NCBI GenBank assembly: GCA_033220425.1
Contig: CM065653.1
Coordinates: forward strand, 1,116,001-1,180,000
DNA: 64,000 nucleotides
Source of the DNA: Lepraria neglecta
Taxonomy: Eukaryota > Ascomycota > Lecanoromycetes > Lecanorales > Stereocaulaceae
Reading direction: 5' to 3'
The translations under genes were made by a program, and so were the position numbers. Shown here one piece after another: positions 1 to 64,000 of this stretch (position 1 is the stretch's first letter; each line of letters begins with the position of its first letter). The notes under the pieces were generated by a model, which saw only the letters and a list, made by a program, of their open reading frames with translations, did no database searches and had not been told where the DNA came from.

Positions 1-1
1 T

Positions 2-1552
2 GTTACCTACTTTCGCCTACTGTTCACCGTGATACACAATCCTGGCTATGTACCGCGCGGTCCGCAATGGTACGCTCAGCAAGAGCAAAAAGCAAGGGGG
101 AAGCAACGGCATGGTAGGCAGCATAGCAAGAAAGATAGCGACAGCTCCAACGAGAAGAGTGAGGGCAGCAGGGATCCAGCTAGCAATGCTTATATCTACG
201 GAGGTTCCCCTGGAACTGCTACAACAGAGCTGGCGCCTAGTATACGAGACTTCTACACAAAAGATGCATTCGTTTGCCAAGGAGATGGTCGACCTATATG
301 GTGCTCGACTTGCTTGAATTACAAGCCGGACAGAGCCCATCACTGCAGTGAAATCGAGCGGTGCACTCGTAAAATGGACCATTTCTGCCCGTGGTAGGTG
401 CTCTAGCGCACAATACAGCCCAGACACGTCAAAAAAAGCCTTCACAGTGTCTTGGAAGCTTCTATTGCAACTGTATACGCAGTAAAAAGCACTGACGGCT
501 TCTAGGGTGGGTGGTGTGGTTTCCGAGACGTCCTTCAAATTTTTTATCCAATTCGTGGCATGGACCGCGGTCTACTGTATCTTTAATCTTATTGTTGCGG
601 CATACTTCTTTGCAGAGTACAAGAGAAAGGTACGAAATTCTGGCTGTCTCATAATCTCGCCCCATCACAGTCACACATCCACAAGGCTCCGCGAGCCTCA
701 GTTAAACGCAGGCAACAACACGGCTGGGAGCCACATCCCAGTCCCCATGTTCCTTGTCTCGCCAACAAAGCCTATTTCAACGTCTCAAAGATATCAGGCT
801 GACTGTGTTTCGCAGACCCACGCCATCAACGTCCACTGGCTCGTCACTCTATGTTTGTAAGCAAATCCCATTCTAGGTTGAAGTGCTTTAACTTATTATG
901 TTTTAGAGGCGCACTCTTTGGCATGTTCACTATCGGGATGGCTGGCAGCTCTCTCCAATTCGCCATCCTCAATACCACCACCATCGAGAATTTGTCTCGC
1001 AAGAATATCGTCTGGACGCTGGCCTTATACATGCCAAGACTTCCCGAGACGCCACCTGGCTTCCGAACTATCTCATATTCCACAAAACAGAGAATGAAGG
1101 GCTCGGACGCAACCGGTGATCAAGCTGCCGGTACAATCAGAACGTTCGCCATCCTTCACACAAAGCCGGGGGAGAACCCGTTTGATCTTGGACCGTTTCA
1201 GAACTACAAAACTGTGATGGGAGAACACTGGTACGACTGGTTCTTGCCAATCAAGTACAGCCCTTGCTGTTATCATGATGGAACCGATAGCCAGTTTGCT
1301 TTGGGCCCTGTCGTACAACGAATGCGGCGAGAAGCGGGCATTGAACTTCCCGAGGAGGTGGATGAGGAGAAAACACACCGAAGGCAGAGACGCAGGCGGC
1401 GGCGGCATCGAAGTGATACTGCTGGAGCTAGGGATGCGGGGGTGGGGCATTCCGATGGTCTAAACGAGAAGGTTGGACCAGACACTGGAAAACATGGGGA
1501 CGAGGTCGACTTGGAAAGCGGCCTCGCGCATACCAATAGCATTGTACAATGA
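2..1552 (+). CDS. PFA5: Palmitoyltransferase Pfa5-like (DHHC family), 5' end missing
   Basis: Protein S-acyltransferase that moves palmitate from an autoacylated cysteine in its Cys-rich domain to target proteins at membranes. The reading frame is already open at base 2, so the N-terminal membrane helices lie outside the window. Exons by frame and splice signals: 2-393, 506-629, 816-856, 907-1552. The Cys-rich domain reads C-x2-C, then HCSEIERC and KMDHFCPW, so the core is DHFC rather than DHHC and one usual zinc cysteine is absent. From memory both traits are normal in Pfa5 orthologues. After the core come [12 protein letters not shown] and two hydrophobic stretches, then a conserved [16 protein letters not shown] block and a polybasic tail. 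Intact as far as visible. Confidence in the family is high; the exon 3 borders are less certain. Confidence 0.9.
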
Positions 1553-2082
1553 AGATAACCATCAGCGTTAGCACGAACTGTAGAAAAATCTAGCAAGAAC
1601 GTACCGATTTAAGACAGGAGAATCCCCATCGCAGCCCTCCTAGAGACCATAATTTACCGTTCTAACCTCACAGGACGACTTCTTCGCTATAATCTTTTAC
1701 TTCAATATCTAGATATTTGATACAGCAAGACGTCCAATCAAGCATAAAGTCGCCAAAATCTTTGCTCCAATGTCCACATTTAAGCTACATACAAACCTCT
1801 AGTTGAGCTTTGACCATACCATTTAATGCTTATACGAAGCATCGCTTCACCCCAAATACTGGTCTTTTACCCCAGCAAGTGCGAAAAATCGCCGCGGACT
1901 AGTGTCATGTAGTGATTGATTCGTAACGGGAGAGGTCAAAAACACGTGCCAATTTAGTATAAGAAAATCCTATATAGCTAATCATACATCATCATGCACC
2001 GAACAAGAACGAAAGTCAAGTAATAAAACAAAACGAGGAACGAGGATCAAATGTACCAGTCTTACCAGATGGGGAAACAATG
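1553..2082. other. Intergenic, nothing recognised
   Basis: Three-prime flank of the acyltransferase gene. No convincing reading frame, RNA gene or repeat was seen. Confidence 0.5.
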
Positions 2083-2401
2083 CAACGCTAATGCTCAGAA
2101 ACCCCAACCATGCCACCCTCCGAACACGACCAAAGCATAGCACAACGCAACGCTAATGCTCCAAAATCGATCGTGCCAATGTTGAAATGCCGTCCCAGTG
2201 TGCTGTAATCCACTGTTCTCCTCCTTGTTCCAATTTCCAAAATCCATGTTCTGTTTTCCACTGGCCTTCTCCTTGAAAATTGCATGGAATGATGCAACAC
2301 TAATGCTCCAAAGTCAATCATGCAATTCCCAAGAGTCATCCCAGTGTGCTGTATTCCACCGGTCTCCCCCTTGATCAATCTTCGCCAGTTGGCAGTGGCA
2401 A

Positions 2402-2617
2402 TTAATTGTTGCAACGTGCGCACTTGCGATGGTCGCAGTGGACGCATACATGTGGAGAAGTGTGATAATTGGTGTAGTCCCTGCATTTGCAGCAGTACCA
2501 CACGTTTGCACGGTAGTTGATTCGTTCTTGAGATGAGCTACTGGTGTATTGGTCGGAGCTGTAGGACTGGCTACGAGAGGAGCCGTTGCGAGCTGAGCAG
2601 GAGGCCTTTGAAGACAT
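2402..2617 (-). CDS. Small Cys-rich zinc-ribbon-like protein, paralogue 1
   Basis: A 71-residue, single-exon protein. The first half is Ser/Tyr/Gln-rich and probably disordered. The last 35 residues carry WYCCKC, then CVHCDHRKCARC: CxxC followed after about 11 residues by CxxC-x-H-x2-CxxC. This suggests one or two bound zinc ions, as in RanBP2-like or other ribbon folds. Its paralogue at 4431-4688 has WWCSEC, then CFQCQHRKCNRC. I recall many short fungal proteins with this C-terminal pattern and no known role. The conserved frame, shared cysteines and a TATA box at the same distance in both copies support a real gene despite its length. A longer overlapping frame (2314-2757) in another phase is not conserved in the second copy. 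Confidence 0.7.
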   Translation of the reverse strand: MSSKASCSARNGSSRSQSYSSDQYTSSSSQERINYRANVWYCCKCRDYTNYHTSPHVCVHCDHRKCARCNN

Positions 2618-2776
2618 AGTAAAGATGAAAATTTGTCCAAGAGAGTCGTAAAGGGGTCGAGATTCCCAAGAGTGCTTGAGTTGTTAATATGGAAGAAATG
2701 CAGCTGTAGTTGTGGAGTCTTCTCGATGAGTGAAGGTAATTGTAGAATGAAGAGCAAGAAGAGAGGATTCCAAGCT

Positions 2777-2786
2777 GGCTTTATAG
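2777..2786 (-). promoter_or_regulatory. TATA box of zinc-ribbon gene 1
   Basis: On the minus strand this reads CTATAAAGCC, about 160 nt upstream of the start codon at 2617. The identical ten bases lie at the same distance upstream of paralogue 2. Confidence 0.6.
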
Positions 2787-3830
2787 GAACTTAGATAGAG
2801 AAGTGAGGCAATACACAGACCGTACAGAGAATGGCTTTAAGCAAGTCCTCTCGGTGTCCCCGTTCGAAATACTCATTAACACTGCCATAATGACGATCAT
2901 AATGCGCGCCCAGTGAACTCTATGGTAGAGACCGAGTAATTTGCCTGTTAGGACATGAAATGACAGATGTTCAAAGCAGCGATTGAACTATTTGCCTGTT
3001 GGGACACGGAATGACTGAACAACATAGCATTGAAATGGAAATTCGGCCATCAGGTGACTCGAGTAATCGCTGCGCCAACGTAAAGCGACGACTGGCATCT
3101 GTTCCGGTATTCACCGATTCCAAACAATACTGAGGCATGCTACAGCTTCGTTGCCAAGGAGAATTTGCCTGACAATCTGTCCTTACGAAAGTCCATACAG
3201 GGGCTGTGAAATTGAAAGAGCGGTCAATAGTCGGACGAACCATTGTCTTTGTAGAAGCAGCATTGCTTTCTGTGTCATATTCAATGTGCTTTTGGTTCAG
3301 AATTGATGACCGAAAGCGGAAGAGTCACAGAAAGTTCACCTGCTACACCGGGGCTGATTTTTCGCCTTGTTTTTATTGGTATGGGCGCAGCGCGGGTTTT
3401 GTTACGCGCGTATTCACCTGACCATTTAGAAACTCACTTTGAGAACGAAGCTGGAAGTTGAATGGTCGCTGTGAACGGTTGTCCGCTTGGAATATCTTAC
3501 TATGGATTTGGGATCAGCATAGCGCTAGAAAGAGAGAAGGGTAGCGATCACATGACAGCGCGCCAACCGCATAGGGTTAGACCCTTGGCAAGCAGAGTTT
3601 TCATACCCAATCTCCCACTTTTAGATAAGAGTATAGAGAGCAAGGGACCATTTGAAGCTTGAATGACATAAGTGGCTGCTGCAGTAGATCCTCCCTTTTC
3701 TGAAAGGAGCCTACGCCCGATTAAGACTAGTGATAAACTACCGGGAGCCTCTCGCTGTGGGCTGCTGTATATTCTCTAAGGTAAGATCTGGTACAGAGTT
3801 TTTGCGAGCAAAGTTGTAGGTGATGAAGTT

Positions 3831-4189
3831 CTGAGCATTTTTTTATCTACAAAGTGAATTTGTAGCTTGATTAATTGAGGACTTGTGCCGTTGTGAAGGC
3901 TGGCTGAAGGAAGCTCCTATTGTTGCTTTGGAATATTGGAAAGTATCATATCTAAACCTTTGTCGTCCAATTTATCATTCTAATAGCTTTCTTGTAGAGT
4001 CCAAAACCCCTCTTACCTAGCCTAGAAAATTAGGGGTTTCCTAGCTGTGAGAGGTACTCCGACAAACATCAAATTCGAAATAAAGCAAGCAAGAAAGCAG
4101 CACCAAGGTCATCAAAGATAAACATGCTAGTCTCCTCAAGTATTCAAACAGAACATAAAAAACAGCAATGCTAGAGCCTCCGAATTGAA
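3831..4189. other. Spacer between the duplicated segments
   Basis: AT-leaning spacer. No gene or clear repeat seen. Confidence 0.4.
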
Positions 4190-4430
4190 TTGTGCCAGTG
4201 TCGTTGTACCTGGTCTTGTCCTTGATCAATCTGTTACGGGTCCCATGTAGCCATCCCAGTAATGTTGTACCTGGTCTCCTCCTTCAGGCCTCAGGAAATG
4301 TTAAACAATGCATGCAAAAAGCAACGCTGAAACTCCCAAGCCCAATGATGCCAGTCGTGAAAACCCGTCCCAGTAGCTGTTATGCCTGGTCTCCTCCTTG
4401 ATCAATACCTTCTCTCCTCGGTCCGGGCAA

Positions 4431-4688
4431 TTACTCTTCCCGGCAGCGGTTGCATTTTCTGTGCTGACACTGGAAGCACAACAGGTGATGCGATAGCTGG
4501 TTGTAGTTGCCGCATTCAGAGCACCACCATAGCCCTCGCCGCCCGTGCTGGTTGTATCGATCGGAGCTGCGGTGCTTGCTGTGCGAGGAACCAGCGTTCT
4601 TGGAGTCGGAGCCGCTGTTCTGGCTACTAGAGGAACGCTTATAGGCATAGTCGCCGGCGCGAGCTGAGTCAGAGGAGCGGGAAGGCAT
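4431..4688 (-). CDS. Small Cys-rich zinc-ribbon-like protein, paralogue 2
   Basis: An 85-residue, single-exon protein. The N-terminal half is low-complexity (Ser, Asn, Arg, Lys). The C-terminus has WWCSECGNY, then CFQCQHRKCNRCREE, matching paralogue 1 position for position at eight of eight metal-ligand candidates (seven Cys and the His). Paralogue 1 has one extra Cys in its first knuckle. The shared promoter, 5' leader and 3' flank show that the whole transcription unit was duplicated. Function is unknown; zinc binding is inferred from the ligand spacing only. Confidence 0.72.
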   Translation of the reverse strand: MPSRSSDSARAGDYAYKRSSSSQNSGSDSKNAGSSHSKHRSSDRYNQHGRRGLWWCSECGNYNQLSHHLLCFQCQHRKCNRCREE

Positions 4689-4844
4689 ATTGAGAATGGT
4701 TCCCTGTTCGTGAATTGGTAGGAGGGCAGAAATTGTTGGTGGTGAGACCGAATGAGATATTGTGCTTGGGATTGTAGAATCTTTGCTTGAGATGGAGAGA
4801 TGTTTGTGCTAGATGAAGACAGAAAGAATACAGAAGTTCTTGAC

Positions 4845-4854
4845 GGCTTTATAG
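4845..4854 (-). promoter_or_regulatory. TATA box of zinc-ribbon gene 2
   Basis: Minus-strand CTATAAAGCC about 157 nt upstream of the start at 4688, identical in sequence and nearly in spacing to the box of paralogue 1. Confidence 0.6.
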
Positions 4855-5760
4855 AAAGACACTGAAGGAAGTGAGGCTATCCACAGACCGTACACGAAGC
4901 CCTTCTTCTCGTTCTCACTGTCTGAAAGACACATCAACACTGCCACCATAACGATGATCAAGCTCGCCCCAGTTGTTGTTGAAGCAAAAATAGAGACCGC
5001 ACATTTTGCCTAACTGCAATTCAGGCCAATATCACGGACGAAGCAAGAGGACATCGACATGTGATATCAAATGACTGTTGCTGCGGACGCGTCAAGCTCT
5101 AATACCATTATGAAGCTAAAAATCAATGGACCATATCATTCCGGTCTCCTCCGACTTTCGTAACAAACAAGGCATGAACATATAGTACTTGCGCTCCAGG
5201 CCAAGTACAAAGCCGCCTTGATATCCTATTCTTGCAAAAAAGCCATCCCAATAGGTGGCGGAGATGGACCAGCGGTGAAAGCTCCATTACGCTATTATGT
5301 ACTTCATGACAGCACTGTGTCAGTGTCATATTTCAAAGGACACATATCGGAAATGTCGACCGAAAGGAGAAGTCCCAACAGAAGTCACACCGAGCTAGTG
5401 CTCGCCTTACTCGATGGCGGCTCAGCTTTGCCTGATTCTTGTTACACGTGATTCCGCTGTTTACCTATCACTTTCGCGACAGGCGCGAAAGAAAGCTATG
5501 TGTCAAAAGGCGATGAAGCTGTTAGTCGTGGAGCGATCATGAGTCGTTGGCCACTTGGACGAACCGTTAGCAGACTTTGAGGTTGATATTGCCAAGAACA
5601 TGGAGGTCTACGCCCGATTGAGACTAGCATTCAATTGGACCTTAGCTACGAAATGGCCATAATTCCACGCAACTGGCGCTGAATTTATGACATTCAAGTC
5701 TGCTATAGAGCTGTCAGACCAAGTTTTACAACTCTGTCGCTAGGTCTTTTGCGCAAAACC

Positions 5761-6559
5761 GTTGTATTATGGAGCTACGGACACCAAATACATGGCGTCC
5801 AGACATGGGCTTTCTGCTAATCCTTCAGACGTGAGCATGCATCGCTTATTTGGATACTGCACTAGGTATAATTCTTTGATATGATCACATTAATCAGAAG
5901 CATGACAGTTGGATGATGACGCTCGTATTTCTCTCTGCAAACGCGCATGCAAGCTGCAAGAATCTATCCCTAACTCCGTGAAAACGACACAACAAATTCA
6001 ACCCGGCTTCAGCAAAGCCAACCGGGGTGACACTCACGAAAGCTCACTGCCTGTACCCTCCCAGGCCGAAGTCCCCTCTACTCCCAACTCCCCATCCAGC
6101 TACCACCCGAACCAGGTCACATTCCTCCTCACGTTGTCACCCCATACCCCCACCTACTCGACCAAACTCCCAGTCCGAAGATCAGGTGAGTGGTAAAGTA
6201 GGCCCTACCTCACAGACCAACATCTCGGTCTTAGAACCCCGCGAGCCTCAATAAAGTTCCTTGCCCGAAGGCAGATGCTACCTCACGGAGAACCGCAAGA
6301 TGGAAAGACGAAGAGTGCTCCGCAAGAATAGGTACCTTCTCTCGACCTCAGAAGGACCCCCCGAAGAGAGCCTCCCTTGGAGGAGATCGGGCGGGAGATA
6401 CAAAGGAAGTACAAGCATTCGTGCCACAGCTCCGGAAACCCTCCGAAGGTCTCCATCACTGATTAGAATGTATACTGTGCAGAAGAAAGTGGCCTAGCCG
6501 GCAGGTACGGAATTTGGGAAGTCAAAAGAAGAGGGCACAGGCAGCTCGCCAACGCTTTC
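5761..6559. other. Intergenic, weak open frames only
   Basis: Contains plus-strand frames of 75-95 codons (5909-6196, 6261-6497) that are Pro/Ser-rich and without recognisable motifs. I do not support them as genes. Confidence 0.45.
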
Positions 6560-8843
6560 TCATCTCGGTCGCCCCCTTGGTCCGGACACAAAGTTAGTCA
6601 TCGTCTGGTAGAGTTGGATGGTCTTCACTGGAGAAAAGTATCCAGCCCTCGCACGAGCGTGGTCACTCATCATCCCAATGACATACAGTGCCTTCCTCTG
6701 CACCTGAGTCTTCGTGTATGGGTGGAAAGGATCCCCAATCATGTTCGCGTTCGTCCAGATCGATCTCTCTTGCCTAGCCGCATTGCCTTGTGTCCACCAG
6801 AAGTAGCATAGCGCAAAGAACATTACAGCCAGACCAGCGCTCACGACCACCCCTGCAATCTTCTTGCCCGTCCAGAACTCAGCTTTCCCCAGCTTCTCGA
6901 CAATGTCATATGCCCCGCTCTGGGCCTTCGTAGCCTGGCCAATAGCATCGTCGCTGGTGTGTATGTTTGTGGAATGACCAATCTCCTGTTTGTGCCCAAC
7001 CTCGGATAGCCCGTCCTTGCCTCCCATCCCATTGTGAATGATGTCTTCGCTGCCCTGCGTACCTGGCAAATGATCAACCTCCCACACATTCCCAATCTCG
7101 CCTACCCCGTTCTGGGCCCTCAATTTCTTGTTAATGATGTCTTTGCTGCCCTGCGAACCCGGCAGACGACCAGCATCCCACACATTTCCAACCTCGAAAA
7201 GTCCGTTCTGGGGCCCCATCCCATTATCAATGACGTCTTCGTTGCTCCCTGTAGCTGTCTGATCTCCGGCTCCCGGCTCCACAACTGCTCCACTCTGGGC
7301 TTCTACCTCCTGACCAATGACGTCTTTGCTAGTCCATGTGATCGTTATATCATCAGGTCTCGCTTCTTCAGCACCCTCGTTCGCGTTAAACTCACTCCGC
7401 GTTGAGCCGCCGAAGGTTGATTTGGTTGGGGAATGGTCCCTTGAGCCAATGCTGCTGCCGATCTCAGACCGGACGGAACGGCCGACTAGTTGGCGGGGCG
7501 TTACTTCCATATCATAGCTCATCTCCGATGTAGTCTCGTCATCTGTTGTGTGTTCAGGGGCAGCATGCCTGTCAGGAATTTTTGATTGTGCAGCTTCAGC
7601 TTGATTTCTTTTGACGGATTCTAGCAGCTTCGCTTTACTAGCTTTGAGTTTCTCGACCTCCTTGCTCAGATTCCTATTTTCGTTTTTCAGCTTCTTGTTC
7701 TCGGCTTTTTGGTCGTTAATCCGGACATCTTTTTCGTGTAATGTCACATTCTTGAGCTTCGTTAACTCCTCTCGTAGCCCGTTTGCCTCGGTTAACATCC
7801 TCTCAGCCTCGGCCAAATACGCATCGTCGTTGGGGTTTCCATCCAATTTTTCACGGTACATTTTGTTCAGATCCCGTGCTTCCTGTACTTCGGAGTTAGT
7901 ATAGTGCATAAAACGTCATCTTAGAAGCAGAGAAGGTATCAAAAACTAGGTATGGAAAGTTGATTGTGTGCCAAAAACAGGGGTGCTAGAACAGCATCGA
8001 AGCCAAAACATGCTCTAAGAAGCAGAGAATGTGACCAACCACAGGGTAATAAAAGCAGGGTTCTTGCCAAAAGATAAACCTAAGAAGCAGAGAATGTGAC
8101 CGAAAACGAGGTATTGAAAGCAGGGGTTTTGCCAAAACATAAGCATGAGAAGTGAAAATGTTAATAAAGATAGGTATCAAAAGCTGAAATTTTGCCAAAC
8201 GACACGGCTCGAAAGCAAAAAGTGCACGGATTGAACGGCTCATAGCCCAAGAATTGCATGCTCTTACCTGCAATGAACGTTTCGTGTCCTTCAAAATGTT
8301 CTCTATCTTGCCCTTCTTCCGGTCCGTACCATTGACTTGGCCCAACAGACTGTTATGTGCCTGCTCTAACTTCTCAAACTCTTCAATTTTGGCCGTGGTG
8401 TCGGCTTCAAGTTCGGTGTAACTTGTCTGAAGTCGGTCATTGGCCTCTTTGAGCCGCTTGTTTTCCTCCTCAACGACTTCGATGTGTGCCTCTTGGTTGT
8501 TCACTTGGGTTTCCAGACGCGTTTTTTCGGACTTTAATTTTTCGAGTTCCTCGCGTAAGCTCTCGTTCTCGCCATAGAGTTCGAAAAGATCCTTGCGTGA
8601 ATCGCCATCCATGTCTGCAATGTTTGGGGGATCCAAAGCGCCTGGTGTGCTCGAATTGTGTGCGATGCGTAGAGTTTGTGAAGTGTATGAAGTGGAAGAG
8701 GTGGTGTTGTTGAAGTGAGATTGTGCGATGGGTGATCGCGGCATTGCGATGGAATGTGAATTTTGGAGTGACTGAGCTGGAAGGGGGCTTTCCTCTGTGA
8801 TTGGCTCATCTTGAGCTTCATCGCGGTTCGGCGATTGAGACAT
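6560..8843 (-). CDS. Coiled-coil single-pass membrane protein with 32-residue repeats
   Basis: Two exons, 8843-8268 and 7882-6560, give about 632 residues. The splice is supported by a GTAAGA donor, a TACTAAC branch point and phase 0 on both sides. The first exon begins with a disordered segment and continues as a long heptad-rich coiled coil, which carries on in exon 2 up to about residue 290. Next comes an acidic region with five copies of a roughly 32-residue repeat (anchor S/N-x-D-V/I-I, then GNVW and LPGSQGS), at 6860-7330 in DNA. A strongly hydrophobic segment near residues 534-555 (GVVVSAGLAVMFFALCYFWW) is followed by a 75-residue basic tail. There is no signal peptide, so a tail-anchored or type II topology is likely. 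The family is not recognised; tethering or scaffolding is only a guess. Confidence 0.72.
6860..7330 (-). repeat. Coding tandem repeat, 5 x about 96 bp
   Basis: Encodes the repeat units that start at the D-V/I-I anchors. Four of the five intervals measured are 29, 32, 32 and 32 residues. Copies are diverged but aligned in register. Confidence 0.65.
7923..8210. repeat. Intronic minisatellite, about 65 bp period
   Basis: Inside the 385-nt intron of the coiled-coil gene. Copies begin with AAGAAGCAGAGAATGTGACC at 8017 and 8082 and a decayed form at 8147, exactly 65 bp apart. A more diverged copy starts near 7923. Each unit also holds GAAAGCAGGG and TTGCCAAAA. Confidence 0.75.
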
Positions 8844-9565
8844 TGCCGCGGATCGAGAAGTGAATGGTCGATCCCTGTATGTCTAAGGAATTCAGGACCA
8901 GACAGCGGCTGCATCTTAGTTGCTGGTACCAAACTCTTCATTGCAAATTCCCTAGAAGATTTTAATGTATGTGTCGGATTGGAGCTTCGGACATGGCTTT
9001 GTTCACGTTTGGCCGCCCAACGGCCGGATTTAGGCGTACAAGAAAGATGACATCTGGCAGCGGTCTTTCATACAAAACTATTGATGCATTTGCGTAACAA
9101 GCTAAGTAGATAGTTTCTGCGAGAACAAAGAACTCTTCTAGTCACATTCTCGGAGCTCTACGAAACTGGAGCCATTAGCTGAGACGGTGCTGGCTGGGAT
9201 TCACATTCTAATAAATGCAGGCTGCATGGCGAGGACATCAGTCTGGACACATAGCAGGTATTTGAAGGGTCAGGATATAAAAAACTAGGGTCGAAGACAT
9301 GGGAACGTGGAACAATCGATGCTGGGAGACGAGGCGACGTCTGGAGATGCCAAGGTTTCATACAGCGGACCGTCAACATACTTTACGGATACTTACGGAG
9401 TACTGTACTTTATTGACATTTGGACATTCTCCAATCGACCCATCCCGTACACGCTGGGTCTCGCTCAGAGGTCGGGCCTTGTAATGAGCAGTCTGTATAG
9501 ATCCCTTACTTGCATAATTTGCCCTCCACGATTGACCGTTCCCAGCGATACTGCATGGCTTAGCC
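8844..9565. other. Divergent intergenic region
   Basis: Lies between the divergently transcribed coiled-coil gene and RabGAP gene and so should hold both promoters. No specific site or gene was identified. Confidence 0.45.
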
Positions 9566-12500
9566 ATGTTCACGTTCAATTCGCTTGTCCAGAAGGCTCA
9601 GTCACTCATTGATTCCACTGCACTGCAGAACATCAGAAGCCCTGATGGAACTCCTTCGAAAGCCGCCTTGTTCCGCCTCCAGTTCCGCCTGCCGGATTCC
9701 CAATCGCCGTTATATGAGATCACAGCCGAGCTGTCCTTATCCGCACCACAAAGCTCAAGAGCTTCAGCAACAGCGGCTAGAGAGAAGCAGAAGCTACAAG
9801 AGCGAGGCAATACATATGTGGGCAAGCTACACTTGAGTGAAAACTTCTTATGCTTCTCGACACAGCCTACAAGCTTCCACCCTAGCGCAACTACACAGGC
9901 CTCGAGCGCGTTCACGGGTCACACTCAAGGTGCTGGACCTGCAGGTAATGGCTTTACGCTACCGTTGTGTGCTATTCGGAGGGTGGAAAGGCTACAGACT
10001 GCCAACAGCCTCTTTGCATTGGCTATCACAACATGGAATGGCTTCACTACATTGGCCGGCAAGCAGGGCAGCTCGAGCGATGCGCAGCGTTTTACCGTGC
10101 AGCTTGCAGGAAGCAGGCAAGCGTCCGAACGATTTTGTGATGGACTGAGGAAAGGCCTGCGAGACGGTGTCAAGGAGGTTGAGAATCTGAAAGCGGTTAT
10201 TGGCGAATGTTATTCCGAGTACTTACTTTCAGGAGCCAACAAGGCTGAGAGAGAGAGCGCTATGACGGCCAAAGGAATGAAGGAGCCACCAGATGCAGGC
10301 CTCGGTATGGTGTTCAGGTACCCAGGTGATCCCAAGAAGCTGAGGGAGCAGAGCAAGATGAGGTTATGGAGGGAATATCTCAGAGGTCAGTACCGAAACA
10401 TGTTGTGGTTTACAGCTGCTTATGGTGGTACAGACAATGGCCGAAATGCCACGCTCATTCGACAACCCACTTTTCACAAGCTCATCCGCGTCGGCCTGCC
10501 TAATCGCCTTCGTGGAGAGATGTGGGAGCTTACGTCGGGATCCTTGTACTTGCGATTGCAAAAACCTAAACTTTTTGCCGACACCCTCTCAAAGTTTTCG
10601 GGTCGAGAGTCTCTAGCTATCGATGAAATCGAGAAAGACCTGAATCGAAGCCTTCCTGAGTACCCCGGCTTCCAGAGTGAGGAAGGCATTGGGCGATTGC
10701 GGCGAGTCCTCACGGCTTATAGCTGGACCAACGAGGAGGTTGGGTACTGTCAAGCAATGAACATTGTCGTTGCAGCGCTCCTCATGTAAGGTTCATGCCC
10801 CAAAATACTGGGCCGTACTGACAGGGACAGCTACATGTCGGAATCGCAAGCATTCTTCCTCCTCTCCGTTCTGTGCGATCGACTTCTTCCCGGCTACTAC
10901 TCCCAAACAATGTACGGTACGCTTTTGGATCAACGCGTTTTCGAATCGCTAGTCGAAAAGACAATGCCAATACTTTGGGATCACCTCGTAAAATCCGATG
11001 TACAGCTATCTGTTGTCTCACTGCCTTGGTTCCTTTCCTTGTATATCAATTCCATGCCTCTAGGTTTCGCATTTAGGGTTCTTGACGTCTTTTTTCTAGA
11101 AGGCCCAAAGGTGTTGTTCCAGATTGGCCTCGCCATTCTGAGGATCAACGGGGAGGAATTACTCGACATAACTGACGATGGCACCTTCATATCGATACTG
11201 AAAACCTACTTCTTCCGCTTGGATGAGTCTGCACACCCCACATCGGAGAATGAAAAACTTCGAGCTGTGACGAAGTTTCAGGAACTCATGGTTGTGGCCT
11301 TCAAGGAATTTGCCGGCATCACTCAAAGCACAATCTCAGAACAACGAGCGAAGCATAAGGATGCCGTCCTGGACAACATCGAAAGCTTTGCTAAGAGAAC
11401 TTCAATACGAAATCTTGGGCCTGACAGCAAACGCTTGAGTGTCGACGATCTGGGTTTCCTCTACGATCGTTTTTATGGCATCTTGTACGAGCGAGAGCAG
11501 CGCATGCAAGTCATGCGTGAAGAGTCTGACAGGCAAGCTAAGGCTAGCAGAAACAAGGCCACAGAATTAGTGACTGGTATTCCTGGCAATACCAGTATCG
11601 AGATAGGCAGAGTGGGCCTAGGTCCAAGCCCAACATTGATGAACTATGATGGCTTCAGGGAATTTCTAGCGGGCATCACAAGATGGGCCATCACGGACGC
11701 ACCAACAGCTTCACACAAGGACTCTGTTTCAGAGAAGGAAGGCAGTATATATTCAGGACATAGCGGGAGAGCCCGCAGCTTTTCGCTGTCCCCTTGGGGC
11801 GCAGGCAATGCCGAGCCTGCAGACCACGACTTCATGCAACGCTTGTACGGGAAATGGAACAAAGATGACAATGATGGTCTGAGCCTACAGGACGTTGTTA
11901 CAGGGATCGCCCACGTCAAAGGGACAAGAGACATCATGGCGAGCATCAGCTATTTCTTTGATTTATATGACGACGACGATGATGGAAAGGTTGACCGAGA
12001 AGGCATCTTACGCATCTCCGAAGCTCTTCTTTTTCTGACAAGACGAGGCCTTGGGGGTAGCCCGACTCCATCCTCGACTTCTACGATTAACGAAAGTGTC
12101 GAATCGACGAACTCAAACGCAGATGAGAGATTCCTCAGCAGCGTCAGCGCTTTCATTCGCCGCTGCTTCGAATACGCCGATCCAGACCACCCTCAAAACC
12201 AAAGCAATGGCACTACTGGATCTCCTGACCCGAGTCTCGGCGCCAGCATGGACAACTTCACAGTCGGTGACTCCGACTCCGAAGAAGACCTTCTCGATCT
12301 TGGCCCCAAATCCACGGATCAAGCGCCCTCTCCAGACGCACCACTCGCCAACCTCCCCCGCCGCACATCCTCCTTGAACCACCCCATAACAAAGCCGCCA
12401 TCCAAACACTCCGCCAACCTCGCCCTCGACCCCGCCAACCCCCTCCACATCACCCTCCCCACCTTCCGAATGGTAATCCTAGCCGACGACCTCCTCCAAC

Positions 12501-12988
12501 AATTCTTCGAATCATCCTTCCCCGACTCCTTCCATTTGTCCGATCACCCTGCCCACACCTCCCAAACGACTCTTACAACCTTTTCCTCGCCCACCACACC
12601 CACCATACCAGCCGCACCAAGAGGAGGAATCGTTCCACCTGCCAAAGGCCTACGGGGTGTCCTTGACAACATTGTCAGTGATGGCATGAGAGTTGCGGGG
12701 GAAGTACGAAAAAGAATGGACGAGGCACAAAGAGAGATGGAAAGGAGTGCACTGCAGCGGTCGAGCGAGGCTGATATGGATGATGAGGATGAGAAGGGCG
12801 GGTATGGGGGTGAATCGGATAGGAGGAGCATAAGAGAAGGAGATAGAGAACTCCTGGAGGGAGAGGAAGCAGTTGCGGGCGTCGGTAGAGGCGGTAACAA
12901 GGAGGTGGAGGAAGACCTTTTGGGTGCACTAGAGGATACAGGCGAAACCAGGACGCCAGAGAAGGGAAAGGTGGAGTTCGAGCGGTAA
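9566..12988 (+). CDS. GRAM-TBC-EF-hand Rab GTPase-activating protein
   Basis: Likely TBC-domain RabGAP of the Gyp2/Mdr1-TBC1D9 type, which speeds GTP hydrolysis by Rab proteins in membrane traffic. Exons: 9566-10385, 10434-10785, 10831-12988 (1109 residues). The 48-nt first intron has no stop and keeps frame; I infer it because removal joins LREYLR to DNGRNATL as I recall from the family. A GRAM-like lipid-binding region lies near residues 80-150 (GKLHLSENFLCFS). The TBC domain starts at GLPNRLRGEMWELTSG and keeps the Arg finger in IEKDLNRSLPE and the Gln finger in GYCQAMN. An EF-hand-like loop DDDDDGKVDREG follows. The C-terminal 300 residues are Ser/Pro-rich and acidic. The start MFTFNSLVQKAQSLID fits the family. 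Intact. Confidence 0.9.
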
Positions 12989-13642
12989 ATATACCAGGTG
13001 CATGTATAAGGGTGTTTGGTAAAAGGGCGTTTGGGATGTGTCCGTATCTAATGGCTGATGGACACGGCGTTTGTCCTTTAATACACCAAGAGCTACGCGT
13101 CAATAAATTCTTTTCGTGCTTGTTTCAAGGGCCAGCGAAGCTCGTAGCCAATAATACCAGAATCGCGCCGTAATCTTGTATGCCGAATCAGTCGTTCCCA
13201 ATCGATGTTGCGCCATTGTCGGGGTAGTGGACCGGATCTTTGGGTTGAACAGCGCTTCGTATAGGCGTTGAACAGCATCACTCGGGCTCAAATCGACGTC
13301 TGTATGCAGCTTAGATCTGGCTATTTGAGCAGAGATTCTGGTGAGGAAGTTGTTCAACAAGCCCGGAGCGGCGTGCGCATGCACGTTCATCAATTCGTGA
13401 TTAATCCAGCTAGATACAATACGGAGGTGGATGTAGGTAAAGGAAACACCATAGCCATGCCCTCTACGCTCAAAAGAACCTCTCGTATCATATCCATCCA
13501 TCCATCATTTCGTTATCGTAGGTATTGTGCCTATGTTCTTGTTCCCTCATAGCTGCTCATGTGCACGTATCTCCCTTATTCCCTCAAATTGCTCCACAAT
13601 CTTAACCAATGAATGCTCGCATGTAGAGTCTTCGGACGCATC
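12989..13642. other. Tail-to-tail intergenic region
   Basis: A minus-strand open frame of 133 codons (13100-13501) shows no motif I recognise and lies where two 3' ends meet. It is not supported as a gene. Confidence 0.45.
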
Positions 13643-15723
13643 TCAGCGATATCTCCGAGGCGGTAGTCCACGATCGTAGATGATTTCCCGCTCTACCACC
13701 CTCTCCTCGTCCCACGGTGGTGGGGGCAGAGCCAGTGGCCGTCGAGGTCGCTCAGCGAACTCGCGCTCAGCTTGGATCTCGCGGATTCGTTCGCGGCGGT
13801 CACGCTTGATGTCTTCGGTGATTTCGACGAGACGGGCGACGTCCTCCTGGAGCGCTTGTTAGTAGGTGCAACTTGAGATAAAGGGGTTGGTGAGGGGTTG
13901 TAGCATGAGCCCAGGACATACATATCGAAGATACTCAAAAACGTAGTAATGAGTGTCAGTCTGTTCATATTCGTAGCCGGCCTCCTTGACAGCTTCCTCA
14001 CTGACGAGAGTTTTTTCGATTTCCGTCCACATACGATCTTTCTTAGATTTCTCAGCCTCGAAGCGGCGTCCTCGGTCTCTCGTATCGACGATAGTAACTT
14101 CACGGGATTCTTCCACCTCATCATAACGTGAGCCACGGCGAACGCCATCTAGTCGGGGCCGGTCACCCGTTTCGCGTTCGAAGATGATATCTTCGTCGTA
14201 GTGGCGGCCATTGCGATCGCCGCTGTGAAAAAGAAGTCAGTCGCGAAGTAGATAATGGAGCGCAAGAAGTGAGTGACTCGCCTGCGCTTAATCTCTATTC
14301 GCTCTTCGCGGACTGGAGATGGTGAGCGAGGCTTGGGTGGAGTTCGAGGTCGTGGTGGCTCCGGAGCTCGTTCGAACCCTTGTGAGACGTTAGCAGGTCA
14401 ATGACAAGCACATGATGAAGCTGGCTTACCATGATCAATATGACGGTGGTGCGTGATCACTTCCTGAACGATCGGTGGAGCTCTTACAGGCTCGGGTTCT
14501 CTCACGGGTGGTGCGGGTGGTGCGGGTGGTGGCAGAGGCTCAGGTGAAGGCGACCTCTCTTTGCGTCTGATAACGATCTGGTCCTTGTGTCGTCCATCGC
14601 TGTCATCGTGCCGGAAGGTAATATCCTCATAGTCTCCTCTATGGGTCTCCCTAGACCTCTCGCGAGGCCTCTCACGCTGTCCTCCACTTCTTCGTATCGA
14701 AATGTCCTCTTCCTCGAAGCCACCCCTAGAGCGTCCTTCATCGCGACGGATGACAATCTGCTGCTCTTCTCCTCTTAAGCTTGATCTTGCGCGTGGCCGG
14801 TCTCGTTCGCCGCTGCTGATGGTGAGGCTCTCCCGCTCGAAGCTTGCTGCTCGGGGCCGCCGCCTATCACGCTCCGAGAAGATGATCTCATCCTTCTCGT
14901 ACCGATCTCTCTCCCTGGCTGGTCCTCTCGATCGGTCGTCTCTGATGTCAATGTCTACTTCCTCTCGAAATCTCTCCCTGGGCGGTCCCCTAGATCTATC
15001 CTCTCTAATATCGATATCCACCTCCTCTCTGAATTTCTCCCTGGGTGGTCCTCTAGATCTCTCATCCCTTCTGATGATGATCTCTTCATCGTCGTAGTCT
15101 CGGCCCCTAGCAGGACCTCGTGATCTCTCACGGATGGAAATCTCCGTCCGTTCTGGCTCTGGGCTGGGTTCTCTGATCTTAGGTGCTCGGAAAACATACT
15201 CTTCCCTCTCGGAGCGGATTTGCTGAGGTGGTAGAGGTGCCGGCTCGCGTATCGGTATCACTTCCCTCTCCCTCTCTCGGTCTCGTCGGTAGACGAACTC
15301 CTCCCTCTCAGAGCGGATCTGTGGTTCCCTCTCTCTAGGTCTGTAGACAATTTCCCGCTCGAAGTATTCCCTCTCTCTTGGCCTCTCCCTCGTCCCTCGA
15401 TTGATGGTCACCTCGTCCTCTATGATTTCTCTCTCACGAGGCCTGTCCCTCGTGCCTCGACTAATGACGGTATCTTCCTCTATGACTTCCCGACGTCGTG
15501 GTCTCTCTCTCGACCGCTCCCGTATCTCTTCCCGTAGGACGAGAGGTCCAGCTTCTCGGCGGCCATAGTCTTCTTTAAGGAACTCGGGCTCTGCGGGGCG
15601 GCGACGCACGTGCTCTTCTATGTCTTCCTGGTAGACAGTGCGACCACCTCGGCCACGGCTGCTGGGTTCGTAGTATTCCCGATCACGCTCTTCGTAGACA
15701 TCACTGTAGCCTCGACGAGACAT
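13643..15723 (-). CDS. Arg/Glu-rich repeat protein with conserved C-terminal module
   Basis: Four exons: 15723-14430, 14378-14282, 14222-13922, 13846-13643, giving 631 residues with every junction in frame. The first 430 residues are dominated by R, E, D, S and P in loose repeats (RSRGPPRE, REEVDIDIR, IVIRRDE), probably disordered and highly charged. The C-terminal 110 residues are folded-looking: WTEIEKTLVSEEAVKEAGYE, then YYVFEYLRY joined to EDVARLVEITEDIKRDRRE. I recall this module in uncharacterised fungal proteins (possibly the one called DUF8035). The second intron uses a GC donor (AG|GCGAGT at 14281); a GT donor four bases on would shift the frame. Role unknown; RS/RE-type content could suggest RNA or nuclear scaffold binding, which is inference. 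Confidence 0.8.
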
Positions 15724-17610
15724 GTTTACGTGTTTGTGTAACTCGGTGGAGTGGGGGCGGCGGTGGACGGTGTTCGAAGGTCGAGGCGGTCAAAGAAGAT
15801 GCCGTCGAATGAAATGATGCCTTCAGGTCATGGCAATTCCAAACACGAAATTTTCAGCATGCGTGATATCCTCGTCAGACTTTGCTGGGACTCGTGCTTA
15901 GTGAGTGTGTTGTGGTGATAGGGCGACTAGAGTGGGGCTGAAGTGGTGGCTTATCAAATGAGGGTGGGTTGTCAGCTCGCACTGGCTCGTGATCGTTCAC
16001 AGGTGGCCGCCTCCGACAAAGTGTTCGTTCCTTGTTCCTTGGGAACCGTTATGTGTTTACAAGGTTAAGGGTTGAGAACCGAGAGCGTTGGGTAGCTACG
16101 CTTACAATAGAATTACGTATTTATGAGCCGAGCCTTGAGCCGCCACACTATCACACAAGCATGTCTTACACTCATTGGGCATATCAATTCAAGCTTACTT
16201 TTGCTACATGGTGCTCGATAAGGCTGGGGTTTGACTGGGCAATTTGGGCACCAAGAATACAGGTTTTTGGCAATGATTACTGCACATTAGGTCACCAGAT
16301 AGTGAACACACGTTGCAGGAGGAGCTGTTAGACTGGGAGTAAAGCCCATTATCAAGGCGAGTTTATTGCTTGAGTACTCGCTATCAACTTCCAGCAGCCC
16401 AAAATCCAGAAGATAGCCTTTCTAGGCGACATACTACCAGGCTGACAGTGGCGTGTATATGTCTGGAGTCGGAAGATTGGTCGCTCCGTCCTTGGAAAAA
16501 GCCTGATGGGGGTAGCAGTCCAGTTGCAGTGCGCACGATTCGCATCCAGTTTTTGATGCTGTCCAGAAGCAAACTCGAAGGTGCAGGGAAACCAAGACCG
16601 CATGAGTGGTTGTAAACCGAGCGTTAAGATTAGGATGACCAGATGAAAGCCTTTTCCAGGTGCCTTGCTTGGGTATAAGAATGCATTCCGCCGGATTGGA
16701 ATATGTCCCCTCGTGAAAACTCCAGTTCATGCTGAAAAGGCCCTCTTATGCCAATCGGAAATCCAGATAAGTATGCGCAAAAGTCCTTAGAAATCATTAT
16801 CCATTTCCATGATGTAGGCAGGTGGAATCCATTTGGCCAAAGTCGAGAAGCTTCTCATGTCCTTAATAAGAGCATCATTCATTAGATGAGAACGGAAGAG
16901 CAACCAAGGACTACGTTGTACTGGTATCCAACGCCGACAAGGTAGAGGCGGTCCATAGAAGTCGAACGTATCGCATGATTAGAAGACCTCCCGATGCAAT
17001 GGTAGCCGAAATCCCTAGTCTCCAATGTGTAGAAAGCAACCCGCAGTATTTCTCTCAAAAGGGAATTCAGTCTGTCCAAACTCCTCTGGTTTCTGCTCAA
17101 CGACGGCGACGGTCATTTCATGAACGTCGGCAAAGTACGATCATATGCTGAAGAGGAACACATTGGCTTCAAGGAAAACATGATCTCACACCGCAAATGC
17201 AAAGCCGCGCAACCCCATAACAGACTAGCCTAGAACAATGAGGATTTGCAAGTCTAAGACTCGGAAGCAGTGGCGACCTTTTTGTCGTCGCTAAGCCAAG
17301 CGGTCCCAGTGAGTAGATCCAGATACAGCAAGAAAAGATTCCTGGATCTATCGAAGCCTCCGAGGAGAAAGAATACTTAACAGCGCCATCGCTCGCAGTG
17401 CTGAAGTGGAGACGGCTCCTAAGACGTAATACCAAATGATTGAAGAGCTCCCATAGGTGGAAAGTCCAATCCGAAAGCCACGAGATGGTGCAAGCCTTGG
17501 AAGATGTGTCTCAGAAGCATTGCGAATAATCGCGGAAGAGAAGATGAAAGAGCAACATGGAGAGTGGTGACAAGGCTAGAAAGAACAAGCCACGGATCAC
17601 CGGTGAGTGT
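15724..17610. other. Long intergenic stretch
   Basis: Only short, motif-free frames on both strands, such as 16032-16331 and 16434-16730. No RNA gene, repeat or transposon was recognised. The part next to 15723 is the probable promoter of the Arg/Glu-rich gene. Confidence 0.45.
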
Positions 17611-18772
17611 TCATCTTCTGCGACGCTCTTCTCGGATGGGCTCATTCCTGTAGGCGTCCCTAGGCTCGTAACCGGCGGGAACCCGGCTAGATGGATAAGA
17701 TGGACCTCCTCTACCGGATTGGACTGGGGGCGTTGCAGACACGTAATCATACCTTGCGTCCACGTCTCCAGGTGAGGAATAGGACGGGTAGCTCCCCTGC
17801 ATCATCCTGGGGTCCATGCGAGGGTCTCCTCTTGGGTCCACTTGAGCGAATCTGGGGTCTGCTCTTGGATCTCTTGGGTCCGACGGCCTGGCGGCTGCAG
17901 CCCTCCCTGTACTTGGGTACGCACTTGGTTGTCTGTATGCGTCATTTCGCGGGGACTCATTTCCGTACGTGTAGTTTTCATTTGTTGCTGGCCGGGCATT
18001 GCCTGTAGTGTATCCAGTACCATAGCCGGTTCCCTGTGGAGCTCCATATTGGGTTCCTTGTCCATAAGCTGTCTCGGGGGTGTAATTAAGTCCTGCGTAG
18101 GCTCCTCCAAGGTTCTGTGGATAAACAGATGTAGAGACCGCCGGATATCCTGGCTGGGTGGTGGCCATAGTGTAAGAAGGGGCTGGAGTGGGATAATCAT
18201 AGTCCATGCTGCCTTGTTGTCTCAAAATTTGGTCTTGGCGGCGACTGGTTTCGGACTCTCCATAGGTAATACCTAGACTATCATTAGGGCCATTGGATGA
18301 GGGCGAGCCTTTTGCCAAATTACCTTGATGGCCCCTCCGTGTTATTTCGCGGTTCTCCGAGATGTAAGCATCAGAAAGCTCTTGTAGGTCATCCAGCATT
18401 TTCTAGCAACATACATGCATCAGTCAGCAGTCAACATACTCGTTGGGATGGAACTGACAGGTGTGAACGGCCTGACGGCAGTGACAATGTAGCCTTGAAG
18501 TCCCTAGACAAAGGTCAGTATACCAATCCTCGGTTGTGGAAAGTGCATCGTCGAACATTGTAGCTCGAAGGCCTCGAGTAAGCCTCAGGCCCAAGGTATT
18601 TACAGATTTCTCTCTGTAAAACTTCGCGATGGATACCATCTCCATTAACAAAGAACTCATTCAACTTAGCACGACTGGGCCTGGATGGTCCCGGGGGCTC
18701 TCCGCCGCGGCCTCCTTTGAGCTCACGGTAACCTCGATCGTCACGGTCACGGTCGCGAGGACGGGAAGTCAT
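17611..18772 (-). CDS. rfeG: RfeG-like fungal transcription factor
   Basis: Three exons: 18772-18557, 18503-18459 (a 45-nt exon) and 18402-17611, giving 350 residues, all introns phase 0. The N-terminal domain is FFVNGDGIHREVLQREICKY, then LGPEA and, across the splice sites, GLQGYIVTAVRPFTP and KMLDDLQELSDAY. This matches the pattern I remember for RfeG-type proteins (glycine-aromatic core after GDGI.REV.Q..IC.YLG). The remainder is Tyr/Gly/Pro/Gln-rich, with a cluster of DPR repeats (DPRADPRFAQVDPRGDPR), typical of a disordered activation or assembly region. I chose the Met at 18772 because it is followed directly by the basic RPRDRDRDD segment; an in-frame Met at 18841 is possible. The GTTCGA donor of intron 1 is weak. 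Confidence 0.78.
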
Positions 18773-20571
18773 GTCCGGGCAATGAGATGGGACCTTGGAG
18801 AATTGATTTGGATCCCTTACAATAACGGAGCGATAGAGCACAGGATAAAAAACCTTGGATAAGTCCTATAGGGCCAAAGGGTAGGAAGGCTGTCGAAAAC
18901 AACCTGGATAGGTTGATGCGAAGCCTTTTGCACTGGGTGTAATCCTTGGCTGTAGCAGATTCCTCTCTAAGTCCAAGGGAGATATTCCAACAGCGGATTC
19001 CTTTGGACGATGAAATATGGATGATGAGTACTGTATCCAGGTAATAAATAGATGAAGGCAGAAGCGCAGAAAGTGGGAAATGCCTCGATTTTGGGCGGGT
19101 GACAGTGGCAGGCAGAATGGTGGGGGAGTTGGGGGTTTAAGTGGTGGACGCTCAACTGCTTAGCGTCTTAGCGTCCCAGCGAGCCGACCTCAAAAAAACA
19201 AGAATGCTGATCTCTGTGGTTTGACGAAGGGACAACGTCTACTTTTTCAGCATTAGAAAATTTTAGACCCATAGAAGTCGGGCGCAGAAATGATAGGGTA
19301 CCTTGCTCTAGTCTTTTATGTGGATTTTCATTATAGATTGGAAGGGGGAAGATGTGTGCTTTGGTGGTCGGGCAGCAATGCACACGCTAATGCGGGAATG
19401 ACCAGAAGGAGGGAAAGAATAGCCAATCAGCCTGAACAGCCGACAAAAAGATATTTCAGCTGAGACCCAGACTCGTAATAACAGCCTGCGTGGTTTTATG
19501 TACTAATGTGTCTTTGTCAAATCGCATAAAACGGATAGAACAAGGAGGATTTTAAGACTTCCAGGTAGCGCCGGGCATTGGCCCTCGCTGGTGACTATAT
19601 TATGTGTCTTAAAGCTAATGGATTACTTTCCATGCACTTGATATCTTTTGGCCTTGAATCTGTCCAACTGCGTCGGCTTGAAATCACGTTGTGTAGCGAA
19701 AAGATCCGTATCCAGAGTCAAAGGTTCTGGTCCTGCAGTTTCCAAGTCTCTTGTTCTGCCTTCAAAACAGCGACTTGGAGGGACGACCGAGCCCCCCCGT
19801 TCAGTGACCGATTCCTTCCTCAAGACCCACCAGCATGCTCGTATCACCAGCGTGCCATGCTTCGTGGACCGCAGTGGAGCCGTATTCGTGGCCTTGCCCT
19901 CCTAGATTGGCCACTCGCAGTCTCACCTGCTACCGTGTGCCAACTAGCCTTGGTCCGGCGGGTTTTCACCTTGCACTCTTATCTATGCATCGTGCGCTGG
20001 AATGGGCGGCTGCGAGGGAGTTCTGGGCCGATGGTAGATCTGCGTCGATGGTAGGTCTCGCGTCTCGATCGAGCTCCTTGGCTGGGACTGCGGAGGACGA
20101 GCCGTAGAGGACTGTCTCCTGTTTTTCATTCATCGTGTCCCCTCCGCAGGCTCGCTCATTCTTTCTATTCTTCTATCCTCCATGCTGGCTATGGCCTTGA
20201 CTTCGTGACTCCGTACAATTCTTTCATCTTCACCGTATTTCTAACTCGTCTTACTCCCCCGCTCGGCCGAGGTGACGCAGATATGGCAGGGTCGCATTCG
20301 CTAGGAGGGTATGCGTGGATTGATCGTATTCGATCTTGTTCCGAAGCACAATCCGACATGTCCAGAGGAATTTGCACAATCGAACGTTGTGCTTCGTCGA
20401 AGCTTGAAGCTTGCTCCAAGGTCTCAGTTCCGAAAACAAAGGCTAAAATAGCCTATTTCGGCAAAGTAACGGCGAGCGGCCTTGGCGGACGCAGATCCCG
20501 TTCACATGCCGAGCCTGCGTGAACATTTCATCTTTTTCTTCTCTTCTCTAACATCTACTCTACACCCCACG
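18773..20571. other. Divergent intergenic region
   Basis: Separates the rfeG-like gene and the aspartokinase gene. Several 60-160 codon frames (for example 19578-20054) lack recognisable motifs. No RNA gene or repeat was seen. Confidence 0.4.
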
Positions 20572-22373
20572 ATGACGGTCAAGTCGGTACCCAATGGCGT
20601 TGTAGAATACTCCAGCTCTGAGAAACAACACGAGAAGCTACTGCCGCAGCGAGTGGTGCTGAAATTCGGAGGTCAGTCTCAGTTATGAATGTTGCTCACG
20701 TCTGACTCACGGTCGTACAGGTACATCAGTCGGCAAATTTGCTCGAGAGATAGCTGATGTATGCTTGTAATTAATGCCCCACCTCCTTCGGCCTCTGACA
20801 CTTGCTGTTATTGACTGTGGTCTAGATCCAGCCTGTCTGAAAACAAAATCGCCATAATTTGCTCCGCCCGAAGCGGTCTGTCCAAGGCAGAAGGCACTAC
20901 AAACCGGTGTGTGTCTTCCCTGCTACTAAAACGAGCTCCGTATGAAAAAATGGTTGATTCCAATTTGCAGTCTCCTGAAGGCTTCTCGAGAAGCAGCGAA
21001 ACCGGACTCGACAAAATGCGACGCCATCGTTTCCCAGATCCTCCACGAGCACATCAGTGCAATACACTTCAAATCAACAGAGCTAGCACAGAGGCTGGAG
21101 CGGGACATGACCACAGAATGCCAGAAGCTCAATGAGTTTCTAGCTGCAATACCCAAGAATGGGGAGGTCGCTGCTGAGAGTGAAGATAAGATTGTGAGCG
21201 TGGGTGAGAAGCTTAGCGCTCAGTTCCTGGCTGCCCTGCTCGAAGACCATGGTGTTGATTCTGTATACGTGGATTTGTCCAATGTCATCGACTTCAAAGT
21301 GCTTCATGGGCTAAATCAAGGATTTTACCAAGACCTTGCCCAAGCCATTAGCCGAAGGATACAGCTTTCTGGCGACAAGGTACCCGTTGTTACCGGCTTC
21401 TTCGGTCGTGTGCCTGGCGGCTTACTCAATAACTGTGGTCGCGGATATAGCGATCTATGTGCTGCTTTGGTTGCGGTAGGACTCGGTGCTCAGGAGCTAC
21501 AGGTGTGGAAGGAAGTGTCAGGCGTTTACACAGCGTACAAAACGTTCTCTCAACCTTCTGTATCTCAGGTTTGCTAACGCCAGACAGCGACCCTCGAAAA
21601 GTCCCTACCGCACATTTACTGAGCTCTATCCACCCAAGCGAGGCTAACGAGCTCACGTTCTATGGTTCCGAAGTCATCCACCATTTCACAATCGAGCAGT
21701 GCATTCCAAAGATACCCATACGTATCAAAAATGTTCTTGAACCTGAAGGTGCTGGCACCATCATTTTTCTAGATAATCGAGAGAAGACAGATCCATACCA
21801 CCAACAACGGCCGAAGAGACCGACAGCGGTCACGGTCAAGCAGCAGATCACCGTCGTCAACGTCCACTCCTACAGGAAAGTCGAGTCACCTGAGTTCCTG
21901 GCTGAGATATGCAAGATCCTCGCACGATGGTCGTTAGCCGTCAACCTGTTCGAGTTGAACGAATGCCACGTCTCGCTTGCTGTGCACTCTAAAACCCCCT
22001 TTATCAAAGGGGCCGAGGCGGAGGATCCAGACGATCTCCAGATGCAACATCAGGATCTGGCTAACGCTATACAAGAGCTCAAAGAGTACGGTGCTGTCGA
22101 TGTGATGCATAACATGGCGATCCTGAGCTTAATCGGCCTTCAACTCAAAAAATCAATAGGTATTGCTGGCAGAATGTTTACTACGTTAGGTGACAACAAC
22201 ATCAACATCGAAATGATTTCTCAAGGTAAGTCACGCTCCTTGCGGAGGACACGACTCTTGCTAAATCGCTTGCAGGAGCCAGTGAGATCAATATATCTTG
22301 TGTCATTGCCGAGCGAGAGGCTCTCCGTGCGCTGAACGTGGTACACACAGATCTCTTCACCTTTCTCGAATAG
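20572..22373 (+). CDS. HOM3: Aspartokinase (aspartate kinase), diverged
   Basis: Phosphorylates aspartate in the first step towards threonine, methionine and isoleucine. Exons: 20572-20671, 20721-20766, 20832-20906, 20971-21534, 21588-22225, 22276-22373; 506 residues, close to the usual length. Motifs: KFGGTSVGKFA, CSARSGLSKAEGTTN, VSVGEKLSAQF, VPVVTGFFG, GRGYSDLCAAL and, across an intron, GVYTADPRKVP. Two ACT-type regulatory repeats follow, with GIAGRMFTTLGDNNINIEMI and EINISCVIAERE near the end. Departures from the common fungal form, from memory: EVIHHFTIEQ instead of HPFT, and NLFELNECHVSLA instead of a threonine-serine rich ACT turn. The exon 2/3 junction is odd: the better GTATGC donor at 20759 breaks the frame, while GTAATT at 20767 with the acceptor after 20831 keeps it. 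It may be a second, specialised copy. Confidence 0.82.
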
Positions 22374-22978
22374 AATTGTCCCTAGTGGCCGTCTTTTCTA
22401 CGATATGAGTGTTACGTCCGATATCAACTGCATCATACACCGCTGGCACAAGCCATGGAGGCATACAAAGCGTTACCGGGACTGGGGAGGTGGCCATGTA
22501 TCATCTATGCTGCATTACGGTTTGGAAAAGCTTGGGATATGAAAGGCAATCCCAAACCTTTATGGACAATGATCACGCCAATCCCTCTACTGCATCCGCG
22601 TCATGGGTTGGAATGCTTTAGGAATCGAGGAGCTATTTCACGCATTTACGAATAATGTACAGGCATGGGATTCAGCCTGAAAAGTCACACTTTCTACTAG
22701 ATAGAATAGATAGAATCTAATCTTCTACATCAATCTTTGACGTCCACCTCGCCCTCCATGATTGCACACCCAGACACTTTAATCGAGATACTGCAGCATC
22801 AAAAGCCACTAGCAGATAAGATAGCGGGCCGTAGCATGCATCGAACCCTACGTAACTTTGTTGTGGAGTTGCGGAGCAAAAGAAAAGCTCAATCAATTGA
22901 GGAAGTTCTAGACATAGGATTCCCAGATAAACCACATGCCAGCTTCTGTATCTTACACACCAACTGTAAATAGGTATC
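22374..22978. other. Spacer between aspartokinase and lyase genes
   Basis: Holds a 78-codon plus-strand frame (22737-22973) ending six bases before the lyase start. It has no recognised motif and could be an upstream ORF in the lyase leader. Not supported as a separate gene. Confidence 0.4.
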
Positions 22979-24948
22979 ATGAGCAGCCAACAAGCACAAA
23001 TCACAACCAGCGCCCCAGGCAAGCTCTGGGGCGGCCGGTTCACAGGTGCATCGCTCAACCTTTCAATTGGCAATCCTCTTACTGACGCTTTCCAGAGGGC
23101 ATTGATCCTCTCATGCAGAAATACAATGCCTCCATATACTACGACCGGGCTTTCTACAAGCAAGACCTTGCAGGATCAATTGCATGGGCACGAGCGAACA
23201 AAAATCGAGGAATACTGAGTGCCGAGGAGTTCTCCAAGATTGAGAAAGGCTTAAAGGAGGTGGAAAAGGAGTGGGAAGATGGCACGTTCAAGATAGTAGA
23301 AGAGATAGACGAGGACATACATACAGCGAACGAGAGAAGATTGAGCGAGATTGTGGGAAAAGTACGAAGTACCAACCGTTCGCTCTACCCGCCTTCAGTC
23401 TAATGTATATACAGGAGATCGGTGGAAAACTACATACAGGTACGACGAACCAAGAGGGCTGAGCAGTGCACGCAATTGACAGGGAGAAGGAAGAAGCCGC
23501 AATGAACAAGTAGCAACTGATATGAGGCTATGGCTTGTCCAAGAATTGTTGAAGATCGAGGAATTCCTTGAAAACAATATAAAAGCTATGGCCATGCGGG
23601 CCGAAATCGAGATCGAAGTCTGCATGCCCGGGTACGTCATGAGCATCCTCGACTTTCATGAAGCATGAGGCACCAAGACTAACTGCGAATTAGATACACC
23701 CATTTACAACGAGCTCAACCGTAAGCCTGACTCCCTCCTGGTTCTTAATTCGGATGGCCCCTAATTTCAACTGTGAAGCATTCGATGGTCACATTGGCTT
23801 TGTTCATACGCTTTTGCATTTGCTTCCGACCTCGAAAGACTACGACAAGTCATTAAGCGCGTCAATAGGGTAGGTCCATTCCCTGCTTGAGTGGCTCGAT
23901 CATCTACTGACTTTCTCGTTTAGAGTCCTCTCGGTCTGGGTGCATTGGCAGGAAACCCTTTCGGTGTGGATCGAGACGCTATGGCTAAGGAGTTGGGATT
24001 CGAAGGCTTGATGATGAATTCTCTGAACGGGGTTGGGGATCGGGATTTCGCCACTGAGACCATGCAATGGGCAGCGATGCTTATGGGACACATCTCCAGA
24101 ATCAGCGAGGACCTCATCATATACAGCACCGCAGAGTTTGGCTTCCTAAAGCTTTCAGATGCTTACAGCACGGGAAGCTCGTTGATGCCACAAAAGGTAC
24201 GGCTCCTGTTTACTCGCTGACTTGTAGCTATCGCCCTCGGTCTCTAACGCGACATTAGAAAAATTCTGACAGTTTAGAGCTCCTACGGGGAAAGAGCGGA
24301 CGGGTCATGGGACAGATGATGGGACTCATGGTGACAACCAAGGTAAAAACCCCCAGCTCCTGCCTCAATAGTTTAATCACTGATTGCGCAACCAGGGTCT
24401 ACCCAGCACCTATAACAAAGACCTCCAAGAATCCGTTGAGCCCCTCCTCGACTGCGTCAAAACCATCAGCGACTCCATCCAAATCCTAACAGGCGTCATA
24501 AGCACGTTGGCCATCAATCCCGACAAGATGCTCGCAGCTTTGACGCCTGATATGCTAGCGACCGGTAGGCAATACCTTCTTCTACACTCCGTTCGCCGTC
24601 ACTGACACTCCCCGCCCAGATCTCGCAGACTACCTCGTCCGAAAAGGTATCCCCTTCCGCGAAACTCACCACATCTCCGGGCAAGTTGTGGCGCTAGCAG
24701 AACAGAAAAACATGCCAATGGACCAGCTCAGTCATGGAGATCTGCAATCCGTGGACAAGAGGCTGGGGTCGGACTTCATTTTTGATTACGAGAAGAGCGT
24801 TGAAATGAGGACGGCGAAAGGTGGGACTGTAGGTTTTCACAGAACTAGAATTCCTGATATAAGGTCATTCCGATATGCTAACGTGTCCATGCAGAGCAAA
24901 TCCAGTGTACAAGAGCAAATTGCCGTTCTCAAGAAGATGCTGACTTGA
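22979..24948 (+). CDS. ARG4: Argininosuccinate lyase, 11 exons
   Basis: Splits argininosuccinate into arginine and fumarate, the last step of arginine synthesis. Exons: 22979-23045, 23096-23361, 23415-23439, 23490-23631, 23694-23720, 23779-23869, 23924-24196, 24259-24342, 24396-24564, 24620-24828, 24895-24948. They sum to 468 residues, the normal length, and every junction restores the family sequence: KLWGGRF, GKLHTG joined to [18 protein letters not shown] to YTHLQRAQ, then [15 protein letters not shown]. The superfamily signature GSSLMPQK is spliced to KNSDS, with [13 protein letters not shown] and DMLATD after it. Two exons are only 25 and 27 nt. The C-terminus reads [15 protein letters not shown] where I would expect a VWNYEKS form. 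The gene is intact; it lies 605 bp downstream of the aspartokinase on the same strand. Whether it is the sole ASL of the genome cannot be told here. Confidence 0.92.
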
Positions 24949-25382
24949 CAAAGTCATGAGCAAGGTAGTGATGAGAGCTTCACTTAGATTGCGAATACAA
25001 TGATACCATGGAATTGCTGTGAATATCTCATGCTATCTATCATCGGAATCGATGATCGGAGATTTCGATCGTGGTCTGAGCAGACAAAGGTGACTCCTGT
25101 CCCCAACATTACTTTCAAACAGTGATGTTCATGCTTGAGAACCTTTACACACGGTGACTCCAATGCTTAGCATGCAGACAGTAGTCATTCTCGAGACTCG
25201 CCATGTGCAAAGCAGGACATAGTTCCAATTTCTACTGGGATGCAAACAGACGAGTCCCAGGTCGCAATGAGTAATTTTCGCATAGTGATGGGGAGTAAAA
25301 GAGTGCCAAATTTGGGAATTGGAGGGCCATTGAGCCGCCATTGCACTGATATTAGGGCCCAGTGACCGAATAGCCTGCCAAA
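24949..25382. other. Intergenic, may hide first exon of BTB gene
   Basis: No clear frame. The BTB gene downstream has no in-frame ATG before its domain, so an upstream coding exon could lie here, but I could not place it. Confidence 0.4.
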
Positions 25383-26852
25383 GTGGAAGGGTATCGAGCA
25401 TTGTCTGCCCCGATTTTAGCTCAAGCATCCTCAAGATTTGCCGAGCATCTTCACTCTCAATTCCTAACTCCACTGATCATCCACTCCGAAAACTCTTCAT
25501 CCCCCACCATCCTTGGGATCAAAGCCCCTCATTCTGCACAAGTTCACCCAGTCAACACCGCCAGCTGTCCTCATAGCTCACGGTCATTATGGCATGACGT
25601 TCTCACTGTCGAAGTCATCCAATACGATGAGAAAGTGGTCAACGCCGACGGATCGAAGGTCGTACTCGACTCGAGACAGTCCAAAGTTAGTCGAGAGACC
25701 CTGATCGAAAGATCTCAATATTTCAGGGCCATGCTGGCGTCCTCTTACTGGCAGGAGAACCCAAGAGCCATCATCCCTCTCAAGGCAAGCCATGCTCTTG
25801 CCATGGATGTCTACTTTCGAGTCATACACAAGGGAACACCCATCTTCACCCTCACCATTCCTGAAGTATGGCACCTAGCGGAGGCTGTCAAGTTCTGTCA
25901 AACCGACCTAAAGTATTTCAAGGACTGGTTTTCTAGTTGGTATAACGCCGTGGGTAAGTGCACTTTTCGGTGCCGTTGCCTCTTAGTTCGTTAGGTATCT
26001 GCTCTTGAGACGTGTCAATGCTGACTCAAAATCTGCCAGGTATGCTCCTCTTGGAGCTTAACCCACGCTCACTCGCATACCCTTGCTGGCGTTTCGATCA
26101 CGCGCAAGGCTTTCTCGATGTTACAGAATATCTGGTATACAATGGTGTCGGCCACCTCACAGAGCAGAATCCAGTCAATTTGGTTGAGCACCACCTGCCA
26201 CCACGTATCATCCGTAAGTTGGACTTCACAATGCTGAGCCTGTTGTCCCTGACTTCTGTTAGAGCAACTGAACGCCGCAAAAGGCCAACTCAAGAGTCTC
26301 TTGCTCAATGGACCCTTTGGACCAGCCATGGAACTCTATGGAGCGACTTGCCCTTGCAGGAAAGAGACGGAATATGACTACAACCATCACATCTACAACC
26401 TCGAAGTCTGGCCGCTAGATTTGGCCTTGTCCAAGGCTAGCATCAACCAAGTCCTTCAGCGACTCGATGGTTTTTTCCTACCAGGCAAAGAAAGAAGCTT
26501 GTAGTGGCTGTCGTCGGGATTATAAGAAGCTCATCCAAGGGGTTCAACACCGCGTCAAAGACTTCTTTGAAGCCTTATGCCTTGATTGCATGGACAATTC
26601 GAAGCCAAAGACTGGGAGCACGCACACTGGCTACTGGAAGCATGACAAGCTTCGCGAGTGCGACTGGATCACAACCTGCCGTGCTCGCCATAAGCGAGCT
26701 ACATGGTACTACTCATTCATGGAGCGGAAGGAGGACCGAGACAAGTTTTATAAAGATAAGAGAGAGGAGAGGAGGATGTTCAAGATGCGAAGAGTAGGTT
26801 ACTTGCTAATTTTCCTTGCGCGAAGTTCAGGACTGACAAATCTTAGGGATGA
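25383..26852 (+). pseudogene. BTB/POZ-domain protein with one frame break
   Basis: BTB proteins act as dimerising adaptors, often for Cullin-3 ligases. Exons: about 25383-25953, 26040-26213, 26263-~26790, with a possible last exon ending at 26852. The BTB core reads DVLTVEVIQYDEKVV, SKVSRETLIERSQYFRAML, then a block around IPEVWHLAEAV. The C-terminal fungal module follows: WRFDHAQGFLDVTEYLVYN, IGH-type GVGHLTEQNP, HLPPRII joined to QQLNAAKG, CPCRKE, and CSGCRRDYKK with LCLDCMDNSKPKTG. Between LQRLDG and SYQAKKEACSGC the frame changes at a run of six T (26471-26476); five T would restore it. This is either a real mutation or a base-calling error. No in-frame ATG precedes the domain (the open frame starts at a GTG), so the 5' end is unresolved. 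Confidence 0.7.
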
Positions 26853-27066
26853 TTGAGTGAGCAGAGTGGCTTCTACAACTCTTATGAACACAAATTGGGC
26901 ATGGCCGTGCTGCTAATTGAGAGGGTGGATTGGCCGTTCCAGGTCTTGTGAGCATGTAAATCCATGGCAGTCCTGATGATTGAGCGGGCGGATTGGCCAT
27001 CCCAACTACTGTGAACATAGAAATGGTATGGCAGTACTACTAGTTGGGTGGGCAAACTGGCTAGTC
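26848..27066. repeat. Minisatellite A, about 63 bp period
   Basis: About 3.5 copies of a unit containing ATTGAGNGGGTGGATTGGCC, GTGAACATA and ATGGCAGTACT. The first, most diverged copy begins at the stop codon of the BTB gene. Confidence 0.65.
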
Positions 27067-27067
27067 T

Positions 27068-27480
27068 AGCTCAGATAGCTTCGATAGTGGCGCGTTCCTG
27101 ACTTCATAAGATTGAGAAATAACACACTCCCTGCTCAGATAGCTTCGATGATGGCGCATTCTTAACTACGACAAGTCAAGAAATAGAATACACCCAACTT
27201 ACCTAGTACAATTTTTCCCCTCTAGCAAACCGAGAGACAGTATATCCTCGGCTCAGATAGCTTTTATAGTGGTACATTCTTTTCTCTAGCAGGTTTTGAA
27301 ATAGTACCTTCCCAGCTCAGACAGTTTCGATAGTGGCACCTTCTTGTCTACGGTAATTCCCGGAATGACACTTTCTTAGCCCAGATTTCTTCAACGATAG
27401 CATGTTGTTGCTTACAACAAGTCAAGGAATAGCACACTTCTAACGCAGATAGCTTCAATAATGGCACCTCAATTCTCAAC
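27068..27480. repeat. Minisatellite B, about 64 bp period
   Basis: About seven copies of a unit starting GCTCAGATAGCTTCGATAG and TGGCRC, with CAAGTCAAGAAATA in the middle. Starts near 27069, 27133, 27251, 27315, 27379 and 27443, giving spacings of 64-65 bp with one degenerate copy near 27190. Confidence 0.75.
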
Positions 27481-28125
27481 TATCAGACCAGACCTCCCTT
27501 GTAATAGCTCAAACTCCTCTAGACTAATCCAGCACTTGCTCAGCCTGCTCAGGTTGCTCCCCATCCCCAGCTCTAGTGTTCGCATAACTTCCCATATGCT
27601 CGTAGCCGTAGAGCAGAATATTAGATATGCAAAGGTTGTCCAAAAGCAATTTTCGTGCCGAAAAGCGAGTCTTAAAAGCAAAACACAGGTGACACAACGC
27701 TATCCAGGAGCAAAATCCAAGCCAAAATCCACATCTCAAGCGCAACCCACGAAGCACAACCCGCCATTCTAAAGCATCATCTACGCCAAAAACAAAACAA
27801 AACAAAACAAAACAGGAAAGTCCCCAAAAACACAAATACTCAGATTCAGAATCTCACATCTGGCCTCAGGAACCAAGCAACAAATCGAAGCAACCGACAG
27901 GTAAATAGCACCGCCGAAAGAACCCCAAGTCAGTTTCTCCAGCGTCGCCGCCAGCGTCCCATAACTCGAAAGTCCCTCCTCAGTACCCCCATCAGTCCCG
28001 AGATGCCCCAATACACCGCAAGTTTGGAGCCCTGGCGTGTTCACCACACTATCCGAGCTTTCTTGTTTGATGAGTGAATGAAGTGAATGACTCTATTTGG
28101 GTACATATTCATTGTGACACAGGCA
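27481..28125. other. Intergenic with (AAAAC)n microsatellite
   Basis: Contains five AAAAC units at 27788-27814. The open frames on both strands here, including a minus-strand stretch at 27781-28047 without an ATG start, are not supported as genes. Confidence 0.45.
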
Positions 28126-28809
28126 CTAATCCACATCCGCGAAGCCATTCTGAAACCGCACATCGTCCATTCTACAGACATAACTCCCACGTCTTATCCA
28201 ACTAAGCAGGACTATCACCCCATGTAGCGCCCACAGTCCCCCAACACACCCCACAACAAGACGCCGCCTGAAACCCTTTTCCCTAACATACGACGCTAAC
28301 GACAGCACAAGATCTAGCCAGAAGAACCAAGTATTAACCCCATAAGCCGGTAGTATCAGACTCAGCGCACAAGTCGACACATTCGGGATGGCGAGACCAC
28401 CCAGGAATTGCAGGAAACCGCGTAGGCATATACTGAGTGCCGGCAGGAGGTATGTGAGGTAATGTTTCGATAGCGGGCGGACACTGCATAGGTATGCCGA
28501 GGCGGGAGGCGTGGGTGAGTCTTCTGAGAACGCGAACATAAGGCTTTTTGGCATCTCTGGAAAAGGAGGAGTAAGCGAAGGAGTGGAAGTTGGTGCAACG
28601 GTTCCTTGTCTGGGATGTTCCGACATTGCGGCCTCGTATGTTGGAAGTGTAGTGTATATGTCAGAACTAGTGGGGTTATGCATGCGGTTGAGGAAGTTTT
28701 GGGCGGCTGTTGAGGCCAATTTGGTGGCCAATATGAGGGCTGGGTTGTGCGGGTGGGAGGCTGGAGGCTCGTGATGCTGTGTTGTGAGATCATGTGTTTG
28801 GACAAACAA
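28126..28809 (-). CDS. Hypothetical multi-pass membrane protein
   Basis: Open frame of 227 codons. The N-terminal half is polar and Pro/Thr/Ser-rich. From about residue 120 there are three or four hydrophobic segments (LTYLLPALSICLRGFLQFLG, ALSLILPAYGVNTWFFWLDL, VGCVGGLWALHGVIVLLSW) separated by short basic loops. No signal peptide or family motif was recognised. A later Met near 28681 is also possible. An arrangement of clean membrane helices argues for a real gene, but without homology this is tentative. Confidence 0.4.
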   Translation of the reverse strand: MFVQTHDLTTQHHEPPASHPHNPALILATKLASTAAQNFLNRMHNPTSSDIYTTLPTYEAAMSEHPRQGTVAPTSTPSLTPPFPEMPKSLMFAFSEDSPTPPASAYLCSVRPLSKHYLTYLLPALSICLRGFLQFLGGLAIPNVSTCALSLILPAYGVNTWFFWLDLVLSLASYVREKGFRRRLVVGCVGGLWALHGVIVLLSWIRRGSYVCRMDDVRFQNGFADVD

Positions 28810-28904
28810 ACGGGATTAATGTTGTTGATATGTGCCTTCAAGGGTATTTGGAATTTCGCAGGATGACTAACTTTTAGACAAGAAAGAATGGAAACAAGTA
28901 TGAG

Positions 28905-31900
28905 GACCTAGCTTTTCCTCAACATAACCGTTCGCCAAGCACCTTCTCCCCATCACCACCAAGAATCTTCTCAAAAATGCTCTTAGTACCCTTGGCAGCA
29001 GCCCCACTGGCACAGACGAAAACCATCCCTTGCTTCTTCATGAGCTTGCTCCTGACTGTTGTCCATACACCCGACGTATCTTCGGGTTGCTTAACACAAT
29101 GTTAAGCGTATCGATGATGTTCAGTGACTTTGCTCCCTCCAAGATGTCTGTAGTCAGCGCCACATCGGATTCTTTGAGCCCAAGGGAAAGCGAGATGCCT
29201 GTACCCTGCGAGGGACGACGTTGTCCGGCTGCAAGAGCGCCACCAGTAGTAGCAATGCGCCACTGTAGCAAGCAGCGTAACAGGGCCAAAGCCAGCGCCT
29301 GTTGCGACGATGACGAAGGGCGCCAGGTAGTTTTCGCGCAGTTGTGGACCAGCCCTTGAGTCGACAAAGCGATACTTGAGAGGTGTAGGTGTGGTAAAGT
29401 TGTTAAGGAAAGTATCGCTGAAACGTTCGTCTTGATTGACCTTGACCATGATGTCGACTCTGTTACCAGTCACTGCTGCTGTTCCTTTACAATTCGAGGC
29501 GTAAAATGGCGACGAGGCCACGGAATATGTTTTGACGTGGAGGAGAGGCATGTCCAGGCAGACATCTCATTGGAGATAGTAGTCGAAGGCACGATCATCT
29601 TGCGCGAAACCTGTGTCGATGACACGCTCTAAGGCTTCGAGAACTGAGACTTTGCGCAAGTAATTTGGACTCAGGCCTCTTTGAAAGGCAAGTGCCACGG
29701 ACTTGAGCCATTCGAGCTCTAGGAATGGACGCTCAAGGTCCACAAACTCTGTCAAAAATATTCCGAAAGTTGGTGACTCGCCATCGAAAACCAAATTCAT
29801 CGGGTCGGAAGCGTCAATACACAATGCTTTGAGTGCTTGATCAACCTTAGCCGGTACGTTGAACGGGAGGACTTAAACGCAATTCACCTCTTCAAATGAC
29901 TCATTGCCGACGTTCAGGCTTATGAGGAAAGACCTATCACCTCTAGTCCCGACTTCTAGAACTATTACAACCAGCGTGCAGTCTTTGAGTGTCGACAGCA
30001 GCTCTTCTTGTTGATCGTCATACTTTTGAGTCGCGTCTTCGGCAGGCTTGCTTCCCTCTACAGAAGCCTCTACGGAAGCGGAAAGCACATCGTTAATTCT
30101 CGGCTGTAGCTTTTCCCACCAAGTACTCAATGAACGTAGGGGAGCGGTTCCGCAGCAGTATCACCCTGCCAAATTCCACGCATCAGCGAACTTCCTCCCA
30201 TTTGCTTCATCAATGAATGTGTCTTGACGGCTGCTCCATTGTAACTGTTCGAGTAGCGGCTGTCGCCGTTGCCGAAAACCGCAAATTTGAAACCCTTGTT
30301 GCCAGGCGATGGTGTATTTGCTAGTACGTCGTGACACATCTCTTCGAAAGCTAAGCCATTGGCTGGGGTATCGCCTTGTCTGCATGATCCCGGAGTCAGC
30401 ATTCCCCTTTTGAGATGATTCTTGAGTCGATAGATATGTCTTGTGAGCCGGAAAAAATTTCCCGCCACACAAGGGCCTAATGAGGAATAATAGCTCAGAA
30501 AACACGACTCACCCAGTAGAGCTTACGATCAGGAGAAAGATCTTGTCCGCCGTAAGATCAGAGGCATACAAGCTATTCAAGGATTCGACCTTAGAGTTGA
30601 GGGAGGTATTAGAGACCTTCTCGATATACGAGCTCGTCCACTGGTGGAGCTTGGTCGCTAGCTTCTCTGCGAATTTTTCCGCACTGCAGAAATAGATTTC
30701 TATACATCTGCTCGCAAGTTGTAGATTTTGCACGGTATCTACCGGCCTAGGCGAGGGTACGCTGTGAGGCAGGGGTTCGACGTCGCCTGTCACCTCATAT
30801 GTGAGAACTCTTGTCTCGGGTTTGCTGTAGGCCGCAAGATTTTGAAGCTCTTGAACCTCAACGACGGCTGTAGAAGGCTGTGATGCAATAGGGCAGAGAT
30901 GCTTCTCTCTTCCCCAATCCTCGATCGGGTCTTGTACGTGCTTTGAGATCATGGGTTTTGGCTGTAGCATGCATGTCAGCTCCGGTATTCATCTGGTCAG
31001 AAATCACGAAAACATTACCTGATAATTCGGTGCGCCGCCTCGATGCCAGACTGGGATGATGGATCCCTGTGGTGGTGCAAGCCAGTCTAGAAGACTCGGG
31101 TTAGCATTTCTCGTAGATCTGAGAGCCAAGTCATGAGACAAGCTCATGGAGTAAACGAGAAGGCCAAATTCCTGATGCCTCTTCCGCAGGAATCGAAGTA
31201 TTGCTTACAGGGATCAGCCGGCAATCTATAACCGTTCTTCTGCCTGAACCCTTCGTCGTATTGACACCACTTCATTGACGCCGTAAGCGAATCACTCATA
31301 GTGACCTTGGCTTGGATCAAAGACCGATTAACGGCGTAAGTCAATTCGGCTTGATCTCTTGATAGCATTGATAGCTTTTCGTACTCCGGAAGGTCCTCAA
31401 ATGTCTCAAAGCCATGACCCAGCTTCCCGTGTGTAAGATCGAGAGCACGGACCATGTCGGATAAGACATTGTAACGGAAGGAGTCAGCAAGGTTGCGAAC
31501 CCCTATTTCGGCATCCATGAACCTGGGAGAATCAGACGTCGTGAATATCGTGTAAAACTGATGGCTTAAACATACCAGCCTAGGAAAGGTGTAGCAGTGT
31601 ACTGTACACCGCCAATGTCAAACCCAAGCCTTGTTAAGGCAGGAAAAGAGACCCATTTGAGACCGAGCTTTTCGAACTGGGCGGCGTACTGTGGATGGTG
31701 AATGTTCATAAGAGGGCGTAAGTATGTCGGGATTTCGGTAAAGGCAGGAAGGTCGCCTTCAGCGATAGCAACAAGTGGTAGGAGATGCCAAGGGCTTCTT
31801 GACTCTGGGCGCACCCAGCCAAGCTCAATGATCGCTTTCGTCAATTTGACGCTATTCGGATCGCCTATGATGGAGCCGTCCTCTGCTTCATAGCCTGCAA

Positions 31901-32600
31901 ATTCAAGGATCTGATGATTTCCAGAACATTGGTTCTCGGCAGTCGACACCACGCGGTGGGAAAACAAATACTGTGGGTAAGATATTGCCCCCGTTGAAGG
32001 CCTCGAAAATCCCTTTCAGCACCTCTGCAACCATTTGTGAACTTGACGTGACTGCTCTAAGGTCACAAAGCTTCCGCTCGTCGCTGTGCGATCGCATGAT
32101 GCACTTTCTCGCGTTCCTCCACGCCCTTCGAATACCAAAGTCGAATTCCTCTGACGTTTGCGTCCAATTGCCACCAACCGGTATTGTCCTCTCGTATGAC
32201 GGCCTCAACCGCTCCGTCCCGGATCTCACCCAGTACTTCCTCCAGCTGGCTTTGGAACGCATCCTCGCTGTCAAAGAAACATTCCACATGTAGATCCTGT
32301 AGATAATGTTCGGCTTCCTGTTCGACTATGCTCAGCGCTCGATTCTCGCCTACTCTAGGCTCATCAGTGTGAAGTGCTCTTCCTGCCTGGCAGAAGTCCT
32401 TGGTACAGCCCGTGGATGCGAGGGTGGCATGATCGACTTGAATTCGTTGGAGTTCAGGTGCCAACGCCGGACGCTGAATGGGATCTCGAAGCCCGTCGTC
32501 CAGACCTTGAGGCATTCTTGGAGCCAGCCGATGCTGGCCTCGATACTCGAGCTCTACGATCAATTACCCTAAGAGTGCGCAGCTTAAACGAATGGAATTT
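28905..32600 (-). pseudogene. Decayed fungal nitric oxide synthase (oxygenase + reductase)
   Basis: NOS makes nitric oxide and citrulline from arginine using haem, pterin, FMN, FAD and NADPH. In order on the minus strand: a leader with HTDEPRVGENR; the haem-cysteine motif RRAWRNARKCIMRS; LPTVFVFPPR; LEFAGYEAEDGS; ELGWVRPESRSPWHLLPL; GLKWVSFPALTRLGFDIGG; a splice joining FLGW to FMDAEIGVRNLADSFRYN; LAPPQGSIIPVWHRGGAPNY; then a flavodoxin half (IYFCSAEKFAEKL, LIVSSTGQGDTPANG, AVFGNGDSRYSNSYNG), and a FAD/NADPH half (RPFLELEWLKS, VKTYSVASSPFY, YLAPFVIVATGAGFGPV, VFVCASG). Introns still splice cleanly, but there are two in-frame stops (near 29568 and 29874) and about six frame changes, so no full protein can be made. 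The N-terminus is not defined. Confidence 0.82.
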
Positions 32601-33136
32601 AGCTAAATCTTCAGAATTTGCAAATTGAAGGTTGGGATTGGTGCTTTGAGATGGAGCATTGGAAGGCCGGGCAGGAGGGAACGTGCGAAGGCTGAGGAAA
32701 TCGGCGATGGAGTGACACATGGCGCCTTCCAAGGCAAATATCTTGGTCCTGAGATTGCACTTCATTTGCGAGTCCACGCTGTGGAAATAAGCCTTGAGAG
32801 TGGCATGGGATTCTCTGCCGCACTATAACGCGGGGAAGGGCGTATGGCCAGCTACGAAATTGGATTCCCCATCTTGAGCTCGTATTCATCAAATGTCGTA
32901 GGCTTTGACGGGAGAACATTGACAAGATTGGTAACAGTCGTGGAGTGACTAGTGGGACATCAATGCGGAGATTTCAGGACGAAGGTGTCTCAGATTATAC
33001 AATAATGGGCCTGTGATGACTAGGAACAGTGTTGAGTAGCCATGACCCCGAGAATGCTCGACAAGCGTGGTCATCGAAGGGACCAGTCCATCTGGTCCGT
33101 TATTTGTGAGTTGTCTCGTGCTGCCACTACCATCTC
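32601..33136. other. Upstream flank of the NOS relic
   Basis: Overlapping open frames on the minus strand (32454-32925) may include the decayed first exon of the NOS relic. Nothing can be assigned with confidence. Confidence 0.35.
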
Positions 33137-35242
33137 CTAGCTGAGCTTATTTCCAAAGGCAAGCCGGCTCTGGCCCTTCTCAATCCTCTTCTGGATAGAC
33201 AAATTCCCAGGTCGAGTGCCTTGCGTCTTCTTTGGACCTTGAGCGTGGCCGGTAGCTTTCGACGAATCTGATCTCGGGTCGGGTGTAGAAGTAGTGCGCT
33301 CCTGTGCCTGCAGGTCACGTGCGAAATGCCAGTCTTCGTGTTCACTCTTAGCCGTGATTGGTATGCTTTTGCTGCAACGGTCACAAAACCATGATTCCAA
33401 GGAGGATTGCTGTAGAGGCGCTAAAGTCCCCCTGTGTTGAGTTGTACTTCGTTTTGTCTTGGCTTCCTCGTCGTAATTCACTCTTTCGCTGGTTTCGTCC
33501 GACGAAGGTCCTGATTGCACTGGGGATGTATTACCAGCGTGATCTGCGGGGTCAGAATATTCCGCGGAGTCCTCGTGACTTATTTCCCCCTTTTGGAAGA
33601 AGTTCTGGATGCCGCCATCGTTGAGTCGACGCCGCTTCTCTGGAAGCTCATCATCATTGGTTGAAGCAACGCCATCGGTATCGCGACCTGAGGGCATCAT
33701 GGCCTTCGCTTCCTCTCCTCTAACCAGGAAGCCGCCAATGCCCCGATTGCCAGTTGGCCCGTCCTCGAAGCCGCCGACGCTTAGCTGTAAATTACTGCAT
33801 GGCCAGGCCCTGCCATCTACAACAATCTGGCCTAGTAGGTTCTTGGCAATGTCAAACATCATCGACTCATCGATTGGCCTTCCAGTAGGGATAGGAGCTT
33901 GGCGCGATCTCATTTGTGCGCCTTGCCGATGGTGCAGATTTAGAGTCTTTGGTCTTCGTTTATTCTCCAGTACGCCCTCCTCTACCAGTCTCGACATAAT
34001 GTCAGCTACGAAGATACGCAGCCACCTGACTGCTTGTTCAGAGGTATTGATGATCGGACGGAATGACTTTGCGGAGAGCATCGATTTGATTTGTGTCCGA
34101 GCATTCACTTCGCTTGAGTCTTCTCCGCGAATGATGTGGTAGACCCATGTGCCCGTATCGTCCCCTAGCTTGGACTTTAGTTGCTCGATAGGGACTGAAA
34201 GCAGTTCCTTGACCTCATCAGTAGCGAATTTGGATACCACTTCGTCTCCCAGCTTCCCACCAAGATTGCGGATTTTTGTAAACTTGAATTCTCCAAGAAA
34301 ATATTGCACTGCTCGATTTCGGACGATAGTCTGCTGATTCGGTTTCTTGTGTCCTGAACCCAGCTTGGCGATCATCTTATTGCGAGCTATTCCAGCAGAA
34401 GAAGTGTACTTTAGGCGCTCACGAATTGCGGCACGCACTAACCGAACGATCTCAGAGCCAAGAAGAATAGCGATGTCATCCCAGTCGGGGTCATCGTCTT
34501 CTGTCTCGGAAACATCAAGATCCACTAATGCATCTGTATTCCAGTCGAGTGCAGTAGTAGAAGGTCGTGGGAGGAATTCTGTAGGATCGTCATATGGAGC
34601 CGGACCGCTGATCTCGGGATATCTCTCCAGTAGTATAGAATGTATCTGGGCAGACAGGTCTAGGAAGACCTCGTCAACGCTGGCTTTTTCGACTCTCTGA
34701 ATTGGCGGTGCTGGCAATACATCCTTGATGCATGCCAGTATCCTCCTTGATTCTAGCCGGTACGGGTCGAGCGAGACCTTGTGTGTTGCAATGTGTGCGA
34801 ACGCATCTTTGTGATATGCCCATTTCTCATCGCCCTCTTTCCATGTAGCCACATGTTGTATGATCAGATTCGGACATAGTTTCTTTGCTTCGACGATGTT
34901 GATATGTCTGTTGAGACCGAATTTCCTGGCAGGGTAATTGATGGCAATGAGGCCTTGCCATTGCTGATCTAAATATCAGCCGTCTGCCGTTCCCAGTAAG
35001 CTATTGGGGCTGACCTGAACAGCAAGGGGCTGATCCTCTGCGATGCCTAGCCGAACACCTTCGCACTGCGCATAGAAGGCATCTAGATCAATGTGGGCTA
35101 TGACCCGGAGTGGACACGTGGTAGAGGAGTTGCCGAGTTGAGTAAGATGCTTGTATGTGAAGCGTGATTTGCGTCTACGGCCAGCAGCTGGGGAAATGGG
35201 AGACGAGGCAAGGAACGGCTGTGAGGAAGACATGGCAGCCAC
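33137..35242 (-). CDS. RAD30: DNA polymerase eta (Y-family)
   Basis: Translesion polymerase that copies past UV dimers. Two exons, 35242-35015 and 34963-33137, 684 residues. The intron ends at ATCAG so that PLAVQ joins QWQGLIAINYPAR. Catalytic motifs are intact: HIDLDAFYAQCE (first carboxylates), SVDEVFLDLS (second pair) and SAGIARNKMIAKLGSGHKKP with a helix-hairpin region after it. The little-finger domain follows. The tail has a PIP-box-like GIQNFFQKG and a UBZ3-type zinc finger WFCDRCSKSIPI with the helix EHEDWHFARDLQ (Cys2-His2 ligands), both used to bind PCNA and its ubiquitin. The fungal insert rich in Asp/Glu after DWNTDALVDLDV is usual. The start could also be the Met three codons further in. 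Confidence 0.94.
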
Positions 35243-35474
35243 AGCGGATGCTGACGGTGTTCAGAATGTCCCAAAGGCTTCATTGCTGAACATTCCAAAC
35301 ATATGTAGGCGTTAGAAGTTGCCTTTGATTTTGATATCGTGGAGAGACCTGGAGCGCGTCGCGATAAATTACGGCTAGCAATCTTAGCGCAATCTCGAAA
35401 TCATCATCGATTGAAGACGATTTATTAATTCTCTTCCAAGCCTGTACTCAATTTCCTACACATCCATAGCAACC

Positions 35475-35699
35475 ATGTCATTTCTCCGCCATCCACTGCT
35501 AATTCTCGGCGTCAATCTCTCTGCCATTGGGGGCTCTACCTATTTGCTCCGCTCCCATCACATCTACAATTTAGAGGAGCATGAGGCTCGAATGGACGAA
35601 CTTGAGGGGACCTTGCGGGGACACATTGGCGTGATAGAAGAGGCATTGGACCGTCTGGAGGGAAAAGCGACGGAGGCTGATAGAGGAAAGAAGATGTGA
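35475..35699 (+). CDS. Small protein with N-terminal membrane helix
   Basis: A 74-residue frame starting MSFLRHPLLILGVNLSAIGG. The first 25 residues form one hydrophobic helix, followed by an amphipathic, charged helix (HEARMDELEGTLRGHIGVIE). The plan resembles small mitochondrial inner-membrane or assembly proteins of fungi, but I do not recognise the family. It is divergent from the polymerase eta gene with about 230 bp between the starts, and a clear Kozak-like A at -3. Confidence 0.55.
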   Translation: MSFLRHPLLILGVNLSAIGGSTYLLRSHHIYNLEEHEARMDELEGTLRGHIGVIEEALDRLEGKATEADRGKKM

Positions 35700-36093
35700 G
35701 CGTTCTGGTTGAGCTCGTCCAATCGGTATTGACTACTTCTCCAGGAATGACTACTACGGCAAACGTGGACGAGATGGAAAATCTCAATGAGACCTCCTTC
35801 AAACCACAACAAGAACACCCTAGTACCTTATGCTTCGTCCACAGCACTTCCGACGCTTCACATATACCTTTGAAACCCAGATCTATGTCTTGGCGATCGG
35901 AGATACCCAATCTCCATCTTGCCGAGGCTAGATTGCCAGTGACGAAAGACGCAGCGGTCGAGTGGAGAAGACTGTTTACTCTATTTGCTCACTGTACCAT
36001 TAAATCTTCTTTGATTTGGTCCCTTTCTTTACAACTTCTGTGCACCATTGTCTACCGTCCTGCGTTTTCAATATCGAAAATTCATACTACATC

Positions 36094-37152
36094 ATGGCAT
36101 CACACAATGACATCGTCTTCTTTCACTACCAATTCTCCCCCTTCGCTAGAAAGGTGATCTGGTATTTAACACTCCGAGGCATTAATTATGCCCAGTGCCT
36201 TCAGCCAGTATACTTACCCCGAGAGGACATAGACGCCCTGGGTGTAAAGTACCGCCGAATCCCCATCATGTCTATCGGCCGTGACATCTACTGCGACACA
36301 CGTCTTATCCTACAAAAGCTCGAGGAGAAGTTTCCCAACGGCGCCCTCGGTGCTTCACAACCAGACCAAAAATCCGTGGAGAAGCTCCTCGAGAGCTGGA
36401 CAGTCGATGGTGGCATGTTTATGCGAGCGGCCCAAACAATTCCTCCGGAAATACCCCTGCTGAAAGACCCAAAGTTCATCAAAGATCGTGAAGAATACAC
36501 TGGCAGGAGTTGGTCTCAAGAACATGTCAAGGATCTACAACCTGAGGGTATCACGCATGTCCGCGACGGCTTCGAATTCTTGGAGAAAGGGTTGCTAGCG
36601 GATGGAAGACAATGGATATTGAAGACGGAGAAGCCTTCGTTGGCGGATATTGAAGGCCAGTCTACTCCCATGACGGGTTGTGTGCCACTATTACTGACCT
36701 TTGATGCGACTACAGCCATCTGGCCATTCCACTGGGTTCTCGACTTGAAATCACTTCCACCTACACTGGTCTCGAAAGAGATATACCCCAAAGTTTACGC
36801 ATGGATTGATCGATTCAAGGATGCGCTCGCCAAGGCCAAGAGCTCAGCGCCCAAGCCTACAACATTGAAAGGGGCTGAAGCCGTCAAACACGTCACTCAA
36901 GCAGACTTTGCGGAGCCAGAAGGCCAGGTCGATGCCAATGATCCGTTGGGCCTAAAGAAGGGCCAAGACGTCGAGAGTTGGCCCATCGACTCAGGCTTCA
37001 TGCATCACGATCGAGGTCGATTGGTGGCTATCAATTCGCAAGAGGTGGTGCTGACTGCTCAGAGTAAAGTGGGCGATAAGGAGGTTCGAATCCATCATCC
37101 AAGATGGAACTTCAGAACGAGAGCCGTAGGTGCACCGGGGACAAAGCTGTGA
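36094..37152 (+). CDS. Glutathione S-transferase-like protein
   Basis: Exons 36094-36655 and 36716-37152, 332 residues. The N-terminus is a thioredoxin-fold GST domain: FFHYQFSPFARKVIWYLTLR, the cis-Pro region YRRIPIMSIG and the glutathione-contact-like DIYCDTRLILQKLEE. A helical C-terminal domain follows with PSLADIE spliced to AIWPFHWVLD. The 60-nt intron has a GC donor (AAG|GCCAGT), a CTGAC branch point and no stop, so the frame also reads through it. The last 80 residues are an extension beyond GST length (DPLGLKKGQDVE, HHPRWNFRTRAVG), found in a fungal-only subgroup as I recall. Glutathione use is not proven by sequence; the substrate is unknown. Confidence 0.85.
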   Translation: MASHNDIVFFHYQFSPFARKVIWYLTLRGINYAQCLQPVYLPREDIDALGVKYRRIPIMSIGRDIYCDTRLILQKLEEKFPNGALGASQPDQKSVEKLLESWTVDGGMFMRAAQTIPPEIPLLKDPKFIKDREEYTGRSWSQEHVKDLQPEGITHVRDGFEFLEKGLLADGRQWILKTEKPSLADIEGQSTPMTGCVPLLLTFDATTAIWPFHWVLDLKSLPPTLVSKEIYPKVYAWIDRFKDALAKAKSSAPKPTTLKGAEAVKHVTQADFAEPEGQVDANDPLGLKKGQDVESWPIDSGFMHHDRGRLVAINSQEVVLTAQSKVGDKEVRIHHPRWNFRTRAVGAPGTKL

Positions 37153-38392
37153 GCCATGTATAGATTTACATAGAGGCCACTAGACAATGTACAAAAATTT
37201 AGGCTAAGATCAAATATCAAGTACCTTACCATGGCTCGGCAGTGCAAGAGAAAAGAATTCTGCCCCCGGGCTCACTCAAGGCTGCGACTTTCAGCGACTA
37301 CGCTGGGTGATAGGGCTCAAAGCTTCAGCAGCAGCAGCAGCAGTAGCGGCATCGTTCCCCTCCCAGCATGCTCTAGCAGCAGCAGCATCATCGTCTCTCT
37401 CCCAGGTAACTCCAACAGCATTATCGTCACCCTCCCGTCCAACCTACTCCAGCATTTATCAAGTCCCCGAAATGGAAGTTCCGGCAAGCCAGATGGTCCA
37501 TTCGAGACTTCCCAAATCTCCCTATCTGTCTCTATCGCTACTCTCGCGCGAAAGACAGTATCGCGGGCTGCCATCCGCAGAAAGCCCAACGACTCCATAA
37601 GTCATCTTGCCCTCCACCAGAGACATGGTCCACGGCATATCGGGCCTACCAGCGCCTCTGTTTTCCAAAACGGAGCAACCGAGGACTGGCGCTGTTGTAT
37701 TGAGTCTGCGGTACCCAGGGCCTATCGTACTGCCCAAGAGCAGGAACAGAAGCGAAGACGTAAACCCAGCTGCAAGCGGGAAATATCCTGGGTTAGAAAC
37801 ACCTGTGACGCCTCCGTACATGTCGTGAGGCGTAATAGGTAGCAACATCGTGGTACTGAGCGAAGTAATGGTGAGGGCGACTGGGAACAAGGTGTTCTGG
37901 GACGCCGTCAAATGCAAGACTACCGATAAATCGATGAATGGGATACCATATCACGATGGCAGGCTGAGGACAAAGGTGCCGCGTTAAGCGCTCTTGGGGC
38001 GATGCTATCCTCAATCCTTTAACTTTGCGAGTGAAACGAGTCTAGGCCATGGTCTTAAGCATCTGCGTAACTACGTCGGTGTAGAGAAAGTCAATGATTA
38101 TTAGGGACAACTGTGGCAATTTGGTGATGATCACGAAGTGTATGATTAAGCTGACACCGTGATGACCGTTAAGATATACTAGTGATGTAGCATTCATGAT
38201 GAGCATGATTGCAGCCCCGGTTTCCCAAGTTCGGCTGCCAATTCAGAAATTTTTTTGAAACATCGAGTCAGTACCGTCAGGCTCCGTACCTTCCCGGTCA
38301 ACAATTGGCAGTGTCTGATGCGGCCAAGTGAGAGGATCATCTCTGCAGGTTAGCTTCATTATTGTCTGAGACTTTAAGCCATGCCATAGTTA
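37153..38392. other. Intergenic, uncertain minus-strand frame
   Basis: A minus-strand frame of 131 codons (37522-37917) contains a hydrophobic stretch but no known motif, and an overlapping plus-strand frame (37231-37842) is Ser/Ala-rich because of CAG-type runs near 37325-37390. Neither is supported. Confidence 0.35.
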
Positions 38393-39058
38393 ATGACTCA
38401 GCGCGAGATGGTGTTCCTTTGTGAACTTGAGCACTGTCTCAGCAATCTCACACTTTTGCTTTGTGCACTGTTCGACAAGAGGCTGTCGAGCATCCAAATG
38501 GAATGCTTAAAGATTCCAAAGTCCATAGCAGAACAGACTTACTTTTCAATCAAACACATCATCATACCTCCTCCAGCGCCGACAGAAGCAGAGAAGCAGC
38601 GTGATCGTGAGGAAACGAATTTGGCGTTGCAGAGACTCGGCATCCCTAATACCCCTAATATGCCGTTATTCGAAATCGCGCGATCGCGAGTCGGAGGTCA
38701 AGGATTCTTCACCAAAAGGTATATTCCACGAGGCACCCCTATACTTACGGAAAAAGCGCTCTTCTCGATCACCAATGTTGAGGACCCCCTTGTTGGGCGA
38801 CAATCACAGGGATATCGCGCTCAGCGCTGTACAGCACCAGGGTTTCCAGGCACTCAGTTGCCCATTTAATCCAGGAACTCACCAAGGTGAACAGTTTTGA
38901 GATGGGCGGCAGAAACCGCAGAGAGCACATCTTCTCAGAAGCATCTCGCCTCAATCATTTTTGTATACCGAACGCCTACTTTGCATGGAATTATAAGTTG
39001 GGTGGGAACCCTTCGGGTCGCCTTACAGTACACGCGAATTATATAATATCTCGTTAGA
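38393..39058 (+). pseudogene. SET-domain protein remnant
   Basis: SET proteins methylate lysines. The segment MPLFEIARSRVGGQGFFTKR with YIPRGTPILTEKALF is the start of a SET domain of the fungal SMYD-like type. After a change of frame come DIALSAVQHQGFQALSCP and, after another, SEASRLNHFCIPNAYFAWN with GRLTVHANY. The conserved NHS-C-PN motif reads NHFCIPN here. The sequence then stops at 39058 and runs into AT-rich DNA, so the second half of the domain is missing. Broken by at least two frame changes plus a 3' truncation. Confidence 0.72.
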
Positions 39059-39200
39059 TTAGGCGATAGGGCAGACACAATAAATTTACGTATAAAGATA
39101 TAGGGCTTCTTTATATAGGTCTAAAAGAAATTATAGTGCGAAGCAGAATCAGATATTGAATTAAACTTATTTGAGTTAGAGTAGGCTTGCTGAGTTATGA
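39059..39200. other. AT-rich mutated segment
   Basis: TA-dinucleotide-rich stretch directly after the SET remnant, resembling RIP-mutated repeat DNA. No element could be identified in it. Confidence 0.45.
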
Positions 39201-40138
39201 ATGAATGGACTCAAGGCACGCAAATATCCAATCCGTAGCTGGTGGAGGCTCCAGGTTCCTTATCTAATGCCGTACGATACGGTGGTGCGGAACTTGCAGT
39301 CGGCTGTCACTGCCAAATTTGGCTAGGTTTTTGCCGGGACCTTTTTCATTGTAAGTGTTAAAGACTAAGGGATTCGCACCTGTAGCTTCACTATCGCGAT
39401 GGTTAACTCCACCCGAGAGCCTTTTCCTCGTATTCGATAGCGCTCAGAGCGTACATGCTTAACGAAAGATGACCCTGCAGACAAGAGCCAGCTCCGTCTG
39501 GATCAATGCAAGACACCCTGGAGAAGGTTTGATTACGAAGTGGCCCCAGTCTCAGCTCCCCGCGATCCTTGAAGGCGTCTTTAGCATTTGCCTCTGATTT
39601 CGAGACCTCTCGATGCCGACCCTCCGCTACCCTAGCTGGCTGCAACTTGTATGTGTCTTGTGAACTTTACTCGCTCATGTCTCTCTCGAGCGACGCAAGC
39701 TTCAGATGAAAGCACTACGCTCCTCGGCAAGTTGAATCAGATTGCTCATTGCTAACAACCGACTATTGGCCAGACTGTTAATTTGGAGCCATCAACTCGC
39801 CAGTCGTCTGCAATGTCTGATTAAACGACTTGCAGTCTCAGCTGCCATTGTTCCCACGAACGGACTGAGCTACGAATCAGCTTGTGGACCTTGACCATGA
39901 GGAAAATAACCAAGGGATACCTCGTGTAAAGACATCGAAGGACTCCCGGCACTCGTCTCAAGTAGGCATTCCCTGCCTGGGGTCCAACTGGTCTATCTCA
40001 TAATGCCCCATCCCCACGCAAGTATAAACTGGCCGAATGAGCTCCTCCTTCCTTCTTTACTTTAGCTTTTCACGACCCATCCCTGATATCTGAACAACCA
40101 TATACTGAATTATCTCAAAGAAATCGGACTCACAGGAT
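39201..40138. other. Intergenic, nothing recognised
   Basis: Short motif-free frames only. Confidence 0.4.
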
Positions 40139-42000
40139 GGCTGCCACAGAACCCACGAAATTCTCCGTATGTATCCAGAATCCCCTCTGCCCAATGTACA
40201 CATCACAGCCTTGTACCCGTCACTATGCCATTAACGATCTTCTAGTATGGCGGGCCTCTGATTCACCCTTCATCAAGCGCCAGCTGCTGCCACTTTGAGT
40301 ACATTGAGTCTAAAATCATCTTAAGCATTCCCCAGGGGTACACAAAAGTACTCAATCTGTCTTGTGGGCTTCCAGGTATTCTGGACTGGGGGGGTCAATA
40401 TTACCCATATCAACTTTGTTTTGGACGGGCCAACTCAGGCCTCGACCATTATCCAGATTACGCCCACGGGTGATTATAGAGGGGAGACGGTACTGCTTAC
40501 ATGCAAGGAGAACCTCATGCTGCAAATTGATGACGCCGCAATGAAAGTAACGGTGCCACTGCAACTCTTCGTTCTCTCGCCCAATATACTCAACTATATG
40601 AAGGACACCGGCATCCCACTTGGCTTACTGAAAAGATATGCTTTGTCCCAAAATGGCCCTATCCGAGTTTAAAAGCCAGTGCCTGGGAAGAATGGGTCAT
40701 CATAGCGCTGTTTAATCACCCTTTCGCTATGGTATGACAACGAAGGAGGATCCACAAAGTATGCCACTTCCGGATTGGAGAGGCGTACTGGTTCAATTAG
40801 TATGGCATCGATTGACCTCTGACTGTGGGATATGGAAGGTCTACGCGCTCGGAATGAAGATCAACGCTATACGGTCAACTGTATAGACCTTGCGACTCTA
40901 GCCCAAGTACTTATTTCTTTGGGGACCAATTCTGACTCTTTGAAGATAAAGTACATGAAGCCTCTAGGATACATTAACCCTACAGCGCTCATCGGCCGAG
41001 AAGACACTGATCCTACAAATGGGGATAGTCGTTGCGACAACCCCTTTCATGGGGACAAGAAACAGTTCGCGGCCGGCATGCTCTGCCGCAGTGATGATTT
41101 GAAGAGATCTGAGTTTAATTCTCCCTTCTATCTAGCTCTGGGTCGCAATGAGGATGAACCTTATGTGCTCGATGCTTGTGCAGGACCTCATGTGGGGACA
41201 GAGAAATTCTCGAAATACATCGGCGCGCTCATTGATCCGTAACCTCTCCGCAAAGACTACCAGCCCCGGGATATGGCCTCAATCCAGGATGGACCAGGTG
41301 TCATTGGGCTAGCCCCCTCCGCCGTATGCGCCCGAAGCGCTCCATCTTCGCTGTCCGACATAACTACCCTCTTTAAAAGAATGGATGATTGTTTTGGCCC
41401 GGGATCAAAATGGGCATCCCCTGAGGGTGTTCTCCAAAATCCTGTCGAAGCAGTCATCGAATCTAAAAGAGCTGTCGTTGCGACGTGGATTCATACCGTT
41501 AGCGGCTCCAACACAAGCCAAAACGTCGACATCAATATCTACTGCTTTGAGCATGACACCCTTCTCATAGCTGCTTATAAAGACAGGGGGAACGGCTTCA
41601 TGAACGCATGGCTGCCCGGCATTGATTTTGGCCCTACTTTCACGGTTGACCTCGATCCTTCGGGCTGTTTTCTTGATGGCACGAAAGACATTAGACAAGG
41701 GGTTGTCTACCATACCGTATCTGGTCACTATTATATGTAATGTTGAAGGATTGTGGTTCGTGCAATCAATGCTGGACAAAATTGAGAAGATACTGGATGA
41801 TTCTCTGATTGATAGCAAATTCTCAATCTCTTATATGGATACTAGAGACCTTAAATAGGTCGTCTCGAGCGGCAAGTTGTTTTACATCACAGTCCAGGTA
41901 TGGGTCACACCTTGCATCTAACCATTGATTTAATGAATCTATCAGCTGACTTTGTCGAAGCTTGACAGTAGCCTAGGCGCGTGGTGGCGCGGATACGCCG
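40139..42000 (+). pseudogene. Broken fungal protein with transglutaminase-like core
   Basis: Starts with a short exon (MAATEPTKFS, donor GTATGT at 40169). Recognisable pieces lie in order in several frames: a beta-rich segment near 40364-40672, then 40832-41242 with YTVNCIDLATLAQVL, GYINPTALIGRED, and YVLDACAGPHVGTE, then 41273-41740 and 41760-41900. The middle part matches my memory of a transglutaminase-like family in which a Cys (in YTVNC) and Asp (in DACAGPH) pair with a His. At the place where I expect that His, this copy has FNSPFYLAL, without one. Stops and frame changes separate the parts. Function of the intact family is unknown to me. Confidence 0.5.
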
Positions 42001-44717
42001 TAGCAACAGACTTCGGGGTAAGTACTCAACGTAAAGACTGCGACTAGGCACAAAGAATTAATTGAATTCCCACGATAGAACGCACTCTTCATGCGTACAG
42101 CTAAGTAGCCCGACTTGGAGATCGTGTTGGAATCTCTGGCTTGACGGATAGGAGCCGACAACAGCTCTTTCACACTATATACTGCGAATCTGGGAAAAGC
42201 AATTGATTGTTCGGTGTTACTAATTCCTAGGCTGAGGTTTCGCTCAATCGTTGTTCCATGGTATTTCCACCAATTTGCCCCCTAAAAGCAAAAGTCATGA
42301 CTTGACGTACGGGATCTCTACCCTTGAAACTCACGATTCGGAGCATCAATTCTTTGCAAAATGGTTCAATGTCCTCGGTTCCTTACCCGAAAAGATCCTT
42401 ATTCTACATCGGTTTGTATACCGGCCACTAGCAATGAACTGAGCATGGACAACGGCAATCGCAGACTTACGGAAGCGTTCAGCGATGTAACAAGACTTCA
42501 TCGATTGGGGTTAGCTCCCATATTTGAACTGAGGGCCAGACATACAAGTGTCTTCCTTCAGCACTCTAGAGGAGTGTTTTGTATTTTCCTTCCGTAGAAT
42601 TTGACCACCATGGTTGGGCTTAGCCACCCAAAGTACAATGGTACGAGTCCTTTATGGGCGACATGCATGGCCTGTGATTTATCTGCCGAGTTGCCCCATT
42701 TTCTCGATTTAAATTCGTTTCCTATGCGCTGGTACAATGCGGTAAGGATGTCGTTGTCTTCTTTCGTCAAGCTTCCTATTTAAAAGCGCCTATATGATTT
42801 AACTACAACTATTATCAATTAGCACAGGGAAGGTTCTGGGCCACTTTATTGCTTCCATAAGTCATTACATTAGGGAAGTAGGTCACTCTGTCTTCAACGA
42901 GAAGGCGCGAATGGTTGCAGAGTGGAGAGTGAGAAGAGGATGTGAGCAGAGGATGTAAGAAGAGGATGTGAGAAGAGGGTGTAAGAAGAGGATGTGAGAA
43001 GATATAAACAAGCATATTGAAGGATGTTGATAATTCCTATGAGAATAAAAGTATACAGGAACGTCATGAACCAGCAAATAATGCACAAATAGATGGGAAT
43101 TTCATGACCTCTCAGCACGAACAATTGCTGCTGGCTGCAGTAAGATCTGGACATTGCCTCATTACTTGACATTCTCAGTTGCCAAGCCTAGGAGGCGGCA
43201 TCTGGCCTAGCGCACCCGGAACGCGCCAACTCAATAACACGTTTCAGCAGCTGCAACTTCATACCTACCCATACTAATTATCACGAGAGCCTTCTGTTAC
43301 CTTCCTCATGAAGAGACAATCAGTCACAAGAAGCGAACACACACATAAGGCTTTCCTTGTCTCAGCTTGGCCTTCAGGGGTTACGCCTCCCGCAGGTACT
43401 GCAATCTTTAGCCCTTGTTCGTGGCGCAGTCACTCTCACACCTTCTTTCTGCATACATGAAACGCCGCTCGCAGAAAATGGACACCACACGAAACATTCG
43501 TACCGGACGCCAGCCCCCGGGAACAATACGACGCCTTTCTCGAACCAATGAAATTTTCCCTCATGATATCATTGCGTTACTCTCGTTATCGCTCTGGAAA
43601 TTTGATAGAACCCCTCGCAGACACGTTACCGAGAATAAGATCGCTGAAACAAGACCGTATCGATCGTGTCCCATCATCTCAGCTCTAGGATCGAGCTGCA
43701 GGACTTTTTGGTTGCCCAAAGTAGAGCCCGCATCTGGGCTATTTACCGGTCGCTGAAATCCATCTAACGGCTAGGTGGCCTCAATACCGGTCAAAAATTA
43801 CACGCAAGGGTGAATTCGCACGATGTGATTTTGCAAAAATTTCCAAAAGAGACCTGATATGCATCAGTCAGAATGTTGTACAAGCATCAACGCTGATCTG
43901 AGAGAGGCGTCGATCCATGGGCCAACCTAGATAACACCCTACCCGAATCGCGGCCGTACCCATATTAATCTTATGACACTATTTTACTGTCAGCCGGCCC
44001 GAAAACCTTTGACCGTTGCCCGTTTGCCGCCCACTTTCGAAGGTGAAGAAATGATACAACAGCTTAGGGATCTTGAGGTTGCTGTGTCTGGTAATATTCT
44101 AATATTCTTCACCCAAGAGACCTCTGAGCGGAGCCAATCCTAAAATTAGGGCAGCGTCCAGGTCTTTGGTTAAGTAAGGAGGTCTAGTAGTGCGGAAGCC
44201 ACCCGCCCCTAAACAAGAGTGGCACGCTAATCTCCCGCTGCGGCCCCCCTAAATTAGTACCATTACCAATGAAAACGAAACCGAAGTTAGCCTCCACCTC
44301 GCACTGGAGACATCCCTACCTCTGAACAATAGTCATAGCATGCCACCAGATCCCGGCAGAGGAGATTGCCAGTGTTGGGGTTCACGCCTCAGGGATGACG
44401 CACTGTTGACCCAGCTAGTCTCCGAATGGGCTCTCCCCGGTAGCCTGGTCGCGACATCAGATTGTCATTTGAAAATTCTGCAATGGCGTACCCTCGTGTT
44501 GGTTTTGATTGCTGGAGTGCTGAGCCTCCTTGAGGAAATTGCCTTTCTGGTGTTTGCGGTGTAGGAGTGATTGAGTTCTTGTTGTATATACTTGCAATAC
44601 CTCCGTCTTTCCCAGTTGTGTCCTTTTTCAATCTTTCTTCGTCCATTTGCACACTGTGTGCGGGTTTCACTCCGGAAAATTACCTACTATACTTGCTTTG
44701 TATGAGATCTATCACGC
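42001..44717. other. Gene-poor stretch
   Basis: No supported gene in 2.7 kb. Frames such as 42251-42442, 43415-43756 and 44340-44564 have no motifs. It carries the 13-bp repeat listed separately; the last 300 bp should hold the promoter of the secreted protein. Confidence 0.45.
42932..43006. repeat. 13-bp tandem repeat, about 5.5 copies
   Basis: Units AGAAGAGGATGTG and AGCAGAGGATGTA alternate, so a 26-bp higher-order period is visible: starts 42932, 42945, 42958, 42971, 42984, 42997. Purine-rich on this strand. Confidence 0.85.
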
Positions 44718-47700
44718 TTGGACATGATGTTTACCTCATATTTATTTCTATTCACACTCCAATATCTCTTTCTTCGTTGTCAGGCATACCCTAAATTCGC
44801 GGGTGTGAGAGATGCCCACCCACAAATTACTGCCGCCCCAGTTATAGGTGCCCTACATGAGAATGAGCTTCTACGCCGCCAAGATACTTGCACGTGGGCC
44901 TGTGCCGTATGCGCTATGTACGCACCCTGCGAGACCTGTGTCAGTCTTAGTACACCGGCTGGAATTGAGTGCTGCACGTCGAAGCTCGCAGATCAAAGTG
45001 CCTGCCCCACAGGCAACGTTCCTCCCGACTCGACAATCTATATATACACGCTTGGAAGCCTAACGCTTTATGGAGATCCTACAAGCCTCGTTATTGGAAG
45101 CAACACCCTCACCCCAGGAGGCGCTCCTGCTACCGCGAGCGGTCATACTTTTTCGCTCCCGACTACGGCTACCGGTGGGGGAGTCGTCGAGGATGGAACG
45201 ACTACCGCGCTGGGAACGCCGATTTCAACCGTCGTAGGTACAGGAACGGGTCCGGCTAGTACATTATGCCCTGTCCAGCAGATTTCTGACGGCCAGCCAC
45301 AAAACGTGCCTTGCTCTAGTACGAACACTGGGACTCAGACCACGAATACAAACACAGACACCAATACTAACACCAATATCAATACCGATACGAACACGAA
45401 CGCCAACACGATCACCAATACTGGAGCAGGAACAGGAATGGCGACAGTCAATACTAGCACCAATACGAATGCTGGCACCAATACCGGGACGGGCAACCCT
45501 GGGACTGGCACCAATACTGGGACTGGCACCAATACTGGGGCCAATACCCAGACTGGCACTGGTGTCAATACAAACACCAATACTGGGACTGGCACCAATA
45601 CTGCGACCAATACTCAGACTGGCACTGGTGTCAACACAAACACCAATACTGGGACTGGCACTGGTGTCAATATAAACACCAATACTGGGACTGGCACAAA
45701 TACTGGGACCAATACTCAGACTGGCACTGGTGTCAATACAAACACCAATACTGGGACTGGCACAATTACTGGGACCAATACTCAGACTGGCACAGGCGCA
45801 GGCACTGGTGCGATTACGGGCACTGGTATCACTACCAACACGAATACAAACACCGCAGGGGTATTATCTACATACACAATTGACGGAATCCCCTTCACAG
45901 GCAATCCCACCAGTTTGGTAGCGGGCACTGTTACCTTAACCCCTGGCGGGTCTAGCCTGACTTCCTTTGGTCACACGATTGCCATTCCCACCAGCGCCAC
46001 TGGCGGACAGATTCAAGTGGATGGTAGCTCAACCGTTTTGCCTACTCCTATCACAACAAATGCACCAGCGACTTCGTCAACATACACGATCGATGGTATC
46101 GCCTTCACGGGCAATCCCACCAGTTTGGTAGGTGGCACCGTCACATTAACACCTGGTGGCCCTAGCCTGACTTCATCCGGCCACACCATAGCGATTCCTA
46201 CCAGTGCCACTGGTGGGCAAATTCAAGTCGATGGTACTACGACTTCTTTGCCCGGCCTAAACACCGCTACAAATACAGGGACGGGAACAACCGGTACGAA
46301 CACCGGCACCAATACTGGCACCATTACTGGCACAGGTACAGGCACGAATGCTGGGACAATCACTGGCACAGGGGTCTCACGCACTTCATATATAGCAACG
46401 AACGTACCCTCTGGGCTACCTTGGGGTGTCATGCTCACCACAGTATCGAGCAAATCTTACACTTTGACCTGGGTCGGATCCAAGATCAACTCCCCAACTA
46501 CTATCATAGAGACTGGCCCGTCAACAACTGAGACTACCTCTCAGACCGCAGGAGGCTTTATCTGGACCGTCCCGACCCTGCCAGCAGGCTTCCCTGGACC
46601 CCCTCCGGGACCGCCCTCAGGATTTCCCGACCCAATTGGCGGAGGAATCGACCCCATTGTTCCTGGGTGCATCTTTGGCTGCGGACCTCCAGGATTAGGG
46701 GGGTGGTGGTGGGGGCGGTGGCCTTCCATGTCTCATTGATTGTGGAGGCGGAGGTGGTGGTGGTGGAGGTGGTGGGAATCCCGACCCAGATCCTAGCAAA
46801 CCGAATCCCTCAGACAACGACCCCAGCAATAGCAAAACAACACAGAATCAACCTACTAGCACAAATTCGGCATCATCGTGCTCGACCTCGACGTTCCCCT
46901 CTTGCACGCAAGTGGTTTCAGTCTCATCTTCAACAACCATCACCTCAACATCGTGCATTACCATTACCGGATGCAGTGGTACCGCAACGACGGGAGTCTC
47001 GACAGCTAGCGCCTCTAGCACGGGCGTGTATTGTAGTATTGGCTGTGCTGGGTGTGGCCCTGCTTCCAAATTGAAGAGCAAGCGCGATCTACCGCTTATG
47101 ATTGAGGGACGACTAGCTACGCCCAAGGATTATTGGCGAGATGATTTGGCCAAACGCCATGGTCTGGCATCCTTACCCGCAGACTATATGCAAGATGACC
47201 GTTGGAAGCGTGGTTACATTCCCCAAGTGAGTGATTCGGACTTTGCCAACAACGTGAACAACTTCATCACCGAGCAAATAGCGCCTACTTATCCCGGAGC
47301 AAAACCGTGTCCTATAAATTATCAAAATCCGTTTTCGACAGCTCTCACGGTGGCTTTTGACGCACCCCCGGACGAGGGCAACTATTCACCTTCCCTTAGA
47401 GGATTAGAGGGCTGCACCTCTGTCGTGATTATTGGAGAAAAAGGATGCTGGATCAGCCACTTTTGGGAGATACCATGGTTCACAGGCTACACACAGAATA
47501 CGGAATCTGGCGTGACCAACTTTCAGACGAACATCATCAATCCACTCGAAAATGGAGGCGGGGCTAATATGCCCAGCCCTTTTGCTGCTGGAGGCCAGAC
47601 AAGCCGAATACCAGAGTTAGCCGACCGCGAGAGCGTAAACGGCGCACCAGGCTACAAGCCAGAAATCCGAATCCTGACAAAAGCAGATGAATCTGGCAAT

Positions 47701-49334
47701 TACGTGTATGACACTGAGGTAAGACACGTCTCCTAAAGTTAAGATATTTCGGGAGTAAGATTGGAATATAACCTCTATTCTGGTCATAAAGAAGCAATGT
47801 CGATACTAAATCTTACCAGGTGGGCCTAATAGTGCAAGCTTTGACTGGACCAGGCAGGGCTTTTGAGGGGTGTACGGTCACCAAAACGCCGTATGTTCCA
47901 ATTACGCAAGACCCGAATACCGATAACGCTAAGGGCAAGATTCTTATCCAATACACCAACGATCAGCAAAACGACATGGGTGAGCAGTTAGTCTGTCCCC
48001 AACAAGCTATCTACAAAGTCTGGTTCGAGGAGAACATGGTTTCAGAACATACATGGCCTGCTGTAGGAGACCAGATAGCTGGCGGCACAGGCAATAAGAA
48101 ACGTCAGAATGGAGCCTGTTCCGCTGCTCAAAGCGGTTCAAACACAGCTACAGGGACAAATACCGGAGGCACCAATACAAACACTAACACGCAAACGAAC
48201 GCCAATACAAATACAAAGACCAATACTGCGACCAGCACCGGAACCAATTCCGGATTTACGACATCGATCATCAGTAGCTCCAACACCATCACCACTGGTC
48301 CCACCAGGACAAGTGGAGCAGGCACGACTGGTTCTTCTCATTCTTCTACATCTTACTTTTGCTATCCCTACCAGGATCCTGACGCTGGGCCAGCGCCCCC
48401 ACAGTGTGAGTGTGACGGACTCGATGGCTTTTATCCGTATCTAAGCTCTACTTCCGGTCAATCTAACTACAATCCTTGCGGGTACACAACATCACCAACA
48501 ACGGCCCCTGCAACATCGGTGGCACCTTTCACGACAACTGAGTCTGACGGAGAGGTGGTGTCTTGTGCTTCTTCTACATACTACAATTACGCAGTAAACA
48601 CGATTCCCACTTGTGCGGGAGCAACGAAAGTCGTATCTACAGTCGCCTCAATTGCTTCAGTATACTCCGCGTCGGTCGCTTCCTCTGTTTCGGCAGCATC
48701 GATCGCTTCAGTTGCGTCTGCGTCTAATGCAGCTTGGTCCTCCGCTGCGGCTGTCCCAAGTGCTGCTTGCTGGATTCTCGCCGACGATGGGTTCGGAGAT
48801 TCTGCCTTCGAAGTCTATGGAATCAATGGATGGGCTGGACCTGGGGGCTCGAACCTCTGGCAACAGGAAAATGGGTGCGGTATTGTATCAGGTGGAGAGT
48901 TCTACACAAACCGGGTGAGCGAATTCGAAGGTCACCTCCGAGACACACAGTACGCGTATTTCGGTTTGAGCTTCTTCAAGGGCGGCTGCGTTGAACGCGC
49001 TGTTCATTCCGCTGGGGGACCAGCCCCAGGTACTGGACCTGGTCAAATCGCGTGTCAACATGTTCCGTCGAATCTCGACAGCGACCAGCTGGACGCTGTG
49101 AATAGAATTTCGGGTCCGCAACTCAAAGCGGTCCAGGTCGTGGCAGATGGTAATTCGACAACTAACAGCCTCCCGAATACTACGGAGGATGAGGTTGTCC
49201 AACCAGGCGAGTCTTCGTCAGCCTCAACAGGAGGATCAAACGCAGACCTGGTGGCATCGGCTTCTGCAGCGCTACCTCATCTTTCGTCTGCTGCAAATGC
49301 TGCATCATCAGCTCCAGCGCCGACTAGTACCTAG
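44718..49334 (+). CDS. Large secreted Thr/Asn/Gly-repeat protein
   Basis: Signal peptide [20 protein letters not shown] ending near CQA, then a dibasic RR at residues 53-54 and a Cys-rich segment (eight Cys within about 40 residues). Three copies of a roughly 65-residue module share [25 protein letters not shown] and ATGG. Long T/N/G stretches made of a 22-residue unit lie between module 1 and 2. After a Gly/Pro-rich stretch, the second half has two more dibasic sites (KSKRDLP, NKKRQNG) around a conserved fungal domain with [25 protein letters not shown] and [11 protein letters not shown]. An intron (47719-47819) joins YDTE to VGLIVQ. The C-terminus is again Ser/Ala/Thr-rich. A run of six G at 46698-46703 puts the two halves one base out of frame; five G would join them. 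Probably a wall or secreted matrix protein. Confidence 0.75.
45330..45860 (+). repeat. Coding minisatellite, 66-bp unit
   Basis: About five copies of a unit starting ACTGGGACTGGCACCAATAC, one shortened to 36 bp, preceded by simpler ACCAATAC runs. Encodes the [20 protein letters not shown]-type 22-residue unit. A second, smaller T/N tract lies near 48140-48250. Confidence 0.85.
46698..46703 (+). other. G6 run at a frame break
   Basis: The frame up to GPPGLG and the frame from the following Gly-rich [10 protein letters not shown] segment differ by one base across this run. It is flanked by 200 bp of clean coding sequence on both sides. Confidence 0.6.
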
Positions 49335-49930
49335 GAGTCCCCCCTTCTTTAGCTTATTGCGAAAGATTTGAGATCCGATGGAATTTTAGAGGTCATGCTA
49401 TTTAAGCGCCTGTCATCTGCTGCATTTTAGCGAAATTTGCATGAGTCGAGAAAGACCGTTATCATCGTTCGTTTTGGTTTTCATTTCATGAGGTGTAGGG
49501 AATCCTCAAAATTTATTATATAATTTTTGTTCGCTTCGGACAGATGCCATTTTATGACTAGGAACTGGCCACTTTTGTGTCGAAGAATATCGCAACATTA
49601 GGTTACCGTCAGAAAGGGTAGTAGTTTTTAGCTAGGCGCTTACCACTCATGCTCAAAATTGTAGAGGACAACTTGAGTAGCAAACCCTGTATGCTTCAGG
49701 CCAAACTTGTGCCAATATTATAGTTAACGTAGGCTAGCTTGAATTGTGCACAGAATGTCAAACGCTCAGCCACTTTTTCATGACACATTTGCCTTACACA
49801 GCCCCAACTCTCAAAGCCATGAGCAATTTTTCTCCCCGCACCTTTCCCAAAAAACCTACCTTCAACAATACTCATTATCTCATCTGCATCCAACATCTCA
49901 ACTAGAAAGCTATCAGACCTATAGCCTACC
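49335..49930. other. Intergenic, nothing recognised
   Basis: Three-prime flank of the secreted protein gene and promoter of the ankyrin gene. No feature identified. Confidence 0.45.
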
Positions 49931-51083
49931 ATGACCACTCCATCTACCTCATCATCCCAGCCGCCACCTCAAAAGCCCGTGCCCATAGACGTCATTGCTG
50001 AGGGTCTTACACAGAATTCAACCGCCATAGTCCAGCAAGGCCTCGATCTCTTCGCCAATAGTCGCGGAGGACTCAATTCCTTCGCACTAGACCGAGCGCT
50101 CTCCTTGGCAGTCAAACGTGCGAAGCCTGATATCGTGCGCTACTTACTCGATACGACAGATGTGAAGGTGGAGAGTTGGCCTTCGGCGAGAATAAATTCG
50201 GCGATGGATATGGCAGGTAAGGAGGGTGTAGGGAGAGTAATAGAGGTTTTGGAGGTTTTGGTGGAGAAAGGGTGGGATGTTAATGGTAGGGGGCAGGGTG
50301 GGTAAGTTTTGTCTTTTTCATTTTATCACTCATTAGGACTATTGCGAGGGATTGTTTGCAATAATTTTACCACTTTTGCGCATTTCATCCACTTATACAT
50401 AATTCTTCGGGAAAATTAAAAGGGGGGCTACTAATCTAGTTCTGCTTTTTTTTTAGTTCTGATAGCCTGCCTCTTGTTTACCACGTCTACGGGTCTGAGG
50501 AATTGCTCCGCTGGTGTCTCGATCATGGCGCTCGCGTCGACTATTCGGACACTGATCCCCCCAATGTTCCTCCATTGCTGGAGTATATTGGGAAAGGAGG
50601 GACCATCAGCACTTTTAAGTTACTCATGGAAGACGGCGCAAAGCTAGGACGGCGAACACTGCATCGTGCTGTTGAAGGTGCGTCATCTGGTGAGTCTGAG
50701 AGGATGGAGATGGTTCGGTTCCTGGTTGAGGAGATGGGGTGTGATGTGAATGGGATGGATATGCCAGAGGACAAAAGGTACCCTGCTCATTATGGAACGC
50801 CACTCAATTACGCAGCGCATAATGGCAGAGCAGTGGAGGTTGTGAAGTACTTACTTGAGGTTAGTCTTGCTATGTGATCTAGATGGTTTTGAATCCTGAG
50901 AAGGAATGGGTGGATCTGGGCAATTTCTGTGACTGACTTTGACGGTGCTTTTAGAAGGGCGCGAATCCGGAGATTAAGGACTGTTGGGGCTTTAATGCCT
51001 TTAGCTACGCGAGATCTGGGGGTAAGAGTGTATTGGAGGTGCTTACGCAGTGGAAGGAGCAGGGGGAGAAGGTAGAAGCGTAA
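49931..51083 (+). CDS. Ankyrin-repeat protein
   Basis: Exons 49931-50301, 50457-50859 and 50955-51083, 300 residues, with clean GT-AG sites and a CTAAT branch point in intron 1. After a Pro/Ser-rich start there are four to five degenerate ankyrin repeats: ALDRALSLAVKRAKPDIVRY, VIEVLEVLVEKGWDVNGRG, LLRWCLDHGARVD, TPLNYAAHNGRAVEVVKYLL spliced to EKGANPEIKDCWGFNAF. Ankyrin repeats are protein-binding scaffolds; there is no catalytic domain, and the partner is unknown. The protein probably acts in the cytosol, since no signal or membrane segment is seen. Confidence 0.88.
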
Positions 51084-52689
51084 GGGAGGGACCATTGTCG
51101 CAAGCCACATTTCTGACAGATTTCTCTCACTGTCTAAATCACGCATTTGATACGCATTTCTGAACTCGCGGAATTCGCGCTTGCCTACGAAGATCCAGAG
51201 GAAAGAGCCATAGTTTAAACTAAAAGGAATTTAAACCACTGTATGATATTACGAGGTTATAGTTCATCCTTCATCCCCACATATCCATACTCCCAATCAA
51301 AATGCATTTGGTCTTGCATTCGTGCGCACTCTCATATATGCAATCATAGCCGCTAAGGCATGTCCTAGGTTGAACACTTGTGCATAGCCCTTACTGCTGT
51401 TGACCATTCAAGCCATAGTTCTTGTCCTAATTGCAGGCACGCCAAAAACCGCCTCGGCGCCTTGAATACTGGATCGAATGCCACTTGTGGTCAGCGAGAC
51501 TATTCTCGGTAGCTACCATCTACCAGTACGATCGAAATGAGGTGCAAGTCTTGGTGTGGTCTTTTGTTAAGCAAGTCTAAATTAGGGCAACAGAGTTTAT
51601 GTACTCTTCGCCCACGCTCTATACTCTGGCGCTATGGTAACATATTCCATCCAATTTGCGGCCTCAACAAAGACCTTCAATGTATTTATACTCTTTCACA
51701 TGCACATCATAGTCTTCCTTTCAAGCTGACATAAATCGATTCTACCATCGAACAATGATCGTCACTATTTCAAGTACTTTTAGGCTTAATTATAAAAAGC
51801 AAAAAAGTTCAAGTGAGAAACTCAACACTATTTCATTCGCTCGATAGGAAGACTGAGGATGCGCACGAGGCATTTCTTCATGGTAGGCGTACACATCGTG
51901 TTCGGTCTTGCGTTACCGATTTTGCCGCAACATGGTAGACGAAAAAGGCGAGCACTGTATCTTGAGCCCGTCATTTTCAATGCAAAGAATCCGAGATCGT
52001 TTGTACGCAGCAGTAACTGCAAACATATATCTTGGGACCAGCAAGGGAACGACTGTTCATTTTCGGTTTCGTTTCAATCGTAGTAGCAGCCTCAGTATCA
52101 ACGTTTCAACGATATAGGGTGTCCGAGTCTGGACACAAGGAAAATTCAAGAAGCAACGCAACTTTTCGTAGCTACTTCGCAATAGATTACGACATGACTA
52201 GCAAGTCATAAGCCTCCTCAAAAGGAAAAGAAGTCAGTATTGCATCCGCTAAGCTGCGCCTACACCTTACACGCAAGATTGACTCTTTTTCAATTATACT
52301 CATCAGGACACATTTATTTGTAGGAAGAGGTAGCGAAGCCTAACCTCTTCAATTTATTATTTCTTCCTCTGCTATGTGATCCAAGATAGAGCTTGACGGC
52401 GCCGTAGCTGGAGCAAACGAGGTTGTAAGGCCGATGAAGTTGTGTTCCTTACCGACGGTCGCTACATACCGTAAACGAACGTAAGGCCAGAGTAAGAAAA
52501 TTCATGCAGTCGTGATGGCATATCTAACTGGCTGGCTCTACGAGTTGTCGCTGGTGGACTAAGATGCAGTTGATGGCGAACGTAGACATTCTTGAGAATG
52601 CTAGCATTCCTTCCCAAGGCTAAAGTTGTACCAAGTTCTCCCCTCCAGAGCGCCGGCGGATCGAGGCCTAGTTAATGAGTGCGAGCAAG
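51084..52689. other. Gene-poor stretch
   Basis: No supported gene, RNA or repeat. AT content rises towards the retrotransposon fossil. Confidence 0.45.
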
Positions 52690-53010
52690 CGTTGAAAATC
52701 ATAATGGATACGACAGTTACTATAGGCCACAAAAAAGATTAACTATAAGTATTATATTATAAAGGTAGATAATTAGGGAGTAATTATACTTACTAAGGAT
52801 CCAAAGTTCTATACTCGGACCAAGTATATCGATATATAGTAGCACTTCGTACGCGAGAAGGTTCTTAGCGATATAGTAGAGTTCAAATATTACTCTATAG
52901 ACTAAATAGCTAATGACGGACTCACTAAAGTACTAGACAAAGTTAAATTTAGCAGGTTCGTGAGGCTAATAGGGATATTAGAAGATATTAGCTAATGGGA
53001 AAAAGAATTG
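52690..53010 (+). mobile_element. Ty1/copia retrotransposon fossil (RNase H end of pol)
   Basis: A short broken fragment. Translation still shows the C-terminal RNase H pattern of copia-type elements, with FVREKV and DGLTKVLDKVKFSRFV. The sequence is strongly AT-rich and looks RIP-mutated. No LTR or other element part was seen. Old and inactive. Confidence 0.7.
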
Positions 53011-54972
53011 AAAGGATGATAGACTAGAAGGAAGGATTACATGCAAAACACTATGAAATTTCTATTTTAGACTATTTGGCGACAGCGACAGTGGCATACA
53101 CTCATGGTGTGTTGGAAATTGCTTAGTCATACTTAGTCAGCACTACCTTTGTGTGAATGGGCGAGACCTGGCATAATCGTACATCCACAATCTGCAAACC
53201 AGGAAAGAGCCCAATCAACCATGTATCCAGGGAGCAAGATGATTATTTACGCTCTTCTATTGTCCTATATACCATTTACCTTTGCAACTCCGTTTCAATC
53301 TTTCTACCCCCACTACGCGCCGACTCTCACGAACCTCTCTGAGAATGTCTGCAATGAAACGCTAGCACTTTAGCCAACAGGATCCTTTGCTCTTTCGGGA
53401 GCTCCAGAGGGCCTATCTGGAGGTCTTCTTGCTCTGGTAGATCAGATAGAAGGTCGGCAGGGTCGTCAGAGCCGTGGAGCGTTGATATGGCCATTACGGT
53501 GGCATGCAATGGGTGGAATGGAGGAGTTTGAGTATGATTTTCGACATACCATTTGATAGCTTGCCTAATTAGGTTTAGCGGCTGGCGGTTTGGGGGGGAC
53601 TGGCGGTTGGGGGGGCAATACGAGTAGTTGAAGCTTAATCCCCGCTAGCTGGGTTGGAGTTATCAAATCGCCTCCGCATGATTCTAGACAATATCCTGAG
53701 CGTTGTACTTCAGCTATCCTACCGTCGATCGTCCTACTGGGATGCGGAGGCTGCCGATAGTGACAGTAGAAGGCCTATGCCGATGTGGAGAAGGATACGA
53801 CCAGAAATCTTTTTTGAAGCTAGAGGATCTCACGTATTGATTCTTAATATAGCAATGTATTTGGCTCGCGCAGATGACCTGGACAAGGTTCACCGGCCCT
53901 GCCAATCGAGCCCTTCCCATACACATACACATTGTACTGCTAAACCCCATCCCGGCGTGGTGAAACACCCTGCGTGATGAAACTTGGTCAAGGTACTTCG
54001 GTTTTCAAAACTCCACATTCTCCACCTATAATGCTGAGTGACAAGTGAAGCATGACTAGATAATCTTGGGGCGTTTTTCCGGGTATGAACACTATTGATG
54101 TTGAAAATTACAGCGCTCGTGGCTTATATTACGTTCGATCACTTTCGATCTATCTATATGTGTTGTGCCATTTCAGAAATTGCTACGATACATAACCAGA
54201 TGCCATCCGGCGTGCAATCTGAGATCTGGATATTGTAAGGGACGCATATATACCTTGCCTCTGTAACCAAAACCTGGTCCATAGGGATCTGTGCGATGGA
54301 TGAAGCTCGTAAAGTGATCTTGGAAGGCCTGCAAAGGTATCTTCGTGTCATGGATCCAGCTGGCCATGCCAAGGCCTGCTGCCGGATCGGGACTAGCTCG
54401 ATCAGCCGGCTTGGCCCCGCACATATCTATGGGCGCACCTCTATAGCTTTCTTCCTCATAGATAGCATTTTATCAAACTGCACATTCAGCACCATTCAGG
54501 TCCATATGTCAGTCCCTGACACTTCGTAAGGAATCCGAAAGTCCGAGTGCCGACCGAAATAACTTGGTATAAGGTTATAGATGTATTTTACGTTACAATA
54601 CCGTCAAGTTCTTTTGCATTCCATACTATTCCACTTCTCCCACAGCTACAGCCGGAGTCTTATGCGTCCACAGCGCTTGCGCATCTCTGCGTACCTGCAT
54701 ATTGCTTAAGTTTAAGAGAATGCAACCCAACTGACCCGCCATTTAAATGCCGATCGCAGACCCTTGCAAACCTTCCCACGATTACCTGTGTCAGAACTAC
54801 AAACCGTAATGAAACTTCTCAGTTAACACCCTAAGCTTTCATGTTTCTCTAAATACGTTGAATCAATACTAATAGTCTAGTTTATGAACCTTGATTCTGT
54901 AGTATCCTGTCCTAAAAGCCTATACCCTTCTAGAAACGCTTGGTACTTATAATATCAAATGTAGGCATAGGA
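53011..54972. other. Gene-poor stretch with a possible secreted-peptide frame
   Basis: The plus-strand frame from the Met at 53221 (MYPGSKMIIYALLLSYIPFT, stop at 53371-53373) starts with a good signal peptide and ends after 51 residues. It could be the 5' remnant of a secreted-protein gene or a tiny secreted peptide. Other frames (53654-53977, 54173-54424) have no motif. Confidence 0.35.
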
Positions 54973-57900
54973 CTACCTTAACTTAAGCTTTCTGAGGAGC
55001 CTATGTCTTTTTGAAACTGATCGAGTTCCTTCGACTTTGAGATGCGATATTTCTCTTTCAAGTGTTTGCGTGTGCATGTCTCCTAAGTCAATCGAAAGGT
55101 TCTTCTCCGCCACCGCATCCAAAGCAAGAAGGTTCTCCCGTAGACTTTGACAACTCGGATGGCTATGTCCAACGGCTGTCTCATAGCCTAATAGAGCTTT
55201 CGAGAACATTGCTCTAGCCTTTGGCAAATCGCCTTGACGGTTGAAGAGAGAGCCGAGACCCCAAGTAGTGTTCAGTGCTGGGAGGTAAGTCAAAAGCAAT
55301 TCTGGACCAAGAGCCTTCTCGTATCCTTGCAGCGCTCGCTGGTACATCTCCTCCGCCTCGCCTAGCTTGCCCTGGGACGCGTAGAGAAGGCCCAAGTTGT
55401 TAACCGTGGAGAGTGTCGATGTATGCTCCGCACCCAGTGCCTTCTCCTTTCCTTGCAGCGCTCGCTGGTATATCTCCTCCGCCTCACCTAGCTTGCCCTG
55501 GGACGCGTAGAGGGCGCCCAAGTTGTTGACCGTGGAGAGTGTCGATGTATGCTCCGCACCCAGTGCCTTCTCCTTTCCTTGCAGCGCTCGCTGGTACATC
55601 TCCTCCGCCTCGCCCAGCTTGCCCTGGTCCGCGTAGAGGGCGCCCAAGTCGTTGACCGTGTCGAGTGTCGATGTATGCTCCGCACCCAGTGCCTTCTCGT
55701 ATCCTTGCAGCGCTCGCTGGTACATCTCCTCCGCCTCGCCCAGCTTGCCCTGGGACTTATAGAGATTGCCTAAGTTGTTGACCGTGGAGAGTGTCGATGT
55801 ATGCTCCGCACCCAGTGCCTTCTCGTATCCTTGCAGCGCTCGCTGGTACATCTTCTCCGCCTCGCCCAGCTTGCCCTGGGACGCGTAGAGAAGGCCCAAG
55901 TTGTTGACCGTGGAGAGTGTCGATGTATGCTCCGCACCCAGTGCCTTCTCGTATCCTTGCAGCGCTCGCTGGTACATCTCCTCCGCCTCGCCTAGCTTGC
56001 CCTGGGACGCGTAGAGAAGGCCCAAGTTGTTGACCGTGTCGAGTGTCGATGTATGCTCCGCACCCAGTGCCTTCTCCTTTCCTTGCAGCGCTCGCTGGTA
56101 CATCTTCTCCGCCTCGCCTAGCTTGCCCTGGGACGCGTAGAGAAGGCCCAAGTTGTTGACCGTGGAGAGTGTCGATGTATGCTCCGCACCCAGTGCCTTC
56201 TCGTATCCTTGCAGCGCTCGCTGGTACATCTCCTCCGCCTCGCCTAGCTTGCCCTGGGACGCGTAGAGAAGGCCCAAGTTGTTGACCGTGGAGAGTGTCG
56301 ATGTATGCTCCGCACCCAGTGCCTTCTCGTATCCTTGCAGCGCTCGCTGGTACATCTCCTCCGCCTCGCCCAGCTTGCCCTGGGACTTATAGAGAAGGCC
56401 CAAGTTGTTGACCGTGTCGAGTGTCGATGTATGCTCCGCACCCAGTGCCTTCTCGTATCCTTGCAGCGCTCGCTGGTGTATCTTCTCCGCCTCGCCCAGC
56501 TTGCCCTGGGACGCGTAGAGAAGGCCTAAGCTATGACGGGCATCTAGAGCAAGTATGTCCGCCTTCGAGTTTCTTTGCTTATCGTAACTGTTGTTGATTT
56601 CCGCCAAGTCGCACCCTACGCAACGGTCCGCATGAGGTAAGAGCCGTCGCTGCAGAACCCAGAACTCTTTCTCGGACTTATGAGGTACTGCCTCTCCAGT
56701 AATCACCGTCGCCAACCAGCAGTATTCTGCCCTCCCTTCCTCTTCCAGCATGTGCCATGCCCATTCATGTACAACAGGGTGTGTAGCATAGCTTGACAAG
56801 CCTTCTGTTCCCTCAACAAGAGAATAGCCAAGCAGAAGCTTGATAGTTTGAGTGAACACGAGCTTGCTGCTAGCCACGCTCCGAAACCATTCTGGTATGC
56901 ACTCGTCTGTGCCAAGTCTTCTACATGCGGGAGTGAGCAGTTCGAACCAGAGGTCCTTGTTGTCTAGACATGCCCAAAGCAGCATTAGGTTTGCTGCTGC
57001 CTTGTCTTTCTGCTGAATAGCCCGGTACGATATCGTCCACGTCGTCCAGACGCTTCCGTTCGCATATTCCTGAAGCGGCGCCTCGGTAGTGTCATACGAG
57101 CCCATTAGGTCTCTCCAGTGTTCTTGGTAGAACTTAATATAGTCGACGAAGGACGTCATCGTCTCTCGCATAAATGCCGACGCTTGGGCAAGCGCCAGAG
57201 GTAAACCATCGAGGAGGCCCAGTAGCTTTTGGCTCTCTTCGGAGTCTACGGCTCCACATAAGCAACTGTATATCCCCGCAAAGCCACCCGCATAAAAGCG
57301 TACCGACATACCTTTGAACTCTTTGCTATACCCTTTTTTAAAGATCGCAAGAGCCTGCTCATAATTGACCCTACCCACTTTGAGCAGAGTGCCGAGTTGT
57401 CCAAGTTTGGCAAGCCGAGTCGTGATGAGAAATGAACCGTGGTCAGCTCTTGGAAAATAGCGCCTAACATCGTATGTACTGAGATCGGCTTGCGGGTCTC
57501 GGTAATCTTGGTCGATATTATCGAACACGACGAGCCACCTATTATTTTCCGGAGTACTTAACCAGCCCAAGACGTCTTTGACAACAGTATCGCCGTCACT
57601 CATGTTTTGCGGCGAATGCACTCGACTCGATTCCGGAATCTGGCCCTCCGGGATCCTGCTTGCAGCCGCGATGATACTCTGCTTGAGCCTGTCTTCGCTT
57701 CTTCCGTCAAGCCAGATCACTGCACTGAACCGGAGCTGATGTCGTCTCGCAAACTCAATGGAGAGCTGTGTCTTGCCAATCCCACCGAGCCCACTAAGAA
57801 CCACAATACCGCGTCGCTGCCTCCGCCTTGAAGGAAGCAGGTGTTCTTCGAGCTCTCCCATCTCCGATGCTCGATCCACAAACTCATTGACAAGAGGGAC

Positions 57901-59108
57901 GCCTTCCAAGCTAAAGGCTACGCGGTATAGTCCAAAGTCTATTCTCGCATACTAGGCTTAGCTTCGAATCTGTTTGAATAACCGTCTCTAGACTAACTAA
58001 GCAGAACTAGACGTACACTGTCTCTCAGCAAGGTTGTTCCCACACGCTTTCATCTGCTTGAACACAGCTTGAGACTCAACGTATCGGTCTGTGGCTGCGA
58101 TAATCGCATTCTTTCGTGTCGAATCTTCCAAGCCAATGTCTTCTAGCCCTTGTGGGACATTGAATCGGTAGTAGCAACCTTTATCGTCGAGCGCCGACTT
58201 GTCCCTGTTGAACCTCTCCGCAGTCTTCTCCGTCTCGGTGGCAATCGCCAGCAGGCTCTGGCCAACGCTGACGAGATCGTCGGTAAAGGGTCTTAGAGAC
58301 GGAACACCGGTTCCTATCGACACCAAGCATTGGACCCTTTCTTCAAGCGAGCCCAAGGGCCACATGTCTTGGGCCTCGTTCCACACCTCGTACACTGGGT
58401 TGTTCGCTCCTGTAGCGCCGTCGACGAAGCCCTCCCCAAAGTCACCAATCGTAATAGGGTCGAAGAATGACGAGGCTGCCGACGTCGCTCGACCAGCTTC
58501 CCAGATTTTCGTCGCCCGAAGCAGCCGTTCTCGGCCGCGTGGGGACCGGTAGCTGGTGAGCCGAACCGTGTCACCGGTCTCCTTGCTTGTTGCGCACACG
58601 AACCTACCCTCCACCGGTCAGTGTGTCCTTGAACTGCCGTGACAATTGGTCTGCGCTCACAATTTACACTTTGCGTCGCGAGAGTCCTGCAACAGCGCGT
58701 TCTCTTCCAAGCCTTTTTTCACGACGATTTCCTTGATTGCCTTTTCGAGCTCGTCCGAGTCAAATCGGCCTTGCACGTGGCCTTTGATCGTTACACGGTG
58801 TCTCCGCTTCTGAAATATCCTGTCGGACAGCAACACGTAGGCGTCGATACACTCGTCGACCGTCATCTGGAGCCGGCCGAGCATGATTGCTATGAGGCTG
58901 TAGCAGTTAGCTAACGGCACGTCTATCTGACTGCACTACCGACGAACCCGCCAGTGCTGGTACCTCCTATCATGTCGAAGTAGTCGCAAGGCTTTGGCGG
59001 CGATCCTGGGTCGACGACGTCCATGAGCTGCTTCAGGATCTGAAGCGACGACAGGCCGCGAACACCGCCTCCGTCGAGGGCCAGCAGGCGCAGCTCTTGC
59101 TCCGGCAT
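54973..59108 (-). CDS. Patatin-NB-ARC-TPR NLR protein
   Basis: Fungal NLR-type receptor. Exons: 59108-58948, 58897-58661, 58603-58019, 57943-57312, 57245-54973; about 1295 residues. The patatin-like phospholipase has ALDGGGVRGLSSLQIL (oxyanion loop), GTSTGG (nucleophile Ser, at an exon end) and FVDGATGANNP (catalytic Asp). The NB-ARC ATPase has VVLSGLGGIGKTQL (Walker A), RWLVVFDNID (Walker B), GSFLITTR (sensor), LDGLPLALAQA and HPVVHEW. Ten TPRs of 42 residues are almost identical, plus a last degenerate one. The usual model is that ligand binding to the TPRs triggers NB-ARC oligomerisation and activates the lipase, giving cell death in non-self recognition. The 66-nt intron at 57246-57311 (GTATGT...TAG) has no stop and could be missed. 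All key residues are present. Confidence 0.92.
55271..56530 (-). repeat. Ten near-identical 126-bp TPR repeats
   Basis: Coding minisatellite of 42 codons. Units differ at only a few residues: LGLLY/LGALY/LGNLY, A/K before SQG, E/K in GEAEE/K, M/I, Y/K in QGYEK, and S/D in STLSTV. Near identity points to recent unequal exchange or gene conversion. Confidence 0.95.
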
Positions 59109-59354
59109 AGCTAAGGAACAGCTTAGATCATAGGTTAGCAAAAGTAGAAAGCTTGGTAGCGACTGTCAATTATCTGCCTTGCTTCAAAGCGGGGCTGCAT
59201 ATAGCGATCATTTGGCTGCTATCGGCGGGCACTAGGCCTGTTTCAGTCGCTCACTGCTAGGACCTTCTATCGTTTTCTACTTACCCAAAATTATAATTAA
59301 AATTTCGTGCTCCACATCCAAAGACCACGATAGCCCACGAGTCCCTGGTGGTAT

Positions 59355-61407
59355 TTATACACCTATTTTTTTCTTTTGAAGACATAGCCATGCTTTGTTG
59401 AGCCTTAGGTAGAGACTACGGTAGATCCTCTTCAGCGGACTGTCATAAACTTCTCTTTCTCCCGTCATTGAAGAAGATTGATTGATCCAGGCTATCGGTC
59501 CTGTGGACTTGTCGAGGCTGCTCCTATTTTCCTGTGATCCTTTACTGGCGGAGCTACAGGAATATAGAGACATCGTATCGTGTTCTGTGTCATCAATGGA
59601 ACCCAGCCACGGGTCCTTGTATGCAGCTTCCGAGGGCCTTCCTTCACCATTGTCCAAGACCCACCGAAATGAAGCAATTGTAGCATCAATGGACGTGTCT
59701 TCGTTGCCAAGAAATTGCAGGCCGTGAAAGATATTACCCTCCTGGGGGCGAAGGGTTTGAAAGATGTGCGGGGTCGGCATATCTCTTCCCAGGTCATCTT
59801 CGAGTCTGCGCTCGTTGCTAAAGCACCACGTCGAACCTCTATATGCCAGAGCATGTCTGTCGCAATTCTTATGGGTTTGCACTCTAAGCGGAGAATTCTT
59901 CAACAGAGCACGACCAGGAGGTTCCCAAGGCGTGAAAGGACCAATCCTGTAGTGCAGATCATCGTCGATGAGTGGAGGCAGTTTTCGAAGTCGCCAGCAG
60001 TCACTTCGCAGAATATAATCTTCGGAGTACGTCTCGTAGTAAGCCCCTTCCCCAGCGATATCCATAAAAGACTGTGGAACCCCGGTCCATGCATAAGCAT
60101 GTCGTTCTAAAGGGGGCTGAGCAGTATTGACCTGTTCCAGAATGTGTGACATGAGACCGCTGATTGCAGCACCAATCGATAGGAATACAACATTTGGGGC
60201 GCGGCGAGCACAGATCAGAGCGAGGACCTCAACGTAGTGTCCAGGAGCACTTTGCATATCTTTCCTTCCTTTTAGATCCATCAGAGGCTGTAGCCACGGA
60301 CTGGCGAGATTGCTAGGTACTTGAGGGTCCCAGAACACCCCACAAAGTGTTGAGTTGATGACATCGCCACCACAGCTTAATGTAATATAGTAAGGAAGGT
60401 CACTGAACAGTTGGTCCGAGTCCTCACAACAAGACTTTGCTGACGATAATCTTCCATTGCTTGCTGTAGGATGGGGAAGGGCTGGATCGACTTTGAGGTA
60501 GTTATGTGTGGGGAAAAGCAGTGCCGTCCCAAGTGCCGCATAGAGCTGATGGCTGCTCACGCCTTGGCGATTACAGATATCAATTAGGCTCTGCAGTGCT
60601 TCATACGAGCTCAGAGGCGTGTGCCCGCTCATTTTCAGGTCTTCCCCGGACTTGATGCTGAAAGGAGGCGTCTGCGTCGCGAGAGACAATGCCCACGGAG
60701 AAAAATGGCTGCACCCATCTTCTTGATGGGGAGTGACCCGGAAGCCACTACCAGGAGCCAAGATAGCTGCGAACCACCGCAACTTTCTGGGATCGACGGT
60801 ACCAATATCCACGGAAAAGCCGTACAGCCCTTCCTCGCCCCCATATAAGGGAGCCGTAGTCTCCGTGTAGATTATCTTTGATCCGACTCGGCCCTGTAGC
60901 TCTATCAGACGAGCAGATAATATGTACGACCAGGCCAGCGCCAATACTGCGAGAAGGTTCGGCTGGTCATCGCCCTCAAATTCAACCCATTGGCGGAAGC
61001 TCTGACCCGTGAGGGTCATGTTGGTTGGAGTGCTGATCAGTAAGCGCAGCTGAACCGCAGGAATCTGTATGGCCTTTCCGCTGACTTCGCAATCCTTGGA
61101 TCCGGTAACGTGCCACGTTGACGCCAGGAGCGCTGTCTTCAGCAGACCATATCGGCAACGATCAGGTATCGGGGGCACTCTGCCCAACATGTTACGGATC
61201 TCAAAAGATTTCAAATCCAGGCCGCTTTTGACTTCCTGAATGGCTGCATGTGCCTCACGGCTCCAATACCAGCTTGCCTTAGAATATAATGCCTTGAGTT
61301 CGGCGCGGGTAGGTTGCAGAGGCTATCAAAGATTCCAGTGAGTATCGACCAACCTGATATTGGATTCAACTTACTTTATCCTCAGGTCTTTCGGAACTGC
61401 ACGCCAT
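59355..61407 (-). CDS. Fungal-specific 666-residue protein of unknown function
   Basis: Exons 61407-61375 (33 nt, MACSSERPEDK) and 61322-59355. The first exon is inferred from a GTAAGT donor and in-frame join to PLQPTRAELKALYSK. Recognisable blocks: NLLAVLALAWSYILSARLIE, PYYITLSCGGDVINSTLCGV, FWDPQVPSNLASPWLQPL, RRAPNVVFLSIGAAISGLM, HAYAWTGVPQSFMD and WRLRKLPPLIDDD. I recall this block pattern in many uncharacterised fungal proteins; no enzyme motif is known to me. Two hydrophobic stretches may be buried helices rather than membrane spans. It lies 246 bp upstream of the NLR start on the same strand, so the two may be co-regulated. The C-terminal 120 residues are Ser-rich and basic. Confidence 0.78.
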
Positions 61408-62900
61408 GTTGAGGACCCTTAAAAGAAGTATACTGTTTTCGTCGAATGATGATTTATGTTGCATTATTGAAGCGCTAGCTAGCTAAGCTAAGTAGAGAGC
61501 GCTTAGAAAGGTTCACCGGCCGTGGCTTGACTTGGGCGTTCGAATCATCCATATGCTTCTGATGTCTTGGGGGGGGAAGGGTCGATAAGGTCGAGGGAGT
61601 GAGAGATTTCGAGAAAGACGTTATACAATTCGAGGGTGAAATTGCACGGTTGGGAGTGCAGCATAGGGATCTACAACTACCGAATATGCTTTGGAATGAG
61701 GTTGACCGGGTTATGTTGACCTGGAACGAACGACGGAGATTCCTACTAGACCGCTCCAAAAACATTTAGTAAATAGGAAGCGAAAGCAAAGAGGAACCGG
61801 TATGGAAAAGGGTAGGCCAGATGCCGTAACGCGTTCTTGATATAGTGGATCGGAACTTAACTACCTACTGCGAAAGTTACCTTCCTAGGGTAGGGTTAAA
61901 GGAGGATCGCAAGCTTTTGAAAAGGCAAGAGAGGGTTCAGAGATTTAAGTCGCTTGTAAATATATATGTTCTCTACCTTAAATATCTCCAGTTGGAATCG
62001 TTTGCTTTACCCGACATCTCAGGATAGTATCTAAGCTACAGAGTCTTTGGACGAGTAGGTTGAATTCACTATAACATCTTAGGAGTTCCTTCCAATGGCC
62101 CCGTCTCCGCGTCCGAGCCGCCCTTAATCTAGCCTTTCAACGTCGCAAACGCTTCCTCTAAATCCTCCAGGCGCTTCGACGCAGATTTCCCCCTTAATAG
62201 TAGACGGACGTCTTTTCCTTATAGATCCCAGTAAAGGCGTAGTTTTTCTTGTCGTTATAACCGTTGAATTTCTCTTTATCATCTTTTTTGTCGTCTACCT
62301 CCGCTTCTTTATCGTCGTACTGATCTTTCTTGTTATTATTACCGGCTGAGGGATCAGGCTCGATATCTCTGCGATCTCCGTCGCTTGACCCGCACGGTGT
62401 TTTATCGTGTCGATAAGAGGATAGTATTACCGTATAGAGGAGGGGTCTTTGAGGTAGAGTACTCTTTCTACTCGGGGAAGAGGGAATATCTAATTCGACA
62501 CAGTCTGTCAGTATAGGAATCCTTCAGTAAGGGTTTGGGGTCGTACCCAGCCTCTGAGCCCGCCACAGACGTCGGTAGAGTGCTGAGCGAACCCTGGTTT
62601 CTATCCTGCTCCTCGGAAGTACCTGCTATCGGTGTCCTAGTCCTTAACCTTAATCGGGGTCACCTGGTGAATCATGTTGATCGAAACGGAGCGGAGTTAG
62701 GAGGTATCTGTATGTAGCGGCTGTCCTGTACCAAGTGGGACGTTGTTGGTGCAGAGAAGGTTGACGGATGCACGAAAAAGTCTTTGCTAGAAATCAGCCC
62801 CACGCTTTCCTGTGTGCCCTTTCATCTGCTATTCGCTGCAGCAAGACTGGGCGTGATCCGTCCAAATAGATCCCTACACATCAGACTGTATTTATAGATT
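61408..62900. other. Decayed coding debris, both strands
   Basis: Fragments that read like old protein: plus strand near 61615-61770 (EIARLGVQHRDLQLPNMLWN) and 61845-62027 (LPRVGLKEDRKLLKRQERVQ); minus strand near 62330-62120 (KFNGYNDKKNYAFTGIY, then LLLRGKSASKRLEDLEEAF). They are short, interrupted and unassigned. Probably dead genes or repeat remnants. Confidence 0.4.
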
Positions 62901-63030
62901 AGGAAGACGATAGCCTATTAACCCGAGTTTGGCGCCCTGATTCGGAACCAAGGCTCAACCCATATCGCATTGGTTGAGAATTAGGCAGCAGCTCAGCCCC
63001 GAGGGGCGGAGTCACCCAGGATCACCCTCG

Positions 63031-63063
63031 GTCGCGCGACGATCACCCCGGTGGTCGCGCGAC
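63031..63063. promoter_or_regulatory. Paired GTCGCGCGAC palindromes
   Basis: Perfect 10-bp palindromes at 63031-63040 and 63054-63063, each preceded by GATCACCC, so a 21-23 bp unit is repeated. They sit about 180 bp upstream of the 5-phosphatase-like gene and are strikingly CpG-rich for this region. A dimeric regulator site is a guess. Confidence 0.4.
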
Positions 63064-63239
63064 GGTAGAGCGGCGCTCACCCGATACCCGACCGGGCGTG
63101 AGCTCGACGCAGATGTCTGTCACCTTGGCATCGACTAGTTCTAGCCCTTGATCAACCTTTCAGATGGCCTCCATCCTCCTTGCCACTTACAACCATGCTA
63201 TAAACTCCCAGTACCGGCTCGCTTGAGCCTCCAGCAACA

Positions 63240-64000
63240 ATGTCAGCCCTCAAAACCTACATCGTCACGTTCAACTGCGGCCGCGAACCCATCAACGCCC
63301 CAGTCTTCGCAACCCACCTCTTCTCCGCCCTCCCCAAACCGCAAACAGCCCCCGACATCCTCGTCCTCTGCCTCCAAGAGCTCGCCTCCCTCGGTTACTC
63401 CTTTCTCGGCGGCTCCTACCTAGTCCCCTACCTCTCTCCCTTCCGGCATGCCGTCACAATCGCAGCGGAGTCTCTGGACAACGCGAGCTATGTCAACATT
63501 ATTACAAGAAATTTGGGCATGACTGCTATAATGGTGTTTGTACTCCGAGACCAAACTGCTCAGGTACGATGGCTAGAGACTGCAGGTGTGGGTGTGGGCA
63601 TGCAGGAGTTAGGAAATAAAGGCGCTGTAGGGATACGGATGGGGTATTCAATTGGGGAGGATACACTTGACATGACGTTCGTATCTGCGCATCTGGCGCC
63701 TATGGAGGATGCTCTTGAACGCAGGAATGAAGACTGGGCGAACATCGTCCGTGGATTAGTCTTCGTGCCTGTATCGCCAACGGCAGTACGGAAAACGACT
63801 GCTCAACGTTTGCCCCAGGACGGCTCCAATGCCAATGAAACCGACCCTCTCCTCCCCGCAGGACCAGAAGAAGATTCCGTACCCCCAATGTCAGGCCTCT
63901 ACACACCAACCTCCCACCTCTTCTTCGCCGGCGATCTGAATTACCGCACTTCATCCACCAAACCCGTAGAGAACGCATATCTCACTTGGCCCCAACCGAC
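63240..64000 (+). CDS. Inositol polyphosphate 5-phosphatase-like protein, 3' end missing
   Basis: Endonuclease/exonuclease/phosphatase fold, probably removing the 5-phosphate of inositol lipids or inositol phosphates. The frame is open from MSALKTYIVTFNCGREPI to the window end (253 codons) with no intron seen. Landmarks in order: TFNCG, ILVLCLQELASLGYSFLGG (metal-binding Glu in the QE), LGNKGAVGIRM, FVSAHLAPMEDALERRNEDW (catalytic His region) and LFFAGDLNYRTS (GDLNYR, catalytic Asp/Asn). This order is that of IPPc enzymes. The later catalytic SDH motif lies beyond the edge. Third positions in the first 70 codons are almost all C, unlike most neighbours. Confidence 0.88.
   Translation, partial: MSALKTYIVTFNCGREPINAPVFATHLFSALPKPQTAPDILVLCLQELASLGYSFLGGSYLVPYLSPFRHAVTIAAESLDNASYVNIITRNLGMTAIMVFVLRDQTAQVRWLETAGVGVGMQELGNKGAVGIRMGYSIGEDTLDMTFVSAHLAPMEDALERRNEDWANIVRGLVFVPVSPTAVRKTTAQRLPQDGSNANETDPLLPAGPEEDSVPPMSGLYTPTSHLFFAGDLNYRTSSTKPVENAYLTWPQP

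Follow-up and report, generated by a model that had tools for sequence, protein, structure and literature searches.

The minus strand of the window between positions 32515 and 28870 very probably carries the remains of a fused nitric oxide synthase (NOS) gene, whose partner on another contig has been broken independently, both copies having presumably decayed once selection on the arginine–NO route lapsed. The window is a 64,000-nt stretch (C8:1116001-1180000) of the 42.0 Mb, 11-contig assembly of Lepraria neglecta, and the partner lies on contig C4. Each copy would once have made NO from arginine, with NADPH electrons passing through FAD and FMN to the haem; selection on this route would then have lapsed in the lineage and both copies decayed, and NO, if still produced, would arise by another route such as nitrate reductase. 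The two genes form an old pair, in which the window copy carries introns and the C4 partner is intronless at the same four places.

The window pseudogene spans 28870-32515, with a candidate start ATG at 32515 and both ends uncertain, and can be aligned to the C4 copy from 32455 down to 28928. Its oxygenase region (30900-32455, minus strand) is recognised as three separate pieces matching PF02898 at 64, 115.2 and 36.3 bits (Pfam cut-off 22.7 bits). A fourth piece matches flavodoxin at 29.8 bits (cut-off 25 bits) and belongs to an FMN region (30133-30709, minus strand; PF00258 and codon alignment) that is split by intron 4. The first-pass annotation, which had read a dead NOS here, is borne out by these two above-threshold domains in a gene broken by lesions; the presence of the PF02898 oxygenase also means that the locus is not a P450 reductase lacking a NOS oxygenase. 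The motifs RRAWRNARKC and WHRGGAPNY are legible directly in the window translation, and the codon alignment places WRNARKC, EIGVRNL and WLAPPQGSIIPVWH in both copies; we take these to be the haem-ligand cysteine and the substrate/pterin-site blocks. Near the N-terminus both copies also carry a CxxxxC motif (CTKDFC in the window, CTRDIC on C4), presumably the zinc motif of the N-terminal hook in animal NOS. The neighbouring gene, recognised by Pfam as DNA polymerase eta-like, retains an open frame of 612 aa (33137-34975, minus strand). An Rfam scan of the window gave no match.

The last third of the gene is a divergent FAD/NADPH region (28928-29941, minus strand) with the blocks KTYSVASS and VIVATGAGFGP, delineated by tblastn, own-genome search and hhalign. 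In neither copy does this third match a flavin or NADPH Pfam family at E up to 1; a sequence search of the C4 tail against the PDB returned no reductase, and NCBIfam gave only weak matches to it (cysJ, E 0.12; BoxA, E 0.017). The two tails nevertheless recognise each other: the C4 tail matches that of the window by tblastn at E 5.65e-48 (5.3 kb subject) and at E 8.1e-44 in a search of its own genome, where no locus beyond the C8 and C4 copies appears at E up to 0.01. A profile built from the C4 tail and two window tail pieces aligns over 304 columns with five reductase stretches of the FAD_binding_1 family from this assembly (hhalign E 5.8e-9, probability 95.9, 18% identity), the match passing through RxYS-like and GxGxGP-like blocks. 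Since profile comparison detects the tail, the gene does run from oxygenase through FMN to FAD/NADPH, the last of these parts being divergent. The full animal-like architecture proposed in the first-pass annotation therefore stands as regards domain order, but the reductase tail is divergent and not canonically animal. A derived FAD domain is described for the NOS of Aspergillus and Dendrothele in PMC10073611, and the divergent tail found here fits that description. An AlphaFold model of the C4 tail had a mean pLDDT of 41.4 and was discarded, with no support drawn from it.

Four introns were placed in the window copy by codon alignment, all on the minus strand and all of the GT...AG type: intron 1 (31575-31523, 53 nt, GTATGT...CAG), intron 2 (31208-31087, 122 nt, GTAAGC...TAG, with CTAAC ahead of the acceptor), intron 3 (31018-30962, 57 nt, GTAATG...CAG) and intron 4 (30512-30380, 133 nt, GTGAGT...CAG). 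The C4 copy lacks all four and reads straight through at those places, and removal of each intron from the window copy restores the frame seen there, in agreement with the earlier reading that the introns still splice in frame. The C4 copy may have arisen by retroposition or have lost its introns, or else C8 may have gained them.

The coding frame of the window copy is interrupted twice by a stop codon in frame, a TAA (29875-29873) and a TGA (29569-29567; minus strand, codon alignment). It also shifts five times: close to 32179, 31918, 30131 and 29278, and once in the interval from about 29100 to 29040. A probable but uncertain sixth frame change near 28935 was read from the frames by eye, outside the codon alignment. 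The two stops and roughly six frame changes first reported for this locus are thus recovered. Lesions were called on the assembled sequence, by comparing the two broken copies with each other and with PDB chains.

A PF02898 search of the assembly, with all four candidates scored, returned the three pieces of the window gene and a single further match, C4:2094692-2095846. This match belongs to a second copy of the same architecture at about C4:2094476-2097795 (L005:4477-7796), and a frameshift-aware codon alignment joins the two copies end to end. Its oxygenase aligns to PDB NOS chains across the WRNARKC, EIGVRNL and WLAPPQGSIIPVWH blocks, and the first oxygenase piece finds its best PDB match in 9q05 (1468 aa; E 6.6e-27), which, judging by name and length, we take to be the cyanobacterial SyNOS. 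Two contig scans with C4 pieces, aimed at bacterial relatives, gave 29 and 580 pattern matches, none confirmed as a relative. The C4 copy is itself broken by three in-frame TGA codons starting at L005 positions 5230, 5647 and 5890 (codon alignment), the third in a weakly conserved stretch and two of them inside the oxygenase domain, by a frame change near 6454, and by one or two more in the weakly conserved stretch from about 6652 to 6690, two according to the alignment. No lesion occupies the same aligned place in both copies, although one pair lies about 40 bases apart, and because none is common to both, the two losses look like separate events.

Neither the PF02898 search nor the search with the C4 tail detected a third NOS copy in the 42.0 Mb assembly, and since the sole other PF02898 match is broken too, no intact NOS was found in the assembly. 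The intact paralogue that the first-pass annotation had suggested looking for in the same genome was accordingly not detected, the only other copy found being the damaged one on C4. For the same reason the loss is not limited to the window locus: the suggestion of a fairly recent loss here is compatible, if imprecisely, with the number of stops in the window copy. Upstream of the C4 NOS lies a flavin-dependent monooxygenase gene (PF01494; C4:2091238-2092610, L005:1239-2611) that also looks broken: a TAA falls in frame at L005 1806-1808 and the reading frame shifts near 2080, introns here having been judged by eye. The C4 NOS and this neighbour may have decayed together.

Over 856 aligned codons, counted only in blocks that reach both 10 codons and 30% identity, the two NOS copies share 56% amino-acid identity and differ at 0.33, 0.23 and 0.65 of first, second and third codon positions, respectively. 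Synonymous differences are saturated (pS 0.83), against a pN of 0.28; the separation of the copies is therefore old, and their divergence built up mainly while the protein was under selection, which acted on both NOS copies during the greater part of their existence. Under the rough assumption that stops arose randomly after selection lapsed, the two stops of the window copy translate into 0.016-0.019 neutral substitutions per site since loss (95% range 0.002-0.068), and the three of the C4 copy into about 0.024-0.030 (0.005-0.087). Rough as they are, the estimates point to neutral change of a few per cent after the loss and agree with late decay in both copies. Where the copies differ and an outgroup NOS agrees with one of them, it matches C4 at 25 sites and C8 at 11 (binomial p 0.029; sum over three of the four outgroup rows, with 291 aligned sites), which indicates that C8 has drifted further than C4. 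The sum excludes nNOS (5 sites matching C4, 3 matching C8), since its row and that of 2flq span the same stretch. RIP as a cause of decay was considered and rejected, there being no RIP-like dinucleotide shift at either copy: TpA/ApT and (CpA+TpG)/(ApC+GpT) are 0.69 and 1.23 at C8, 0.44 and 1.43 at C4, and 0.76 and 1.23 for the window.

Among the alternatives to decay of both genes, the one that survives best, unlikely as it is, holds that assembly or sequencing errors made the stops and frame changes and that the organism itself has an intact gene at one locus or at both. Every lesion does rest on the assembly, about a dozen of them are concentrated in two genes, and the flavin monooxygenase beside the C4 copy likewise shows a stop and a frame change. 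Yet substitution-type stops are present besides indels, and the examined frame changes lie away from long homopolymers: within 12 nt of the eight places examined (six on C8, two on C4) the longest run of identical bases is 4. Other genes stay open over hundreds of codons, though they were picked for being open: in the window the polymerase eta-like frame and a TPR frame of 992 aa, and an ORC1-like frame of 758 aa and a WD40 frame of 479 aa near the C4 copy. The greater distance of C8 from the outgroups is also what real decay predicts, though faster evolution would have the same effect. A slimmer chance still attaches to the possibility that the window copy never worked in this lineage and is what remains of DNA recently inserted from another fungus, an idea that draws on the rarity of fungal NOS genes (as stated in PMC10889981) and their occurrence in scattered genera (PMC4778047). 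Against it, GC content is 0.501 at the copy and 0.497 in the window, GC by codon position is near that of the polymerase eta frame, and a paralogue of the same type exists elsewhere in the genome, all of which would remain compatible with an old transfer. Least probable of all, and hardly credible, is an enzyme working in pieces, its oxygenase and reductase acting in trans from separate frames, as PMC4160249 proposed for adjacent ORFs of Macrophomina phaseolina: C4 does retain an open frame of 193 aa covering most of the flavodoxin and a FAD/NADPH frame of 396 aa, but the oxygenase is cut by two stops in C4 and by two frame changes beside introns in C8, and no listed open frame at either locus contains it whole, which argues against a working split enzyme.

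Decay of two once-functional genes is thus the preferred reading, and it can be extended into a more specific scenario that we consider an even bet. The pair would be ancient, its intronless member possibly a long-working retrocopy, and it would have died twice, independently and in a short span, in a lineage that recently stopped deriving NO from arginine and kept nitrate reductase. Candidate genes with nitrate-reductase domains are still present in the assembly. One, a molybdoenzyme gene at C4:2707882, combines molybdopterin, dimerisation, cytochrome b5, FAD and NAD domains, a layout that we take to be that of a eukaryotic nitrate reductase; read in the raw frame, its molybdopterin stretch contains two stops, attributable either to introns or to lesions. 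Nitrate-reductase-dependent NO has been described in fungi (PMC4929157), and such a route may have made NOS dispensable. The tetrahydrobiopterin gene PTPS gave no match in the genome, a result given no weight in this reading.

Other features of the genome were recorded alongside the NOS loci. At least 150 HET-domain matches are present, from 150 scored out of 196 candidates, which points to a filamentous ascomycete. For 5.8S rRNA, the 39 of 1298 candidates scored gave no match. Within the window, an open frame at 46699-47733 begins with a long run of glycine codons and is flanked by two large frames at 44706-46736 and 47790-49331, which have no Pfam match at E up to 0.001.

Two broken NOS genes in one lineage illustrate that a patchy distribution can come from loss, and an apparently NOS-free fungus is offered for comparison with its sister species. 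If the scenario of a recently abandoned arginine route is true, this genome amounts to a natural double knock-out of a disputed fungal NOS pathway. The case is useful to the question of where fungal NO originates, and it also serves as a warning that a broken gene may lie behind fungal NOS entries whose annotation shows separate ORFs side by side. In published reviews, how fungi synthesise NO is described as not clear and NOS genes as rare there (PMC10889981), and fungi are even said to have no NOS orthologues and only distant NOS-like proteins (PMC4929157); NOS is known from Aspergillus, Colletotrichum/Glomerella, Neofusicoccum and Macrophomina (PMC4160249, PMC4778047). The literature searched, in which most subscription papers were not included, yielded no account of a NOS pseudogene in a fungus, gene loss being among the subjects looked for. 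Fungal NOS being already known, this clear double gene loss is a new example in a known family and no new kind of system.

The likeness to animal NOS (nNOS, eNOS, iNOS) lies in the oxygenase homology, established for the C4 copy, in the N-terminal CxxxxC and in the fused FMN and FAD/NADPH parts; the difference lies in a FAD/NADPH tail that neither Pfam nor a PDB sequence search recognises here. SyNOS has an N-terminal globin domain according to PMC6104048, whereas none was detected in the Pfam-scanned pieces of the present genes. Among fungal enzymes, the NOS of Aspergillus and Dendrothele shares a derived FAD domain with the copies described here (PMC10073611), and the fused fungal NOS of PMC4160249, to which the present genes are likened by description, carries oxygenase, flavodoxin and FAD-binding parts in one chain as they do, but both copies here are broken. 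In Macrophomina phaseolina (PMC4160249) the oxygenase and reductase blocks adjoin without sharing one frame, as here; there, however, the arrangement is taken as a working split enzyme, whereas the lesions here mark broken genes. By analogy with the present pair, the adjacent M. phaseolina ORFs (EKG20706.1, K2S718) could alternatively be read as a broken or misannotated gene.
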